Part shown: piece after piece, positions 1 to 54,636 of the stretch | Numbering within the stretch: the stretch's first letter is position 1 | How the letters are laid out: the number at the start of each line of letters is the position of its first letter | Assembly: GCA_025934485.1 (NCBI GenBank) | Contig: JAICXX010000023.1 | Location: 1-54,636 of the forward strand | Source of the DNA: Chitinophagaceae bacterium | GTDB lineage: Bacteria > Bacteroidota > Bacteroidia > Chitinophagales > Chitinophagaceae | Direction: 5' to 3' | Length of the DNA stretch: 54,636 bases | Translations under genes and position numbers: made by a program | The notes under the pieces: model-generated | Database searches by the model: none | What the model saw: only the letters and a program-made list of their open reading frames with translations | What the model was told of the DNA's origin: nothing

Positions 1-962
1 AAGGCAAGCCCCCAGAGTGCGAAATGTTTTCCCTTAAGGTTGTCTTTAAAAAACCTGCTGATCTTGGGCATCAGGTGCAATTTCTGCTTTTCGTTGACGT
101 CCATAACGGCGTCGAGGATACGGAATTCGTAGTCCACTTCCTGCGAGGACTTCACCAGCGCCTGTACGTCTTTGGGGAAGCAGGAGCCGCCATAGCCGAT
201 TCCGGGGAAGAGGAAGCGTTTGCCGATGCGTTCGTCGCTGCCGATACCGCGGCGGACCATATCGACGTCGGCGCCGAGGCGTTCGCAGAGCAGCGCGATC
301 TCGTTCATGAAGGTGATCTTCGTTGCGAGGAACGAGTTGGCGGCATATTTGGTGAGCTCGGCGGAGCGTTCATCCATGAAGATGATGGGGTTGCCCTGGC
401 GGACATACGGACTGTAGAGGTCGTTCATGAGCTTCCGGGCGCGTTCGGACGACGTGCCGATGACCACGCGGTCCGGCTTCATGAAGTCGTCTACCGCTAC
501 ACCTTCGCGAAGGAATTCGGGGTTGGAGACGACGTCGAACTCGCCTTTGTAATTTTTGCGGATGGCGGCGTGCACTTTCTCCGCCGTGCCGACGGGCACG
601 GTGCTTTTATCGACGATAACCTTATACTCTTTGAGGATCTTTCCGAGCTGGTCGGAGACACCCAGGATATACTTGAGATCGGCGGAGCCATCTTCACCGG
701 GAGGCGTGGGAAGCGCCAGAAAGATGATCTGGGCATCCTTTATCCCTTCTTCGAGGTTGTTGGTGAAACGAAGCCGTTCTTCCTTAAGGTTACGGAGAAA
801 AAGCTTTTCCAGGCCCGGTTCATAGATGGTGATCTGGCCATTGGACAATTTTTGCACTTTGTTGACATCGATGTCTACACATACCACATCATTACCTGTT
901 TCCGCAAAACAGGTCCCCGAAACGAGGCCGACATATCCGGTGCCGATCACTGCAATTTTCAT
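1..962 (-). CDS. UDP-glucose 6-dehydrogenase (3' end cut by window)
   Basis: Oxidises UDP-glucose to UDP-glucuronate with two NAD+ in the cytoplasm, supplying acidic sugars for envelope polysaccharide. Read on the minus strand, the protein begins MKIAVIGTGYVGLV (Rossmann GxGxxG, residues 7-12), continues with a PTPPGEDGSADL nucleotide-sugar segment near residue 85, the hinge region SAELTKYAANSF (about 200-211), and the catalytic-cysteine motif GYGGSCFPKD with Cys261. About 320 residues are present; the family is about 430-450 long, so the C-terminal UDP-binding domain lies outside the window. The start is the ATG at 962-960. It lies 29 nt downstream of the aminotransferase gene and is probably cotranscribed with it, a pairing typical of polysaccharide clusters. 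Family assignment is secure; the end product is not determinable here. Confidence 0.95.
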   Translation of the reverse strand, partial: MKIAVIGTGYVGLVSGTCFAETGNDVVCVDIDVNKVQKLSNGQITIYEPGLEKLFLRNLKEERLRFTNNLEEGIKDAQIIFLALPTPPGEDGSADLKYILGVSDQLGKILKEYKVIVDKSTVPVGTAEKVHAAIRKNYKGEFDVVSNPEFLREGVAVDDFMKPDRVVIGTSSERARKLMNDLYSPYVRQGNPIIFMDERSAELTKYAANSFLATKITFMNEIALLCERLGADVDMVRRGIGSDERIGKRFLFPGIGYGGSCFPKDVQALVKSSQEVDYEFRILDAVMDVNEKQKLHLMPKISRFFKDNLKGKHFALWGLA

Positions 963-991
963 AAAGATCTTGTTTGGTTATGTTAGGTCAA

Positions 992-2122
992 TTAATTGTT
1001 TATGTATCCCAGAACCGAAGCGCTGATCGCCTGCAGCTGCTCTTCGTCCAATTCCGTATGCATGGGTAGGGAGATGACCCTTTCCGTTAGCCAGTCCGTG
1101 GTTTCGAGGTGGTAGTTGCCTCCGCCCATGGCCGCGAACATCTGTTGGCGGTGGGCCGGCACCGGATAATAGATCATCGAAGGAATGTTCCTGGAGGCCA
1201 GGAATTCGTTCAATCCATTCCGGTCCACGCCTTCGAGGACCAGCGTATACTGGTGAAATACGTGATGACTGTAAGGCGCCCGGTATGGCGTCGTTATCTT
1301 CGGGTGAGCTTTGAATGCCTTGTCATAATAGTCTGCTGCGGCACGTCTGGCGGCGATGTATTCGTCCAGCTTTTTCAGTTTCACATTCAAAACGGCTGCC
1401 TGGAGGGAGTCGAGGCGGCTGTTACAGCCCACCATATCGTGATAATAACGACGGCTCTGTCCATGGTTTGCAATCATTTTCAACCGGCTAGCTAACGCGT
1501 CATCGTCGGTAAATATTGCCCCGCCGTCGCCGTAACAGCCCAAATTTTTGGAGGGAAAGAAGGACGTAGTACCGATATGTCCGATAGTCCCCGTTTTTTT
1601 GGCTTTTCCGTCGGGGTAACGGTAGTCGCCGCCGATCGCCTGGGCGTTATCTTCGATAACGTGGAGTTTATGTTTATTTGCGATCGCCATGATCTCCTGC
1701 ATAGCCGCGGAATGGCCGTAGAGGTGCACGGGAATGATCGCACGCGTTTTTGGGGTGATGGCTTTTTCGATGGCAACCGGGTCGATGCAAAAGGTCTTTG
1801 GATCGACATCTACGAATACTGGTTTCAGTTTGAGCAGCGCGACAACTTCGGTGGTCGCGATAAAGGTGAACGAGGGCGTGATGACTTCGTCTCCGGGTTG
1901 GAGATCGAGGGCCATGAGTGCTATCTGCAGGGCATCGGTGCCGTTCGCGCAAGGGATCACGTGGCGGGAACCGGTATATTGGGAGAGGCCGGCGGCGAAA
2001 TCCGTAACAGCCTTGCCGTTGATAAACGCGGTACTTTCCAATACCTCCTGAATAGCGGCGTCGACCTCACTTTTAATTTTTGTATATTGCCGTTTTAGAT
2101 CAACCATTTGGATGGGCCGCAT
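992..2122 (-). CDS. DegT/DnrJ/EryC1/StrS family PLP-dependent sugar aminotransferase
   Basis: A 376-residue fold-type I aminotransferase of the family that transaminates nucleotide-linked keto-sugars. Visible marks are the substrate/PLP loop CANGTDAL (58-65), the PLP-ring aspartate in IEDNAQ (D158), the Schiff-base lysine in FFPSKNLGCYGDGG (K192) and the C-terminal YYPVPAHRQ segment that closes the active site. Length is normal for the family. The start MRPIQMVDLK is used; an internal Met at residue 6 (MVDLKRQY) is an equally usual start. It precedes UDP-glucose dehydrogenase by 29 nt, so the two probably act in the same amino- or uronic-sugar pathway. The exact sugar cannot be read from the sequence. 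It is divergent from kdtA, with about 70 nt between the starts. Confidence 0.93.
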   Translation of the reverse strand: MRPIQMVDLKRQYTKIKSEVDAAIQEVLESTAFINGKAVTDFAAGLSQYTGSRHVIPCANGTDALQIALMALDLQPGDEVITPSFTFIATTEVVALLKLKPVFVDVDPKTFCIDPVAIEKAITPKTRAIIPVHLYGHSAAMQEIMAIANKHKLHVIEDNAQAIGGDYRYPDGKAKKTGTIGHIGTTSFFPSKNLGCYGDGGAIFTDDDALASRLKMIANHGQSRRYYHDMVGCNSRLDSLQAAVLNVKLKKLDEYIAARRAAADYYDKAFKAHPKITTPYRAPYSHHVFHQYTLVLEGVDRNGLNEFLASRNIPSMIYYPVPAHRQQMFAAMGGGNYHLETTDWLTERVISLPMHTELDEEQLQAISASVLGYINN

Positions 2123-2191
2123 AATTATTTGTCTTTGTCTTTATTCGTCCTTAAACGGGCACAAACCTACTGCAAAATTGTGGTTTATAAA

Positions 2192-3619
2192 ATGAGCATT
2201 ATCTTTTATCATGTTTTTTTGTTGTTGTACAAGACGGGCATCCGATTGATCGCGCCATGGAATCGCAAAGCGAAGCTGTGGCTGGAGGGGCGGCGGGGAC
2301 TTTTCGAGCAGATGCGGGGGGAATTGACCGAGTCCGGACGGGTTCGCGCGGGATCTGGCCCCGTGATCTGGATGCATTGTGCATCCCTGGGTGAGTTTGA
2401 ACAGGGGCGGCCGGTGATCGAAGGTTTGCGGCGGATGCTGCCGGAGTGCCGTATCGTGCTGACCTTTTTTTCTCCCAGCGGTTATACGACAAAAAAAGGT
2501 TATGCGGGTGCGGATCATATCTTTTATCTACCCCTCGACAGTCCGCGTAATGCCCGCAGCTTTATCGATCTGGTGCAGCCGGACATCGTGCTATGGGTGA
2601 AATACGATTATTGGTATTATTTTCTCGTCGAATTGAAAAAACGAAAGATCCCCACGTTGCTTATATCGGGCATCTTCCGGCCAGATCAGCCTTTTTTCCG
2701 ATGGTATGGCCGTTTGCATCGTTATATGCTGGAATGTTTCACGCATCTTTTTGTGCAGACGGAGGCTTCGCGTTTGCTGCTGGAGCGGCTGCGGTTAACG
2801 AACCAGGTCACGGTAAGCGGGGATACGCGATTCGACCGGGTGATCGGTATTGCGGAGGCGGGCGAGCCGTTGTCACTGGTCGCGGAATTCTGTGGGAATG
2901 CGCCCGTGATCGTCGCGGGCAGCACTTGGGAGGAGGACGAGGAGGAGCTGGATCATTATGCCAATTCGCATCCCGAGATGCGGTTCATTGTAGCGCCGCA
3001 TGAGATCGGGGAAGACCGAATGAGGGAGATCGAGCGGCTGTTCCGGCATTCCGTGCGGTATTCGGTGCTGAAATCGGACGGGCGGAAGCCGGACGGGCGG
3101 ACGCCGGACGGGCGCCCAAGTCAGGGGGGCGCCAATAGTCCGGCGGGAGGGGGCGCTGCCGGTCCGATGGGTGGCTCTGCGGCGGGCCGTAAGGGGGCAG
3201 GCGGCTCTAAGGGACTCGGCAGCTGGCCGGAGCCCAACGTCCTGATCATAGACAATATCGGCATGTTGTCGCGGCTGTACCGATATGCAACGATCGCCTA
3301 TATCGGCGGCGGTTTTGGGGACGATGGGGTACACAATGTGCTGGAGGCGGCGGTATATGGCAAGCCGGTGATGTTTGGACCCGTGATCGAGAAATACATC
3401 GAGGCGGTTGAACTGGTAGAGGGGGGAGGCGGGCTGATCATCGACAGCGCGCTGGAGGCGGAAAAAGTTTTTGACCGCCTGTTAAAGAACCCGGAAGAAT
3501 GCCGGGAAGCGGGTGCGGCGGCAAGAGATTATGTGTATTCGAAACGGGGTGCCACCGAAAAGATCATAAACTACCTAAAGTCGCAAAATTTGCTGGAGCG
3601 AAACACGAAAAATGGCTAA
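2192..3619 (+). CDS. kdtA: 3-deoxy-D-manno-octulosonic acid (Kdo) transferase
   Basis: GT-B glycosyltransferase that moves Kdo from CMP-Kdo to lipid IVA in lipopolysaccharide assembly at the inner membrane. The N-terminus MSIIFYHVFLLLYKTG is the usual membrane anchor; HCASLGEFEQG carries the catalytic-base Glu (E68); the C-terminal half has IAYIGGGFGDDGVHNVLEAA and KPVMFGP, hallmark acceptor/donor motifs. The ATG at 2192 is preferred to an upstream in-frame start at 2108 because family proteins begin at this anchor. Odd feature: residues about 294-344 are a Gly/Ala/Arg/Pro-rich low-complexity block (DGRKPDGRTPDGRP, then GGANSPAGGGAAG) inserted before the conserved NVLIIDNIGMLS, and it contains a copy of a dispersed GC-rich repeat (3103-3152). 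At 475 residues it is longer than the usual 410-430. Confidence 0.94.
   Translation: MSIIFYHVFLLLYKTGIRLIAPWNRKAKLWLEGRRGLFEQMRGELTESGRVRAGSGPVIWMHCASLGEFEQGRPVIEGLRRMLPECRIVLTFFSPSGYTTKKGYAGADHIFYLPLDSPRNARSFIDLVQPDIVLWVKYDYWYYFLVELKKRKIPTLLISGIFRPDQPFFRWYGRLHRYMLECFTHLFVQTEASRLLLERLRLTNQVTVSGDTRFDRVIGIAEAGEPLSLVAEFCGNAPVIVAGSTWEEDEEELDHYANSHPEMRFIVAPHEIGEDRMREIERLFRHSVRYSVLKSDGRKPDGRTPDGRPSQGGANSPAGGGAAGPMGGSAAGRKGAGGSKGLGSWPEPNVLIIDNIGMLSRLYRYATIAYIGGGFGDDGVHNVLEAAVYGKPVMFGPVIEKYIEAVELVEGGGGLIIDSALEAEKVFDRLLKNPEECREAGAAARDYVYSKRGATEKIINYLKSQNLLERNTKNG
3103..3152 (+). repeat. GC-rich ~50 bp dispersed repeat, copy A (inside kdtA)
   Basis: Shares the string GCCGGAC..GCGCCCAAGTCAGG, then GGCGCCAA and TCCGGCGG, with copies at 33264-33316 and 33931-33981. 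The core is an inverted repeat: GGCGCCC and GGGCGCC flank AAGTCAGGG. Just upstream (3072-3115) a unit resembling GCCGGACGGGCGGA is repeated about three times. The repeat is read here as GRPSQGGANSPAGG. Confidence 0.75.
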
Positions 3620-3656
3620 TGTCCGTCCTTCGGACAAGCCGCCTCCGGCGGCTTCA
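3620..3656 (-). repeat. Stem-loop plus CCGAAGG repeat between convergent genes
   Basis: Between the convergent stops of kdtA (3619) and the 317-residue gene (3654). On the minus strand, right after that gene's TGA, is a perfect 8-bp stem with a 3-nt loop (AAGCCGCC / GGCGGCTT, 3654-3636), then GTCCGAAGGAC (a 5-bp hairpin, 3635-3625), then GGACATTAGCC. The same order occurs after sucA (42314-42273) and before gdh (8483-8520). It may also act as a bidirectional transcription end, but no T-run follows on either strand. Confidence 0.7.
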
Positions 3657-4607
3657 AGAAAATCGTCTTTTGACTAACTGATAGAAGTGGCGGGTGGCTT
3701 CGCGGTTCTCATCCCAGCCGAGCTTCACCTTGAGCTCTCTTTCCATCCAGTACTCTGCTTCGGGGAGGATCCTGAATCCGTTGATGGTCTTGAGGCTTCG
3801 TTCATACATGACTTCGTCGCCTCTAAAAAGTTGATTGATAAACACGTAGCGATCGTTGACGCCAATGGCTTTTTTCAGATCGCGGACCGGGGTATCATTG
3901 AGCGCCGATTTGAGATCGGCTACTTCCGACTTGAGCTTGTCGTTGAGGGAGGTGGTGCTGTTGCCGATGACATCGTTGACTTCGCGCGAACGTTGGGACA
4001 GGGTGAACCGGTCGGTAGGTTTTTCGGCCAGCGGGTCGAAAGGCCATTGACCTCTTTCCGGCGCTTTTTGGAGCGTGATGGTCTCTGCCGGGATCTCGGG
4101 CTCGCCGGATGTGGGGGCAATAAAGCCCGCGGCGGGGACATTGGCTACCGCGGCGGCGGGGACATTTACCATGCCCGGGACGGAGTTGGCGCCATTGGTG
4201 CCGTTGAGACCCGGAGTTCCGTTGAGACCCGGAGTTCCGTTCAGACCAGGCGTGCCGTTGACTGTTCCGTTGCGCTGGGGAGCTGTCTCGCGACTGACGG
4301 CCGGCTCGCGGCGGGGTTCGGCTGTGGGCTCGCGACGGGGTTCCGGGCTGGGCTCATAGCGTTCCTGCGGAGCCGGGGCCTGCTGAGCCACAGGTTGGGC
4401 ATGAGCTGCGGGTTGGGCATATATTTTGGATGCCGATGGCATCATTACCGCTATTTTTGTCGGCAATACTTTGGCGGGGGCCGGCTGAGAGGCCAAAAGG
4501 TTTAACTCGGCTTCCAATAGTTTGGCCGTTTCGAGCATTTGAGAAGGCTCTGCCTTGCGATCAAATTGCTCTTTCAATTGGATTATCAGTTCTTTAAGTC
4601 GTTCCAT
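3654..4607 (-). CDS. Unrecognised protein with coiled-coil N-terminus, NGTPGL repeats and conserved C-terminus
   Basis: A 317-residue protein I cannot assign to a named family. Residues 1-42 (MERLKELIIQLKEQF..LEAELNLLAS) look like an amphipathic coiled coil. Residues about 50-185 are low complexity: Pro/Ala/Gln/Glu-rich PEPRREPTAEPRREP stretches followed by three tandem NGTPGL units. Residues about 210-317 are well-formed and look conserved, with DLKKAIGVNDRYVFINQLFRGD and YWMERELKVKLGWDE; related C-terminal segments occur widely in hypothetical proteins of this phylum. There is no signal peptide or membrane segment, so a cytoplasmic scaffold-like protein is an inference. It is convergent with kdtA and divergent from tdk, so the context gives no pathway. 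Confidence 0.85.
   Translation of the reverse strand: MERLKELIIQLKEQFDRKAEPSQMLETAKLLEAELNLLASQPAPAKVLPTKIAVMMPSASKIYAQPAAHAQPVAQQAPAPQERYEPSPEPRREPTAEPRREPAVSRETAPQRNGTVNGTPGLNGTPGLNGTPGLNGTNGANSVPGMVNVPAAAVANVPAAGFIAPTSGEPEIPAETITLQKAPERGQWPFDPLAEKPTDRFTLSQRSREVNDVIGNSTTSLNDKLKSEVADLKSALNDTPVRDLKKAIGVNDRYVFINQLFRGDEVMYERSLKTINGFRILPEAEYWMERELKVKLGWDENREATRHFYQLVKRRFS
4201..4254 (-). repeat. Three tandem 18-bp units encoding NGTPGL
   Basis: Three in-frame copies of an 18-bp unit lie end to end at 4201-4218, 4219-4236 and 4237-4254. The first two are identical and the third differs at a few bases. Each encodes the six residues NGTPGL in the linker of the minus-strand gene at 3654-4607. Near-identity suggests recent slippage or unequal exchange. 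Confidence 0.9.
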
Positions 4608-4641
4608 GGTACTAGTTGATAGAGCACTAAGGGTTAGTATT

Positions 4642-4649
4642 CAAACATA
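4642..4649 (-). promoter_or_regulatory. Putative -7 element of the 3654-4607 gene
   Basis: On the minus strand this reads TATGTTTG, an exact match to the Bacteroidota TAnnTTTG -7 element, 35 nt before the gene's ATG. No clear -33 element at standard spacing was found. Confidence 0.4.
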
Positions 4650-4691
4650 TTATAAAGTTATAACAAATTCCGAACCTAATTTACACGTATC

Positions 4692-5261
4692 ATGTTCATT
4701 GAGCCCAATATGACGGGTGAAAAACGCGGTTGGATCGAGGTTATCTGCGGGTCGATGTTCTCCGGGAAGACGGAGGAATTGATCAGGAGGCTAAAGCGCG
4801 CTAAAATTGCCAATCTAAAAGTAGAGATCTTTAAACCTGCCATGGATACCCGCTATCATGAGCAGGACATTGTATCGCATGATGAGAACGCAATTCAATC
4901 AACACCTATCGATAACTCCCAGACCATCCTTTTGCTAGCCTCGGATGTCGATGTCGTCGGCATCGACGAGGCTCAGTTCTTCGATGACCAACTCCCCGAA
5001 GTCTGCGACCAGCTTGCGCTTCGCGGTGTTCGGGTGATCGTCGCGGGTCTGGATATGGATTATATGGGCAAGCCTTTCGGGCAGATGCCTTTCCTTCTCG
5101 CCAAAGCTGATTACATAACCAAGTTGCATGCCATTTGTGTCAAATGTGGAAATATAGCCAACTATTCGTTCCGCAAAAAAGCTTTAGCAGGGCAGATATT
5201 ATTGGGTGAAAAGGACGTCTACGAGCCGCGTTGCCGCGTTTGTTATTATACTTTGCCCTAA
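4692..5261 (+). CDS. tdk: Thymidine kinase (type II)
   Basis: Phosphorylates thymidine to dTMP with ATP in the nucleotide salvage pathway. The 189-residue protein has the P-loop [10 protein letters not shown] (20-29), the DEAQFF motif (92-97) with catalytic Glu93, the lasso/substrate region around [12 protein letters not shown] (119-130) and the four zinc-binding cysteines C149, C152, C181 and C184 as CVKC and CRVC. Length and order are those of the bacterial tetrameric type II enzyme. The ATG at 4692 is used; a second Met at residue 7 is possible. It stands alone, divergent from the 3654-4607 gene. Confidence 0.97.
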
Positions 5262-5330
5262 CACGTAGGACCTGGCACGCGATATGCAACGCAGTTAAAT
5301 TTTAACGATTCTTTTCAATTTAAACCAGCC

Positions 5331-6584
5331 ATGAAATTGATCCCTGGCCTGCTATCGCTTTTCTGTGTGCTTTCCGTACCTGTCCTGGCGCAGGAAAATC
5401 TTCAGAATGGATATGTCGTCACTGCCAGCGGGGATACCCTCCGGGGACGGATCGAACAGCAAGAATGGGTGGCCACTCCGGGCAGAATCGTCTTTATGGA
5501 TGGCCGCACCGGGCAGCGGGCGGAGTATACCACACTCCAGCTAAGCGCTTTTGGGGTCCGGGATGAGGTCTACCGGGGATATACGGTGAAGCTTTACCCC
5601 TATTCACGGGACCCCGGAGTAGTCACGGCCAGCAACTGGAGCAGCCATCCGTACGATACGACGATCTTTTTGCGGCTTATCACCCGGGGCCGGCTTAGCC
5701 TTTGGGGCTATCAGGATTCGACCGATGTAGTCTATTTCTTTATCCAAAAGGGCCAGCAGCCGCCGGTTCAGCTGCGCGTGCAGGATCGGGTAGTCGTGCA
5801 TGGGGCTGCCAGTACGGTGATCACCGACGATGTCTATAAATTTCAGCTCGCTGATTATGTAGCTGCCTGCTCGAAGATCGCGGAGCGGCCCGAGCCGGTG
5901 GCGTATGAAGAGAATGCGCTCAAAACGCTCATCGATACGTATAACCAATGCGGAGGCGGTTCGGAAAATCGCGGCAGGCGGCGGTTCGTCGCCCATGTTT
6001 TGGTGTTGGGCGGGGGCCTTCAATCTGCGGTGAAACCAGGGGGCAAATCGGATGCTACCTATGCCCACTGGCCGGCTTTTAGCGGACCCACCGGCGGGCT
6101 GGGTGTCTGGATCTCCCCAGCCAGGGGAAATAAGGCCAGAAGACGCTGGGGGCTGGTGATCGATGCGTTATACGACGATTTTATGGTGAACAGCGGCATT
6201 TTCCATAAAAATTATTACCAGATCTATACCGGCAAAATGGACTATATGGAGGTGAAGGGGAACATCCAGCTGCGCTATGCCTTTCCTATAGGCGACTTCC
6301 GGCCTTTTCTTGGCGTTGGATTTTCGAACTCATTGATTTTCAGTAATTCCAGTTCCCAAAAATACTTCGATCAGAGCGACCATACGGTGATTAGGCAGTC
6401 TCTCTTTGGCCCGGGCGTGCAGTGGGCGATGTACCGGCCGGGCGGTTTCGGGGTGATCGGGTTAGCCTGGAAACGATGGAGCCTGGAGGCGCGGTATGAG
6501 CAAACGATGCCGCTGGTCAACACGACTTCCGGGATCAAGGTGCCGGTGACTAATTTATATGCCTTGGCCGCCTTTGCGTTTTAG
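5331..6584 (+). CDS. Secreted protein with C-terminal outer-membrane beta-barrel character
   Basis: A 417-residue protein with a clear signal peptide (MKLIPGLLSLFCVLSVPVLAQ). Residues about 25-75 (NGYVVTASGDTLRGRIEQQEW, GRIVFMDGRTGQRAEYT) match an N-terminal domain often seen in Bacteroidota proteins that begins with a GDTLxGxI strand. From about residue 215 the sequence alternates hydrophobic and polar residues with aromatic strand ends (HVLVLGGGLQ, GLVIDALYDDF, IQLRYAFPIGDFRPFLGVGFS, WSLEARYEQTMPL) and ends in LYALAAFAF, a C-terminal aromatic as in outer-membrane barrels. The function is unknown; location in the outer membrane is an inference. No operon partner is evident: the next gene, ccmB, starts after a gap with its own promoter. 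Confidence 0.85.
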   Translation: MKLIPGLLSLFCVLSVPVLAQENLQNGYVVTASGDTLRGRIEQQEWVATPGRIVFMDGRTGQRAEYTTLQLSAFGVRDEVYRGYTVKLYPYSRDPGVVTASNWSSHPYDTTIFLRLITRGRLSLWGYQDSTDVVYFFIQKGQQPPVQLRVQDRVVVHGAASTVITDDVYKFQLADYVAACSKIAERPEPVAYEENALKTLIDTYNQCGGGSENRGRRRFVAHVLVLGGGLQSAVKPGGKSDATYAHWPAFSGPTGGLGVWISPARGNKARRRWGLVIDALYDDFMVNSGIFHKNYYQIYTGKMDYMEVKGNIQLRYAFPIGDFRPFLGVGFSNSLIFSNSSSQKYFDQSDHTVIRQSLFGPGVQWAMYRPGGFGVIGLAWKRWSLEARYEQTMPLVNTTSGIKVPVTNLYALAAFAF

Positions 6585-6600
6585 GCTATTCGGCGGCTCC

Positions 6601-6630
6601 TTGTGAATTGGGCATATTGATGTAGGTTTG
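6601..6630 (+). promoter_or_regulatory. Putative ccmB promoter
   Basis: TTG at 6601-6603 and TAGGTTTG at 6623-6630 are separated by 19 nt, the normal arrangement of Bacteroidota -33 and -7 elements. Transcription would begin near 6637, upstream of the conserved start of ccmB but leaving no room for an earlier start codon. Confidence 0.5.
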
Positions 6631-6691
6631 CGGCAAAATTGCCGGTATACGCTCCTTTTCTCATATTCTCACGTTATTTAAGAAAGACCTT

Positions 6692-7306
6692 TTGCTGGAG
6701 GTGCGGCAACAGTATACTTTTTATGGGGTGTTGTTGTATGTCGCCTCTACCATTTTCGTGCTGCATCTGGCAATGTGGGAGCCGGAGGGACCGGTGTGGA
6801 AAGGACTTTTCTGGATGATGATGCTGTTCATCTGCGTCAATGCGGTTGCCAAGAGCTTTTTGCAGGAGGGTAAAGAGCGGCTGCTGTACTTCTATACGAT
6901 CGCCGGTGCACGGGATTTCATCCTGTCGAAATTGTTGTTCAATGCGCTGCTGATGGTGGTTATGAGCCTGCTGAGCGTAGGGTTGTTCCTGCTGATGTTG
7001 GGTGATCCTACAACGCAGGTGTGGCTTTTTGTATTGCTGAGCATGTTGGGTGGGTTCAGTCTGAGCCTGGTGTTTACGTTCCTGGCGGCGATCGCGGCGC
7101 GGGCGCAACAAAGCTCGGCGCTGATGGCCATCATGGGTTTTCCGCTGGTGATCCCGCAGCTGTTGTTGCTCAACAAGGCTTCGACGGTGGCTTTCGAGAA
7201 TGTCCTGCAGGGTGGGTTCGGGTCGATGATCCTGCTGATCATCGGGCTGGATGTTTTGCTGGTGGCGATGGCGATCATTCTTTTTCCTTTTTTATGGAAG
7301 GACTGA
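6692..7306 (+). CDS. ccmB: Haem exporter permease CcmB
   Basis: Membrane subunit of the CcmABCD haem-handling ABC complex used in cytochrome c maturation. About six hydrophobic segments are visible (VLLYVASTIFVLHLAM, LFWMMMLFICVNAVA, LLFNALLMVVMSLLSVGLFLLML, LSMLGGFSLSLVFTFLAAIA, ALMAIMGFPLVIPQLLLL, SMILLIIGLDVLLVAMAIILF), together with the family motif EGKERLLYFY. The start is doubtful. The TTG at 6692 is the first permitted start in frame, but codons upstream encode ILTLFKKDLLLEVRQQY, which is the normal CcmB N-terminus, and no ATG, GTG or TTG exists between the in-frame stop at 6623 and 6692. A non-standard start (ATA 6647 or ATT 6665) is possible. It is followed after 77 nt by ccmC. Confidence 0.9.
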   Translation: MLEVRQQYTFYGVLLYVASTIFVLHLAMWEPEGPVWKGLFWMMMLFICVNAVAKSFLQEGKERLLYFYTIAGARDFILSKLLFNALLMVVMSLLSVGLFLLMLGDPTTQVWLFVLLSMLGGFSLSLVFTFLAAIAARAQQSSALMAIMGFPLVIPQLLLLNKASTVAFENVLQGGFGSMILLIIGLDVLLVAMAIILFPFLWKD

Positions 7307-7335
7307 CAGGAACCGCCGGTTTGCGCTACTTTGAT

Positions 7336-7343
7336 TATTTTTG
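7336..7343 (+). promoter_or_regulatory. Putative -7 element before ccmC
   Basis: TATTTTTG matches TAnnTTTG exactly and lies 40 nt before the ccmC ATG in the 77-nt ccmB-ccmC gap. No -33 element at normal spacing is visible, so an internal promoter is only possible. Confidence 0.3.
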
Positions 7344-7383
7344 CAATCCATAAGGAGAGCATTTGTACCAATAAGATAGTTAT

Positions 7384-8043
7384 ATGCTTCGACAGAAATG
7401 GTGGAAAATAGTATGTGTAATCTTGTTATTGTATACCGTGGTGGCAGGATTCCTGGGTAGCGTACCTGCCGAGCCCATCCTGAACGAAACGATCCGCAAC
7501 CTGTACTTTCACGTGGCGATGTGGATGGCCATGATGATCACCCTTACCGTGTCGGTGATCTATTCCGTCAAATATTTGCGCACCAACAAGCATGTTTATG
7601 ACATTTATGCCCTGGAATATGCCAAGACTGGCATCCTGTTCGGCGTCCTGGGGCTCATCACCGGTTCCGTATGGGCAAGATGGACCTGGGGGTCGTTTTG
7701 GAGCAATGACCCGAAACAGCTGGGAGCGACCATCGCATTGCTGATCTATCTGGCCTATCTGGTGTTGCGTAATTCCATGACGGACCTGGATAAACGCGCC
7801 CGGATCGGGGCAGTGTACAATATTTTTGCATTTGCGATGTTATTCCCTACCATTTGGATCGTTCCGCGGATGGTAGATAGTTTGCACCCGGGGGGAATGG
7901 GTAATTCGTTCAATATTGAAATGGATCCCCGGCTGCGGGAAGTTTTCTATCCGGGTGCGATACCGGGGTGGACGCTGCTCGGGGTTTGGATCACGACGTT
8001 GCGTATCCGGCTACAGCTGGTGGCGGAGCGGCGACATCCATGA
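7384..8043 (+). CDS. ccmC: Haem lyase/exporter CcmC (CcsA-type WWD protein)
   Basis: Polytopic inner-membrane protein that presents haem on the periplasmic side for transfer to the chaperone CcmE. The 219 residues contain six predicted membrane segments, the tryptophan-rich WWD signature WARWTWGSFWSNDPK (97-111) and the two candidate axial haem ligands H43 (LYFHVAMW) and H168 (SLHPGG). Length is typical for CcmC rather than the much larger CcmF or CcsBA. It lies between ccmB and a CcmD-like small protein. Neither ccmA nor ccmE is in the window. Confidence 0.93.
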   Translation: MLRQKWWKIVCVILLLYTVVAGFLGSVPAEPILNETIRNLYFHVAMWMAMMITLTVSVIYSVKYLRTNKHVYDIYALEYAKTGILFGVLGLITGSVWARWTWGSFWSNDPKQLGATIALLIYLAYLVLRNSMTDLDKRARIGAVYNIFAFAMLFPTIWIVPRMVDSLHPGGMGNSFNIEMDPRLREVFYPGAIPGWTLLGVWITTLRIRLQLVAERRHP

Positions 8044-8060
8044 CGGACTACGGGTCCGTC
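8042..8060 (+). repeat. Hairpin directly after the ccmC stop
   Basis: A perfect 7-bp stem (GACGGAC / GTCCGTC) with loop TACGG overlaps the ccmC stop codon. There is no T-run, so it fits an mRNA processing or stabilising hairpin better than an intrinsic terminator. Confidence 0.5.
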
Positions 8061-8100
8061 GGCCACAACCGAGCCCTCCGGGCGAAGGTTGCGAACGAGA

Positions 8101-8186
8101 TGGAGCGAGGGCCGAAGCTCCACCGAAGTTCCCATCATTAACCGTGCACCGGGATGGGTTATATTCGGGAGCACACATCCCGGTGC
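8101..8186 (+). repeat. Structured intercistronic repeat, copy 1 (ccmC-ccmD gap)
   Basis: Shares an ordered set of elements with 8483-8569. They are a stem-loop (GGAGC / GCTCC, 8102-8121), CCGAA (8123-8127), CCCATCATTAA (8131-8141), GCACCGGGATG (8146-8156), TTCGG (8164-8168) and CATCCCGGTGC (8176-8186). GCACCGGGATG and CATCCCGGTGC form a perfect 11-bp stem. CCCATC can instead pair with GATGGG (8153-8158), and CCGAA with TTCGG, giving a pseudoknot or two exclusive folds. The element ends 12 nt before the downstream ATG. Confidence 0.7.
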
Positions 8187-8198
8187 AAAAAGAAAATC

Positions 8199-8432
8199 AT
8201 GTATAAGAAATTTCTGGTCTTTTTGTTCTTGTGTCAGGCGATGTGTATGCGGTTATTGGCGCAGGGCGATACGTCGGGTGCCAACAAGCCCGTGGAGATG
8301 GCTGATAAGTTCAGGGCGGACGGGAAGATCTATGTCGTTGTCGCGGTGGTGGTGGTGATCCTGCTTGGCATCTTTGTGTATGTGGCCAGGCTGGACCGGA
8401 AGATCACTACGCTGGAAAAGGAACTCAAGTAG
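8199..8432 (+). CDS. CcmD-like small membrane protein
   Basis: A 77-residue protein with a signal-like N-terminus ([22 protein letters not shown]), a short polar stretch, a transmembrane helix ([20 protein letters not shown], about 47-66) and a charged C-terminal tail [12 protein letters not shown]. This is the architecture of the CcmD-like proteins that follow ccmC in Bacteroidota and tether the CcmABC complex. The ATG at 8199 is chosen because it starts the signal-like segment; an upstream in-frame start at 8154 would overlap the structured repeat. It is separated from ccmC by 155 nt and from gdh by 151 nt, unusually long gaps for one operon, and each holds one copy of the same repeat. Confidence 0.8.
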
Positions 8433-8482
8433 TCATATCGGGCTGCCCCCAGAGTCACACAAGAGGGGTAAGCCCATTACAA

Positions 8483-8569
8483 AGCGAGCCACGGGCTCGC
8501 TGGCCGAAGGCCCATCATTAAACGCGCGCCGGGGATGGGTACATTCGGCAGAACACATGCCCGGTGCGC
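8483..8569 (+). repeat. Structured intercistronic repeat, copy 2 (ccmD-gdh gap)
   Basis: A perfect 8-bp stem with 3-nt loop (AGCGAGCC / GGCTCGCT, 8483-8501) is followed by GGCCGAAGGCC (8502-8512), CCCATCATTAA (8511-8521), the left arm GCGCGCCGGGGATG (8524-8537), TTCGG (8544-8548) and the right arm CATGCCCGGTGCGC (8556-8569). Compared with copy 1 the main stem has gained pairs and has a G-T in place of an A-T, changes that mostly keep pairing. CCCATC/GATGGG and CCGAA/TTCGG pairing is also kept. It ends 14 nt before the gdh ATG. Confidence 0.7.
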
Positions 8570-8583
8570 CCCAAGCAAGCCAA

Positions 8584-9990
8584 ATGGAATACAAATTTTT
8601 CGAAGCCGTTGAGAAAAGCTTTGATAAGGCAGCAGCCTTCACTACCTGGGACCCCGGCATCCTGGAACAGATCAAACAATGCAATGCAGTTTATCGGATG
8701 TTCTTCCCCGTTAAGATCGGGGATAAGATAGAGGTCATCAAGGCCTACAGGGTTCAGCATTCGCATCACAAGACCCCTTGTAAGGGGGGCATTCGTTTTG
8801 CTCCCAGTGTCAACCTCGACGAGGTCATGGCGCTGGCGGCGCTCATGACGTTCAAGTGCGCTATTGTCAATGTCCCATTTGGGGGCGCCAAGGGCGGCAT
8901 CAGCATCGATCCCAAGAAATATACGCCGTATGAGCTGGAGAAGATCACGCGGCGGTATACTTCGGAACTTATCAAAAAGAATTTTATCGGCCCGGGCACG
9001 GATGTTCCCGCTCCGGACTATGGTACGGGCGAGCGTGAGATGGCGTGGATCCTGGATACCTATATGAGCATGCGGCCGGGCGAGATCGATGCGCTGGGTT
9101 GTGTAACCGGTAAGCCGGTGAGCCAGGGTGGTGTACGCGGCCGTCGCGAGGCTACGGGTCTGGGTGTCTTTTATGGTATCCGCGAGGTATGTCATATGGA
9201 AGATATGATGGCCAAGCTGAAGATAAAGCCGGGTATCGAAGGCAAGACGGTGGTGGTACAGGGTTTGGGCAATGTGGGTTATCATGCCGCCAAGTTCTTC
9301 CGGCAGGGTGGCGCCAAGGTCATTGCGCTGGCGGAATTCGAAGGAGCCATCATGCATCCGGACGGGCTCAATGAAGAAGAGGTCTTTCAGCACCGAAAGA
9401 AGACAGGCAGTATCCTGAACTTCCCGGGAGCAACCAATATCGAAAATTCGGGGGCAGCGCTGGAGCTGGAGTGCGATATCCTGATCCCTGCCGCGCTTGA
9501 GAATGTGATCAACGGGAAAAATGCACCCAGGGTGAAAGCGAAGATCATCGGGGAGGCCGCTAACGGGCCGCTGACGCCGGAAGCAGATGAAGTCTTTGCG
9601 GGGAAGGGGACGCTGGTCGTGCCGGATATGTACCTCAATGCAGGCGGTGTTACGGTATCTTATTTCGAATGGCTGAAGAACCTGAGCCACGTGCGGTATG
9701 GCCGGATGGACAAGCGGTTCACCGAAAACATGAATACACATATCCTAAGCCAGATCGAAGGGCTCACCGGCAAGAAGGTAAGCCAGAAAGAAAAAGAATT
9801 CATCGCACATGGTGCGGATGAGGTCGATCTCGTATACAGCGGTCTCGAGGATACCATGATCGCGGCTACGCGCGAGATCATGGAGGCCTGGCAGGCCAAT
9901 CCGAACATTCCCGATATGCGGACGGCGGCGTATGTGGTGGCGATCAATAAAGTCGGGACGTCCTATGCAGAATTAGGAATATTTCCGTAG
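8584..9990 (+). CDS. Glu/Leu/Phe/Val dehydrogenase, probably glutamate dehydrogenase
   Basis: A 468-residue cytoplasmic enzyme that interconverts glutamate with 2-oxoglutarate and ammonia. Visible motifs are [12 protein letters not shown] with substrate-binding K67, the region around K91, PFGGAKGGI with catalytic K103, [14 protein letters not shown] with catalytic D145, and the dinucleotide fold [10 protein letters not shown] (G227-G232). The second beta strand ends in an acidic residue (E251, ALAEFEG), which suggests NAD use. The ATG at 8584 begins the family's conserved N-terminus; the in-frame extension upstream crosses the structured repeat and is not credible. It follows the ccm genes on the same strand. 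An assignment to leucine or valine dehydrogenase is less likely from the length and motifs. Confidence 0.93.
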
Positions 9991-10032
9991 GTTATGTGTC
10001 GCCTCCATAAGCCTGGCCATGCGTCGGGGGGT

Positions 10033-10045
10033 TGTCTGGCGGACA
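10033..10045. promoter_or_regulatory. Near-palindrome upstream of the FtsX permease
   Basis: TGTCTGGCGGACA is a 13-bp near-palindrome (TGTC...GACA) about 115 nt before the permease start, in an otherwise featureless 158-nt gap. It could be an operator, but there is no second copy upstream of the other FtsX permease. Confidence 0.3.
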
Positions 10046-10148
10046 CCGGACGTATCGAAAGCGAACAGGCAGCGGCCCGACCCTGCGGTGATTTAGTTGA
10101 TGATCAGCGGATTATACTTATGGCATTCTGTTGGGAGGGGTATGAACC

Positions 10149-12509
10149 ATGATCACCAACTTTTTCAAAATCGCCATTCGGAATCTTTGGAAAAACAGGG
10201 GCTATAGCTTCCTGAATATATTTGGCCTCGCGATAGGTATTGCCTGCGCGGGGCTTATTTTTTTATGGGCCGAGAACGAGCTGAACTATGATCGGTTCCT
10301 GGCGAAAAAGGACCGGCTTTACTATATCATGGAAAATCAGACCTACCAGGGAAAGATCCGTACCCTTGGCAGTACTCCATGGCCGATGGCCCGGGCGATC
10401 ACCAACGAAGTGCCGGGCATTGCGGCTGCCTGTCGTGTCCGGAAGGTGGAATCTCTTTTCAGCGTAGGCGATAAGGCGATCTATGAAAAAGGTGCGTACA
10501 CCGATCCCTCGTTTTTCGAGATGATCGGTTCGGCCTTTGTAGAAGGGAATGCCCGGGTGGCGATGCTGCATCCGAGAGATATCGTGATCACCGAAACGGT
10601 GGCTCATGCATTCTTTGGCAATGCCCCGGCTACGGGAAAGCGGTTGAAGATGGATAACCAGCGGGAATACCAGGTATCCGCAGTGCTCAGGGATTTTCCG
10701 GTGAACTCCACGATCCAGCTAAACTGGATGATCCCGATATCGACCTATATTGCCGATAACCAGGTGCAGATGAATACCTGGGGGATGAATGCCACCAATA
10801 CCTATGTCGAGCTCGCGCCGACGGCAAATTCTGCTGCGGTGGGCCGGCAGTTATTGAATTTTATTTCAACGAAGACGGGTCAGGCCGGCAGCCCCCGATG
10901 TGTTCTTTTTTCTGCGAACGACTGGCATCTACGCGCGGACTTTGAGGATGGAAAACAGACGGGCGGGGAGATACGTTATGTGCATCTGTTCGTGATCATT
11001 GCCTGGATCATATTGCTGATCGCGTGTATCAACTTCATGAACCTGGCAACCGCGCGGAGCGAGAAACGGGCGAGAGAGGTAGGCGTGCGGAAGGTGCTCG
11101 GAGCGGAGAAAAAGGGGTTGGTTGGCCGGTTCATCGGCGAGGCGTTGTTCCTTTCTGCAATATCGGTGGGTCTTGGGCTGTTCCTGATCTCGCTGGCGCT
11201 TCCGGCTTTTAATTTGCTGACGAATCATCCCGTGTCAATGGGGCTGACACGTCCCGTGCATCTGGCCGCTATCGTAGCGGTGACGCTGATCTGCGGGCTG
11301 GTGGCGGGAAGCTATCCGGCGCTGTATCTTGCTTCTTTTAATCCGGTGTTTGTCTTTAAGGGTATCGGCAAAGGTGGCGGTGCTTCTATGGTCCGGAAAG
11401 GGCTTGTGGTCATGCAATTTTCGGTGTCGATCGTCCTCATCATCAGCACGGTGATCATCTACCAACAGCTTCAACATATTCTGACCCGTGATCTGGGATA
11501 TGACAAGGACAATTTGATATCGATGGCCGTCCGGGGAAATATCAAACCGCATTTTGACGCGATCAGGGCGGACCTGCTGGGTACGGATGTAGTCGAAGAT
11601 GCGGCTATGAACAGTTTTAACACCATGAGTGTCGGTAATAATGGGTCCAACGCCAGTTGGGATGGAAAGGATCCCAGCCAGGACATTCTGATCTCTTACC
11701 GGGGAGTGACGCCCGGCTTTTTTAATACAATGCATATGAAGCTGCTGGAAGGCCGGGATTTCCGCGCCGATCTACCGGTGACGGACAGCAATTATGCCAT
11801 TATCACCAAGGGATTGGCCAATATGATGGGGAAGGGCAGCGCGATCGGCAAGCGGATCACCTTTAACTGGGGAGGCTCGGTGAAAGTGATAGGGGTAGTT
11901 GCTGATTTCGTGTACGGAGATATGTATGGCAGTCCCGATCCGGTGATGTTCACCTATGATAGCTCCGAGTTCAAAACGCTTTATATCCGCTATAAGGCCG
12001 GGGTCACCCCGGATGCGGCACTGGGCAAGATCGCCGCGGTGATGAAGAAGGATAATCCCGCCTATCCTTTTGCGTATAGTTTCGTGGATGAGGAATTCGA
12101 CAAACTTTTTACGAGTGAGACACTGGTGGGGCAGCTGTCGCGGCTTTTTGCCTGTCTGGCTATCTTGATCTCGTGCCTGGGGCTTTTTGGCCTGTCCGCC
12201 TATACGGCCGAGCGGCGAACCAAGGAGATCGGGATACGCAAGGTCCTGGGTGCGAGTGTGAGCGGGATCACGGGGCTTTTGTCGCGGGAATTTCTTGGGC
12301 TTGTGTTTTTGTCCACACTCATTGCTTTTCCAATAGCATGGTTGACTATGAGTCACTGGCTGCAGCAGTATCACTACCGCATTTCGGTACAGTGGTGGGT
12401 GCTTGTGGCGGCTGGTTTTATGGCTGTGGCCATTGCGTTGATGACTGTAAGTTTTCAGTGTGTGAAGGCGGCGCTGATGAATCCGGTGCGGAGTCTGCGG
12501 TCAGAGTAG
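10149..12509 (+). CDS. ABC transporter permease, MacB/FtsX type, two FtsX domains
   Basis: A 786-residue inner-membrane protein. It begins MITNFFKIAIRNLWKNRGYSFLNIFGLAIGIACAGLIFLWAENE, the usual first membrane helix, followed by a periplasmic MacB-PCD domain to about residue 270. The first FtsX domain starts at HLFVIIAWIILLIACINFMNLATARSEKRAREVGVRKVLGA, then comes a second periplasmic domain, and the final FtsX domain holds the repeated signature ERRTKEIGIRKVLGASV. It ends NPVRSLRSE, as Chitinophagaceae members do. Such proteins work with a separate LolD/MacB-type ATPase in mechanotransmission, lipoprotein or peptide export; no ATPase is adjacent. The methyltransferase gene follows after 21 nt and is probably cotranscribed. 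Confidence 0.95.
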   Translation: MITNFFKIAIRNLWKNRGYSFLNIFGLAIGIACAGLIFLWAENELNYDRFLAKKDRLYYIMENQTYQGKIRTLGSTPWPMARAITNEVPGIAAACRVRKVESLFSVGDKAIYEKGAYTDPSFFEMIGSAFVEGNARVAMLHPRDIVITETVAHAFFGNAPATGKRLKMDNQREYQVSAVLRDFPVNSTIQLNWMIPISTYIADNQVQMNTWGMNATNTYVELAPTANSAAVGRQLLNFISTKTGQAGSPRCVLFSANDWHLRADFEDGKQTGGEIRYVHLFVIIAWIILLIACINFMNLATARSEKRAREVGVRKVLGAEKKGLVGRFIGEALFLSAISVGLGLFLISLALPAFNLLTNHPVSMGLTRPVHLAAIVAVTLICGLVAGSYPALYLASFNPVFVFKGIGKGGGASMVRKGLVVMQFSVSIVLIISTVIIYQQLQHILTRDLGYDKDNLISMAVRGNIKPHFDAIRADLLGTDVVEDAAMNSFNTMSVGNNGSNASWDGKDPSQDILISYRGVTPGFFNTMHMKLLEGRDFRADLPVTDSNYAIITKGLANMMGKGSAIGKRITFNWGGSVKVIGVVADFVYGDMYGSPDPVMFTYDSSEFKTLYIRYKAGVTPDAALGKIAAVMKKDNPAYPFAYSFVDEEFDKLFTSETLVGQLSRLFACLAILISCLGLFGLSAYTAERRTKEIGIRKVLGASVSGITGLLSREFLGLVFLSTLIAFPIAWLTMSHWLQQYHYRISVQWWVLVAAGFMAVAIALMTVSFQCVKAALMNPVRSLRSE

Positions 12510-12530
12510 ATTTTTGTGTATTTTTAGGAT

Positions 12531-13289
12531 ATGTCCGATAACACTACGCGTTTCAGCGACCGGGTGGAGGATTATGTCAAATACCGGCCGCATTATCCGG
12601 GATCGATCCTCTCCTATCTTCAGCAAACTTATTCTTTTAATGCTTCATGGGATGTGGCCGATATCGGGTCGGGCACGGGCATTTCGTCGGAGCTGTTCTT
12701 AGGGAATGGCAACCGGGTCTTTGCCGTCGAGCCCAATGCGGAGATGCGGGGGAAGGCGGAGGAGCTGCTTGGGGGTAATCCCCATTTTATTAGCATCGAT
12801 GGAACGGCGGAGGCGACGGGGCTGGCTGCGGGGTCGGTGCGGCTTATCGTAGCAGGGCAGGCCTTTCACTGGTTCGACGCGGTGAAGAGCCGAGCGGAGT
12901 TCGTGCGTATCCTGCAGCCTCATGGGGTCGTGGTCCTGGTGTGGAATGAGCGATTGGCCCAGTCGTCCTTTGAAGCGGCCTATAATGCCCTGATCGAGCG
13001 GTATGGAAAGGACTATAAGGCGATCAATCACCGGAATATTTCGGATGAGCTGATCGACAGCTTTTATCAGCCGGCATCCAATGTGCTGATGGATTTTCCC
13101 AACGAGCAGCGGTTCGACTTCGAAGGGCTCAAGGGGCGGCTGCTCTCTTCGTCCTATATGCCCAAAACCGGGCCTGTTTTTGGGCCCATGATCGAGGAGC
13201 TGCGGCGTTTGTTCGACCGGTATCAGGATGGCGGTCGGGTCCGCATAGGTTATGACACCAAGGTCTATTCGGGTATGCTAAAGCCATAA
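12531..13289 (+). CDS. Class I SAM-dependent methyltransferase
   Basis: A 252-residue cytoplasmic methyltransferase. The N-terminus RFSDRVEDYVKYRPHYP is typical of a group related to trans-aconitate and small-molecule methyltransferases. Motif I is DIGSGTGISSE (G46-G50), followed by the acidic ribose-binding residue in FAVEPN, and FHWFD near residue 105 is a conserved post-motif. The substrate is not predictable. It starts 21 nt after the FtsX permease and ends 12 nt before the esterase, suggesting one transcript. Confidence 0.9.
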   Translation: MSDNTTRFSDRVEDYVKYRPHYPGSILSYLQQTYSFNASWDVADIGSGTGISSELFLGNGNRVFAVEPNAEMRGKAEELLGGNPHFISIDGTAEATGLAAGSVRLIVAGQAFHWFDAVKSRAEFVRILQPHGVVVLVWNERLAQSSFEAAYNALIERYGKDYKAINHRNISDELIDSFYQPASNVLMDFPNEQRFDFEGLKGRLLSSSYMPKTGPVFGPMIEELRRLFDRYQDGGRVRIGYDTKVYSGMLKP

Positions 13290-13301
13290 ATTTATCAGCC
13301 G

Positions 13302-14351
13302 ATGTTATTTTGTCTTTTACTTGCGTTTGGGCTCCACGAGCCGAAATTTTTTCCCGCGAACGATGCGCACATCCAATATATGGGGCGGGTAGATCTTAGC
13401 GTTCCAAGGGCGCCGCGGTTCTGGAGTCCGGGTGTCGTCGTGCGGTGGCGGTTCGCGGGACGTTCCTGCCGGGTTGTCCTGCGGGACCAGGTGTTAGGCG
13501 GCAATGATCACAATTATATCGAGATCGCCGTGGAAGGCGAGCTGCCCCTGAGGCTGAAGCTCAGTGGCGCCGATACCACGCTGACGATCCGGGCCGCCAC
13601 GGATGGAGAGCATGTGGTCTCGCTGTGTAAAGACACCGAGTCGGGGATTGGCTGGTTGGAATGCCGCGGCGTTTATGCTGAGGCGTTGCTTACTCCTCCT
13701 GCCCTACCCGAGCGGAAGATCGAGTGCATCGGCAATTCCATTACGGCGGGGACGGGCATGGACCTTTCGGTGATCCCCTGTGGCAAGGGGGAATGGTATG
13801 ACCAGCACAATGCGTGGATGAGCTATGGCGCGCAAACGGCGCGGATGTTGAACGCACAATGGCATCTTACGGCCGTAGCCGGCATCGGGCTGATCCACAG
13901 CTGTTGCAAGATGGATATCGTCATGCCGCAGGTCTTCGATAAAATGGATCTGCGGGACGACAGCGGCTCCTGGGATTTCCGGCGTTATATCCCGGACGTG
14001 GTCACCGTATGTCTGGGGCAAAACGACGGGATTCAGGATTCGACGGTATTTTGCAACGCCTATGTCCGGTTCATTGGCGACATCCGGCGCCGGTATCCGG
14101 CTGCGCAGATCGTTTGTCTCACCAGTCCCATGGGTGACAAGACCCTTACGGATGCGCAGAAGCGTTATCTCACGGGTATCGTGGGAGCGTTACGAAGTTC
14201 GGGCGATCTGCGGGTCAGCTCGTATTTCTTCTCGCGACAGTTCTCGCATGGATGCGGCGGACATCCAGACCTGCAAGAGCACGGCGTCATCGCGGCTGAA
14301 CTCGCGGGTTATCTGCGGAAAATAATGGGCTGGGAGCCTCACTCGCTGTAA
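13302..14351 (+). CDS. SGNH/GDSL hydrolase, CE2-like carbohydrate esterase
   Basis: A 349-residue protein with a weak secretion signal (MLFCLLLAFG). Residues about 20-130 form the N-terminal beta-rich domain seen in CE2 acetyl esterases. The SGNH domain follows, with block I IGNSITAG (Ser146), block III GQND (Asn241) and the final HPDLQEH (Asp323, His327). It probably removes acetyl groups from plant or microbial polysaccharides outside the cytoplasm; the substrate is inferred. It begins 12 nt after the methyltransferase, and its last 13 nt overlap the 3' end of the convergent HsdR-N-like gene. Confidence 0.9.
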   Translation: MLFCLLLAFGLHEPKFFPANDAHIQYMGRVDLSVPRAPRFWSPGVVVRWRFAGRSCRVVLRDQVLGGNDHNYIEIAVEGELPLRLKLSGADTTLTIRAATDGEHVVSLCKDTESGIGWLECRGVYAEALLTPPALPERKIECIGNSITAGTGMDLSVIPCGKGEWYDQHNAWMSYGAQTARMLNAQWHLTAVAGIGLIHSCCKMDIVMPQVFDKMDLRDDSGSWDFRRYIPDVVTVCLGQNDGIQDSTVFCNAYVRFIGDIRRRYPAAQIVCLTSPMGDKTLTDAQKRYLTGIVGALRSSGDLRVSSYFFSRQFSHGCGGHPDLQEHGVIAAELAGYLRKIMGWEPHSL

Positions 14352-14782
14352 GCCGGCAGGGCGGTGAGCTCGTCGAAGTCCTTTTCTCCGCGAACAAACG
14401 CGTGGCACTGCGCGCCGTTGGTGATCACGATAAATTTCACGGGAGTGGCCATATTGTAGCGCAGGACCTGCCAGAGCACCCGGCTGTCGAGCTTTTCATC
14501 CATCGCTTTGCATTCGATAAGCATCCAGGGTTGTGCCGCTTTGTCGAAGACCAGCAAATCGAACCGTTTGCTGAGCTCACCCAGCTTCATCCTTCTCTCC
14601 ACGGCAATATAGGCGGCAGGATAATTCTTTACTACGAGCAGGTATTGGACAAAGTTCTGCCTGACCCATTCTTCCGGGGTCAGACGAACCCATTGTTTGC
14701 GGAGTTCGTCCCAAATCTCTTCCTTGTCTTTTTCGGGCTCGCGTATCTTAAAAGGGTAGCTTGGATAGTAGATCTTGATCAT
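14339..14782 (-). CDS. HsdR N-terminal-like (PD-(D/E)XK fold) small protein
   Basis: A 147-residue cytoplasmic protein resembling only the N-terminal nuclease-fold region of type I restriction subunit R. Likely active-site residues are in RFDLLVF (D75), then MLIECKA (E90, K92) and Q105 in VLWQVLRYN, the D...ExK...Q order of PD-(D/E)XK enzymes. No helicase, specificity or methylase gene is nearby, so this is not a restriction system. Stand-alone proteins of this type are widespread in Bacteroidota with unknown roles, perhaps in DNA repair. It is divergent from AMP nucleosidase, with 32 nt between the starts. Confidence 0.88.
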   Translation of the reverse strand: MIKIYYPSYPFKIREPEKDKEEIWDELRKQWVRLTPEEWVRQNFVQYLLVVKNYPAAYIAVERRMKLGELSKRFDLLVFDKAAQPWMLIECKAMDEKLDSRVLWQVLRYNMATPVKFIVITNGAQCHAFVRGEKDFDELTALPAYSE

Positions 14783-14814
14783 AGCCCAGAACTATTTGTT
14801 AAATTTACGGATAA

Positions 14815-15585
14815 ATGAAAACTAAAGAAGAGATCGTCAATAACTGGCTGCCCCGATACACCGGGGAGAAATTGGAGAACTTCGGCAAGTATATCCTGCT
14901 GACAAACTTCGACAACTATGTACATCTTTTTGCGGACTGGCATAATGTGGAGGTTATAGGCGAACACAGGCCGATGCAATGTGCTACGGCCGGGGATATC
15001 ACCATCATCAATTTCGGGATGGGCAGCCCGGGTGCGGCGACGATCATGGACCTGTTAACAGCCATTCAACCCAAGGCAGCGCTTTTTCTTGGCAAATGCG
15101 GCGGTCTGAAAAAGCGGAATAAGCTGGGAGATCTGATCCTGCCGATCGCGGCGATCCGGGGCGAAGGTACGTCGAACGATTATTTCCCGCCCGAGGTGCC
15201 GGCATTGCCGGCCTTCGCCTTGCAAAAGGCCATCTCCACCACCATCCGCGAATATGCGGTGGACTACTGGACGGGGACGGTCTATACCACGAACCGCAGG
15301 GTTTGGGAGCACGACGAGAACTTTAAGGAATATCTGCAAAAGATCAGGGCTTACGCCATCGATATGGAGACCGCAACGATCTTTTCCGTGGGTTTCTATA
15401 ATAAGATACCCACGGGAGCCTTGCTGCTCGTAAGCGATCAGCCAATGACGCCGGAAGGTGTAAAGACGGCGGATAGCGACCTGAAGATCACTGCGGAATA
15501 CGTCGAAAAGCATATCCGGATCGGCATCGATTCGCTGAAACAATTGATCAACAACGGTCTTACGGTAAGGCATCTGCGTTTTTAA
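14815..15585 (+). CDS. AMP nucleosidase (Bacteroidota short type)
   Basis: Hydrolyses AMP to adenine and ribose 5-phosphate, controlling the AMP pool. The 256 residues match the short phosphorylase-fold enzymes of this phylum. The features are NFGMGSPGAATIMD (67-80), FLGKCGGL (91-98), the ribose-contacting AIDMETATIF (Met184-Glu185) and SDQPMTPEG, with Asp208 as the likely base-protonating acid. The Shine-Dalgarno-less ATG at 14815 gives a normal N-terminus. The 33-nt region shared with the divergent HsdR-N-like gene must hold both promoters. Confidence 0.92.
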   Translation: MKTKEEIVNNWLPRYTGEKLENFGKYILLTNFDNYVHLFADWHNVEVIGEHRPMQCATAGDITIINFGMGSPGAATIMDLLTAIQPKAALFLGKCGGLKKRNKLGDLILPIAAIRGEGTSNDYFPPEVPALPAFALQKAISTTIREYAVDYWTGTVYTTNRRVWEHDENFKEYLQKIRAYAIDMETATIFSVGFYNKIPTGALLLVSDQPMTPEGVKTADSDLKITAEYVEKHIRIGIDSLKQLINNGLTVRHLRF

Positions 15586-15649
15586 TGTACTATTCCCGGG
15601 CATGCAACGGTTGGTGCCAATTTCTTGTCAAATACGGAAAGCAAATGAT

Positions 15650-16048
15650 ATGGCAAACCATAAAGGTTTTCAAGTTGCAATGTTATTAACCAGCGCAATG
15701 ATCATCCTTGCAGGGACCTCCTGTCGCCGGGAGCATCTGACTCCTGACCGGATCGTGGGAAAGGTGGTGATCAATGGGGTGTGCGGGAACTACGCCGTGC
15801 AGGTGATCTCGGGAAAGATCGATTCCTCAAGACTATTGGCATCATGGCTCGATGGTGATACCACTTATACGAATGTATTCACCGTAGCGAACAGGTGTAA
15901 TTTCGGTGCGTACGGGCTTAAACAAGGGCAGGAGTTTAGCTTTCAGCTGAGTGACTCGGCGATCGTACAGAGCTGCGCGATTTGCGATATCTATGTCGCA
16001 GTACCCAATGTCGCCAATACGGTTATCGACGTACAGCCGTTGCCCTGA
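15650..16048 (+). CDS. Small putative lipoprotein
   Basis: A 132-residue protein I do not recognise. The N-terminus MANHKGFQVAMLLTSAMIILAGTSCRRE is a lipoprotein signal with Cys25 as the likely acylated residue (GTSC, a relaxed lipobox). The mature part is small and beta-rich with four cysteines (VCGNY, NRCNF, SCAICD), possibly paired in the periplasm. The ATG at 15650 is chosen because it starts the signal; an in-frame ATG at 15602 would put 16 unrelated residues before it. The ABC ATPase gene begins 33 nt after it. Confidence 0.75.
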   Translation: MANHKGFQVAMLLTSAMIILAGTSCRREHLTPDRIVGKVVINGVCGNYAVQVISGKIDSSRLLASWLDGDTTYTNVFTVANRCNFGAYGLKQGQEFSFQLSDSAIVQSCAICDIYVAVPNVANTVIDVQPLP

Positions 16049-16081
16049 GAAACCGCCCAAAATCCTTATTTTTAGGTTTGC

Positions 16082-17779
16082 ATGGCGGATCTATTATCTA
16101 TCGAAAATTTGGGGATCGGGTTTGAAAGCGAGGGGCGGTTAACGCCCGCCATTACCGATCTCAGCTTACAGGTCAACCGGGGCGAGATCCTGGCGCTGGT
16201 AGGCGAATCGGGTTCCGGTAAATCCATTACTTCTCTTTCCATCTTACAGCTACTCGCTTCACCGCCGGCGAAGTATACGTCGGGGAAGATCCTTTTCACC
16301 GGAAGGGATGGGCGAACGATTAATTTACTCGAGCAAGCGCCCGGGACGCTGGAGCACATTCGCGGCGCGGAGATCGCGATGATCTTCCAGGAACCGATGA
16401 CCTCGCTGAACCCGGTGTTTACCTGCGGGCACCAGGTGGCGGAAGCCATCCGGGCGCATCATAAAGTATCAGCCGAAGAGGCCCGGGAGCAGACCATCGC
16501 CTTGTTCGGGCGGGTACAGCTACCAGACCCGGCGGGGATGTATCACCGCCACCCACATCAGCTCAGCGGCGGTCAGAAACAGCGGGTGATGATCGCGATG
16601 GCGATGAGCAGCCGGCCTTCGCTGCTGATCTGTGACGAGCCCACCACGGCATTGGATGTTACAGTGCAGAAGACGATCCTGGAGTTGATCAAACAGCTCC
16701 AGGCCACTGAAGACATGGGCGTCATCTTTATCACGCATGATCTGGGTGTGGTAGCAGAGATTGCCGATAAGGCCCTGGTCCTGTATCATGGGAAGGTGGT
16801 CGAAGAAGGGCCGGTGCGGGAGCTGTTTCGGAATCCTCAACATCCTTATACCCGGGGGCTGCTGAATTGCCGGCCGGCCTTGCATGTGAAGGGCGAGCGG
16901 CTGCCGGTGGTCAGTGATTTCCTGGAGGGGAGAGAACCGGAGCCGGCGGCACCCATAGCGAAGCCGGCTGCTGGCCCTGCCGTGCTGATGAAGGTGGAAG
17001 ACCTCCGGGTATGGTATCCCGCGGAGAAAACATTATTGGGAAAGGTCTTGCGCTATACAAAGGCGGTAGACGGGGTGAGCTTCGATGTATTTACGGGCGA
17101 GACGCTGGGACTGGTGGGAGAGTCGGGTTGTGGCAAGACAACACTCGGCCGGGCGTTGTTGCGTTTGGCGGCCCCTACCGGCGGACGCATCTTTTTTGAA
17201 GGCCAGGAACTGACTGCCCTTAAGGGTGACGAGCTTAAGCCCTATCGGAGCCGCATGCAGTTGATCTTTCAGGACCCTTATTCCTCGCTGAATCCCCGAT
17301 TGACGGTGGGCAGCGCCATCTCGGAGGCCATGAAGGTACATGGCATCGGCGGCACCACCGGACAACGGAGAGACGAAGTGATCGCGTTGTTGGAAAAAGT
17401 GAGTCTGCGGCCGGAGCACTATGACCGCTGGCCGCATGAATTCTCCGGCGGGCAGCGGCAACGGATCGTGATCGCGCGGGCGCTGGCCTTGCGACCCTCT
17501 TTTATCGTCGCCGATGAATCTGTGTCCGCGCTGGACGTCAGCGTACAGGCGCAGGTGCTCAACCTGCTGAACGATCTCAAAGCGGCTTTTGGATTTACCG
17601 TGGTCTTCATATCACACGATCTTTCCGTGATCCGGTATATCAGCGATCGCATCGTGGTGATGAACAAGGGCCGGATCGAGGAAGCGGGTGATGCGGAGCA
17701 CATCTACCGGCATCCCCAAAGCGAGTATACGAAGAAGCTAATCGCGGCGATCCCGAGCCTTCAGCGCCTCGCGGGCTGA
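16082..17779 (+). CDS. Fused double ATP-binding protein, peptide/nickel-type ABC transporter
   Basis: A 565-residue cytoplasmic protein joining two oligopeptide-type ATPases (OppD/DppD-like then OppF/DppF-like). The first half has Walker A GESGSGKS (41-48), signature LSGGQKQR and Walker [13 protein letters not shown]. The second has [17 protein letters not shown] and [12 protein letters not shown], where Ser replaces the usual Pro after the catalytic Glu. The first domain ends with the HPYTRGLL segment typical of this family and the second with [14 protein letters not shown]. No permease or binding-protein gene is adjacent, so it must work with subunits encoded elsewhere. Peptide uptake is the likely role. 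Confidence 0.93.
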
Positions 17780-17787
17780 GCCGGGCG

Positions 17788-20700
17788 TTATTGATCGTCA
17801 TCCTGGCGGAGCGCGTACTCGTTATCCTGGAAGAAATTGGCGGCACTTTTACGGCGGGACAGCAGCACCCGGCGCCATTGTTCCTGGAATTGCTGGACCT
17901 CGGGGGTGTCGTCATGGATCTTTTTGCCGGTGACCACCACGAGGGATGGTTCGGTGCTAATGTGATCTCCCGGCTGGATACCGCTAAGCCCCAGCATCCA
18001 CGGGTCATCTTTTGTGATCTTATATCTGAAGAAATAGACGGTCCCTTTGTTTTGTTTGAACTGGGTGGGTTGCTTCGCCACGAGCTCGATCGCAGCGAAG
18101 TCGTCGGCGCCGTGCCCCGCTACAAGCAGGCTGCGGGCGATGTCTTCCTGTGTCCGGTACTTCTTTGGGAATTTGTCCTGCTGATGGATATCGGTGAGGC
18201 CCTGAAAGAGCGCGGCGCGGGTCGCGTCGTTTGCCGCCAGCGACTGGAGCAGCGAGTCGGGCAGATCGTGGTGACGACGCAGCAGGAGGAGACTTGTCGT
18301 CAGCCGTAACGACGCATCACGGCTTTGCAGCAGCTTATCGAAGAAATGCGGGATGGTAGGATTCCGGTTATAAAAAGGCTCGAGCAGAATGGCGTAGTCG
18401 CCGAGCGCGTTACTCTGGTTATCGTCGTCGGCATCGCTGTTGTCGTCGCCGGCCTCTTCCGTCTTCTGCCATTTCTTTTCGTCTTTTCCCTCTTGTTTTT
18501 TCCAGGCGATCTTGGCGTCGAAATAGATCTGGCTGAAGTACGACGTGTAGTCGGCGGCATGGAGGTAGCCGCTGTCGACCAGGTCGGCCAGCAGGGATTG
18601 GATATTACTTTTGTAGTCGTCGACGCTGGCCAGCTGAAGCAAACCGGGGAAGAGGATGCGGGCCAGGGCGAGGGAGTCGCCGATATCGCGAAAAAGGTAG
18701 TTGTAATCGGAACTGTTATCGAATACGGGCGGGTCCTCGCTCATCAGCTCACCGAGCAGCCTATACGCCGCGGTGGTCTTATGGTGCGCGAGCGCTTTCA
18801 GGACGGCATTCTGGAAAATGCTGGTGTCGCCTGCCCTTTCGTAGACGTTTTTGAGGCCGGCTACTACACCGGGAATGGCAAGGGAATCGTCGATGTAGCC
18901 GAGCTCGTTGATGAGCTTTGTCCTGGTCTCGAAGTAATCCTTATCGTTATAGGGAAGACTGCCTATGGCATTCAGCAGCAAAGGGACCCCCGCGGCGCCA
19001 AAGTAGACATTGGGGATCGCTTCGCGCGCTTTTCTTGCGACAAGAGAATCTTTGCTATAGAAGTCGCGGAAGAAGGTATCCAGCTTACTGGTGAAGAACC
19101 CGGCGGCGGCGCCCGTTTGGCCTGCGCCAGATGGCCCGCCGAGCCCCACCGGTCTCAGCGTACTATAGAACTTATCCAGAAAGGCACTGCTGTCCCGGAG
19201 TGAATCGGTAAGCGAGACGACGCGAAAGAGATATTTTCCGTCGAGGAAAGCCCATATGTTGAGCCGGCGGGTAGTATTGGTATCGGTGAGGCTATACCGG
19301 TAGCCAAAACGGGTACCGTCGTGATAGGGCCGGCGGTCACCCACGACGAGATCGCGGCGGAGTCTTTTTTCGCTTGTCTCGTCGCGCCAGAACGTGGCGG
19401 TATCCTTGGGATAATAATATTTCGGGAAAGTTTCTACGGAGACGTAGACGGCCTCGCCGGTGGAATCGTCCTGGAAGAGGGCGGTCTTGGGGCGCGGCCA
19501 ATAGTTGATATAATCCGGAAGGGAATTGAGGAACTCTTCGCTCGATGCGCGTTCTACAATGCGGCGCATGCCGGCGTCGACATCGGGGACCATGGGAGTG
19601 GTCACGCTGATGTGCATGAACGAGTCGACATAATCCCTGAAATGAGGGTAGTTATAAGGCGTAAAGGCAAAGGAGCCGAAGAAATCGGCGAAAGTTCTTT
19701 CCTTCCCCTGGCTGTGGGCGGCGAGTACGTAATAGTCCGCGCCGCGGAGGATGAATTTCGCGCGGATGAAGGAGCCGTCCTTCCCCTGATAGGTCGCATC
19801 GATACAGGCATGCTGGTCGAACCGGTCGACACGGCGCGAGAGAAGGTGGTCGATGTATTCGGAGCTGCGGAAACTTTGTTCCATGAGGGCGAGATCGGCG
19901 GTGTCTTCTTCCAGGAAGCGGTAGTTCTGCACCGTGGACTTCCAGAGGAGGTAGGAGTCGCCGGTGAGCGAGTCGGCGGCTTCGTATTCCCAGCGGACGA
20001 GGCCGTCGGTCCCTGAAAGGTCTTTGTTCTGTGCCGGGGTGCGGGGCCAGCGGATGGTAAAGCCGCCGCGCGCGGGGGTAAAGCTGTTCCAGCCCCGGGT
20101 GTTGTCGTTGCGGATGTGGATGGAATTGAAGAACTGGTCGGCTTCGGCGCCGTCGACATAATTGTTATTGCCGCTCATCTTGAACACCCAAACTTCGTAA
20201 GGTGTCACCAGGATATTGTAGCGTTGAATATCGCCACGACGCGTGCGGGCGGTGATATCGAAGCCCTTGTAGCCGTTGCGGATCACGGATGTCCTTTTGA
20301 GTATTTTTCCCGGGATATCTTCGTAGAGGAGACTGTCTACTTTTTTCAGCAGGGTCTCGTCTTTCTGGCCGAAGAAGGAGGCGTGGGTCTTGACCCTGTC
20401 GATCATATAATAGGCTCCGTTGCTCATATCGGCATACTGCCAGGAGTCGGGAGAACGGCTGTCGGTACGGCGGTAGAGCTTGCCCGGCAGCTGAACGGAA
20501 AAGGCGCCGTCGGGTGAGCTGAAGAGCGAGAAGCTCACCGGCACCCTGATCTTGTCGATGTCATCGCGGTGGGTAGCGTCCTGATCCGGCATCATCACGG
20601 GGCGGAGGGTATATCCTTTGCGGCGTAACAATTCGATGTCCCCGCGTTTGCCCGGAAGATGGGCGGCCCCTACCCCTACGAATAGCGAATGGCGCCGGAC

Positions 20701-21471
20701 GATGCTATCGATGGAGGCGGCCTGGATCTCGTTGCGCCGGTAGAGGAATTTCTCCATATAGGATTCGGACGGTTCCATGAGGCGTTCCAGCGAGTCGAGC
20801 AGGTCGAGATCTCCTTTGCGGTAGGCTTCCTGGGTCTTCCGCTCGATGTCGTAGGAGGTTTCGCCGTCGCTGTCGTTGGTCGTTCGTTTCTTTTTGTCCT
20901 TCATCATGTCCTGGGCGGCTTCCATGATGAGGCGTTCGGTTTGAAAGTAATTCTCTACGCCGGTGGCTTGTTTGCCCAGTTTGCGCCCCGTTTGGTAGAT
21001 ATAGAGATCCAGGTAGGTGTCCTCTTCGAAATCGGCCTGGCTGCGGTAGGTGCGGTAGAGGAGGCCGTTGATCACGGTGGGCTCGTCGCTGAGGGCGCTG
21101 CGGAGGGGGTCCTCGTACCTTTCGAGCTGAAACGAGTGCTCGTTGATAAAGTCGGTGGGGGCGCCCTGGGTATAGAAGCGCAGGTTAGACTGCAGTCTCT
21201 CGAAGCGAAAGAGCTGGTCCTGCCAGAGCTGGGGGTCGAGCTCGAGGGCGACGACGTCGGCATTTTTGATGTCGAGATAGAAGGAGTCGCTGAGATGGAA
21301 GACCAGCTTGCTGCTGACGTGCATGGTCCCAAAGAGGTAGGAGGGTTTTTTAAGCCCGTTACCGGTGATCTCCCACAACAAGGCAGGGTATTTTTTTTCT
21401 ATATGTCGCTGAGCACCGGCGGAGAAGGCGAAAGATAGAAGGAGTATACCAAGCAGGGTCGATCTTCTCAT
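17788..21471 (-). CDS. Very long secreted protein with N-terminal TraB/GumN domain
   Basis: About 1227 residues. A signal peptide (MRRSTLLGILLLSFAFSAGAQ) is followed by a TraB/GumN domain at about 30-290, recognised by YLFGTMHVSS, ADVVALELD and the closing GVGAAHLPGKRGDIELLRRKGY. The domain is usually about 290 residues and stands alone. Here some 930 more residues follow: two segments with similar openings (FSSPDGAFSVQLPGKLYRR near 335 and FTPARGGFTIRWPRTPAQ near 470), then a helical region with repeated LLxxIGSLPYNDKDY / LGELMSEDPPVFDNSSDYNY-like units resembling HEAT-type repeats. The ATG at 21471 is preferred to TTG 21492. A role in periplasmic proteolysis or envelope maintenance is only a guess. 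Confidence 0.88.
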   Translation of the reverse strand: MRRSTLLGILLLSFAFSAGAQRHIEKKYPALLWEITGNGLKKPSYLFGTMHVSSKLVFHLSDSFYLDIKNADVVALELDPQLWQDQLFRFERLQSNLRFYTQGAPTDFINEHSFQLERYEDPLRSALSDEPTVINGLLYRTYRSQADFEEDTYLDLYIYQTGRKLGKQATGVENYFQTERLIMEAAQDMMKDKKKRTTNDSDGETSYDIERKTQEAYRKGDLDLLDSLERLMEPSESYMEKFLYRRNEIQAASIDSIVRRHSLFVGVGAAHLPGKRGDIELLRRKGYTLRPVMMPDQDATHRDDIDKIRVPVSFSLFSSPDGAFSVQLPGKLYRRTDSRSPDSWQYADMSNGAYYMIDRVKTHASFFGQKDETLLKKVDSLLYEDIPGKILKRTSVIRNGYKGFDITARTRRGDIQRYNILVTPYEVWVFKMSGNNNYVDGAEADQFFNSIHIRNDNTRGWNSFTPARGGFTIRWPRTPAQNKDLSGTDGLVRWEYEAADSLTGDSYLLWKSTVQNYRFLEEDTADLALMEQSFRSSEYIDHLLSRRVDRFDQHACIDATYQGKDGSFIRAKFILRGADYYVLAAHSQGKERTFADFFGSFAFTPYNYPHFRDYVDSFMHISVTTPMVPDVDAGMRRIVERASSEEFLNSLPDYINYWPRPKTALFQDDSTGEAVYVSVETFPKYYYPKDTATFWRDETSEKRLRRDLVVGDRRPYHDGTRFGYRYSLTDTNTTRRLNIWAFLDGKYLFRVVSLTDSLRDSSAFLDKFYSTLRPVGLGGPSGAGQTGAAAGFFTSKLDTFFRDFYSKDSLVARKAREAIPNVYFGAAGVPLLLNAIGSLPYNDKDYFETRTKLINELGYIDDSLAIPGVVAGLKNVYERAGDTSIFQNAVLKALAHHKTTAAYRLLGELMSEDPPVFDNSSDYNYLFRDIGDSLALARILFPGLLQLASVDDYKSNIQSLLADLVDSGYLHAADYTSYFSQIYFDAKIAWKKQEGKDEKKWQKTEEAGDDNSDADDDNQSNALGDYAILLEPFYNRNPTIPHFFDKLLQSRDASLRLTTSLLLLRRHHDLPDSLLQSLAANDATRAALFQGLTDIHQQDKFPKKYRTQEDIARSLLVAGHGADDFAAIELVAKQPTQFKQNKGTVYFFRYKITKDDPWMLGLSGIQPGDHISTEPSLVVVTGKKIHDDTPEVQQFQEQWRRVLLSRRKSAANFFQDNEYALRQDDDQ

Positions 21472-21579
21472 TAGTGGAGGGTTACTATACAAGTTGCATA
21501 AAAGACGTCAATATGGGAAAATTATTTTGCTGTATAGACGTTAATTCGATCCGCAGGGTTGCCGGATGGGGAAATGAAA

Positions 21580-21611
21580 TTTGGAGATGCGGGCTTTTTG
21601 TTGTACCTTCG
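21580..21611 (+). promoter_or_regulatory. Putative queA promoter
   Basis: TTTG at 21580-21583 and TACCTTCG at 21604-21611 (one base off TAnnTTTG) are 20 nt apart, the normal spacing. Transcription from about 21618 would give a leader of about 100 nt containing the inverted repeat at 21635-21664. Confidence 0.5.
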
Positions 21612-21634
21612 CCGACTTGCAAAATCATGCCGTA

Positions 21635-21664
21635 ACATGATAATAGCGGATAGAATTATCATGT
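21635..21664 (+). promoter_or_regulatory. Perfect 10-bp inverted repeat in the queA leader
   Basis: ACATGATAAT and ATTATCATGT flank a 10-nt spacer. The AT-rich stem could be an operator or an RNA hairpin in the leader, 57 nt before the queA ATG. It lacks the sequence features of preQ1 riboswitches that I know. Confidence 0.5.
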
Positions 21665-21720
21665 GCGAATGTTGTAGCCGACGAGCTTAGCCGATAACAC
21701 AATTAAAATTTTCATTCCAC

Positions 21721-22770
21721 ATGAAGCTTTCACAGTTCAAGTTTGATTTACCTCTAAACCTTATTGCCCAACACCCTGCGAAAAAGAGAGAAGACAGCCG
21801 TATGATGGTGGTCCACCGCAAGACCGGCAACATCGAAAACAAGCATTTCAGGGACATTCTCGACTATTTCGACGATAAAGATGTTTTTGTAGTCAATAAT
21901 ACCAAGGTATTCCCGGCCCGGATGTATGGCCGGAAGGAGAAAACGGGCGCCAAGATCGAAGTCTTTTTACTCCGTGAATTGAACAAGCCGAACCGGCTTT
22001 GGGACGTTATCGTAGATCCGGCAAGGAAGATCCGGGTCGGCAACAAGCTTTATTTCGGGGACAACGACGAGTTGGTGGCAGAGGTGATCGACAATACCAC
22101 CAGCCGGGGACGGACGATCCGTTTCCTTTGGGACGGCAGCGACGAAGAGTTCCGCCAGGTATTGGAAGTCCTGGGTGAGACGCCGTTACCCAAATACATC
22201 AAACGCAAGCCGGATGAGGAAGATAAGGAGCGCTACCAAACGGTATACGCCAAGCACGAGGGTGCCGTAGCAGCGCCCACGGCCGGATTGCATTTCAGCA
22301 AAGAGCTGATCAAACGTCTGGAGATCAAAGGAGTACGTTTCGCCGAGATTACGTTGCACACGGGTCTGGGCACCTTTCGACCCATCGAGGTGGAGGATCT
22401 CAGCAAACATAAGATGGATGCGGAATATTACCGGATCGAAGAGGATGCCTGCAAGATCGTCAACAAGGCCCGGCTGGGCAGTCACCGCATCTGTTCCATC
22501 GGGACGACGACGATGCGCGCAATCGAATCCAGCTTTACGGCAGAGAAACTCCTGAAGCCCTCCGAAGGCTGGACCAACACCTTTATCCATCCGCCGTATC
22601 AATTTAATATTGCAGACGCGCTGGTCACCAATTTCCATCTCCCCAAGACGAGCCTGCTGATCATGGTATGTGCTTTTGCCGGCTATGATCTGGCGATGGA
22701 GGCCTATAAAAAAGCGATCAAAGACAAATACCGCTTCTTTAGCTATGGCGATGCCATGCTGATCATCTAA
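21721..22770 (+). CDS. queA: tRNA preQ1(34) S-adenosylmethionine ribosyltransferase-isomerase
   Basis: Transfers and isomerises the ribosyl group of SAM to preQ1 at the wobble base of tRNA to form epoxyqueuosine. The 349-residue protein has the normal length and all recognisable blocks: [18 protein letters not shown] at the start, [126 protein letters not shown]. It is monocistronic, with a leader inverted repeat and a strong terminator at 22792-22821. Confidence 0.97.
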
Positions 22771-22791
22771 GCAAATTGCAAATTTTGTTAT

Positions 22792-22821
22792 GACCACTTC
22801 CCTGCGAGTGGTCTTTTTTTT
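22792..22821 (+). terminator. Intrinsic terminator of queA
   Basis: A 7-bp stem (GACCACT / AGTGGTC) with an 8-nt loop followed by eight T residues, 21 nt after the queA stop. Confidence 0.9.
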
Positions 22822-22834
22822 GGTATTTTTAGGC

Positions 22835-23758
22835 ATGAGAAAGCTTGTCGTCTTCCTTTTGTTTCTATTCCCCACGTTTATGGTCACAGCCCAACAGGAA
22901 CTCCCACTTTATGGAGATCGGCCTATTCCCAATTCCAAGCCCGTACCCGACCAGCAAAAGATCGATTCTTCGGGGAACCCGCTACGTTATTCTTACAGTT
23001 TGGTGAGCCGCCCTACCCTCACGGTCTATATCCCGGCGGCAGGCACGGCGAATGGAACCGCGGTGGTCGTGTGCCCCGGCGGGGGTTATGTGCATTTGGC
23101 GATGACACATGAGGGCACCGATGTCTGCAAATGGCTGAACAGCCTGGGCATCACCGCTTTTTTGCTGAAATACCGGCTGCCCAGCGACGAGACCATGGTA
23201 GACAAGACCATCGGGCCTTTGCAGGATGCGCAACGGGCGATCCAGGTGGTGCGGGAGCATGCCAAAGATTGGGGCGTTAATCCCGGCGCGGTAGGCATCA
23301 TGGGTTTCTCCGCCGGCGGCCACCTGGCTTCGACGGCGGGAACACATTTCAATCATGCGGTGATCGAAAATACCGCCGGTGTCTCGCTGCGACCGGATTT
23401 CATGGTCCTTTTATATCCCGTGATTTCTTTTTCCGACAGCATCGGCCACCGGGGTTCGCGCGACTATCTGCTGGGAAAGCATCCCGATCCGGCGCAGATA
23501 CTACTCTATTCCAACGAACTTCAGGTCACGGACCAGACGCCGCCGACTTTTCTGGTCCATGCCGAAGACGACAAAACGGTGATGGTGGTGAATAGCCTTT
23601 ATTTCTATGAGGCCCTGGAAAAGCACCATGTGCCCGCCGAAATGCATGTCTTTCCGAAAGGAGGGCATGGGTTTGGGATGTGGAATCCTACGTCGGGGGG
23701 TGACCAGTGGCCGGACCGGCTTGCGGAATGGATGAAGGTGAACGGGTGGATTCATTAG
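22835..23758 (+). CDS. Secreted alpha/beta hydrolase (acetyl-esterase-like)
   Basis: A 307-residue protein with signal peptide MRKLVVFLLFLFPTFMVTAQ. The fold is alpha/beta hydrolase: the oxyanion loop is CPGGGYVHLA (80-89), the nucleophile is Ser159 in GFSAGGH, an acid follows in HAEDDKTV (Asp245 or Asp246) and the histidine is His278 in KGGHGFGMW. This resembles the xylan acetyl-esterase and endo-1,4-beta-xylanase B-like hydrolases common in Bacteroidota polysaccharide use. The ATG at 22835 is chosen over 22790 because the latter lies within the queA terminator. Its end overlaps the convergent gene by 4 nt. Confidence 0.9.
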   Translation: MRKLVVFLLFLFPTFMVTAQQELPLYGDRPIPNSKPVPDQQKIDSSGNPLRYSYSLVSRPTLTVYIPAAGTANGTAVVVCPGGGYVHLAMTHEGTDVCKWLNSLGITAFLLKYRLPSDETMVDKTIGPLQDAQRAIQVVREHAKDWGVNPGAVGIMGFSAGGHLASTAGTHFNHAVIENTAGVSLRPDFMVLLYPVISFSDSIGHRGSRDYLLGKHPDPAQILLYSNELQVTDQTPPTFLVHAEDDKTVMVVNSLYFYEALEKHHVPAEMHVFPKGGHGFGMWNPTSGGDQWPDRLAEWMKVNGWIH

Positions 23759-24912
23759 AAGCCGTAGTCCAGCGGCAGGAGATTGCAGATCTTTTCCGTT
23801 TGGCCCCAGTAGCCGGTGCTCAGCACTTCCTGCGCCGGGTAGTAATTGCCATTCTCTTCCACTTTTATGGGCTGTGGGGTGACCAGTTTCAGCCCCGATT
23901 CTTTAAGCTCGCTGCCGGCGGCCTGCCGGACGCCAAAGAGTACAATCAACGGCGTACCGAAGTACAGTTCGCGGCTTCCGTCCGGCGCCACCTTGAATAT
24001 GCTGTCCGGCGGGACGACCTCCCGCCAGGTAATGACATCGGGTTGCCGCAGTACATTCCAGAAATAATGCAGGGTATCCATCGGGAAGCTGCCGGGTTTT
24101 TGAAAATCCGGCCGGTAGATGGTTTTGACCCGGCGTTTTTCCGCGTTGGGTCCGGTAACCTCTTTTTGGATTAAAAAACCTCGAGTGATCGAATGGCCGC
24201 CATAGAGACTGCGCATGAACTGGAGCATCGAGCCGGTGTAGGCCTGTCGTCGTTTAAAGGCCCAGTACTTCTCCCGATCCGCATTCCCGGGCGTCATCGG
24301 CTGGAAATAGGGGTAACCGAAAGACTGCACATATTTATTATTGAAATCGGTTTTGAAGCCTTCCAGCTGAAAAGTGAGGGTATAACCGAGGGCGTTGTTG
24401 TCGATCTGCAGGGGTTCGGTAGCGGTCACGGAAAGCCGGTTGCTCCGGCGGGAATAGTAAAACCGGAGTACGTCGTGATTCCTGAGCTTGCAGTCGGCGG
24501 CATTTTCCGTGGTGCCGATGAAGTTCTCGATGAAGAACTTACCCCATTTCGCCCATCCGTGTTTGTCATATGGCTCGACGGTCACGGCGGCGAGCTCGGT
24601 GGCTTTCGGGTGCAGGAGCAGGTGCAAGGGTGGAGGAAGGTGAGCGCCGTTGACGTCGATCACCCGGGTGGTATATCCGATCGCGGAGAATACCAATTGG
24701 AAAGTGCCCCGGGGTATGTCCAGGCGGAAATCGCCTTTGGCGCCGGTTGTCGTGCCACGGGAGGTATTGTTGAGGAATACGCTGACGCCGGCGAGGGGGG
24801 TGCCGCCGGCGGAATCCACGATGGTGCCGGATAGGTAATTGCCCACCTGCTGGGCCGACAGGCAAAGTCCCTGCAGGAGCAGGGCCGTTAGTATAAGAAT
24901 CTTCGCTTTAAT
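23755..24912 (-). CDS. Secreted protein with N-terminal carboxypeptidase-regulatory-like domain
   Basis: About 386 residues. After a signal peptide (KAKILILTALLLQGLCLSAQ) comes a CarboxypepD_reg-like beta domain (YLSGTIVDSAGGTPLAGVSVFLNNTSRG..GDFRLDIPRG, about 27-105), then a C-terminal region I cannot name that begins VEPYDKHGWAKWGKFF and recurs in Bacteroidota envelope proteins. No ATG, GTG or TTG lies at the right place: the signal peptide is preceded by ATT at 24912-24910, which overlaps the lysC stop as ATTAA. Reading from an upstream start at 24987 would add 25 residues that overlap lysC out of frame and hide the signal peptide. I take ATT as the start and see the gene as translationally coupled to lysC. 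Confidence 0.8.
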   Translation of the reverse strand: MKAKILILTALLLQGLCLSAQQVGNYLSGTIVDSAGGTPLAGVSVFLNNTSRGTTTGAKGDFRLDIPRGTFQLVFSAIGYTTRVIDVNGAHLPPPLHLLLHPKATELAAVTVEPYDKHGWAKWGKFFIENFIGTTENAADCKLRNHDVLRFYYSRRSNRLSVTATEPLQIDNNALGYTLTFQLEGFKTDFNNKYVQSFGYPYFQPMTPGNADREKYWAFKRRQAYTGSMLQFMRSLYGGHSITRGFLIQKEVTGPNAEKRRVKTIYRPDFQKPGSFPMDTLHYFWNVLRQPDVITWREVVPPDSIFKVAPDGSRELYFGTPLIVLFGVRQAAGSELKESGLKLVTPQPIKVEENGNYYPAQEVLSTGYWGQTEKICNLLPLDYGF

Positions 24913-26230
24913 CGAGATTGAAGAGTCCTTTGTTGAGCCTTTGCAGGGTCGCGGTCTTATGAGATGAGGGGATGAGCACCGACACATTGTGTTTGCTGCC
25001 GCCGTAGCTGACCATGCGGACCGGCACCTGCTTCAATGAATCGAACAGCTTGCTCAGCACGTCCGGAGTCTGGGTCAGCTCATTGCCGACGATCGAGACG
25101 ATACTATGGTTCTCCTCCACTTCGATAGTCCCAAACGGTTCCAGTTCACGGACGATGGATTTCATCTCGGCGGTGCTTTCGATGGTGAGGGACACCGCTA
25201 CTTCGGAGGTAGTGACCATATCCACCGGAGTGCGGTATTTTTCGAAGACCTCGAAGATCTTACGGAGAAAGCCGTAGGCCAGGAGCATGCGGCTACTGCG
25301 GATATTGATGGCGACGATACCATCTTTGGCCGCGATGGCTTTTACGCCAACGGAGCCGGCTTCTTCGGTGATGAGGGTCCCTTTGGCCTCGGGCTGCATG
25401 GTGTTGAGCAGTTTCACCGGCACGCGATAGAACTGTGCCGGCCAGATGGAGGCCGGATGCAGGATCTTGGCGCCAAAGTAGGCGAGTTCGGCTGCTTCTT
25501 CGAAACTGAGCTGGTCGATGGCAAAGGTCTTTTTGACGACGCGCGGGTCGTTGTTGTGCATGCCGTCGATATCCGTCCAGATCTCGCAAACGCTTGCGTT
25601 GATGGCTGCGGCGATGAGCGAGGCGCTGTAGTCGCTGCCACCGCGTTTGAGGTTGTCCACCTCGCCGCGGGCGTTGCGGCAGATATAACCCTGGGTAATG
25701 AAAAGGGTTTTATCCTTGTGTTGCTGCAGAAGCTGGGTGAGCTTTGCCTTGATGCCGTTGATCTGGGGTTCGTCGTGGCTGTCGATGCTCATGAACTCGA
25801 GGGCTGGCAGCAGCAGGTGATCGATGCCGTTCTCTTCGCAGAATACGGAGAATAGCTTGGTAGACAACAGCTCGCCCTGGGCGAGGATGTCTTTGTTCAG
25901 CGCTTCGCTGAAGGAGATCTTCAGGATGATGTTCAGGAATTCGAAATGTTCGGCGACGATGGATCTGGCTTTGTTCAGCGAGGCATCCTTCTTCACGAGG
26001 TCCTTGATAAAGCCCTGGTAGTGGGCCTCCAGCTTGTCGATGAGTTCCTTGGCTTTTTCGCGGGCGCCGCCGGAGATGGCGTTGCCGATCTCCACGAGGG
26101 AGTTGGTCGTGCCGCTGAGGGCGCTGAGTACGACGATCTTGGGTTCCGCGTCCGCGGTGATGAGCTGGCTGACCTGGCGCATCCTTTCGGGCTTACCGAC
26201 CGAGGTGCCGCCGAATTTCATGATTTTCAT
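24908..26230 (-). CDS. lysC: Aspartate kinase
   Basis: Phosphorylates aspartate at the first step of lysine, threonine and methionine synthesis. The 440-residue protein has KFGGTSVG (5-12), the RGGSDYSASLIAAAI aspartate/ATP site, TDIDGMHNNDPRVV, and two C-terminal ACT domains (VAINIRSSRMLLAYGFL, MVSYGGSKHNVSVLI) for allosteric control. It is monofunctional, without a homoserine dehydrogenase part. The ATG at 26230 (MKIMKFGG) is used; a longer in-frame start at 26281 would add 17 atypical residues and overlap the promoter. Its stop overlaps the downstream secreted-protein start. Confidence 0.96.
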   Translation of the reverse strand: MKIMKFGGTSVGKPERMRQVSQLITADAEPKIVVLSALSGTTNSLVEIGNAISGGAREKAKELIDKLEAHYQGFIKDLVKKDASLNKARSIVAEHFEFLNIILKISFSEALNKDILAQGELLSTKLFSVFCEENGIDHLLLPALEFMSIDSHDEPQINGIKAKLTQLLQQHKDKTLFITQGYICRNARGEVDNLKRGGSDYSASLIAAAINASVCEIWTDIDGMHNNDPRVVKKTFAIDQLSFEEAAELAYFGAKILHPASIWPAQFYRVPVKLLNTMQPEAKGTLITEEAGSVGVKAIAAKDGIVAINIRSSRMLLAYGFLRKIFEVFEKYRTPVDMVTTSEVAVSLTIESTAEMKSIVRELEPFGTIEVEENHSIVSIVGNELTQTPDVLSKLFDSLKQVPVRMVSYGGSKHNVSVLIPSSHKTATLQRLNKGLFNLD

Positions 26231-26278
26231 TTCGACATCGTTTTTCCCGGCCGCCTGGTGGACCGGATTTTGGGACCG

Positions 26279-26286
26279 CAAAGATA
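26279..26286 (-). promoter_or_regulatory. Putative lysC -7 element
   Basis: Reads TATCTTTG on the minus strand, an exact TAnnTTTG match 48 nt before the lysC ATG and just downstream of the preceding gene's stop. This supports lysC having its own promoter. Confidence 0.45.
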
Positions 26287-26298
26287 ACGTCTGCGGCG

Positions 26299-27402
26299 TT
26301 AGAAATTTTCGAAAAGCTTGCTTTCCACCCCCAGCTTTTGGGCGATGTTCTTAAGATCTTCCACCACGGCGGGCAGCAGGGGGATACCGTGGAGGCGGCG
26401 TTCGTGCTCCATCTCCCGTTCGGGATCGCCGGGGATCAGCACGCGATCCGCGCCGGGGACGGGTTTGGCGCTTCGAAAACGCCTGATCCAGTGATCCATA
26501 TGTGTTTTGAAGTCGGCGGCAGGGCGGAAAGCGTCGACGCGCATGGCCCCGAAGAAATGGCCGATGCCTTTTCCGGGCATGCCGGTGGGCATGGGGACAT
26601 AAGCGGGGAAGGGAGGCACCCAGGGTCCGTAGTTGGCGCCGCTGAGCACCGCGGAAAAGATGTCAACGACGGCGCCTAGAGCATAGCCTTTGTGGCTGCC
26701 GTGGTCACGGTCGCCGCCGAGAGGCAGGAGGGCGCCGCCGGATTTGAGTTCATGGGCATTGGTAGAGGGGTGGCCATCTTTGTCCTGGATCCAGCCGAGA
26801 GGTGCCGCTTCGTTCTTACGCTGAAGGATCTCCAGCTTACCGTTGGCGGCGGTCGTCGTAGCAAGGTCGGCGACGAAGGGTGGCTCCTCCCCTGCCGGCA
26901 CTGCGACGCAGATGGGATTGGTGCCGAGCAGGCGTTCCAGTGAAAAGGTAGGCGCGACGAGGGCGCTCGCATTGGTCATGGCGATGCCGATCATATCCCT
27001 CTGGACTGCCTTCAGGGCATGATATCCGGCGATGCCGAAGTGGTTGGAGTTCTGGACGCTGACCCACCCAGTGCCTACGGCTGCGGCCTTTTCGATCGCG
27101 ATCTGCATGGCATAGGGAGCGACGACGAGGCCTAGTCCACTGTCGCCGTCGACTACAGCGGTGGAGGGTGTCTCATGGATCACCCGCACATTGGGTTTGG
27201 GGTTGGCCCGCCCAGCCTCCTGCAGCCGGACGTACCCGGACAAACGGGCAACGCCATGCGAATCGATGCCGCGGAGATCGGCGCTGAGCAAAGCGGCGGC
27301 CGCGGTGACGGCATCCTGCGGCGGACAACCCATGTTTTGAAAGACCGAAAGCGTAAAATCATGCAGCTCTTCATAGGGGACAACAATAGATGTATTCGTC
27401 AT
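26299..27402 (-). CDS. Ldh-family (malate/lactate/ureidoglycolate-type) oxidoreductase
   Basis: A 367-residue NAD(P)-dependent dehydrogenase of the MDH2/YlbC fold, unrelated to classical Rossmann dehydrogenases. Signatures are RGIDSHGVAR (H49), VQNSNHFGIAGYH (H121), TNASALVAPTFSLERLLGTNPICVAVP, HKGYALGAVVDIFSAVLSGA and the late GHFFGAMRVDAF. Length is standard. The substrate (malate, lactate, ureidoglycolate, sugar-derived 2-hydroxyacid) cannot be chosen from the sequence. It is divergent from the susC gene across 118 nt, so it might be co-regulated with that uptake system. Confidence 0.9.
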   Translation of the reverse strand: MTNTSIVVPYEELHDFTLSVFQNMGCPPQDAVTAAAALLSADLRGIDSHGVARLSGYVRLQEAGRANPKPNVRVIHETPSTAVVDGDSGLGLVVAPYAMQIAIEKAAAVGTGWVSVQNSNHFGIAGYHALKAVQRDMIGIAMTNASALVAPTFSLERLLGTNPICVAVPAGEEPPFVADLATTTAANGKLEILQRKNEAAPLGWIQDKDGHPSTNAHELKSGGALLPLGGDRDHGSHKGYALGAVVDIFSAVLSGANYGPWVPPFPAYVPMPTGMPGKGIGHFFGAMRVDAFRPAADFKTHMDHWIRRFRSAKPVPGADRVLIPGDPEREMEHERRLHGIPLLPAVVEDLKNIAQKLGVESKLFENF

Positions 27403-27471
27403 GCGTTACTTTTAAGAGACGCAAAGATCGTCAATTACATGAGAGGCAACTTCGAAAGGGACTTATATCGT

Positions 27472-27479
27472 TAATTTTG
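27472..27479 (+). promoter_or_regulatory. Putative susC -7 element
   Basis: TAATTTTG is an exact TAnnTTTG match 41 nt before the susC ATG, with TTCG at 27451-27454 as a weak -33. Confidence 0.45.
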
Positions 27480-27520
27480 TTATATAATTCGATCGACTTT
27501 CTTTCACTAAAACAACTCGT

Positions 27521-30500
27521 ATGAGAAGATTTTTCCTCTTCCTATGGAGCTTTGTCTTGCTCATGGGACAAGTTTCCGCACAGAGTCACACCATTTCAGG
27601 AACCATTCTGGATGCGAACGGGGCGCCGGTAATCGGGGCTTCCATCGCCGTGAAGGGTTCGAACAGGGGTACGAGCACGGATAACAACGGCAGCTTTATG
27701 CTCACCGTTCCGGACAACGCCAGGACCCTTGTGATCTCCGCCGTCAATTTCTCTACCCTGGAGGCAGGCATTTCCGGAAAGACGACCATCGGGACGGTGT
27801 CGCTACAGCCGGCGAACAAGAGCCTCAGCGAAGTCGTAGTCGTAGCCTATGGAACGCAAAACAAAACCAATGTCACGGGAGCCGTCACCACGGTGAGCGG
27901 CAAGATCGTCGCCGACAGGCCTTTTACTTCGGTGGACAAGGCCCTGCAGGGGTCGGTGCCGGGCATGTATGTGTCTTCGGCTTCCGGGGCGCCGGGTTCG
28001 GGCACGGATATCGTTATCCGCGGTATCGGGAGTGTCAATGCCAGCACGAGCCCCCTTTGGGTGATCGACGGGGCCATCACCACGACCACCGATCTCACGG
28101 TCAACACCACGACCGCCAACCCCCTCAGCGCCATGAACCCCGACGATATCGACAATATCTCGGTGCTCAAGGACGCGGCTTCCACGGCGCCGTATGGGTC
28201 GCGTGCCGGTAACGGGGTCGTGCTGGTCACGACGAAACGGGGGCGTGCGGGGCTGACGCATTTCTCCCTCACGGGTGAGTTTGGACAGAACAGCCGGGCC
28301 TATACGCCGAGTAATGTACCGGAGAACTCGCTGGGGTTGCAGACGACGTTGCGCCAGGCACTTATCAATGCGGGCTATGTCACCAGCAACGGCAATGCCG
28401 ACCAGCTCATCACACAGGCCCTTGGATACCCGGCCAACTATACGTCCACGAATACGAACTGGTTCGATGTCGCCTCGCAAAAGGGGGGCCAAAGCCAGGT
28501 GACGTTGTCGATGGCCGGCGGTAACGATAAGACCACTATATATGCATCGGCGGGCTATTTCGATCAAAAGGGGATCAGCATCGCCAGCGATTTTCAACGG
28601 TTTACGGGCGCGCTGGCGGTCACGCATAAGGCTTCCGACCGGTTCACCCTTTCGGCCAATATCAACGGTACCAATACGAACCAGCATACGCCGTCCAATG
28701 GCGGGACCTACGCCAACCCGGTGCTTGCGTCCTTCTTCACACTACCCTGGTATACGCCGCGGCTGCCGAACGGCCAATTGCGGTGGGGCCAATACGATAG
28801 CCTGAACGAGTTCCCGGTAGGGGCATCGATCTACAACCCGCTGGTAACCGCGGCCTGGAACAATAACCAGGCACAACAGACCGCGCTGCGGGGCAGCACC
28901 TCGGGCGAACTGAAGATCCTGGACAACCTGAAGTTCACCTCCCGGTTTGCCGGGGAGTATGTTGCGGTACAGGAAGACCAGTACTGGAATCCCTTTTATG
29001 GCGACGGGTATCAGCAACAGGGATTTGCTTCCTCCAACTACGCCCGCGTTTTCGACTATACCTGGTCGAATTTCGCCGACCTGAAGCAAAAGATCAATAA
29101 GGAGGGCGATGAATATTTCGATGTCAAGGCAGGGGTAGAAGCCTATGATTTCAAATTGTATTCGCTGAATGCTATGGGTCATGGCTTCCCGCAAACCCTG
29201 GGACTGAAATATCTTGTCAACGCCGCGAATCCTACCCAGGCTTCCGCACTGCCGCAGGAACAATCGACCTTTTCCTATTTCGGTATTGCCGATTTCAACT
29301 ACAAGGACCGGTATGTGATCAGCGGTAGCCTTCGCCGGGACGAGTCCTCGGTGTTTGGGGCGGAGCATCGCTGGGGCAGCTTCTACTCGGTAGGCGCCAG
29401 CTGGAATATCAATGAGGAGGCATTCATGAAGGATCAGCATATTTTCGATCTGCTGAAGCTGCGGGCATCTTACGGGCAAACGGGGAATACGAACGGGTTT
29501 GGATTCTACACGGCCCTGCCGACCTATGGCTCTTCGAACTATAGCGGGCAGGCTGGTCTGGTACCCACCAATGTAGGCGACAGTGGCCTCACCTGGGAAA
29601 AGAACGAATCGCTGGACCTCGGGCTGGATTTTGCCGTCCTCAAGGACAGGATCGACGGTACCATCGATTATTATCACCGGACGACCAACGACCTGTTGTC
29701 CCCGGTGCCCTTCTCCTATACCACTGGTTTCGCTTCACAGAACGAGAATGTAGGCAGCCTGGTGAACAAGGGGTTCGAGCTGCTGATCAACGCCCGGCCG
29801 GTGGTCACTCCGCTTTTCCAATGGGAGATCCAGTTCAACATCTCGCATAATATGAACCGGGTAACGAACCTGTACAAGGGCACTTCGATCCCGAGCGGCC
29901 AGTTCCAGTATACGGTGGGCCACGACCTGCAGGAATACTATCTGCCGATATGGGCAGGTGTCAACTCGCAAACGGGGGCGGCGCAATGGTATACGGACGC
30001 CACCAGGAAAACACTGACTAATAATTATAACAGTGCTGCGTATTCGCTGGATAATCTTTCGGCAGCCCCGAAGTTCTTCGGCGGCCTGGACAACACCTTT
30101 ACGCTGGGTCCGTGGGTGCTGGACTTCCAGTTCGACTACCAATATGGCAACTATATCTTCGACAGCTGGTTCAACTATCTCAACAGCGACGGGGGATATG
30201 TGGGCGGGCTCAATCAGCTGAGCAGCCAGCTCACAGCCTGGCAGAAGCCCGGCGACAAGACCAATGTCCCGCAGATCGTATATGGCGATCCGAGCCAGAG
30301 CAGCCAGCCCAGCACAAGGTGGCTGTACAAAGGCAACTATATCCGGCTGCGAAATCTGCAGTTCAGCTATAATCTGCCGGCTACTATTTTGAAGAAGCTG
30401 AAGATCGACAAGCTGAGCATCTATATCCGCGGAACCAATCTGGCCACCTGGGGTGTCGACAAGAACCTGCCTTATGATCCGGAATCCGGTATCAACAGCC

Positions 30501-30562
30501 AGGCCAACCTGGAAGTGCTGATCCCCAAAACGATCGCAGGCGGTATCAAGATCGGGTTCTAA
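27521..30562 (+). CDS. SusC/RagA-type TonB-dependent outer-membrane transporter
   Basis: A 1013-residue outer-membrane barrel that imports glycans or other large nutrients with its SusD partner. The order is a signal peptide (MRRFFLFLWSFVLLMGQVSA), a CarboxypepD_reg-like domain (HTISGTILDANGAPVIGASIAVKG, about 22-100), a SusC signature SLSEVVVVAYGTQNKTNVTGAV with the plug domain to about 235 (QGSVPGMYVSS, IRGIGS, DDIDNISVLKDAASTAPYGSRAGNGVVLVTTK), and then the beta-barrel ending GGIKIGF. No extra N-terminal STN domain is present, so signalling through an anti-sigma factor is unlikely, and none is encoded nearby. susD follows after 31 nt. The substrate is unknown because no hydrolase is linked. 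Confidence 0.97.
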   Translation: MRRFFLFLWSFVLLMGQVSAQSHTISGTILDANGAPVIGASIAVKGSNRGTSTDNNGSFMLTVPDNARTLVISAVNFSTLEAGISGKTTIGTVSLQPANKSLSEVVVVAYGTQNKTNVTGAVTTVSGKIVADRPFTSVDKALQGSVPGMYVSSASGAPGSGTDIVIRGIGSVNASTSPLWVIDGAITTTTDLTVNTTTANPLSAMNPDDIDNISVLKDAASTAPYGSRAGNGVVLVTTKRGRAGLTHFSLTGEFGQNSRAYTPSNVPENSLGLQTTLRQALINAGYVTSNGNADQLITQALGYPANYTSTNTNWFDVASQKGGQSQVTLSMAGGNDKTTIYASAGYFDQKGISIASDFQRFTGALAVTHKASDRFTLSANINGTNTNQHTPSNGGTYANPVLASFFTLPWYTPRLPNGQLRWGQYDSLNEFPVGASIYNPLVTAAWNNNQAQQTALRGSTSGELKILDNLKFTSRFAGEYVAVQEDQYWNPFYGDGYQQQGFASSNYARVFDYTWSNFADLKQKINKEGDEYFDVKAGVEAYDFKLYSLNAMGHGFPQTLGLKYLVNAANPTQASALPQEQSTFSYFGIADFNYKDRYVISGSLRRDESSVFGAEHRWGSFYSVGASWNINEEAFMKDQHIFDLLKLRASYGQTGNTNGFGFYTALPTYGSSNYSGQAGLVPTNVGDSGLTWEKNESLDLGLDFAVLKDRIDGTIDYYHRTTNDLLSPVPFSYTTGFASQNENVGSLVNKGFELLINARPVVTPLFQWEIQFNISHNMNRVTNLYKGTSIPSGQFQYTVGHDLQEYYLPIWAGVNSQTGAAQWYTDATRKTLTNNYNSAAYSLDNLSAAPKFFGGLDNTFTLGPWVLDFQFDYQYGNYIFDSWFNYLNSDGGYVGGLNQLSSQLTAWQKPGDKTNVPQIVYGDPSQSSQPSTRWLYKGNYIRLRNLQFSYNLPATILKKLKIDKLSIYIRGTNLATWGVDKNLPYDPESGINSQANLEVLIPKTIAGGIKIGF

Positions 30563-30593
30563 TGAATGAAAAACTATCCTCAAAACGAAAAGT

Positions 30594-32006
30594 ATGAACA
30601 AGCACAAACTATATTTCATTTGGATTACGGCGTTGGGATTGGCGCTGGGCTCCTGCTCCAAATCATTTGTAGACAAAACCCCGGCTGGCGCTTTACCTAC
30701 GAACGAAGCGCTGAATACGCCGCAGCTGCTGTCGACCGCCCTCAACGGGCTATATGCCGAGCTGCGGAACGTCGACCAATTCGGCCGCGACTTCCCCATC
30801 CTGGGCGATCTGATGGCCGATAATATCTGGTTACAGGCCCGGAACAGCGGACGGTATGTGGTACAATGGGAATACAATACGCCTGTCGCGGACGGGGTGG
30901 TCCAGGGCATGTGGCAGGAATCGTATAACGGCATCCTGGAAGCGAACCAGATCATCGATGCCCCCGACACCGGCGCTGCCGCCGCCACCGTCAAGGCGCA
31001 GGCCTATGCGCTACGGGCATTGCTCTATTTCAAGCTCGTGAATATCTATGGCGGGCCTTATACTTTCGACTCCACCGGGCTGGGCGTACCGCTGGTACTC
31101 CATTATAATGTCAACGCCCTTCCTGCAAGGTCGACGGTGGCGCAGGTATATGCGCAGATCGTGAGCGATCTCAACAAGGCGATGGCGTCGGCGCCGCAAT
31201 ATGTGAGCTCCGTGTTTATCAGCCATTATGCGATCGAAGGTCTTCTCGCGCGGGTCTATATGTATATGGGCGATTATGCCGATGCCTATGCGGCTGCGAC
31301 GGATGTGATCCAGGGCGGTCCGTTCACCCTTGTGACGCCGCAGGCGCTGACGGCCTTTTGGAATAACCCGGGTGTGCAAACGGGTGGCGTGGAGGTGATG
31401 TTCGAGATCGACTGCGACGCGGTGAACAATAACGGCACCGATGATCTGGGGGCGTTCTACGAGCATGGTTACCAGGATGTGTTCTGCGACAGCGCCCTGG
31501 CTTCGCTCTACAGCCCCACCGATGCGCGTGGCCAATTGCTGGTTTACGGCTATACCGCGGCCTTCGTGCCCGCCATCCTAGTCAACAAATATCCCAATTC
31601 GCTGAATACGGATAAAGACAACCTCAAGGTGATCCGGCTGGCGGAGGTCTATCTCATCGCCGCGGAATGTGCCAACCGCATGAACGACGACGCGGATGCC
31701 CGGCAATGGCTGAATGCGTTGATGGCGCAGCGCGATCCGGCTTTTGCAGGTTATCCCGACTCGGGTCCGACCCTCCTGAGCGATATCATCACGGAGCGCC
31801 GGAAGGAACTGGCTTTTGAAGGGGACCGGTTCTATGATCTGCAGCGGCTGGGACAGGATGTCAACCGTTTGCATGACGATGGCGATGATGTCACGGGAGA
31901 TGCCTTGAACATTCCTTTTGGGTATTTCGCGCGGCTGATGCCGATCCCGCAACAGGAGATCCTGCGGAATCCGAATATCGCTTCGCAGCAGAATCCGGGA
32001 TATTAA
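30594..32006 (+). CDS. SusD/RagB-type nutrient-binding lipoprotein
   Basis: A 470-residue surface lipoprotein that forms the lid of the SusC transporter and binds the substrate. The lipobox is ALGSCSKSF with Cys21. Tetratricopeptide-like helices follow (EALNTPQLLSTALNGLYAEL, AQAYALRALLYFKLVNIYGG) and the family C-terminus has LAEVYLIAAECANRM, ITERRKELAFEGDRFYDLQRLG and LMPIPQQEILRNPN. Length is usual for the family. It is 31 nt downstream of susC and ends before a strong terminator, so the two genes form a complete transcription unit. Confidence 0.97.
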   Translation: MNKHKLYFIWITALGLALGSCSKSFVDKTPAGALPTNEALNTPQLLSTALNGLYAELRNVDQFGRDFPILGDLMADNIWLQARNSGRYVVQWEYNTPVADGVVQGMWQESYNGILEANQIIDAPDTGAAAATVKAQAYALRALLYFKLVNIYGGPYTFDSTGLGVPLVLHYNVNALPARSTVAQVYAQIVSDLNKAMASAPQYVSSVFISHYAIEGLLARVYMYMGDYADAYAAATDVIQGGPFTLVTPQALTAFWNNPGVQTGGVEVMFEIDCDAVNNNGTDDLGAFYEHGYQDVFCDSALASLYSPTDARGQLLVYGYTAAFVPAILVNKYPNSLNTDKDNLKVIRLAEVYLIAAECANRMNDDADARQWLNALMAQRDPAFAGYPDSGPTLLSDIITERRKELAFEGDRFYDLQRLGQDVNRLHDDGDDVTGDALNIPFGYFARLMPIPQQEILRNPNIASQQNPGY

Positions 32007-32027
32007 CCTTCTTTTTCATGATATAAG

Positions 32028-32052
32028 GCCGCCCATCCGGGCGGCTTTTTTT
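32028..32052 (+). terminator. Intrinsic terminator of susCD
   Basis: A 7-bp GC stem (GCCGCCC / GGGCGGC) with loop ATCC followed by seven T residues, 22 nt after the susD stop. Confidence 0.92.
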
Positions 32053-32063
32053 ATTTTCGTGCC

Positions 32064-33386
32064 ATGCGAATCTTGTTTGTTCTATTGCTGGCGGCGGCGG
32101 AGCAGGGGTGGGCGCAGACGCGGCTCGAGGATATCCACACGGATTTTGTGCTGTACAACAAGCGGATGGCACTCGAGAAGGATCTGCGGGAGCGGGTGGT
32201 GACGAAGCATTTTGCCCAGCCGCTGGACAGTGACACGGAAGAGGGGTATCTCTCGGCCTGCTGGGCGGTCGGGCAATTCCTTTTTGACGGCCCCGGGGTG
32301 CGGGCTGGTTTTGGGCGGATGTTCGCCGGGTATGATTCTTTGCAGTATGATACGCGGCTGGCCTTGCTGGAAGCAGTTTACGCCGTCGAGCCTTCGCGCT
32401 ACCGGAAGGAGATGGCGGCGGTGCTGTCGAGGGAGAAAGACCCCAAACTTTTCGCGGTTGCTGCCGTGTATCTCTATCGGGCAGATACGACCGTAGCGTA
32501 TGTGGATTCGCTGAAATTCCGAATTGTAGAGCGGTTTCCGGGTTATGATTCGGTGGCGGTCTTGCAGGCTTTGTTCAACTACCTGGGTGCGGGTGGCCCC
32601 GAGGCGACGCCGCCCGTCACGGAGCTGTTGGGTATGGCGAAGGAGGTGGATAGTAAGGTCATTTACTCCTTTCAGCGATGGGACCGGGATTATCCGGGAC
32701 TGGCCATCGTGCAGTATGCCGATGGGAGTTTTGCACGGAATAGCGATGGGCGGCTGGCGGTTTTCGATCAGCTGGCGCGGAGCGGTCCGGGGTTACCGTA
32801 TTTTCTTACGAACGGGAATACCCCGCAAGGAGTCTTTAGCATCACCGGGACAGATGTTTCGCATACGGATTTTATCGGCCCGACACCGAATCTGCAATTG
32901 CTGATGCCGGGCGAGGGGAAATGGGCGGATTATTTTCATGATTCAACGCTGTTTGTTGGAGATTCGATAGAACGTTATCGAAAGCTGTTGCCGGCAAGCT
33001 GGCAGTCCTATGCGCCGATGATGGAGGCTTTTGATGCGGGCGCGATCGGCCGGACGGAGATCATTGCGCATGGGACCACCATCGATCCGGACTATTATAA
33101 AGGCCGGCCGTTCTATCCGTTGACGCCTACGATGGGATGTCTGTGTGCCAAGGAGTTGTGGAATCCTACCAGTGGGCATCCGCTAGTGAGCGAACAGAAT
33201 GAATTGGTAAATGCGTTTGAGGCTACGCCGGGCAGGACGGGCTGGCTGGTGGTGGTGAATGTCGAAGCCGGGCAAGCGCCCAAGACAGAGGGGCGCCAAC
33301 GGCCCGGCGGGAGGGCCCGACTGCCGGTGAGCCGGGCGGAGGTGGAGGCCTGGGTCAACGCCTACGAAAAGCAGAATCCCCGGTAA
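32064..33386 (+). CDS. Secreted protein, possibly L,D-transpeptidase-like
   Basis: A 440-residue protein with signal peptide MRILFVLLLAAAEQGWAQ. The N-terminal half is helical and unrecognised. From about 260 it carries VFSITGTDVSHTDFIGPTPNLQLLMPGE, then IIAHGTTIDPDYYKGRPF with His336 and PTMGCLCAKELW with Cys359. A conserved His-Gly-Thr followed about 23 residues later by Gly-Cys resembles the H..(S/T)HGC catalytic motif of YkuD L,D-transpeptidases, but the spacing and the residue before Gly differ, so this is tentative. Residues about 401-418 (AGQAPKTEGRQRPGGRA) are encoded by a dispersed GC-rich repeat also found in kdtA. The gene ends at a 12-bp hairpin shared with ssb. Confidence 0.8.
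   Translation: MRILFVLLLAAAEQGWAQTRLEDIHTDFVLYNKRMALEKDLRERVVTKHFAQPLDSDTEEGYLSACWAVGQFLFDGPGVRAGFGRMFAGYDSLQYDTRLALLEAVYAVEPSRYRKEMAAVLSREKDPKLFAVAAVYLYRADTTVAYVDSLKFRIVERFPGYDSVAVLQALFNYLGAGGPEATPPVTELLGMAKEVDSKVIYSFQRWDRDYPGLAIVQYADGSFARNSDGRLAVFDQLARSGPGLPYFLTNGNTPQGVFSITGTDVSHTDFIGPTPNLQLLMPGEGKWADYFHDSTLFVGDSIERYRKLLPASWQSYAPMMEAFDAGAIGRTEIIAHGTTIDPDYYKGRPFYPLTPTMGCLCAKELWNPTSGHPLVSEQNELVNAFEATPGRTGWLVVVNVEAGQAPKTEGRQRPGGRARLPVSRAEVEAWVNAYEKQNPR
33264..33316 (+). repeat. GC-rich ~50 bp dispersed repeat, copy B (inside the 32064-33386 gene)
   Basis: Begins GAAGCCGGGCAAGCGCCCAAG and continues through GGGGCGCCAACGG and CGGCGGGAGGGC. It matches copy C at most positions with one length difference in the G-run. 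The inverted core is GCGCCC / GGGCGC. Confidence 0.75.
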
Positions 33387-33398
33387 ACCGGGGATTCT
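33373..33398. terminator. Hairpin shared by convergent genes
   Basis: A perfect 12-bp inverted repeat (AGAATCCCCGGT / ACCGGGGATTCT) with a 2-nt centre overlaps the stop of the upstream gene and lies 9 nt from the ssb stop. No long T-run follows on either strand, so terminator efficiency is uncertain. Confidence 0.65.
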
Positions 33399-33406
33399 CA
33401 AGAAAA

Positions 33407-33847
33407 TTAGAACGGAAGATCGTCAATGGGCTCGGTGATGTCGCCGGCCGAGGGGACGCGCGAGGGGCTGGACTGCGCCGAATAGCCGCCTTCGTTACCG
33501 CCGCCGGAGTAACCACCACCACCTTCCGAGCCGCGGCTGCCCAGGAGCTGAACGGACTGTACGCGGAGCGTCAGCGAGACGCCGGTAGTCCCGTCATTCT
33601 TGGGATAGGTCCGGACTTCGGGAGTCCCTTCTGCATATACCTGGGTGCCTTTTTTGAGATAGGGTGCGATGCCGGTACGGTCCGTCCAATAAGCACATTC
33701 CACCCAAATCGTCTTATCTTTTTGGTTTCCCTGGGCATCGCGGAATTTCTCGGTGTGGGCCACGTTGAAATTGATCACATTCTTCCCATTCACCGTATTG
33801 GTGACACAGTCCTTACCCAGGTTGCCAATTACTTGAAGCTTTATCAT
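33407..33847 (-). CDS. ssb: Single-stranded DNA-binding protein
   Basis: A 146-residue OB-fold protein that coats single-stranded DNA in replication and repair. The N-terminal OB domain (about 1-105) opens MIKLQVIGNLGKDC and contains TIWVECAYW, GTQVYAEGTPEVRTY and SLTLRVQSVQLLGS. A Gly/Ser-rich linker and the acidic tip DDLPF, which recruits partner proteins, complete the standard design. Convergent with the 32064-33386 gene. Confidence 0.97.
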   Translation of the reverse strand: MIKLQVIGNLGKDCVTNTVNGKNVINFNVAHTEKFRDAQGNQKDKTIWVECAYWTDRTGIAPYLKKGTQVYAEGTPEVRTYPKNDGTTGVSLTLRVQSVQLLGSRGSEGGGGYSGGGNEGGYSAQSSPSRVPSAGDITEPIDDLPF

Positions 33848-33930
33848 AATATTATTTTTTTAGCTGAAGGGCAATTTACACTATTTATGACCGGCGGGGA
33901 GAAGAAGTTTTCCTAAAGTTTTTCACTATG

Positions 33931-33981
33931 GAAGCCGGACAAGCGCCCAAGTCAGGGGGCGCCAACGGTCCGGCGGAAGGC
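33931..33981 (+). repeat. GC-rich ~50 bp dispersed repeat, copy C (intergenic)
   Basis: Lies in the 247-nt gap between ssb and the histidine kinase gene. It reads GAAGCCGGACAAGCGCCCAAG, then TCAGGGGGCGCCAACGG and TCCGGCGGAAGGC. Together with an ATG at 33928 and a TAA at 33982-33984 it would encode the 18-residue peptide MEAGQAPKSGGANGPAEG. That looks like a by-product of the repeat rather than a gene. Confidence 0.7.
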
Positions 33982-34094
33982 TAACTGCTCACCGGCGCGC
34001 GCAGGTGACAGCGGGTCAACGTTAACGGCTCAATGGCACCGGCGGTGGGTGGGATTTCGCAGCGGTTTAGTTAACTTTAGTGGAATTGTCTTCC

Positions 34095-36200
34095 ATGAGA
34101 ATCTTCTACATTTCTATGGTTTTCGTGCTGCTCACCGGGGTGGTACGGGCGGCGGGGGAACCCACCGATCCCACGGCTGCCGAACGCGGGAAGATCGACA
34201 GCATCGAGCATCAGATCATAGGTTTCCTCATTCACAAACAGATGGGGTCCTATGGTCCCGCGGCTTGCTATGCGGAGGACGCCTTGCAGCGATCCAAAAA
34301 GATCGGCTATACGCATGGCATTGCCATCGCGCTGGCCTGCGAAGCGGCGATCAAAGGGCATGGGAACGATCAATTTGTGCTGTCCGAGAAGCTTGCGCGG
34401 GAAAGCCTGAGCTGGTTTGCGAGAACGGATGACAAGTATGGGATCACCCTGGCCTATTATACCCTCGGCTTCTCGCTTTTTGCGCAGAGCCATTTCGACG
34501 AGGCAGTGCACTATTTCCAACTCGCGCGAAGGGAGGCCCGGCGGACCGGCAACCGGCTCGAAGAGGTCTACTATCTATCCGTGACCGCCGAAGCGTACCG
34601 GGAGCGAGGCGATTATGCGCGGGCGTTCGATACGCTCCAGCAATGCATTCAGATCGCAGAAGCACTTAAGGACAGCAACATGGTGCATGTCCAATATAAA
34701 CTTCTGGCGGGTATGTTCATCCAGATAGAGGACTATAACTCGGCGGAAAAATATTTTCGCCTGGCTCTCGGTAGGGGTTCACCGTTGCAAATGGATCCCT
34801 GGGACCTCACGGGATATGCCGAGCTGAAGACACGGCAGCATCAATACGACAGCGCGTTGTATATCTATGCCACGCTCGACAGCGCGAAGCTGCCGCCGGC
34901 CCTGATCCGTACCTTCCTCGTAAGCAAGGGTGAATATTATCTTTTTCGCCAGGATTACGGCGGCGCCCTACCCTATTTTCTCAAAAGTATCGTATACCAA
35001 CGGGAGATGAACGACGGGAATCAGCTCATGCGTTGCGAGGCAGATCTGGCCAGGACCTATTTCGGATTGCACCAGGATGCGCAGGCGTTCCAATATGCAC
35101 GCGAGGACCTGGCGCTGGCACAAAGTACGGATGCCCGGCAGAATATCCGGGACGCCTGTCAGCTTCTATCGATCTACTACGACCGGACCAAACGTACCGA
35201 CAGCGCCTATTTTTATTATAAGCGCTATATTATCCTTAAGGATAGCGTACTGAACGACCAGGTCAGGGGGCGTTTTGCATCTTTTGGTTTCGAGCAGAAG
35301 ATCCGGCTGCTTAATGAAGACAAACAGCTCGAGGATCTGTGTCTGAATCAAGAGATGATGATCAAGAATATGCTCATCGGGGGTATCGTGGTGCTGCTGT
35401 TGTTTGCAGGCATCTATATCTGGATCATCAGGTTGAAACGAAGGAATGCCGAGCATCGCCGGAAACAGGCGGAAGACGATCTTGAGATCCAACGGCTGGA
35501 AGGAGAACGGGCGCGGGTGGCGTTGCAGCAACGGGCCAAGGAACTGGAGATCCAGGCGCTGCGGTCACAGATGAACCCGCACTTCATCTTCAACTGTCTG
35601 AATGCGATCAACCGGTTTATCCTCGGGCATGAGACGGAGGCGGCATCCGACTATCTCACGAAGTTCTCGCGGCTGATGCGGATGATCATGAACCATTCGA
35701 GACATCCCTATATCAGTCTGGCCGAAGAGATCGATATCCTGCGGCTTTATCTGGATATGGAACGGCTGCGGTTCAAGGATGCCTTTGATTACCGGATCAT
35801 TGTCGCGGACGAGCTCGAGATCGACGACATCCGCATTCCGCCATTGCTGGTGCAGCCGTTTGTGGAAAATGCCGTGTGGCATGGGCTGATGCATAAAGAA
35901 GAACGGGGCACGCTGACCATCAGTTTTTCGGCCAATGGCGATATGCTTACCTGTGTGGTCCGGGATAATGGCGTCGGGCGCCGGCATGCCGCGCTTTTAA
36001 AAAGCAAATCGGTGGAGCGGCATAAATCGATGGGCATGCAGATCACGGCCGAGCGGATGGCGTTGCTATCGGGCGTGGATACGGCGACGCCGTTCTTTGT
36101 GATCGAAGACCTGTACGACGAACATGGAGAGCCTGCGGGAACGCAGGTCACGTTGACCGTCAAGATCAATTATCCGGCAGGCGAGCCGGCTTATAACTAA
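34095..36200 (+). CDS. Membrane sensor histidine kinase, LytS-type, with TPR sensor region
   Basis: A 701-residue sensor. A signal peptide (MRIFYISMVFVLLTGVVRA) is followed by a periplasmic region of tetratricopeptide repeats (to about 400; DKYGITLAYYTLGFSLFAQSHFDEAVHYF and similar units), one transmembrane helix (MLIGGIVVLLLFAGIYIWIIRL, about 425-446), a coiled coil, then a His_kinase domain with the phospho-accepting His496 in RSQMNPHFIFNCLNAINRFI and an HATPase region with LLVQPFVENAVWHGL and DNGVGR. The stimulus is unknown. The ATG at 34095 is chosen since it begins the signal; GTG 34080 is in frame upstream. The response regulator follows after 31 nt. Confidence 0.94.
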   Translation: MRIFYISMVFVLLTGVVRAAGEPTDPTAAERGKIDSIEHQIIGFLIHKQMGSYGPAACYAEDALQRSKKIGYTHGIAIALACEAAIKGHGNDQFVLSEKLARESLSWFARTDDKYGITLAYYTLGFSLFAQSHFDEAVHYFQLARREARRTGNRLEEVYYLSVTAEAYRERGDYARAFDTLQQCIQIAEALKDSNMVHVQYKLLAGMFIQIEDYNSAEKYFRLALGRGSPLQMDPWDLTGYAELKTRQHQYDSALYIYATLDSAKLPPALIRTFLVSKGEYYLFRQDYGGALPYFLKSIVYQREMNDGNQLMRCEADLARTYFGLHQDAQAFQYAREDLALAQSTDARQNIRDACQLLSIYYDRTKRTDSAYFYYKRYIILKDSVLNDQVRGRFASFGFEQKIRLLNEDKQLEDLCLNQEMMIKNMLIGGIVVLLLFAGIYIWIIRLKRRNAEHRRKQAEDDLEIQRLEGERARVALQQRAKELEIQALRSQMNPHFIFNCLNAINRFILGHETEAASDYLTKFSRLMRMIMNHSRHPYISLAEEIDILRLYLDMERLRFKDAFDYRIIVADELEIDDIRIPPLLVQPFVENAVWHGLMHKEERGTLTISFSANGDMLTCVVRDNGVGRRHAALLKSKSVERHKSMGMQITAERMALLSGVDTATPFFVIEDLYDEHGEPAGTQVTLTVKINYPAGEPAYN

Positions 36201-36231
36201 ACGGCCGCAGGCCAAACATTTATAGTCCTTT

Positions 36232-36984
36232 ATGATCAACGCTTTTATTGTCGACGACGAGCCCTACTGTACAGAAGCCCTGGCGATCCTGCTCGGAAGA
36301 TATTGCCCGCAAGTCCATGTCGATGGCATCTATCATTCCGGTGCGCAGGCGCTGGGCCCCATCAGGGAGCAGAAGCCACAGCTTCTCTTCCTCGACATCG
36401 AGATGCCGCGGATGAATGGTTTCGAGTTGCTGGACAAGGTGAAGGACCTGGACTTCGAGCTGATCTTTACCACGAGCTATGATCAATATGCAATCAAGGC
36501 CATCCGTCACAGTGCGTTGGATTACCTGTTAAAGCCCATCGATCGCGAGGAGCTGCAATCCTCGATCCGCAAGGTCGAACAGCGGTTGAAGGCGCCGCTC
36601 GCGCAGCAGTTCGATCTGCTTTTTCAAAAGCTGCAGAGTCCCGCCAACCTGTTCACCAAGATCGCCATCCCGACGATGGAAGGCCTGGAGATGGTAGCCG
36701 TCGACAGCATCGTCCATTGTGTCTCCGACAGCAACTACACCGTTCTAACCCTCAAAGAAAAACAAAAGATCATCGCATCGAAGACGCTCAAAGAGATCGA
36801 AGAGCTGCTGGAAGACTACAGCTTTTTACGCGTGCATCATTCACATCTCATCAATCTCAACGAGGTCTGCAAATACATCAAAGGCGAGGGCGGTTATCTC
36901 GTGATGTCCGACGAGTCCAGCATACCCGTCTCGCGAAGCCGCAAAGAGGCTTTGTTAAAGAAATTACAACCTAACAGACCTTAG
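36232..36984 (+). CDS. LytTR-type response regulator
   Basis: A 250-residue cytoplasmic transcription regulator paired with the preceding kinase. The receiver domain (1-120) has the acidic pocket IVDDE (D8, D9), the phosphorylation site Asp55 in LFLDIEMPRMNG and Lys101 in YLLKPI. The C-terminal LytTR DNA-binding domain (about 145-245) has IVHCVSDSNYTVLTL, FLRVHHSHLINLNEV and IPVSRSRKEAL. Such regulators bind pairs of short direct repeats; none was identified upstream of the pair. Confidence 0.96.
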   Translation: MINAFIVDDEPYCTEALAILLGRYCPQVHVDGIYHSGAQALGPIREQKPQLLFLDIEMPRMNGFELLDKVKDLDFELIFTTSYDQYAIKAIRHSALDYLLKPIDREELQSSIRKVEQRLKAPLAQQFDLLFQKLQSPANLFTKIAIPTMEGLEMVAVDSIVHCVSDSNYTVLTLKEKQKIIASKTLKEIEELLEDYSFLRVHHSHLINLNEVCKYIKGEGGYLVMSDESSIPVSRSRKEALLKKLQPNRP

Positions 36985-36990
36985 TGCCGG

Positions 36991-37016
36991 GCATCCGGGC
37001 TCACACCCCCGGATGC
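36991..37016 (+). terminator. Hairpin after the LytTR gene
   Basis: A perfect 9-bp stem (GCATCCGGG / CCCGGATGC) with an 8-nt loop begins 7 nt after the stop. No T-run follows, so it may mark an mRNA 3' end or act as a stabiliser. Confidence 0.5.
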
Positions 37017-37121
37017 TCATTGAGGAACTGCAATCAATCACCGATAACGTCAGTGGCTTGTTTTGGCTTGCGATCCGGAAGATGACGGAGTAATTTTACT
37101 TCATCATCAAAAAATCATTTT

Positions 37122-37613
37122 ATGAAAGCAATCATTGGCCTGTTGCTGACGGGCGTGTTCGTAACCGCCGGCACTATGACACAGGCGCAGACATCCACAT
37201 CGGACCAGGCTTATTTGCTCAACCTCCACAACATCTCTACCGACAAGGCCGCGGTCCGGGCCACGCGGGACTTCTGGCAACGTGCCGGCGAGCAGAACGA
37301 TGCACAATGGTACAAAGATGCAGCAGGGTACCAAGCCGAGTATTCCGAGGGTCCCACGAAGGCGCATTTTTTTTATGATCGCAAAGGCAACTTCACCTTT
37401 TCGATACTCACCTATACGGAAAAGGAGATGCCGGCCGATGTGCGGGAACTGGTGCGCAGCAATTATTACGATTTCAGCATCGGCTGGGTCAAGGAGGTCA
37501 AAGAGGCGCAAACCACGGCTTATGTGGTGCATATCGAAGATACCGCCTCGTGGAAGGACGTGGTGGTCCAGGATGGCGAAATGCGCGTGCTGCACGCCTA
37601 TTGCAAACAATAA
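37122..37613 (+). CDS. Secreted PepSY-like (BLIP-like) small protein
   Basis: A 163-residue protein with signal peptide MKAIIGLLLTGVFVTAGTMTQAQ. The mature part has a helix (AAVRATRDFWQRAGEQND) followed by strands (WYKDAAGYQAEYSEGPTKAHFFYDRKGNFTFSILTY, ELVRSNYYDFSIGWVKEVKEAQTTAYVVHIEDTASWKDVVVQDGEMRVLH). This layout, with K/E-rich aromatic strands, resembles the PepSY-like or beta-lactamase-inhibitor-like proteins frequent in Bacteroidota. A periplasmic location is expected; the function is unknown. It stands alone between the two-component pair and mnmA. Confidence 0.8.
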   Translation: MKAIIGLLLTGVFVTAGTMTQAQTSTSDQAYLLNLHNISTDKAAVRATRDFWQRAGEQNDAQWYKDAAGYQAEYSEGPTKAHFFYDRKGNFTFSILTYTEKEMPADVRELVRSNYYDFSIGWVKEVKEAQTTAYVVHIEDTASWKDVVVQDGEMRVLHAYCKQ

Positions 37614-37665
37614 CCGACTGAGTATCTGGAAGATATCAGCTATGCGTTTATCGGCTATTTTGGCG

Positions 37666-37673
37666 TAAATTTG
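37666..37673 (+). promoter_or_regulatory. Putative mnmA -7 element
   Basis: TAAATTTG matches TAnnTTTG exactly, 20 nt before the mnmA ATG, giving a short leader. No good -33 element was found. Confidence 0.45.
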
Positions 37674-37693
37674 CGGTTCTCAAAAAGTATCAT

Positions 37694-38815
37694 ATGAGCC
37701 GTAAAGGAAAGGTTTTGGTGGCGATGAGCGGCGGTATAGACAGTACCGTTACGGCCCTCATGCTCCATGACCAGGGTTATGAAGTCGTAGGCATTACCAT
37801 GAAGACCTGGGACTATGCCAGCGCGGGCGCTTCGAAGAAAGAGACGGGTTGTTGTAATCTGGACTCTTTCAATGATGCGCGGATGGCCGCGGTGCAGCAT
37901 GGATTTCCGCATTTTGTGCTGGATATCCGGGAGGAATTCGGGGATTTTGTGATCGAGAATTTTGTAGACGAGTACCTGGCTGGCCGTACGCCGAATCCCT
38001 GTGTACTCTGTAATACGCATATCAAATGGCGGGCGCTGCTGAAACGTGCAGATGCCATGGACTGTGAATACATTGCCACGGGACATTATGGAATAGTAAG
38101 ACAGCATAGCAATGGCCGGTATACGATCGCAAAGGGTGTAGACGAGACCAAGGATCAGAGTTATGTCCTCTGGGGCTTGCAACAGGACCTGCTGAGCCGG
38201 ACTCTGTTGCCGTTAGGGCCCTATCGGAAGACAGCCATCAGGCAGATGGCGTTGGATTATGGTTATCCGGAACTCGCAAAGAAGGCGGAGAGCTATGAGA
38301 TCTGTTTTGTGCCCGACAACGATTACCGCGGGTTCCTGAAGCGGCGCGTCGACGGGCTGGAAGAGCGCGTCATGGGTGGTAATTTTGTCGACAAGCATGG
38401 GAAGGTCCTCGGCAAGCACAAGGGTTATCCTTTCTATACGATAGGTCAGCGCAAGGGACTGGACGTCACTTTCGGTAAGCCGGTGTATGTCACGGCCATC
38501 CAGCCCGAGACCAATACGGTAGTGCTCGGTGACGAAGAGGATCTGGATCAGGAGGACATGATGGTCGGGAAGATCAACTGGATGAAATACGAGGGGGTGA
38601 CTCCCAATGGCGCGACGAACGGGGGCATGGAGGCGATCACCAAGGTGCGTTATAAGGACAAGGGAACGCTTAGCATGCTGCATCCCGAGGGCGACCGCGT
38701 GCGGGTCCGGTTCTATGAAAAGGCCAAGAGCATTGCGCCGGGTCAGAGCGCCGTGTTTTATGAGGGCGATGAGGTGATTGGGGGAGGGGTGATCCAGCGG
38801 GCTGCGCTCATTTAG
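37694..38815 (+). CDS. mnmA: tRNA-specific 2-thiouridylase
   Basis: Installs sulfur at C2 of the wobble uridine of tRNA-Lys, -Glu and -Gln. The 373-residue protein has the PP-loop AMSGGIDS (10-17), catalytic Cys103 in TPNPCVLCN and the second catalytic Cys204 in SYEICFVPD, plus ATGHYG, YVLWGL and FYTIGQRKGL. Length is usual. It is followed by a short gap and a lipoprotein gene, with no close operon partner. Confidence 0.97.
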   Translation: MSRKGKVLVAMSGGIDSTVTALMLHDQGYEVVGITMKTWDYASAGASKKETGCCNLDSFNDARMAAVQHGFPHFVLDIREEFGDFVIENFVDEYLAGRTPNPCVLCNTHIKWRALLKRADAMDCEYIATGHYGIVRQHSNGRYTIAKGVDETKDQSYVLWGLQQDLLSRTLLPLGPYRKTAIRQMALDYGYPELAKKAESYEICFVPDNDYRGFLKRRVDGLEERVMGGNFVDKHGKVLGKHKGYPFYTIGQRKGLDVTFGKPVYVTAIQPETNTVVLGDEEDLDQEDMMVGKINWMKYEGVTPNGATNGGMEAITKVRYKDKGTLSMLHPEGDRVRVRFYEKAKSIAPGQSAVFYEGDEVIGGGVIQRAALI

Positions 38816-38882
38816 CGGCTGGCCGCACGTTGGAAGCGCGCAGAACCGCAATATAACGGTCAATTTGGCGTTCTCAGTAGAT

Positions 38883-39671
38883 ATGAAACTTCGCCTGAGT
38901 CTCATCCTATTGCTGAGTCTGATGGTCGTAACCAGCTGCAAAAAGACTGTTCATTTTAACAGCACTCCCGGTTACTCCGGTGAGCTCACCGATTTCTGGA
39001 CGCCTTTGCAGGTAGGAAAATATGTCACCTATCGAATGGATTCCCTCAATTTCTATTTTTATGGCCAGCTGGATACGATCACCTCGTATTTTGCGAAGGA
39101 TTCGATAGAAGATACCGTCACCGATGCTACCGGCCACCTGAACTATATGGTAGTCCGTTATCTCAGTGATACCACGGGTTCGAACTGGACCCCCAATGAA
39201 ACCTATTTGGTCGAGCCTTCTACCCAGAGCATCCAGATGGTCGAGAATAACCTTCGGTTTATCAAGCTGGCCTGGCCGATCGACAATGGATACACGTGGT
39301 CGGGGAATAATTATCTACCGTATAACCCTTATGAGGGCTATTTTATTTACAGTGACGATAACCATCTCTCCCTGGACAACTGGACCTATACCTATCAGAA
39401 TGTGGACAAGCGTTATACGACTTCGCCGGGAGGTCTCACCTTCGACTCTACGATAAGCGTGCTGCAGGCGAATGATTCCATCAATGTGCCTATCGCCAAT
39501 CCGAATGCCTTTGCTTCGCGGACCTACTGGTTTGAGACCTATGCCAAGCACATCGGGCTCGTCTACCGGCAAACCCAGATGTGGGAGTATCAGCCTCCTA
39601 CCCCGGATGGAACGCAATCGGGGTATAAGATCGGGTTCCAGCTTACCATGAGGTTAATAGATCATAATTAG
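38883..39671 (+). CDS. Putative lipoprotein of unknown function
   Basis: A 262-residue protein not recognised. The signal MKLRLSLILLLSLMVVTSCKK ends in a relaxed lipobox (VTSC) with Cys19 followed by Lys-Lys. The mature part (YSGELTDFWTPLQVGKYVTYRMDSLNFYFYGQLDTITSYFAKDSIEDTVTD) is rich in aromatics and beta strands; the phrase WTPLQVGKYVTYRxDS recurs in Bacteroidota lipoproteins. An inner- or outer-membrane periplasmic role is inferred. The ATG at 38883 is chosen over 38865 because it begins the signal. Convergent with the rRNA methyltransferase gene. Confidence 0.82.
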   Translation: MKLRLSLILLLSLMVVTSCKKTVHFNSTPGYSGELTDFWTPLQVGKYVTYRMDSLNFYFYGQLDTITSYFAKDSIEDTVTDATGHLNYMVVRYLSDTTGSNWTPNETYLVEPSTQSIQMVENNLRFIKLAWPIDNGYTWSGNNYLPYNPYEGYFIYSDDNHLSLDNWTYTYQNVDKRYTTSPGGLTFDSTISVLQANDSINVPIANPNAFASRTYWFETYAKHIGLVYRQTQMWEYQPPTPDGTQSGYKIGFQLTMRLIDHN

Positions 39672-39699
39672 ATCTGACGCGGGCCGGGCCCTGGCCCTG

Positions 39700-39731
39700 G
39701 GTGGGGCCTTTAGCGGAGTGGAGCCTTTAGC
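39700..39731. repeat. Short direct repeat between convergent genes
   Basis: GCCTTTAGCG occurs twice 16 nt apart (GGGGCCTTTAGCGGA, then GTGGAGCCTTTAGCGAT), the second overlapping the stop of the rRNA methyltransferase gene. Upstream, GGGCC and GGCCC around 39678-39694 can form a small hairpin. Confidence 0.5.
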
Positions 39732-40920
39732 GATGGAAACGCGCGGCGAAGAGGGTGTCCGCGCGCTGGTTGTAACCCGTGAGATTGTCCGCGGTCTGTA
39801 TCCGAAGGCGGCTGGTATCCCGGATGTAAGCGATGATCTCTTCATTTTCCCTTTTAAATACGGAGCAGGTGCAGTAGACGAGTGACGCGTCGGGTGCGAC
39901 ATGCGGGCCGATGCCTGCCATGATCCGCTTTTGCAGCGAGCTGTAACGGTCGATGGCGGCGGGGTCGAAGAAATACAGCTCTTCGGGGGTACGGCCCCAG
40001 GTGCCGCTGCCGGTGCAGGGGACGTCGGCAAGGATCAGTTCCGCGTTGACCGCGCTGGCGGGCGGTGGTTGTTTGGAGAGATCGGCGAGGAAGCTATGGT
40101 ATTTTTTGATGCCGGCGGTTTGGAAGCGGGCCTTTAGATTGTGAATGATGGATTCGCGGATATCGGATACGAGGATGTCCAGCCCTGGAAAGAGGTCATA
40201 GGCGAGGATCGATTTGCCGCCGCTGGCCGCGCAGGCGTCCCAGAAGAAATGAGGGGGCTTGGCGGGCTGATCTTTGACGCCGGGCTGATCCATGGCGCCG
40301 GGCTGCAGGTAGCCGGCGATACGTTGGGAGCTATAGTCCTGGATGACGACCTCTTTGTCGGGGGTGAAATAGTCTTCGACCTTGAAGCCGTTTGGCAGCC
40401 GGATGGTGGAGGGAGGCTCGAACTGGCCGACGCCGCCGAGTTTTTCGCGAACCATGTTTTCGTAACCCGGGCGGATGCGAAGGAAGAGATCCGGTTGGCG
40501 CAGGAAGCTCAGGCAGAAGGCCTCGTGGTCGATAGCCGCAGAGAGCTCGTCTTTCCAGGGGAAGATGTCGGTAAGCCGGAAACCGGCGCCTTCGGGCTGC
40601 CGTTGAAAGAAGTCCAGCTTTTCGGGGAGTGGAGCGGCGGCTTTCTCCGTCCAGTGCGGTTTAAAGTAGGTCAGCAGCTCACCCGGCTGGTCGTTGCAGA
40701 GCAGAAGGCCGGCGAGGAGGCGGTCTTTTATCGCGAGTGATCTTGCCGCGTGGCCGAGCCGGTAGAAGCCATAGACAAGGGTGCTCAGCGTTTTACGGTC
40801 ACGGGAGCCCATTTGTTTGTTCAGCCGAAAGTAGTCCTTCAACCAGACGTGCAAAGGCTCTTCGCCTTTATAGCTCTCTATAATTTGAGTGGCGTAGCGG
40901 AGCTGGTTGTCGAAGATCAT
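39727..40920 (-). CDS. RsmB/NOP-type rRNA (cytosine-C5) methyltransferase
   Basis: A 397-residue SAM enzyme that methylates C5 of a cytosine in 16S rRNA or tRNA. An N-terminal NusB-like helical domain (FDNQLRYATQIIESYKGEEPLHVWLKDYFRLNK) precedes the Rossmann core: FWDACAASGGKSILAYD (SAM motif I), ADVPCTGSGTW with catalytic helper Cys302 and LVYCTCSVFKREN with nucleophile Cys352. The usual insertion QYSSQRIAGYL is also present. Whether it modifies position 967 cannot be shown. It begins 12 nt after the sucB stop and is probably cotranscribed with it. Confidence 0.92.
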   Translation of the reverse strand: MIFDNQLRYATQIIESYKGEEPLHVWLKDYFRLNKQMGSRDRKTLSTLVYGFYRLGHAARSLAIKDRLLAGLLLCNDQPGELLTYFKPHWTEKAAAPLPEKLDFFQRQPEGAGFRLTDIFPWKDELSAAIDHEAFCLSFLRQPDLFLRIRPGYENMVREKLGGVGQFEPPSTIRLPNGFKVEDYFTPDKEVVIQDYSSQRIAGYLQPGAMDQPGVKDQPAKPPHFFWDACAASGGKSILAYDLFPGLDILVSDIRESIIHNLKARFQTAGIKKYHSFLADLSKQPPPASAVNAELILADVPCTGSGTWGRTPEELYFFDPAAIDRYSSLQKRIMAGIGPHVAPDASLVYCTCSVFKRENEEIIAYIRDTSRLRIQTADNLTGYNQRADTLFAARFHR

Positions 40921-40932
40921 GGCTTCGTCGGC

Positions 40933-42177
40933 TTATAATTCAAGCAGTGCCTTGAGCGGATCTTTGCCGAAGAGGAGCTGGTCGGGATTCTCGAGCAGCT
41001 CTTTGATGCGGACGAGGAAGCTCACGGATTCGCGGCCGTCGATGATGCGGTGATCATAGCTCACTGCCAGATACATCATGGGACGTACTACGATCTGACC
41101 GCCTACGACTACGGCGCGTTCTTCGATCTTGTGCATACCCAGGATGGCGGACTGCGGAATATTGATGATGGGGGTGGACATGAGGCTGCCGAACACGCCA
41201 CCGTTAGTGATCGTGAACGTTCCGCCCTGCATCTCTTCCATGGATAATTTGTTATCGCGCGCTTTGGTAGCCAGTTCCACGACCTTTTTTTCGATGTCCG
41301 CCATGGACAGGCTTTCGGCGTTGCGTATCACGGGGACGACGAGGCCTTTGGGGGCGGATACGGCGATGGAAACATCGCAGTAGTCGTGGTAGATGATCTC
41401 ATCGCCGTCGATATAGGCGTTGACGGCCGGCCACTCTTGCAGGGCGTAGCAGGTTGCCTTGGTGAAGAAGCTCATAAAGCCGAGGTTCACGCCATGCTTT
41501 TCTTTGAACTTGTCCTTGTATTTGGTGCGAAGAGCCATGACGGCGCTCATGTCCACCTCGTTAAAGGTGGTGAGCATGGCCGTGGTATTTTTGGCTTCCA
41601 CGAGACGGCGGGAAACCGTCTTGCGGAGGTTGCTCATTTTTTCGCGACGGTCCTGGCGGGTGAAGAGGGCCTTGCCCGGAGTGCGGCCAGGGTGGGCCAG
41701 CGCTTCAAGAACGTCATTTTTGAGGATCTTACCCCCGGTTCCGGTGGGGGTTATCGTTCCGGCGTCGATCTTTTTGTCGGTAATGATGGCTGCGGCAACG
41801 GGGGTTGCTTTGAGGTCGTTAGAGATCGCCGTTACGGGGCCTTGCGGTGCGGGAGCGGCGCCCGTCTTTGTGCTGGCCGTGGGTTGGACCACCGCGGGGG
41901 CCGAGTGATCCGGAGCGGCGGCCTCCGCACCTTCGGGTTTGGCAGCGGTTTCATCGATCCGGGCGACGACATCGCCGATCTTGAGGGTATCGCCTTCTTT
42001 CCCGACGGTTTTAAGGACACCTGCTTTTTCTGCGTTGACCTCGAAAGTAGCTTTTTCGCTTTCCAATTCTGCTATGACCTCATCTCGTTCGACATACTGA
42101 CCTTCCTTTTTGAGCCATTTGACCAGCGTGACTTCGCTGATGGACTCGCCTACGGCCGGAACTTTAATATCAATCAT
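40933..42177 (-). CDS. sucB: 2-oxoglutarate dehydrogenase E2, dihydrolipoyl succinyltransferase
   Basis: Transfers the succinyl group from lipoyl to CoA in the TCA cycle. The 414 residues have an N-terminal lipoyl domain with modified Lys42 ([11 protein letters not shown]), an Ala/Pro/Thr-rich linker (about 78-125), the E1/E3-binding domain ([34 protein letters not shown]) and the catalytic domain ending [11 protein letters not shown] with His376 and Asp380. It follows sucA after 137 nt, a gap that carries a structured repeat and a possible promoter of its own. Confidence 0.97.
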
Positions 42178-42203
42178 TTAGGACTCCGATTTATTTGATT
42201 TTG

Positions 42204-42211
42204 CAAATGTA
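42204..42211 (-). promoter_or_regulatory. Putative -7 element of sucB
   Basis: TACATTTG on the minus strand, an exact TAnnTTTG match 26 nt before the sucB ATG. It could allow sucB-rsmB expression separate from sucA. No -33 element was seen. Confidence 0.4.
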
Positions 42212-42229
42212 CGACTAACGGTTAAACAT

Positions 42230-42314
42230 GGGGAAGATACGCTGTCCGGAAATTTAGCGCATCTTCCCCAAAGCGCTAACGTCGGGCCTTCGGCCATAGG
42301 GCCTGTGGCCCTAT
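42230..42314 (-). repeat. Structured intercistronic repeat, sucA-sucB gap
   Basis: Starting right after the sucA TAG on the minus strand: a perfect 8-bp stem with 3-nt loop (ATAGGGCC / GGCCCTAT, 42314-42296), GGCCGAAGGCCC (42295-42284), GACGTTAGCGC (42283-42273), then a 14-bp stem (GGGGAAGATGCGCT / AGCGTATCTTCCCC) with a 12-nt loop (42269-42230). The one imperfect pair is G-T on the minus strand and A-C on the plus strand, which fits RNA folding of the sucA-sucB transcript. The first three elements match 3654-3620 and 8483-8520. No T-run follows. Confidence 0.75.
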
Positions 42315-45164
42315 CTAAATGGTGAAGGCCGTTTCGATGATCTCGGCCTGCTCCTGGGCGTGGACCTTGGAATAGCCGGTGGCGGTGGCAGCGCTGGGCT
42401 GACGGCTGATGACGCCATAATTGATGGTCTTAAGGTTCATCTGAAGGAAGGAAGCGGCGCCCATATTGAGGGGTTCTTCCTGAACCCAGAACCACGTCGC
42501 TGCCTGGCTATATTTCTTGTACAGGGCTTCCAGCTGGTTCACCGGCAGCGGGTACAGCTGTTCGAGCCGGACAATGGCTACATCTTTTCGGTTGTCTTTT
42601 TGCTGGCGTTCGGCCAGGTCGAAATAGACTTTGCCGCTGCAGAAGAGGACTTTTTTGACGTCTTCGGCACGGTCGGCAAAACGGTCATCGATGACTTCCT
42701 GGAAGCCACCGGTGGTGAAATCCCGGATCGTTGAATAGGTGCCGGGATGACGCAGGTTGGCCTTTGGCGAGAAGTTGATCAGCGGTTTCCGGAAGGGCCA
42801 GGTCAGCTGGCGGCGGAACGCGTGGAAGAGGTTGGCGGAGGTGGTGATGTCGGTGACGACGAGATTGTATTCCGCGCACAATTGTAAAAAGCGTTCCATG
42901 CGGGCCGAGCTATGTTCGGGTCCCTGTCCCTCGTAGCCGTGGGGTAGCAGGAGGGTGACGCCGTTCATGCGCTGCCATTTTTGTTCGGCGGCGGAGATGA
43001 ACTGGTCGACGATCACCTGGGCGCCGTTGCTGAAATCGCCGAACTGTGCTTCCCAGATGACGAGGGCATTGGGGTTGGCGAGGGCGTAACCATATTCGAA
43101 ACCCAGGACCGCGTATTCGCTGAGCAGGGAGTTGAAGATGCGGAATTCGCCGTTCTTGCCGGGCAGACGGCTGAGGCGGTTGTACTGTTCGTCGGTATTC
43201 TCGTCGCGGAGGACGGCATGCCGGTGCGAGAAGGTCCCCCGCTGTACATCCTGGCCGCTCATGCGCACGTCCTTGCCTTCCAGCAGCAGGCTGCCATAGG
43301 CCAGCAGTTCACCAGTGGCCCAGTCCACCTTGCCTTCTTCGTTGAAGAGTTTGATCTTATCCTGCAGCAGCTTTTCGACCTTCCGCAGGGGTTTGAAATT
43401 TTCGGGCCAGGTCATGATGGCATCGAAGATCTTTTTGAAGTCGGCTTCGGAGATGCCCGTTTGCGGAGACTGGTCGAAATCAGCCGGAGCCGCCTTGCGG
43501 AGCTTCTGCCACCAGAGTTCGGGCTGCTGATATTTGTAGGGAAGCGGATTTTGTTTTACTTCATCGAGGCGTTCCTGCAGGTCGGCCCAGAATTTCTTTT
43601 CCATCTCCTTGGCCAGATCTTTCGCATCGGATTCGCCATGGTCCATGAGGTACTGCGTATATACTTCCCTGGGGTTGGGATGCTGGTCGATGAGGGCGTA
43701 GAGATGAGGCTGGGTGAATTTGGGATCGTCGCCTTCGTTGTGGCCATGACGACGGTAACATACGATGTCGATAAAGACGTCCGAGTTGAACTCCTGACGG
43801 TAGCGGGTAGCGATCGAGGCGCATTTGACCACAGCTTCCGCGTCGTCGCCGTTGACGTGCAGCACGGGTGCGTGGATCGCAGCGGCGAGCGAGGTACAGT
43901 AGTCGGAGCTGCGGGCATCGTCGAAATCGGTGGTAAAACCGATCTGGTTGTTGATCACGATGTGCATGGTGCCCCCGGTATAATAGCCTTTGAGATTGCT
44001 CATCTGCAGCACCTCGTATACAACACCCTGGCCGGCAACGGAGGCGTCGCCGTGGATCAGGATGGGGAGCATCTTGTCGTAGTCGCTTTGGTACATGACG
44101 TCGGCCTTCGCACGGACGAAGCCTTCGACCACAGGGTCGACCGTCTCCAGATGCGAAGGGTTGGGCATGAGCTTGAGATAGACGGTCTTATCGGTGTCCG
44201 CTGTCACTACGCTGCCGTAGCCCATATGATATTTTACGTCACCGCTGCCCATGGTCTGGTCCGGCTTGGCCGTTCCTTCGAACTCACTGAAGATCTGCTC
44301 ATAGGTCTTGCCCATGATATTGGCCAGGACGTTGAGGCGGCCTCGATGTGCCATACCGATCACGACTTCCTGTACGGAATGAGCGGCGGCAGTATTGATA
44401 ATAGTGTCGAGGGCGGCAATGGTTGCTTCGCCGCCTTCCAGCGAGAACCGTTTCTGTCCTATGTATTTGGTATGCAGGAATTTCTCAAACAGGACGGCCT
44501 GATTGAGCTTTTCGAGGATGTTCTTTTTCTGTTCCAGCGGAAGGGGGTCGAGGAACCGTTTTTCCATCTCGTTGGTGAGCCAGTCGACCCTCTTTTGGTC
44601 GCTGATGTATTTGAATTCGATGCCTACGTGACCGGCATAGCATTGCTGAATATGGGTCAGGATAGCGCGCAGGGTCGTTGTCCCCAGGCCGATGAGGTTG
44701 CCGGCGAAGAAGTTCTTGTCGAGATCCTCTTCGGTAAAGCCGTAGAAGGCGAGGTCGACGTTGGCGCCGCGGTCCTTTCGGGGGCGGATGGGATTGGTTT
44801 TAGCCAGCAGGTGGCCTTTATTGCGGTAGCCGAGGATCAGGCGGTAGGCGCCCAGTTCCTTTCTCCAGTCCATACCGTCGGAGGTGGTCATGGTCCTGGC
44901 GGCAGTGGTGCCGTTGGCCGTTGCGGTGCCTTTGGCTATGGCGCCATTGGCCGTTGCAGCACCGCCCGCTGGATTGGCAGCGGAAAGACCATTAGCGCCT
45001 GCGGCGGCGGGGGAGCCGTTGCGGCCCTGGGTTACGGCGAAATCAAAACCTTCAAAGAATTTGCGAAATTCGGGGTCCACGGTATCGGGGTTTTTCACGT
45101 AATCCTGATAGAGTCCCTCGATATAGCTTGGATGAGAATTAGTTATAAAAGAAAAGTCTTTCAT
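42315..45164 (-). CDS. sucA: 2-oxoglutarate dehydrogenase E1 component
   Basis: Thiamine-diphosphate enzyme that decarboxylates 2-oxoglutarate and passes the succinyl group to E2. The 949 residues include the N-terminal E2-binding segment (SYIEGLYQDYVKNPDTVDPEFRKFFEGF), a Gly/Ala/Asn/Thr-rich linker (about 50-95), EKFLHTKYIGQKRFSLEGGE, IGMAHRGRLNVLANI, VHVNGDDAEAVVKCA in the ThDP region, YRRHGHNEGDDPKFTQP, the transketolase-like domain (FSHRHAVLRDEN, ANPNALVIWEAQFGDFSNGAQVIVDQF) and LLLPHGYEGQGPEHSSARMERFLQL. It heads the sucA-sucB-rRNA methyltransferase run. Confidence 0.97.
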   Translation of the reverse strand: MKDFSFITNSHPSYIEGLYQDYVKNPDTVDPEFRKFFEGFDFAVTQGRNGSPAAAGANGLSAANPAGGAATANGAIAKGTATANGTTAARTMTTSDGMDWRKELGAYRLILGYRNKGHLLAKTNPIRPRKDRGANVDLAFYGFTEEDLDKNFFAGNLIGLGTTTLRAILTHIQQCYAGHVGIEFKYISDQKRVDWLTNEMEKRFLDPLPLEQKKNILEKLNQAVLFEKFLHTKYIGQKRFSLEGGEATIAALDTIINTAAAHSVQEVVIGMAHRGRLNVLANIMGKTYEQIFSEFEGTAKPDQTMGSGDVKYHMGYGSVVTADTDKTVYLKLMPNPSHLETVDPVVEGFVRAKADVMYQSDYDKMLPILIHGDASVAGQGVVYEVLQMSNLKGYYTGGTMHIVINNQIGFTTDFDDARSSDYCTSLAAAIHAPVLHVNGDDAEAVVKCASIATRYRQEFNSDVFIDIVCYRRHGHNEGDDPKFTQPHLYALIDQHPNPREVYTQYLMDHGESDAKDLAKEMEKKFWADLQERLDEVKQNPLPYKYQQPELWWQKLRKAAPADFDQSPQTGISEADFKKIFDAIMTWPENFKPLRKVEKLLQDKIKLFNEEGKVDWATGELLAYGSLLLEGKDVRMSGQDVQRGTFSHRHAVLRDENTDEQYNRLSRLPGKNGEFRIFNSLLSEYAVLGFEYGYALANPNALVIWEAQFGDFSNGAQVIVDQFISAAEQKWQRMNGVTLLLPHGYEGQGPEHSSARMERFLQLCAEYNLVVTDITTSANLFHAFRRQLTWPFRKPLINFSPKANLRHPGTYSTIRDFTTGGFQEVIDDRFADRAEDVKKVLFCSGKVYFDLAERQQKDNRKDVAIVRLEQLYPLPVNQLEALYKKYSQAATWFWVQEEPLNMGAASFLQMNLKTINYGVISRQPSAATATGYSKVHAQEQAEIIETAFTI

Positions 45165-45322
45165 GGAACAATGCGCGGCGCGCCTTTTTTGGCCTACAAA
45201 TATCGTTCAAAAATCGCGAAGCTTTAAGCCTATTTTGACGGTTTTTATCAATATTTTAATAAGGGCATGGTACGTAAGTATCGCCCCTGCCGGTTAGTTT
45301 ATTTGGGAAAGTGGGGATTTCT

Positions 45323-45354
45323 TTTGGTGTTTTCGTGGATCGGGGTTACCTTTG
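45323..45354 (+). promoter_or_regulatory. rpsT promoter
   Basis: TTTG at 45323-45326 and TACCTTTG at 45347-45354 are 20 nt apart, a textbook Bacteroidota pair; TACCTTTG is a common form before ribosomal genes. Transcription from about 45361 supports the ATG at 45375 and excludes the longer ORF start at 45267. Confidence 0.75.
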
Positions 45355-45374
45355 CCGTCCTAAATTTGGAGTTC

Positions 45375-45638
45375 ATGGCAAATCACAAGGCAACCAAAAA
45401 AGACGTAAGGCAAGCCAACAAGCGTCGGGATCGTAACCGTTACTATGGCAAGACCACGCGTAACGCTATTCGTGACCTGCGGGCGATCAAGGGGGGTAAA
45501 GAAGCCGGGGAGCAATTGCCCGAAGTAGCCTCTATGATCGACAAGCTGGCTAAAAAAGGCGTTATTCACAAGAACAAGGCGGCGAACCTGAAGAGCAAGC
45601 TGGCTCGTAAGGTAAACACGCTAAACATCGCCAAATAG
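45375..45638 (+). CDS. rpsT: 30S ribosomal protein S20
   Basis: An 87-residue basic protein that binds 16S rRNA early in 30S assembly. It begins MANHKATKKDVRQANKRRDRNRYY and has the helical, Lys/Arg-rich composition of the family, with the conserved IDKLAKKGVIHKNKAANLKSKLARKVN tail. The in-frame extension to 45267 lies upstream of the promoter and is not translated. Monocistronic, with its own promoter and terminator. Confidence 0.97.
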   Translation: MANHKATKKDVRQANKRRDRNRYYGKTTRNAIRDLRAIKGGKEAGEQLPEVASMIDKLAKKGVIHKNKAANLKSKLARKVNTLNIAK

Positions 45639-45690
45639 TACGCCCGCTAAGTAAGGGGTAATACCATCTGTAAAATAGTTTGTTGAAGAG

Positions 45691-45714
45691 GCATCCGGTA
45701 ACGGATGCTTTTTT
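45691..45714 (+). terminator. Intrinsic terminator of rpsT
   Basis: A 7-bp stem (GCATCCG / CGGATGC) with loop GTAA followed by six T residues. Confidence 0.92.
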
Positions 45715-45725
45715 ATTTTGCGTAT

Positions 45726-47447
45726 ATGAGAAGACTTATATGCGCTTTTTTGCTAATAGCTGTGGGGCTTGGCGCGGCGGCCCAGGAAACCCCTTTTGAG
45801 CGGTCGGCCGGGAAACAATCGGCGACCTATGCCGAGTGCATCGCCTTTTATAAGGACCTTGACATGCGCTCCCCCCGCCTATCGATCCGGGAGATGGGGA
45901 TGAGCGACGCCGGCTACCCTTATCATGTGGTGCTGTATTCGAATGACGGCGTAGCCGACCCCGGAGCCTGGCACAGACAGCACAAGCTCGTTATCCTGAT
46001 CAACAACGGCATCCACCCGGGAGAACCGGATGGCATCGACGCCAGCATGTTGCTATTACGCGATCTGGTAGCCGGCAAGATCAGTCTGCCGGACAATATC
46101 GCCCTGGCAGTGATCCCGCTGTATAATATCGGCGGCGCGCTGAACCGCACGTCTTTTTCACGGGTCAACCAGAACGGCCCGGAAAGCTACGGGTTTCGGG
46201 GCAATGCGCAGAACCTGGATCTCAACCGCGATTTCACCAAGAACGACAGCCGAAGCGCCCGGAGCTTTGCACAGATCTTTCACCTGGTCGATCCCGAGAT
46301 ACAGATCGACAATCATGTGAGTGATGGTGCGGATTATCAGTATACGATGACCTTACTCGCCACGCAATGGAACAAACTGGGTGGCGAGCTGGGTGTCTTT
46401 TTGCATGATGTCTATGGCCCTGCCCTTACCGCCGGAATGGAGAAGAAAGGCTGGCCCATGACACCCTACGTGGAATTCGAGGCCGGCAATCCGGACCGGG
46501 GCTGGGATGGGTTTTATGATGAACCGAGGTATTCGAGTGGTTATGCCGCTCTTTGGCACACCGTCGCTTTTATGCCTGAGACGCATATGCTGAAACCTTT
46601 TAAGGACCGGGTGCAGGCCACGTACAGTCTCATGACGGTGATGATCGCGCAGGCTTCTTTGCATGCTACGGAGATCATCGGCATGCGGAAACATGATATC
46701 GCCGCTGACCAGGACAGCAGCCGTTTGTCGTTGGATTGGAAGGTCGATACTACGCGCTGGGACGAGCTGAACTTCAAAGGGTATTCGGCGGAGACGAAGA
46801 CGAGCGCGATCACGGGAATGCCAAGGCTTTATTATGATCGTAGCAAGCCTTTTGAAAAAAAGGTACGGTTCTACGATTATTTTGCTGCCGATGCTTCGGC
46901 TGACGTCCCGGCGGCTTATGTCATACCGCAGGGCTGGCATGCCGTCACCGATCTGCTGGCATTGAATGGCGTGCGGATGCGGCGGCTGTTGCATGATACT
47001 CTAATGACGGTAGAAACGTATCACATTGCCGGATTTGAAAGTTATCCGCGGGCTTATGAGAAACATCATAAGAACACGGCTATCAAGGTGACCACGGATC
47101 AGGAGCCCATCCATTTCTTAAAAGGGGATTTTATTATTACTACCGGCCAGCCCGCGCGACGTTTCCTGGTCGAAATGCTGGAGCCCACCGGTGAGGACAG
47201 TTATTTTGCCTGGAATTTTTTCGATGCCATCCTGCAGCAAAAGGAGGGATATAGCGATTATCGCTGGGAAGATGTAGCGGAGGTCTGGATCAAGGATCAT
47301 CCGGATGTTATGGCGGCGTTGGAAGAAAAGAAGAAAAGCGACTCGGCGTTTGCACGCAACGCGCGGGCGCAGCTGAACTTTGTGTATCATCGTTCGCCGT
47401 GGTATGAGCCGGCGCATCTACGTTATCCGGTGTATAGGTTACAATAA
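45726..47447 (+). CDS. Secreted M14-family zinc carboxypeptidase
   Basis: A 573-residue protein with signal peptide MRRLICAFLLIAVGLGAAAQ. The zinc ligands are His97 and Glu100 in GIHPGEPDG and His197 in IQIDNHVSD; NLDLNRDF (about 164-171) is the substrate-arginine region. A later Glu expected as general base could be in the PETH or YVEFEAG segments but was not fixed. The C-terminal part (from about 390) is an extra beta-rich domain of the kind found in Bacteroidota M14 peptidases. It probably acts in the periplasm or outside on peptides or peptidoglycan. The ATG at 45726 starts the signal peptide; the ORF start at 45705 lies in the rpsT terminator. Confidence 0.9.
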   Translation: MRRLICAFLLIAVGLGAAAQETPFERSAGKQSATYAECIAFYKDLDMRSPRLSIREMGMSDAGYPYHVVLYSNDGVADPGAWHRQHKLVILINNGIHPGEPDGIDASMLLLRDLVAGKISLPDNIALAVIPLYNIGGALNRTSFSRVNQNGPESYGFRGNAQNLDLNRDFTKNDSRSARSFAQIFHLVDPEIQIDNHVSDGADYQYTMTLLATQWNKLGGELGVFLHDVYGPALTAGMEKKGWPMTPYVEFEAGNPDRGWDGFYDEPRYSSGYAALWHTVAFMPETHMLKPFKDRVQATYSLMTVMIAQASLHATEIIGMRKHDIAADQDSSRLSLDWKVDTTRWDELNFKGYSAETKTSAITGMPRLYYDRSKPFEKKVRFYDYFAADASADVPAAYVIPQGWHAVTDLLALNGVRMRRLLHDTLMTVETYHIAGFESYPRAYEKHHKNTAIKVTTDQEPIHFLKGDFIITTGQPARRFLVEMLEPTGEDSYFAWNFFDAILQQKEGYSDYRWEDVAEVWIKDHPDVMAALEEKKKSDSAFARNARAQLNFVYHRSPWYEPAHLRYPVYRLQ

Positions 47448-47474
47448 AAACTGGGATCGTTGGCTCCCAGTTTT
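47447..47474. terminator. Bidirectional terminator
   Basis: A perfect 10-bp inverted repeat (AAAACTGGGA / TCCCAGTTTT) with an 8-nt loop between convergent stops. The A and T ends give a T-tract in each direction. Confidence 0.85.
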
Positions 47475-47480
47475 CGTATT

Positions 47481-48128
47481 TTAGTCTTGATCATTGCGAT
47501 CTCGTCTTTCACCCCCATCGCCGCGGTCACGGTAACCTCCGCGATCACCGCCACCTTCGCCGCCGCCGCGATAGCCGCCACGGTCGCCACCACCCTCACC
47601 ACCACCTCGGTATCCGCCGCGATCGCCACCGCCTCCATATCCACCACGGTCGCCGCCACCGCGATAACCACCGCGATCGCCGCCGCCACCGTATCCACCC
47701 CGGTCACCACCACCGCCGTATCCGCCACGATCACCGCCACCGCGATAACCGCCGCCGCCACCACCGCGGTCGCCACCTCCACGGTAACCACCGCCGCCAC
47801 CGCCGCCGCGATAACCGCCGCCACCGCCGCCGCCGCGGTATCCGCCGCCGCCGCCACGATCACCACGGTCTCCACCGCCGCCACGTCCGGATTCGTCGGC
47901 TTCTTTCACGGCCATCTTCTTTCCGCGAATAGAGGCGTTATCCAATGTTTCGATGGCGCCTTTCGCTTCGGTCTCATCAGGCATATCTACAAACCCGAAG
48001 CCTTTACTCTTTCCAGTCTCCCTATCCATCACCACCTTTGCGAAGTTCACCGTGCCGTATAGTTCAAACATTTCTTTCAGGTCCACATCGTCAAAATCAT
48101 TGGGAAGACCTGCAACAAAAAGCTTCAT
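47481..48128 (-). CDS. RRM RNA-binding protein with Gly/Tyr/Arg-rich tail
   Basis: A 215-residue protein. Residues 1-78 are an RRM with RNP2 LFVAGL (3-8) and RNP1 KGFGFVDM (42-49). Residues about 80-215 are a low-complexity RGG/GGYR tail with many copies of DRGGYRGGG-like units, disordered and able to bind RNA. The organisation matches the short RRM proteins of Bacteroidota and cyanobacteria that are often cold-induced. The strong nucleotide repetition at 47540-47880 is coding, not a separate repeat array. Confidence 0.94.
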   Translation of the reverse strand: MKLFVAGLPNDFDDVDLKEMFELYGTVNFAKVVMDRETGKSKGFGFVDMPDETEAKGAIETLDNASIRGKKMAVKEADESGRGGGGDRGDRGGGGGYRGGGGGGGYRGGGGGGGYRGGGDRGGGGGGYRGGGDRGGYGGGGDRGGYGGGGDRGGYRGGGDRGGYGGGGDRGGYRGGGEGGGDRGGYRGGGEGGGDRGGYRDRGDGGERRDRNDQD

Positions 48129-48155
48129 GCCGATAGATTTAAAGAGGTAAAATTA

Positions 48156-48163
48156 CAAAGATA
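48156..48163 (-). promoter_or_regulatory. Putative -7 element of the RRM gene
   Basis: TATCTTTG on the minus strand, an exact TAnnTTTG match 27 nt before the RRM start codon. Confidence 0.45.
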
Positions 48164-48210
48164 AAAACTATATATTCTATTTTCTATAACAATTAGTTCC
48201 GTGTTATTTT

Positions 48211-48240
48211 ATTCACCTTTACTCACCTTTATTCACCCTC
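48211..48240. repeat. Three direct repeats phased at 10 bp
   Basis: ATTCACCTTT, ACTCACCTTT and ATTCACCCTC lie end to end. The unit (A)(T/C)TCACC(T/C)T(T/C) recurs on one face of the helix, as in multi-site regulator binding regions. Confidence 0.6.
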
Positions 48241-48298
48241 GAACTGTGCCTTTTTATCCAGTGCAATCCGGGGTTAGAACATAAAAATAGCCTTTTAC

Positions 48299-48310
48299 GG
48301 GAATATTCCC
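48299..48310. promoter_or_regulatory. Perfect 12-bp palindrome, possible operator
   Basis: GGGAATATTCCC, fully self-complementary, 142 nt before the oxidoreductase ATG. Palindromes of this length are uncommon by chance and often bind dimeric regulators. Confidence 0.4.
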
Positions 48311-48451
48311 TAACAATAAATCTCTTAGATAGCCCTTTATCCTGATGAGGCATGAGGCCAACCTCTTAGAGGCAAATGGGGAATTGTGCAAAAATGCGCA
48401 GTAAGTTTACCACAGGCCTGGGATTTGCAGCATCGTAGTTAAACGATAGAC

Positions 48452-49378
48452 ATGAAGGCAGTCGAGATTTACAAGAACGGTGGTCCGGAGGTCTTGCAAT
48501 ACGAAGAGGCTGCGAAGCCGCAGATCAACCCCGATGATGTGCTGGTTAAAGTCTACGCAAGCGGTGTTAATCCCATAGACTATAAGGTGCGAAACGGTGA
48601 TGGACGGTATGCCGGCGCTTTTCCACGGATTCTCGGGTGGGATTTCTCGGGGGTGATCGAGCAAACCGGCAGCAAGGTTCAGGACTGGAAGCCGGGCGAT
48701 GCAGTATACGGACGGCCGGACATCAACCGCAATGGGACCTATGCAGAATATGTAGCAGTACGGGCGGATGAGATCGCCCGGAAACCGAAATCCATCGATC
48801 ATAAAGCCGCCTCGGGCGTGGCATTGGCAGGGCTTACCGCCTGGCAGGGATTGTTCAAATACGGTATGCTGCAGCCGGAACAGCGGGTGCTGATCCATGG
48901 CGCGGCAGGCGGTGTAGGCATTTTTGCCGTCCAGCTGGCGAAGGCGAAAGGCGCTTATGTGATCGGGACGGCCTCGGAGAAAAACATTCTTTTTCTGGAA
49001 GAGCTTGGTGCGGACGAAGTGATCGATTATGAGAAAGAGGACTTTTCCGCCAGGCTTTCCGATATCGATCTCGTGTTCGATACGCGGGGTGGAAAGGTGC
49101 AGCAGGATTCGATCAAAGTGTTAAAGCCGCATGGTGTACTCGTCAGCACGGTGGGCATCCGGTATCCCGAGACCTTGAAGACAAAAGATATCCGTGGGGC
49201 TGCTTTCATGGCGCAGAGTGTTCCGGCGGACTTGCAGCAGATCGCCGATCTGATCGACCGCGGTGTGGTGATCCCGGTGGTATCGGAAATCTTTTCGTTG
49301 AAAGAGGCGGCGAAGGCGCAACAGCTGCTCGAAGCAGGACATACGCGCGGGAAGATCGTGTTACAGGTAGCAGAATAA
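48452..49378 (+). CDS. NADP-dependent quinone-oxidoreductase-like enzyme (MDR superfamily)
   Basis: A 308-residue zinc-less medium-chain reductase. The GroES-like N-terminal domain has VLVKVYASGVNPIDYKVRNGD (about 30-50) and ILGWDFSGVIEQTGS; the nucleotide fold has LIHGAAGGVGIFAVQLAKAKGA (148-169), the quinone-reductase form of the glycine motif. The zinc-ligand cysteines of alcohol dehydrogenases are absent. Likely it reduces quinones or enones and protects against reactive electrophiles; the substrate is not known. The 81-residue gene follows after 14 nt. Confidence 0.93.
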   Translation: MKAVEIYKNGGPEVLQYEEAAKPQINPDDVLVKVYASGVNPIDYKVRNGDGRYAGAFPRILGWDFSGVIEQTGSKVQDWKPGDAVYGRPDINRNGTYAEYVAVRADEIARKPKSIDHKAASGVALAGLTAWQGLFKYGMLQPEQRVLIHGAAGGVGIFAVQLAKAKGAYVIGTASEKNILFLEELGADEVIDYEKEDFSARLSDIDLVFDTRGGKVQQDSIKVLKPHGVLVSTVGIRYPETLKTKDIRGAAFMAQSVPADLQQIADLIDRGVVIPVVSEIFSLKEAAKAQQLLEAGHTRGKIVLQVAE

Positions 49379-49392
49379 TACAATTACAGCAT

Positions 49393-49638
49393 ATGGCGAC
49401 CGAATTAAAACGCATCCCGGTGGAAGACCAGGAGCAGGCGGTGAGAATCATCAACCATTTGTGCCAGCAGTACGACATGCAGGCCGATACGCAGCGGCAT
49501 CAGCTGCATGTGTCAAACGACCGGTATGCGGCCTATTTTGATGCGGAGGAGAAAGTGGTCAAGCTGGAAGTCACCGATCCTTCTATTACCAAAGAGGAGA
49601 TCGAAGAATTCCTGATGACATTCCCGCCGTTCTTTTGA
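49393..49638 (+). CDS. Small protein of unknown function
   Basis: An 81-residue acidic protein, not recognised. It has no signal or membrane helix. The sequence MATELKRIPVEDQEQAVRII..YDMQADTQRHQLHVSNDRYAAYFDAEEKVVKLEVTDPSITKEEIEEFLMTFPPFF suggests a compact alpha/beta fold. It starts 14 nt after the oxidoreductase, so the two probably share a transcript. It ends 27 nt before the stop of the convergent permease gene. Confidence 0.75.
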   Translation: MATELKRIPVEDQEQAVRIINHLCQQYDMQADTQRHQLHVSNDRYAAYFDAEEKVVKLEVTDPSITKEEIEEFLMTFPPFF

Positions 49639-49665
49639 GCTAGCGCGGCCAGATGCCTCCCTCGC

Positions 49666-52032
49666 CTAGTCCGAACGCAGGCTGGTCACAGGGCTGAGGA
49701 CCGCCGCTTTCAGCGCCTGATAGCCGGTGGTCAGCAGGGTCAGGAATAGAACAATACCCGCCGCCAGCAGAAAATACACCGGTGTCAGGGTAATATGGTA
49801 CGCAAAACCAGCGAGCCATCGTGTCATTGCCCACCAGGAAAGCGGGAAAGCGATCAGCGACGCGAGCACCGTCAGGCTGAGGAAATCTCCCGATAAAAGC
49901 AATACGATATTAGTAATGGAGGCGCCTATAATCTTTCGGATACCTATCTCTTTCCTGCGTTTCTGCGCCGTGAAAGCAGCAAGACCCAACAATCCCAGGC
50001 AGGAGATGATCACTGCCAGTCCGGCGAAGTAACGCGAGAGCGCCGCGACATGTTGCTCGGAGACATACAAGGCCTCGTAATTCATATCGAGAAAGCTATA
50101 GTCGAAGGGATATCCGGGCTTATATTTACCGTAGAGTTTATTCATGGCGGCGATGGCCGCTGCTTCCTGGCCGGTAGCCAGTTTCGCGAAGAGGGCCCGC
50201 CCCCCGGGGTGGCAGCGTATAAAACAAGGTTTTACCTTTTCATAGAGCGAGGCATAATGAAAGTCTTTGGCGATGCCGATGATATGAAAGGTCGTTCCCC
50301 AGACTGTGAAGGTTTTGCCGATAGGGTCTTTTAGGCCCATCGCTTCAGCAGCCGTTTGATTGACGATGAGCGACGCGCTATCGTTGCCATAGACCCGGGA
50401 GAAGCCGCGGCCTTGCGCCATTGTAATACCGAGCACATTCATGACATCGTAGTCCACGTCAAGGGCGTAAAAAAGGATTTGCTGATCAGGTGTTTTTCCT
50501 TCCCAGGAAAGCTTTTCCGTATTACCGCTCGAATGTCCGATCATGTCGCCATCGAGTGCGCCTGCTTTGACGACACCGGGGATGTTCCTTAGGTCGTTCA
50601 GGAAGGCGGGATTCCCTATGGGCCGTTGCCCGGGCGTCTCCGTCCGGATGTTGGCGAAGCTGACGACATGGCTTTTGTCATAGCCGAGATCCATGGTACG
50701 CACCAACTGCATCTGGCGATAGATCACCGCCACGGCCACGATAAAGACTACCGTCAGGACGAATTGAATGACCACGAGTCCCTTTCGGATGAACAACTCG
50801 CCGGGCGAATGCGGCAGCTGCCCTTTGAGCACGTTCACCGGTTTGAAACCGGACAGATATAAGGCAGGATAGCTGCCTGCGACCAGGCCGGTTACTAAGA
50901 ACAGGGCTATCATAGCAAAGACGAAACCGGGTGTCACCGGCAGGGTGAGCTGTTTGCCGGTGATCGCGCTGAAACCGGGCATCAGCAAAACGACCCAGCC
51001 GAAGGCCAGCACCATGGCCGCGAACGTCAACAGCAGCGATTCGCCGAGGTATTGCCCGAGGAGCTGTCGGCGACTGGCGCCGGCGACCTTTTTCACGCCG
51101 AGCTCTTTACCCCGCCGAGCGGCCCGGGCAGTGGACAGGTTCATAAAATTGATGCAGGCGATCAGCAGGATGAACGCGGCTATGATCGAAAACATGCGCA
51201 CATAGGCGATACGGCCGCCGGCCTGGATACCGTTGTCGTAGGTATTGTAGAGATACCTGTCGGCATATTTCCTCAAAGAAAGCGTCAATGGTGCTTTGGG
51301 TTCTTTCGATTGCTCGAAATTCTTAAGCCTGGCATCGAGCCGGTCGACCGATGTGCCCGGTGCAACCAGGATATAGGTCTGGGGGCCGCTGTTGAACCAA
51401 TTTTGCAGATCCGGGTCATGTTGCAGGTAGGTCTCGCAACTCAGCAACAGATCGAATTGTGCGGTGGAATTCGCCGGAGGTTTGGCGAACACACCGGAGA
51501 CCACATAGACTGCCGAGTCCTCGCCCCATTCCAGGGTGCGGCCGATAACATTGCCAGTGGTGCGGAAAAGGGTTTTTGCGAGCTCGTCGGATACAAGGAC
51601 GGAGGTCGTCGCGGGGAAGAGTCGGTCCTGGTCTCCCTGCAGGAGGCGGTAGGAGAACAGCTTAAAGAAATCACGGCTTACATATTCGGCCGGGACGCTG
51701 AATTTCTTTTGGTCGACGGTCAGCCAGCCGGTGGTGGGGATCACGGCTGCGGTCGCTTCGATCTCCTGCATGTCGTGGGCCAGGGCGGTATATAGCGGGC
51801 CGGGCGTCCCATCCTGGGTATGGATGCCGTCCGACAGCTGGATATGGCTCATCACCTGGTAAAGCCGGGGGTTATTGACATGGAAGTCATCCATGCTGCG
51901 TTCGCTCATGATCCAGCTATAGATGAGAATTGTGCAAGCGAGGCCGATGGATAGACCGAATAAATTGAGGAGAGTGAACAGGCGGTCTTTGCTGTAATGG
52001 CGCCAGGCAAATTTCAACTGTTTTTTTAGCAT
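49666..52032 (-). CDS. ABC transporter permease, MacB/FtsX type, second copy
   Basis: A 788-residue inner-membrane protein with the same plan as the gene at 10149-12509. It has N-terminal helix MLKKQLKFAWRHYSKDRLFTLLNLFGLSIGLACTILIYSW, a MacB-PCD periplasmic domain, a first FtsX domain (MFSIIAAFILLIACINFMNLSTARAARRGKELGVKKVAGAS) and a last FtsX domain (LLGLAAFTAQKRRKEIGIRKIIGASITNI), ending SPVTSLRSD. The two window permeases are similar but diverged, so they are paralogues, not a recent duplication. No ATPase is adjacent. The ATG at 52032 gives the family start; the 22-residue extension to 52095 is not conserved in character. Confidence 0.94.
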   Translation of the reverse strand: MLKKQLKFAWRHYSKDRLFTLLNLFGLSIGLACTILIYSWIMSERSMDDFHVNNPRLYQVMSHIQLSDGIHTQDGTPGPLYTALAHDMQEIEATAAVIPTTGWLTVDQKKFSVPAEYVSRDFFKLFSYRLLQGDQDRLFPATTSVLVSDELAKTLFRTTGNVIGRTLEWGEDSAVYVVSGVFAKPPANSTAQFDLLLSCETYLQHDPDLQNWFNSGPQTYILVAPGTSVDRLDARLKNFEQSKEPKAPLTLSLRKYADRYLYNTYDNGIQAGGRIAYVRMFSIIAAFILLIACINFMNLSTARAARRGKELGVKKVAGASRRQLLGQYLGESLLLTFAAMVLAFGWVVLLMPGFSAITGKQLTLPVTPGFVFAMIALFLVTGLVAGSYPALYLSGFKPVNVLKGQLPHSPGELFIRKGLVVIQFVLTVVFIVAVAVIYRQMQLVRTMDLGYDKSHVVSFANIRTETPGQRPIGNPAFLNDLRNIPGVVKAGALDGDMIGHSSGNTEKLSWEGKTPDQQILFYALDVDYDVMNVLGITMAQGRGFSRVYGNDSASLIVNQTAAEAMGLKDPIGKTFTVWGTTFHIIGIAKDFHYASLYEKVKPCFIRCHPGGRALFAKLATGQEAAAIAAMNKLYGKYKPGYPFDYSFLDMNYEALYVSEQHVAALSRYFAGLAVIISCLGLLGLAAFTAQKRRKEIGIRKIIGASITNIVLLLSGDFLSLTVLASLIAFPLSWWAMTRWLAGFAYHITLTPVYFLLAAGIVLFLTLLTTGYQALKAAVLSPVTSLRSD

Positions 52033-52073
52033 GGTGGCTGATTGTAGATCATAGGACGCGAAGAGGCAGCGTA

Positions 52074-52364
52074 ATGTTGCATGAGTGCCGGCCATTTGCC
52101 GGAGCTGTAAAAGTCGCCCGCAGCCCCTGGGATTATATGCCCGAAGCGGTGGCGGCGGCTGAACTGGTGCTCAAGGAAAGGGGCCTCACGGCAGACGAGA
52201 TCGCCGTGGAGGAATGGAATCTAGCGCAGAAGGAGATGTCGGATGCGCTGCAACTGGGATGCTCGTTGCCTTGTATCCAGCCGATCGTCATGGATCGACA
52301 GGAAGATCAGGGATCGGGTGATTTTGCCGCGGGATTGGCCTTGGTGAAGATGCTGTTTTCTTAG
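52074..52364 (+). CDS. Possible small protein (uncertain)
   Basis: A 96-residue open frame between a divergent permease and a convergent ATPase gene. The translation (RSPWDYMPEAVAAAELVLKERGLTADEIAVEEWNLAQKEMSDALQLG..FAAGLALVKMLFS) is helix-prone with normal residue use and fills the space well. I do not recognise it, and it has no close partner. It might be a shortened gene. A Met inside (MPEAVAAAELVL) is an alternative start. Real coding status is unproven. Confidence 0.4.
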   Translation: MLHECRPFAGAVKVARSPWDYMPEAVAAAELVLKERGLTADEIAVEEWNLAQKEMSDALQLGCSLPCIQPIVMDRQEDQGSGDFAAGLALVKMLFS

Positions 52365-52368
52365 GCGT

Positions 52369-53532
52369 TCACGAAATTTCTTTCAGGGTGTCTATAAAGT
52401 GGAGAAGATTGGTAACGGTCACTTCCCCATGCACCTTATAGGTGTCGCTATCGGGTGTAATGATATACTTATATCTGGGTTGTAGGTCTTCGGTGCTGTT
52501 TAAAAACCCTTTGGATATGCTCGGGGTATTGGTCAACTTGATTTCGATACACGCGAGCGGCGTTACACCTTGTACCAAAACAAGATCACATTCTGCGCCG
52601 GCTTGCGTCCGGTAATAATATGCTTCCAGCCCCTGGGGCAATCGTTGAAAAACCTGTTCAATCACATAGCCTTCCCATGAACCCCCTACCCCCGGATGCC
52701 CGCGTAGGGAATCATAATCAGGAACATTCAATAAGCGATGCAGGATGCCAGAATCCCGGATATAGACTTTAGGAGACTTGACCAATCGTTTTTTGGCGTT
52801 TATAAACCAGGGAGAAAGGCGCCTGACCAGGTATCCCCCTTCCAGGAAGGAAAGGTAACGAACAACAGTAGGCGCGCTGATTCCGAGGGAACGGGCAAAA
52901 GTTTCTGCATTCCAAATGTTCCCATTGACATGAGCCAGCATAGACCAAAAATTCCGCAATATCGACGTATTGAGTTCTACACCGAACAGATGGGCGAGAT
53001 CCCGTTCGATATAACTTCGAATCAGCGCATTCAGCCATTCCCTGCTTGCATTTGCTGAATCTGCCAGTAGAGCATTGGGAAAACCACCCCGAAACCAATT
53101 TATGCGATAATCGATGTCGGCGGGTAGCTCTACTATGCCGATGCCAGTGAGCTCCATATAAGCAATCCGGCCGGCCAAGGATTCAGATACTCCTTTTACC
53201 AAGGAGGGAGAAGCGGAACCAAGCAGGATGAATCGACCAGGAACACGATGCGCATCGATCAGGGGACGCAGTTGAGAAAAGAGCTCCGGCTTGAGTTGCA
53301 CCTCATCTATAACCACACATTGTTGCTCAAGAGAACCCAGGTAGGTAAAGCTATCTTCTAATTTTATCAGGTCAGTGGGGTTTTCCAGATCGAGATAAAT
53401 GGCCGAGCATTGTTCCCCTGCGATATTTTTTGCAAGAGTCGTCTTCCCCACCTGGCGTGGACCTAAAATAGCTACGGCGGGAGACCATTTGAGGGTCTCT
53501 TCTGCTTGGTGCTGAAATAGACGAGTAATCAT
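52369..53532 (-). CDS. AAA ATPase with DUF4143 domain
   Basis: A 387-residue P-loop ATPase. It starts MITRLFQHQAEETLKWSP, has Walker A AILGPRQVGKTT (22-32), Walker B CVVIDEVQ and the arginine-containing FILLGSASPSL. The C-terminal half is the DUF4143 nuclease-like domain (LSPWFINAKKRLVKSPKVYIRDSGILH, QAGAECDLVLVQG, IEIKLTNTPSISKGF). Such proteins are common, scattered singletons in bacteria and archaea with unknown roles. The ATG at 53532 is the usual family start; 53571 would add 13 residues. It ends 4 nt from the plus-strand ORF at 52364. Confidence 0.92.
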   Translation of the reverse strand: MITRLFQHQAEETLKWSPAVAILGPRQVGKTTLAKNIAGEQCSAIYLDLENPTDLIKLEDSFTYLGSLEQQCVVIDEVQLKPELFSQLRPLIDAHRVPGRFILLGSASPSLVKGVSESLAGRIAYMELTGIGIVELPADIDYRINWFRGGFPNALLADSANASREWLNALIRSYIERDLAHLFGVELNTSILRNFWSMLAHVNGNIWNAETFARSLGISAPTVVRYLSFLEGGYLVRRLSPWFINAKKRLVKSPKVYIRDSGILHRLLNVPDYDSLRGHPGVGGSWEGYVIEQVFQRLPQGLEAYYYRTQAGAECDLVLVQGVTPLACIEIKLTNTPSISKGFLNSTEDLQPRYKYIITPDSDTYKVHGEVTVTNLLHFIDTLKEIS

Positions 53533-53919
53533 CTGATCATCAAATATATACAATTCTTTATCGAAAATCAAAAGTTTAGTTTTAGATTTACTAGGATATT
53601 CGTTAAATATTGATTATCAACAAGCAACGCATCCGGCGGAGGGAAATGTCAGATGTTTCGGCCAATAGCCGGAATCTTTAATGTGGCCGAGACGCAAGGT
53701 TAATTTGAAATCGGGTTATGTATTCTTTTTCCAACTGGAGAGCAATGGTATAGATCACCATATCGCTTCAGGAAAAAACCGCCGTCGATCAAGACAACTA
53801 CACTTGGGCGCGCGGAATAAAAAAACCCCGGATAGCTTTTGGGACTATCCGGGTTGGCGACGTGTTGTGCGAAGACGCGGGGAATGCAGCGGCGCGCAAT
53901 GCGCGCCGCCGTGCGAAAC
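53533..53919. other. Intergenic region without a credible gene
   Basis: About 387 nt between the ATPase start and the alpha-2-macroglobulin stop. The first 60 nt are AT-rich and probably hold the ATPase promoter. A terminator hairpin sits at 53819-53853. A 92-residue open frame on the plus strand (53681-53959) overlaps the terminator and the macroglobulin end and looks non-coding. Nothing else was seen. Confidence 0.5.
53819..53853 (-). terminator. Intrinsic terminator of the alpha-2-macroglobulin gene
   Basis: On the minus strand CCCGGATAG and CTATCCGGG form a 9-bp stem with a 9-nt loop, followed by a G-T step and seven T residues, about 65 nt after the stop. Confidence 0.85.
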
Positions 53920-54636
53920 TTATTGCGGAACGACGTGGATCGTGCCGGCTCCGTTATAGGAGTGGTATTCGCCGTTGTACATGGCGTCTGCGCTTACGGG
54001 GCCCATGTGGTAGGTCCCGAGCGAGACGGCGCGGACAGCGTAATAGTACACCTGGCGATTGGACTGGAGGTCGACGAAGAGATTGATCCGGTCATCGCGG
54101 ATGTCGAGGGCCGTAGGGCTGTCTTCGTTCTTGATCCAATCCATACCCGGAATCTCTTTTGTGCGCGGGTTCTCGATCTCGAAGCCGGCGGGCAGCATGT
54201 CCGTGATGACGATATTATCTACGTCGGTGCTGAAGGTGCGCTCGAGGGTCAACTGAACGATGATGAGATCATTCTGCTTAAACGTATTTCCGGTTAACGG
54301 TCGGCCCTCGCGATCGAAGAAACGCTTACGGACTTTTAGGTAGTTATCCTCCTCCTTATACGCGCCAGAAGCACTGATGCCTTCTGCTTCCCAGTAATAG
54401 TACAGCCGGCCGGTGCCATGTGCAACAATATCAACGCCATGCGTAGCACCCCCGAGCTCGCGGGTGGTGAGCTTCACGGGGTTGGCTTCCATAGTGCCGA
54501 CGGTGCGACCGTCGACACGAATATCGGCGGTGACCGAGGAGCCGGCGGCCTGCCGTGCCAGCTTGCCGAGGCCGAGGAAGCTGAAGGACAGCTCCTGCGT
54601 GCTGAACCAGTACCGCGTCTTGAGCTTATCCAGGAC
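53920..54636 (-). CDS. Alpha-2-macroglobulin-like protein (5' part outside window)
   Basis: The last 238 residues of a much longer secreted or lipid-anchored protein. Reading runs in frame to the window edge (VLDKLKTRYWFSTQELSFSFLGLGKLARQ). Recognisable end features of bacterial alpha-2-macroglobulins are the helical STQE..SFLGLGKLA segment, then YYYWEAEGI, VRKRFFDREGRPL, the receptor-like domain with LIIVQLTLER, DNIVITDMLPAGFEIENPR, VDLQSNRQVYYYAVRAVSLGTYHMGPVSADAMYNGEYHS and the final TIHVVPQ. Such proteins trap foreign proteases at the envelope and usually sit next to penicillin-binding protein PbpC; that neighbour would be outside the window. Confidence 0.9.
   Translation of the reverse strand, partial: VLDKLKTRYWFSTQELSFSFLGLGKLARQAAGSSVTADIRVDGRTVGTMEANPVKLTTRELGGATHGVDIVAHGTGRLYYYWEAEGISASGAYKEEDNYLKVRKRFFDREGRPLTGNTFKQNDLIIVQLTLERTFSTDVDNIVITDMLPAGFEIENPRTKEIPGMDWIKNEDSPTALDIRDDRINLFVDLQSNRQVYYYAVRAVSLGTYHMGPVSADAMYNGEYHSYNGAGTIHVVPQ

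Follow-up and report, generated by a model that had tools for sequence, protein, structure and literature searches.

The gaps on either side of ccmD in the window (the whole 54,636-nt stretch of Chitinophagaceae DNA analysed here) each hold a structured element, and the question raised by this locus is whether the pair represents a ligand-sensing riboswitch or H-type pseudoknot, which was the main idea of an earlier note, or a mobile RNA repeat, which was its alternative. Both elements are present where that note placed them and carry CCCATCATTAA exactly, at 8131-8141 in copy 1 and at 8511-8521 in copy 2.

The element and its copies in the window

The consensus element is about 90 nt long and consists of three consecutive nested hairpins, P1, P2 and a long P3, with a constant linker (nATCATTAGCC) between P2 and P3. 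P1 has 8 bp, a 3-nt loop and a free sequence, P2 reads GGCC-GAA-GGCC, and P3 combines a sequence-free lower stem with an upper stem that is often GGGYTA and a T-rich loop. Subtypes are assigned by a sequence rule, type I being defined by ATGGG/GATGG in the 5′ arm of P3. In type I, the window subtype, P3 is near GTGCACCGGGGATGGGTTA-TTTTCGG; type II has other P3 sequences, usually without TTCGG. Some copies, copy 1 among them, have an expanded P2. Two covariance models were used, R1, built from 40 copies, and R2, built from 26 diverse copies and covering P1, P2 and P3. R2 finds four confident copies in the window, two of them new, which are listed here with one doubtful copy and the genes next to ccmD:

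3588-3655, − strand: further, shortened copy (R2, 35.9 bits; ORFs; Pfam Glycos_transf_N)
7384-8043, + strand: ccmC-type gene, its stop codon abutting copy 1 (Pfam PF01578, 69.9 bits; ORF)
8041-8188, + strand: copy 1, complete element with a type I P3 and an expanded P2 (R2, 48.7 bits; fold)
8042-8060, + strand: P1 of copy 1, followed by extra predicted hairpins at about 8066-8091 and at 8101-8122 (fold)
8131-8141, + strand: CCCATCATTAA of copy 1, preceded by CCGAAG and followed by P3 at 8145-8187 (fold)
8199-8432, + strand: ccmD, 3′ of copy 1 (Pfam PF20077, CcmD_alt, 71 bits)
8482-8569, + strand: copy 2, complete element, type I (R2, 87.9 bits; MFE fold of three hairpins)
8483-8501, 8502-8512, 8513-8523 and 8524-8569, + strand: P1, P2 (GGCC-GAA-GGCC), linker and P3 of copy 2 (MFE fold)
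8584-9990, + strand: glutamate dehydrogenase gene (gdh), 3′ of copy 2 (Pfam PF00208, PF02812)
9978-10060, + strand: doubtful copy (R2, E 0.016)
42226-42315, − strand: further copy, type II, between the sucA stop codon and the sucB start codon (R2, 62.7 bits; ORFs; Pfam)

The downstream genes had been read as ccmD and gdh, and this is borne out by Pfam, which assigns CcmB, a CcmC-type Cytochrom_C_asm, CcmD_alt and glutamate dehydrogenase in this neighbourhood. The extent of copy 1 requires revision, because the model aligns 8041-8188 rather than a stretch beginning at 8101. In the R2 alignment a 68-nt stretch occupies the position of P2, which is longer by about 60 nt and includes two additional predicted hairpins; only the second of these had been seen. 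The section at 8124-8190 scores 71.1 bits with R1, and P1 overlaps the ccmC stop codon TGA (8041-8043). On folding, copy 2 forms its three hairpins with a z value of −4.5 against shuffles, and copy 1 gives −3.4 over the whole of 8041-8188 and −2.1 over the 8101-8188 first described, where 7 of 200 shuffles fold equally well. The distance to the start codon, put at 12-14 nt, is 14 nt for copy 2 (ATG 8584) and 11 nt for copy 1 (ATG 8199). P3 of copy 1 contains an in-frame ATG (8154) that might be taken for the ccmD start; it is probably due to chance, because most of the relatives shown begin ccmD with ATG(C/T)ATAA, like the ATG at 8199.

The new type II copy lies 48 nt from the sucB ATG, and its own MFE fold keeps P3 and joins P1 and P2 differently. 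The shortened copy begins at the stop codon of an ORF at 3654-4607 (− strand) that is convergent with a kdtA-like ORF. The ORF at 3654-4607 encodes 317 amino acids, has no Pfam match and contains an internal NGTPGL repeat.

Compensatory change and the proposed alternative pairings

That pairing is kept by compensatory change, as the two copies had suggested, is supported by covariation across the family. In alignment A3, 26 of the 28 pairs show two-sided change, 91.0% of the cells are paired and covariation is 0.584 against 0.156 in shuffled controls, and in alignment A4 covariation is 0.647 against 0.167; both alignments were fitted to the model, and their pair counts therefore lean towards it. 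Covariation is very strong in P1 and P3 and is present in P2. For P1, a further comparison used 118 copies chosen by a sequence motif that lies outside P1. Some of the loci they come from had been retrieved with R2, and the set is thus not wholly free of structural selection; P1 is 87.6% paired in these copies, against 61.1% with the arms swapped (maximum 64.2%), although there are 86 distinct 5′ arms, and pairing is perfect in 71 of the 118. P2 and the linker form the most constant part of the element, and P1 and P3 vary freely. The 26 copies read in genus g65 have the same architecture, many with another main P3, and in 19 of them P2 is GCCC-GAA-GGGC. Among type II copies, structure is kept almost equally in antisense (mean 0.829, n = 28) and sense orientation (0.870, n = 62), which is also compatible with an origin at the DNA level or one that is simply recent.

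Two further pairings, CCCATC with GATGGG and CCGAA with TTCGG, had been proposed to allow either an H-type pseudoknot or two exclusive folds. The complementarity exists in both window copies and in type I copies, but neither pairing covaries in the family more than shuffled controls do, with values of 0.048 against 0.050 and 0.055 against 0.053 in A3, and of 0.060 against 0.053 and 0.053 against 0.052 in A4; for CCGAA and TTCGG the test is weak within type I alone, because P2 hardly varies. Many divergent copies retain CCGAAGG and ATCATTAG even though their P3 offers no partner. The H-type pseudoknot and the two exclusive folds are thus without family-level support. A third pairing, of the linker UUAGCC with GGGYUA in the upper P3 strand, lies slightly above shuffles, which reached its covariation in 4 of 500 and 3 of 500 cases; this excess, which might suggest a switch, is of a size that relatedness alone can give.

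A link to haem, glutamate or ammonium as ligand is unlikely, because the same element also precedes rplU, rpsO, rpsS, rplD, asd and many other unrelated genes. The element had been said to match no known RNA family, and the comparison of four copies with Rfam 15 agrees with this: copies 1 and 2 gave no match up to E = 5, and the best match at two other loci (CC3552, E 0.077, opposite strand) scored 29.4 bits against a cut-off of 50, so that no copy tested reached a gathering score. Given these results and more than 100 copies per genome, a ligand-sensing riboswitch or H-type pseudoknot is very improbable as an account of the family, despite the complementarity in type I copies and the slight excess in the linker pairing. 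A possible pairing of CCGAAGGCC with helix 16 of 16S rRNA was not retained, since the P2 sequence is different in genus g65.

Distribution, placement and turnover of the copies

Further homologues are numerous: the covariance model finds a large dispersed family of well over a hundred copies. The exact pattern occurs twice in the genome from which the window comes (G000), and a slightly looser pattern occurs there four times and in none of 293 other family genomes drawn. As a DNA query, copy 1 matches 10 of 39 relatives, nine of them its own genome or genus; the tenth match is weak, belongs to another family and lies in a locus where R2 finds nothing at E ≤ 0.0001. R1 gives 76 matches in G000. 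At E ≤ 0.01, R2 gives at least 147 there, at least 112 in G301 and at least 139 in G300, which are lower bounds from the few candidates (150) scored per genome, G000 being saturated; it gives three matches in G035 (26.6-41.9 bits) and none in G312 and G302. When identical copies were merged, 228 distinct copies remained, 69 of type I and 159 of type II. Sixteen of 184 copies were called inside predicted genes by our own gene finder, a small codon-usage script that supplied the gene calls. At L113 (G000:C287), L100 (G334:C519), L117 (G000:C330) and L165 (G314:C207), elements stand in tandem, two or three of them head to tail, with a period of about 88-92 nt. At L048 (G000:C110, 2427-2565, − strand), two adjoining variants with an unusual P3 (AAAGTCCCGGG..CCCGGGACTTT) lie antisense to the flanking genes called.

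The motif pattern is found in 14 of 33 genomes of the genus, and the reversed pattern, used as a control, in none. On a midpoint-rooted tree of one gene, GDH, from 30 genomes, the 13 pattern-positive genomes group together with G035, which has the three R2 matches, and the presence label requires 2 changes against 10.0 when shuffled. Wider scans with R2, made with stricter filters and few candidates scored and hence giving lower bounds, found the element in G000, G035 (one match), G065 and G145 among 147 family genomes, that is in 2 of 100 genera, and in G000 only among 247 genomes of the phylum. In the sampled genomes, the family is restricted to a single clade of Puia's genus and to one other genus. 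An exact 22-base pattern was found in 33 stretches, from Puia dinghuensis, including records of CGMCC 1.15448, Puia sp., Flavitalea sp. BT771 and other assemblies that are labelled Chitinophagaceae, Chitinophagales, Sphingobacteriales or Bacteroidetes.

Orientation was counted over copies with flanking gene calls. The downstream gene is in sense for 63 and in antisense for 3 of the 66 type I copies with a call (3 of the 69 have no downstream call); among the 159 type II copies, 101 are sense and 49 antisense. Placement was compared with random placement of each copy in its own gap in 2000 simulations. Behind a divergent gene, the end of the element is no more than 25 nt from a start codon in 14 of 19 type I copies, where 3.7 are expected and no simulation reaches the observed number, and in 12 of 29 type II copies (6.4 expected; 5 of 2000). 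In co-directional gaps the corresponding numbers are 25 of 38 for type I (19.3 expected; 9 of 2000) and 29 of 62 for type II, where 27.9 are expected from gap size alone. A preference for starts in such gaps is thus modest in type I and absent in type II. For comparison, random windows placed in 103 gaps that lack the element have a sense start no farther than 25 nt away in 21.6% of cases.

The description of a conserved structured element just before start codons is supported, with a median distance to the start of 15 nt in type I, where the spacer from P3 to the ATG is 47% A and 26% T. The upstream side is also characteristic. A sense gene precedes 123 copies; its stop codon is overlapped by 24 of them, and another 20 start 0-10 nt past it. 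TAnnTTTG, which we take to be the Bacteroidota −7 box, precedes P1 by no more than 60 nt in 9 of the 19 type I copies that lie behind a divergent gene, where 0.7 would be expected. Five of these boxes end 7-11 nt before P1, which would place P1 close to the 5′ end of the transcripts concerned. P1 is thus shown to be often close to a promoter-like −7 box or an upstream stop codon. Of the 24 copies in genus g65 with both flanks known, 13 follow a sense stop codon that lies no more than 25 nt from P1, and 8 are followed by a sense start at most 25 nt beyond P3. The downstream genes include rplU, rpsS, S14-like and L25-like genes, rplD, rpsO, rplF, asd and gdh, names given mostly by eye from translations, except for the Pfam-checked genes of the window.

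Presence at orthologous loci is patchy. Orthologues of gdh occur in 32 of 33 genomes of the genus; R2 was run on 30 of these loci, for 27 of which the gdh start was also inspected, and finds the element directly before gdh in one, that of the own genome. The gdh gap of G297 is short and empty although its GDH is 95% identical, and that of G301 contains, by eye, an apparent relic, which suggests that copies are dispensable; G301 also has a weak R2 match (25.4 bits) before ccmD. The rplU leader carries the element in 3 of 27 loci (G000, G297 and G335) searched with R2, of which 21 were also inspected, with two distinct insertion points inside the leader. One of these is common to G000 and G297, whose P1 arms differ but both pair, with a one-base slip. 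The 18 element-free rplU leaders inspected (of 24) are all short from promoter-like box to ATG. Two otherwise short rplU leaders, L365 (G305) and L359 (G308), have lone P1-like hairpins, e.g., GATCCACTCAGGATC, which are perhaps relics of lost elements. Among 30 rpsO loci, four have an R2 match before the gene (G000, G308, G301 and G303); in G305 the element faces away, and the leaders of G297, G330 and G331 are short and empty. In predicted folds of orthologous copies, the P1 and P3 sequences differ and still pair, and P2 is not formed in those of G303 and G301. Seven groups of orthologous downstream genes carry the element in more than one genome.

High copy number and presence or absence at orthologous leaders support the mobile RNA repeat that had been offered as the alternative explanation, and the intergenic position and insertion polymorphism between relatives are those of small interspersed structured repeats such as BOX and REP. 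Hallmarks of particular mobile systems were sought in 227 of the 228 copies, one being left out for its short flanks. The REP tag GTAG lies near the 5′ end in 5 copies and near the 3′ end in none, and CGTC in 4 and 2; terminal inverted repeats were not found, with 3.07 of 12 matches against 3.05 with the ends swapped and 9 or more matches in 0 of 227. Direct repeats of at least 9 nt are shared by the 5′ flank and the 3′ end in 11 of 227 copies, against 2 of 1135 swapped pairs, at least some of the 11 being tandem arrays. The rplU copy of G335 may have a 3-nt repeat of this kind, and no clear general target duplication emerged across the 227 copies. A RAYT/REP link was considered because one copy of the own genome has a Y1 transposase match about 0.9 kb away, and it was rejected because the association fails at other loci: among eight loci of a RAYT-like gene of about 200 amino acids, seven in family-bearing genomes and one in G035, a single one has an R2 match (E ≤ 0.0001) no more than about 1.5 kb away. 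Genomes negative for the pattern also have PF01797 genes, and no transposase partner of the family was found. A plasmid or phage origin was likewise set aside, as copy 2 has no match in plasmids or phages and an exact motif has none in viral contigs.

Probable nature and role of the family

The BOX repeat comes from an unrelated host and is not known to be related to the present element in sequence. BOX elements of Streptococcus pneumoniae are short interspersed repeats with extensive secondary structure that are likely to be co-transcribed with their neighbours and are confined to few related species after past proliferation (PMC3049150); the present family is likewise short, structured, interspersed and narrowly distributed, but has three covarying hairpins and a fixed linker, and its type I copies are nearly exclusively in sense before start codons. 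REP sequences are 20-40 bp long, are tagged with GTAG or CGTC and are found chiefly 3′ of coding regions (PMC3733652). They resemble the present element as high-copy intergenic palindromes with alternative complementary stem residues, often between co-directional genes (PMC3733652), whereas the present element is about 90 nt long, with three hairpins and a type I leader bias, and lacks both the tag and the Y1-transposase association. Correia repeat enclosed elements of Neisseria are also small, mobilised and found near genes, can bind RNase III and affect expression, and differ in having inverted repeats (PMC2649163). The TAACTGA direct repeats of Beggiatoaceae similarly have many copies a few nucleotides before the start codons of functionally unrelated genes, including ribosomal-protein genes, but are short heptamers without the covarying hairpin fold seen here (PMC4679880). 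No published description of this family was found in the literature searched, which is not proof that none exists.

The family is best read, with a probability of roughly 0.6, as a new small structured interspersed repeat acting as a portable mRNA leader, an RNA-level effect that is inferred from position and fold. Copies would insert into intergenic gaps, those of type I almost only in sense, in an mRNA leader or in the intercistronic gap before a start codon, and would be transcribed as most of a 5′ leader or as intercistronic RNA. P1 may then shield the 5′ end or the region after a stop codon, and P3, by stopping short of the start codon, may leave the A-rich stretch single-stranded for initiation. 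The most likely effect would be stabilisation or processing of the mRNA together with insulation of the initiation region, rather than ligand sensing. The type II copies are evidence against the leader reading, with 101 in sense to 49 in antisense and no start preference in co-directional gaps.

It is a serious, if somewhat unlikely, alternative that the repeat is purely parasitic, with hairpins that it needs in order to spread, for instance in the form of single-stranded DNA or RNA, and without use to the host, as pneumococcal BOX, RUP and SPRITE have been read (PMC3049150). The patchy presence with gain or decay at gdh, the tandem arrays with matching flanks, the structure kept in antisense and convergent type II copies and their lack of start preference in co-directional gaps all agree with parasitism, and the sense and leader bias would then reflect only purging of harmful insertions or target preference. 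Less easily accommodated are the near absence of antisense type I copies (63 to 3), the rpsO leader occupied in four species with P1 and P3 different yet paired, and the seven orthologous groups that share the element, which by a rough estimate are more than independent scatter would suggest.

The constancy of P2 and the linker, with P1 and P3 changing freely, and the several copies before ribosomal-protein and central-metabolism genes could instead indicate a post-transcriptional regulon, in which an RNA-binding protein or the ribosome recognises CCGAAGG..ATCATTAG and coordinates housekeeping genes. This is improbable, since the occupied genomes differ at the three loci compared across the genus, P2 itself is changed in 19 of 26 g65 copies and the binding protein is hypothetical. 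A transcription terminator or attenuator, which the GC-rich long P3 hairpin in intergenic gaps might suggest, is hardly to be expected where the type I spacer after P3 is A-rich, not T-rich, and where copies are found within clusters of ribosomal-protein genes and in the stretch from promoter-like box to start codon. A bolder extension of the portable-leader reading, to which little probability is given, is a mobile leader RNA that spreads via its own transcript and inserts preferentially in sense into other leaders or intercistronic gaps, and that would thereby lay a genome-wide layer of post-transcriptional control over many housekeeping mRNAs.

The best-known small structured repeats are those of Proteobacteria and streptococci, and Bacteroidota rarely use Shine-Dalgarno initiation. 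The present family lies in Bacteroidota, and its type I copies stand almost only in sense before genes that include those for ribosomal proteins and central metabolism. With the covariance model, 100 or more sites can be annotated in a genome, and if the leaders are active, the natural presence and absence of the element at rplU, rpsO and gdh would be a ready test of the effect of an inserted folded leader on expression.
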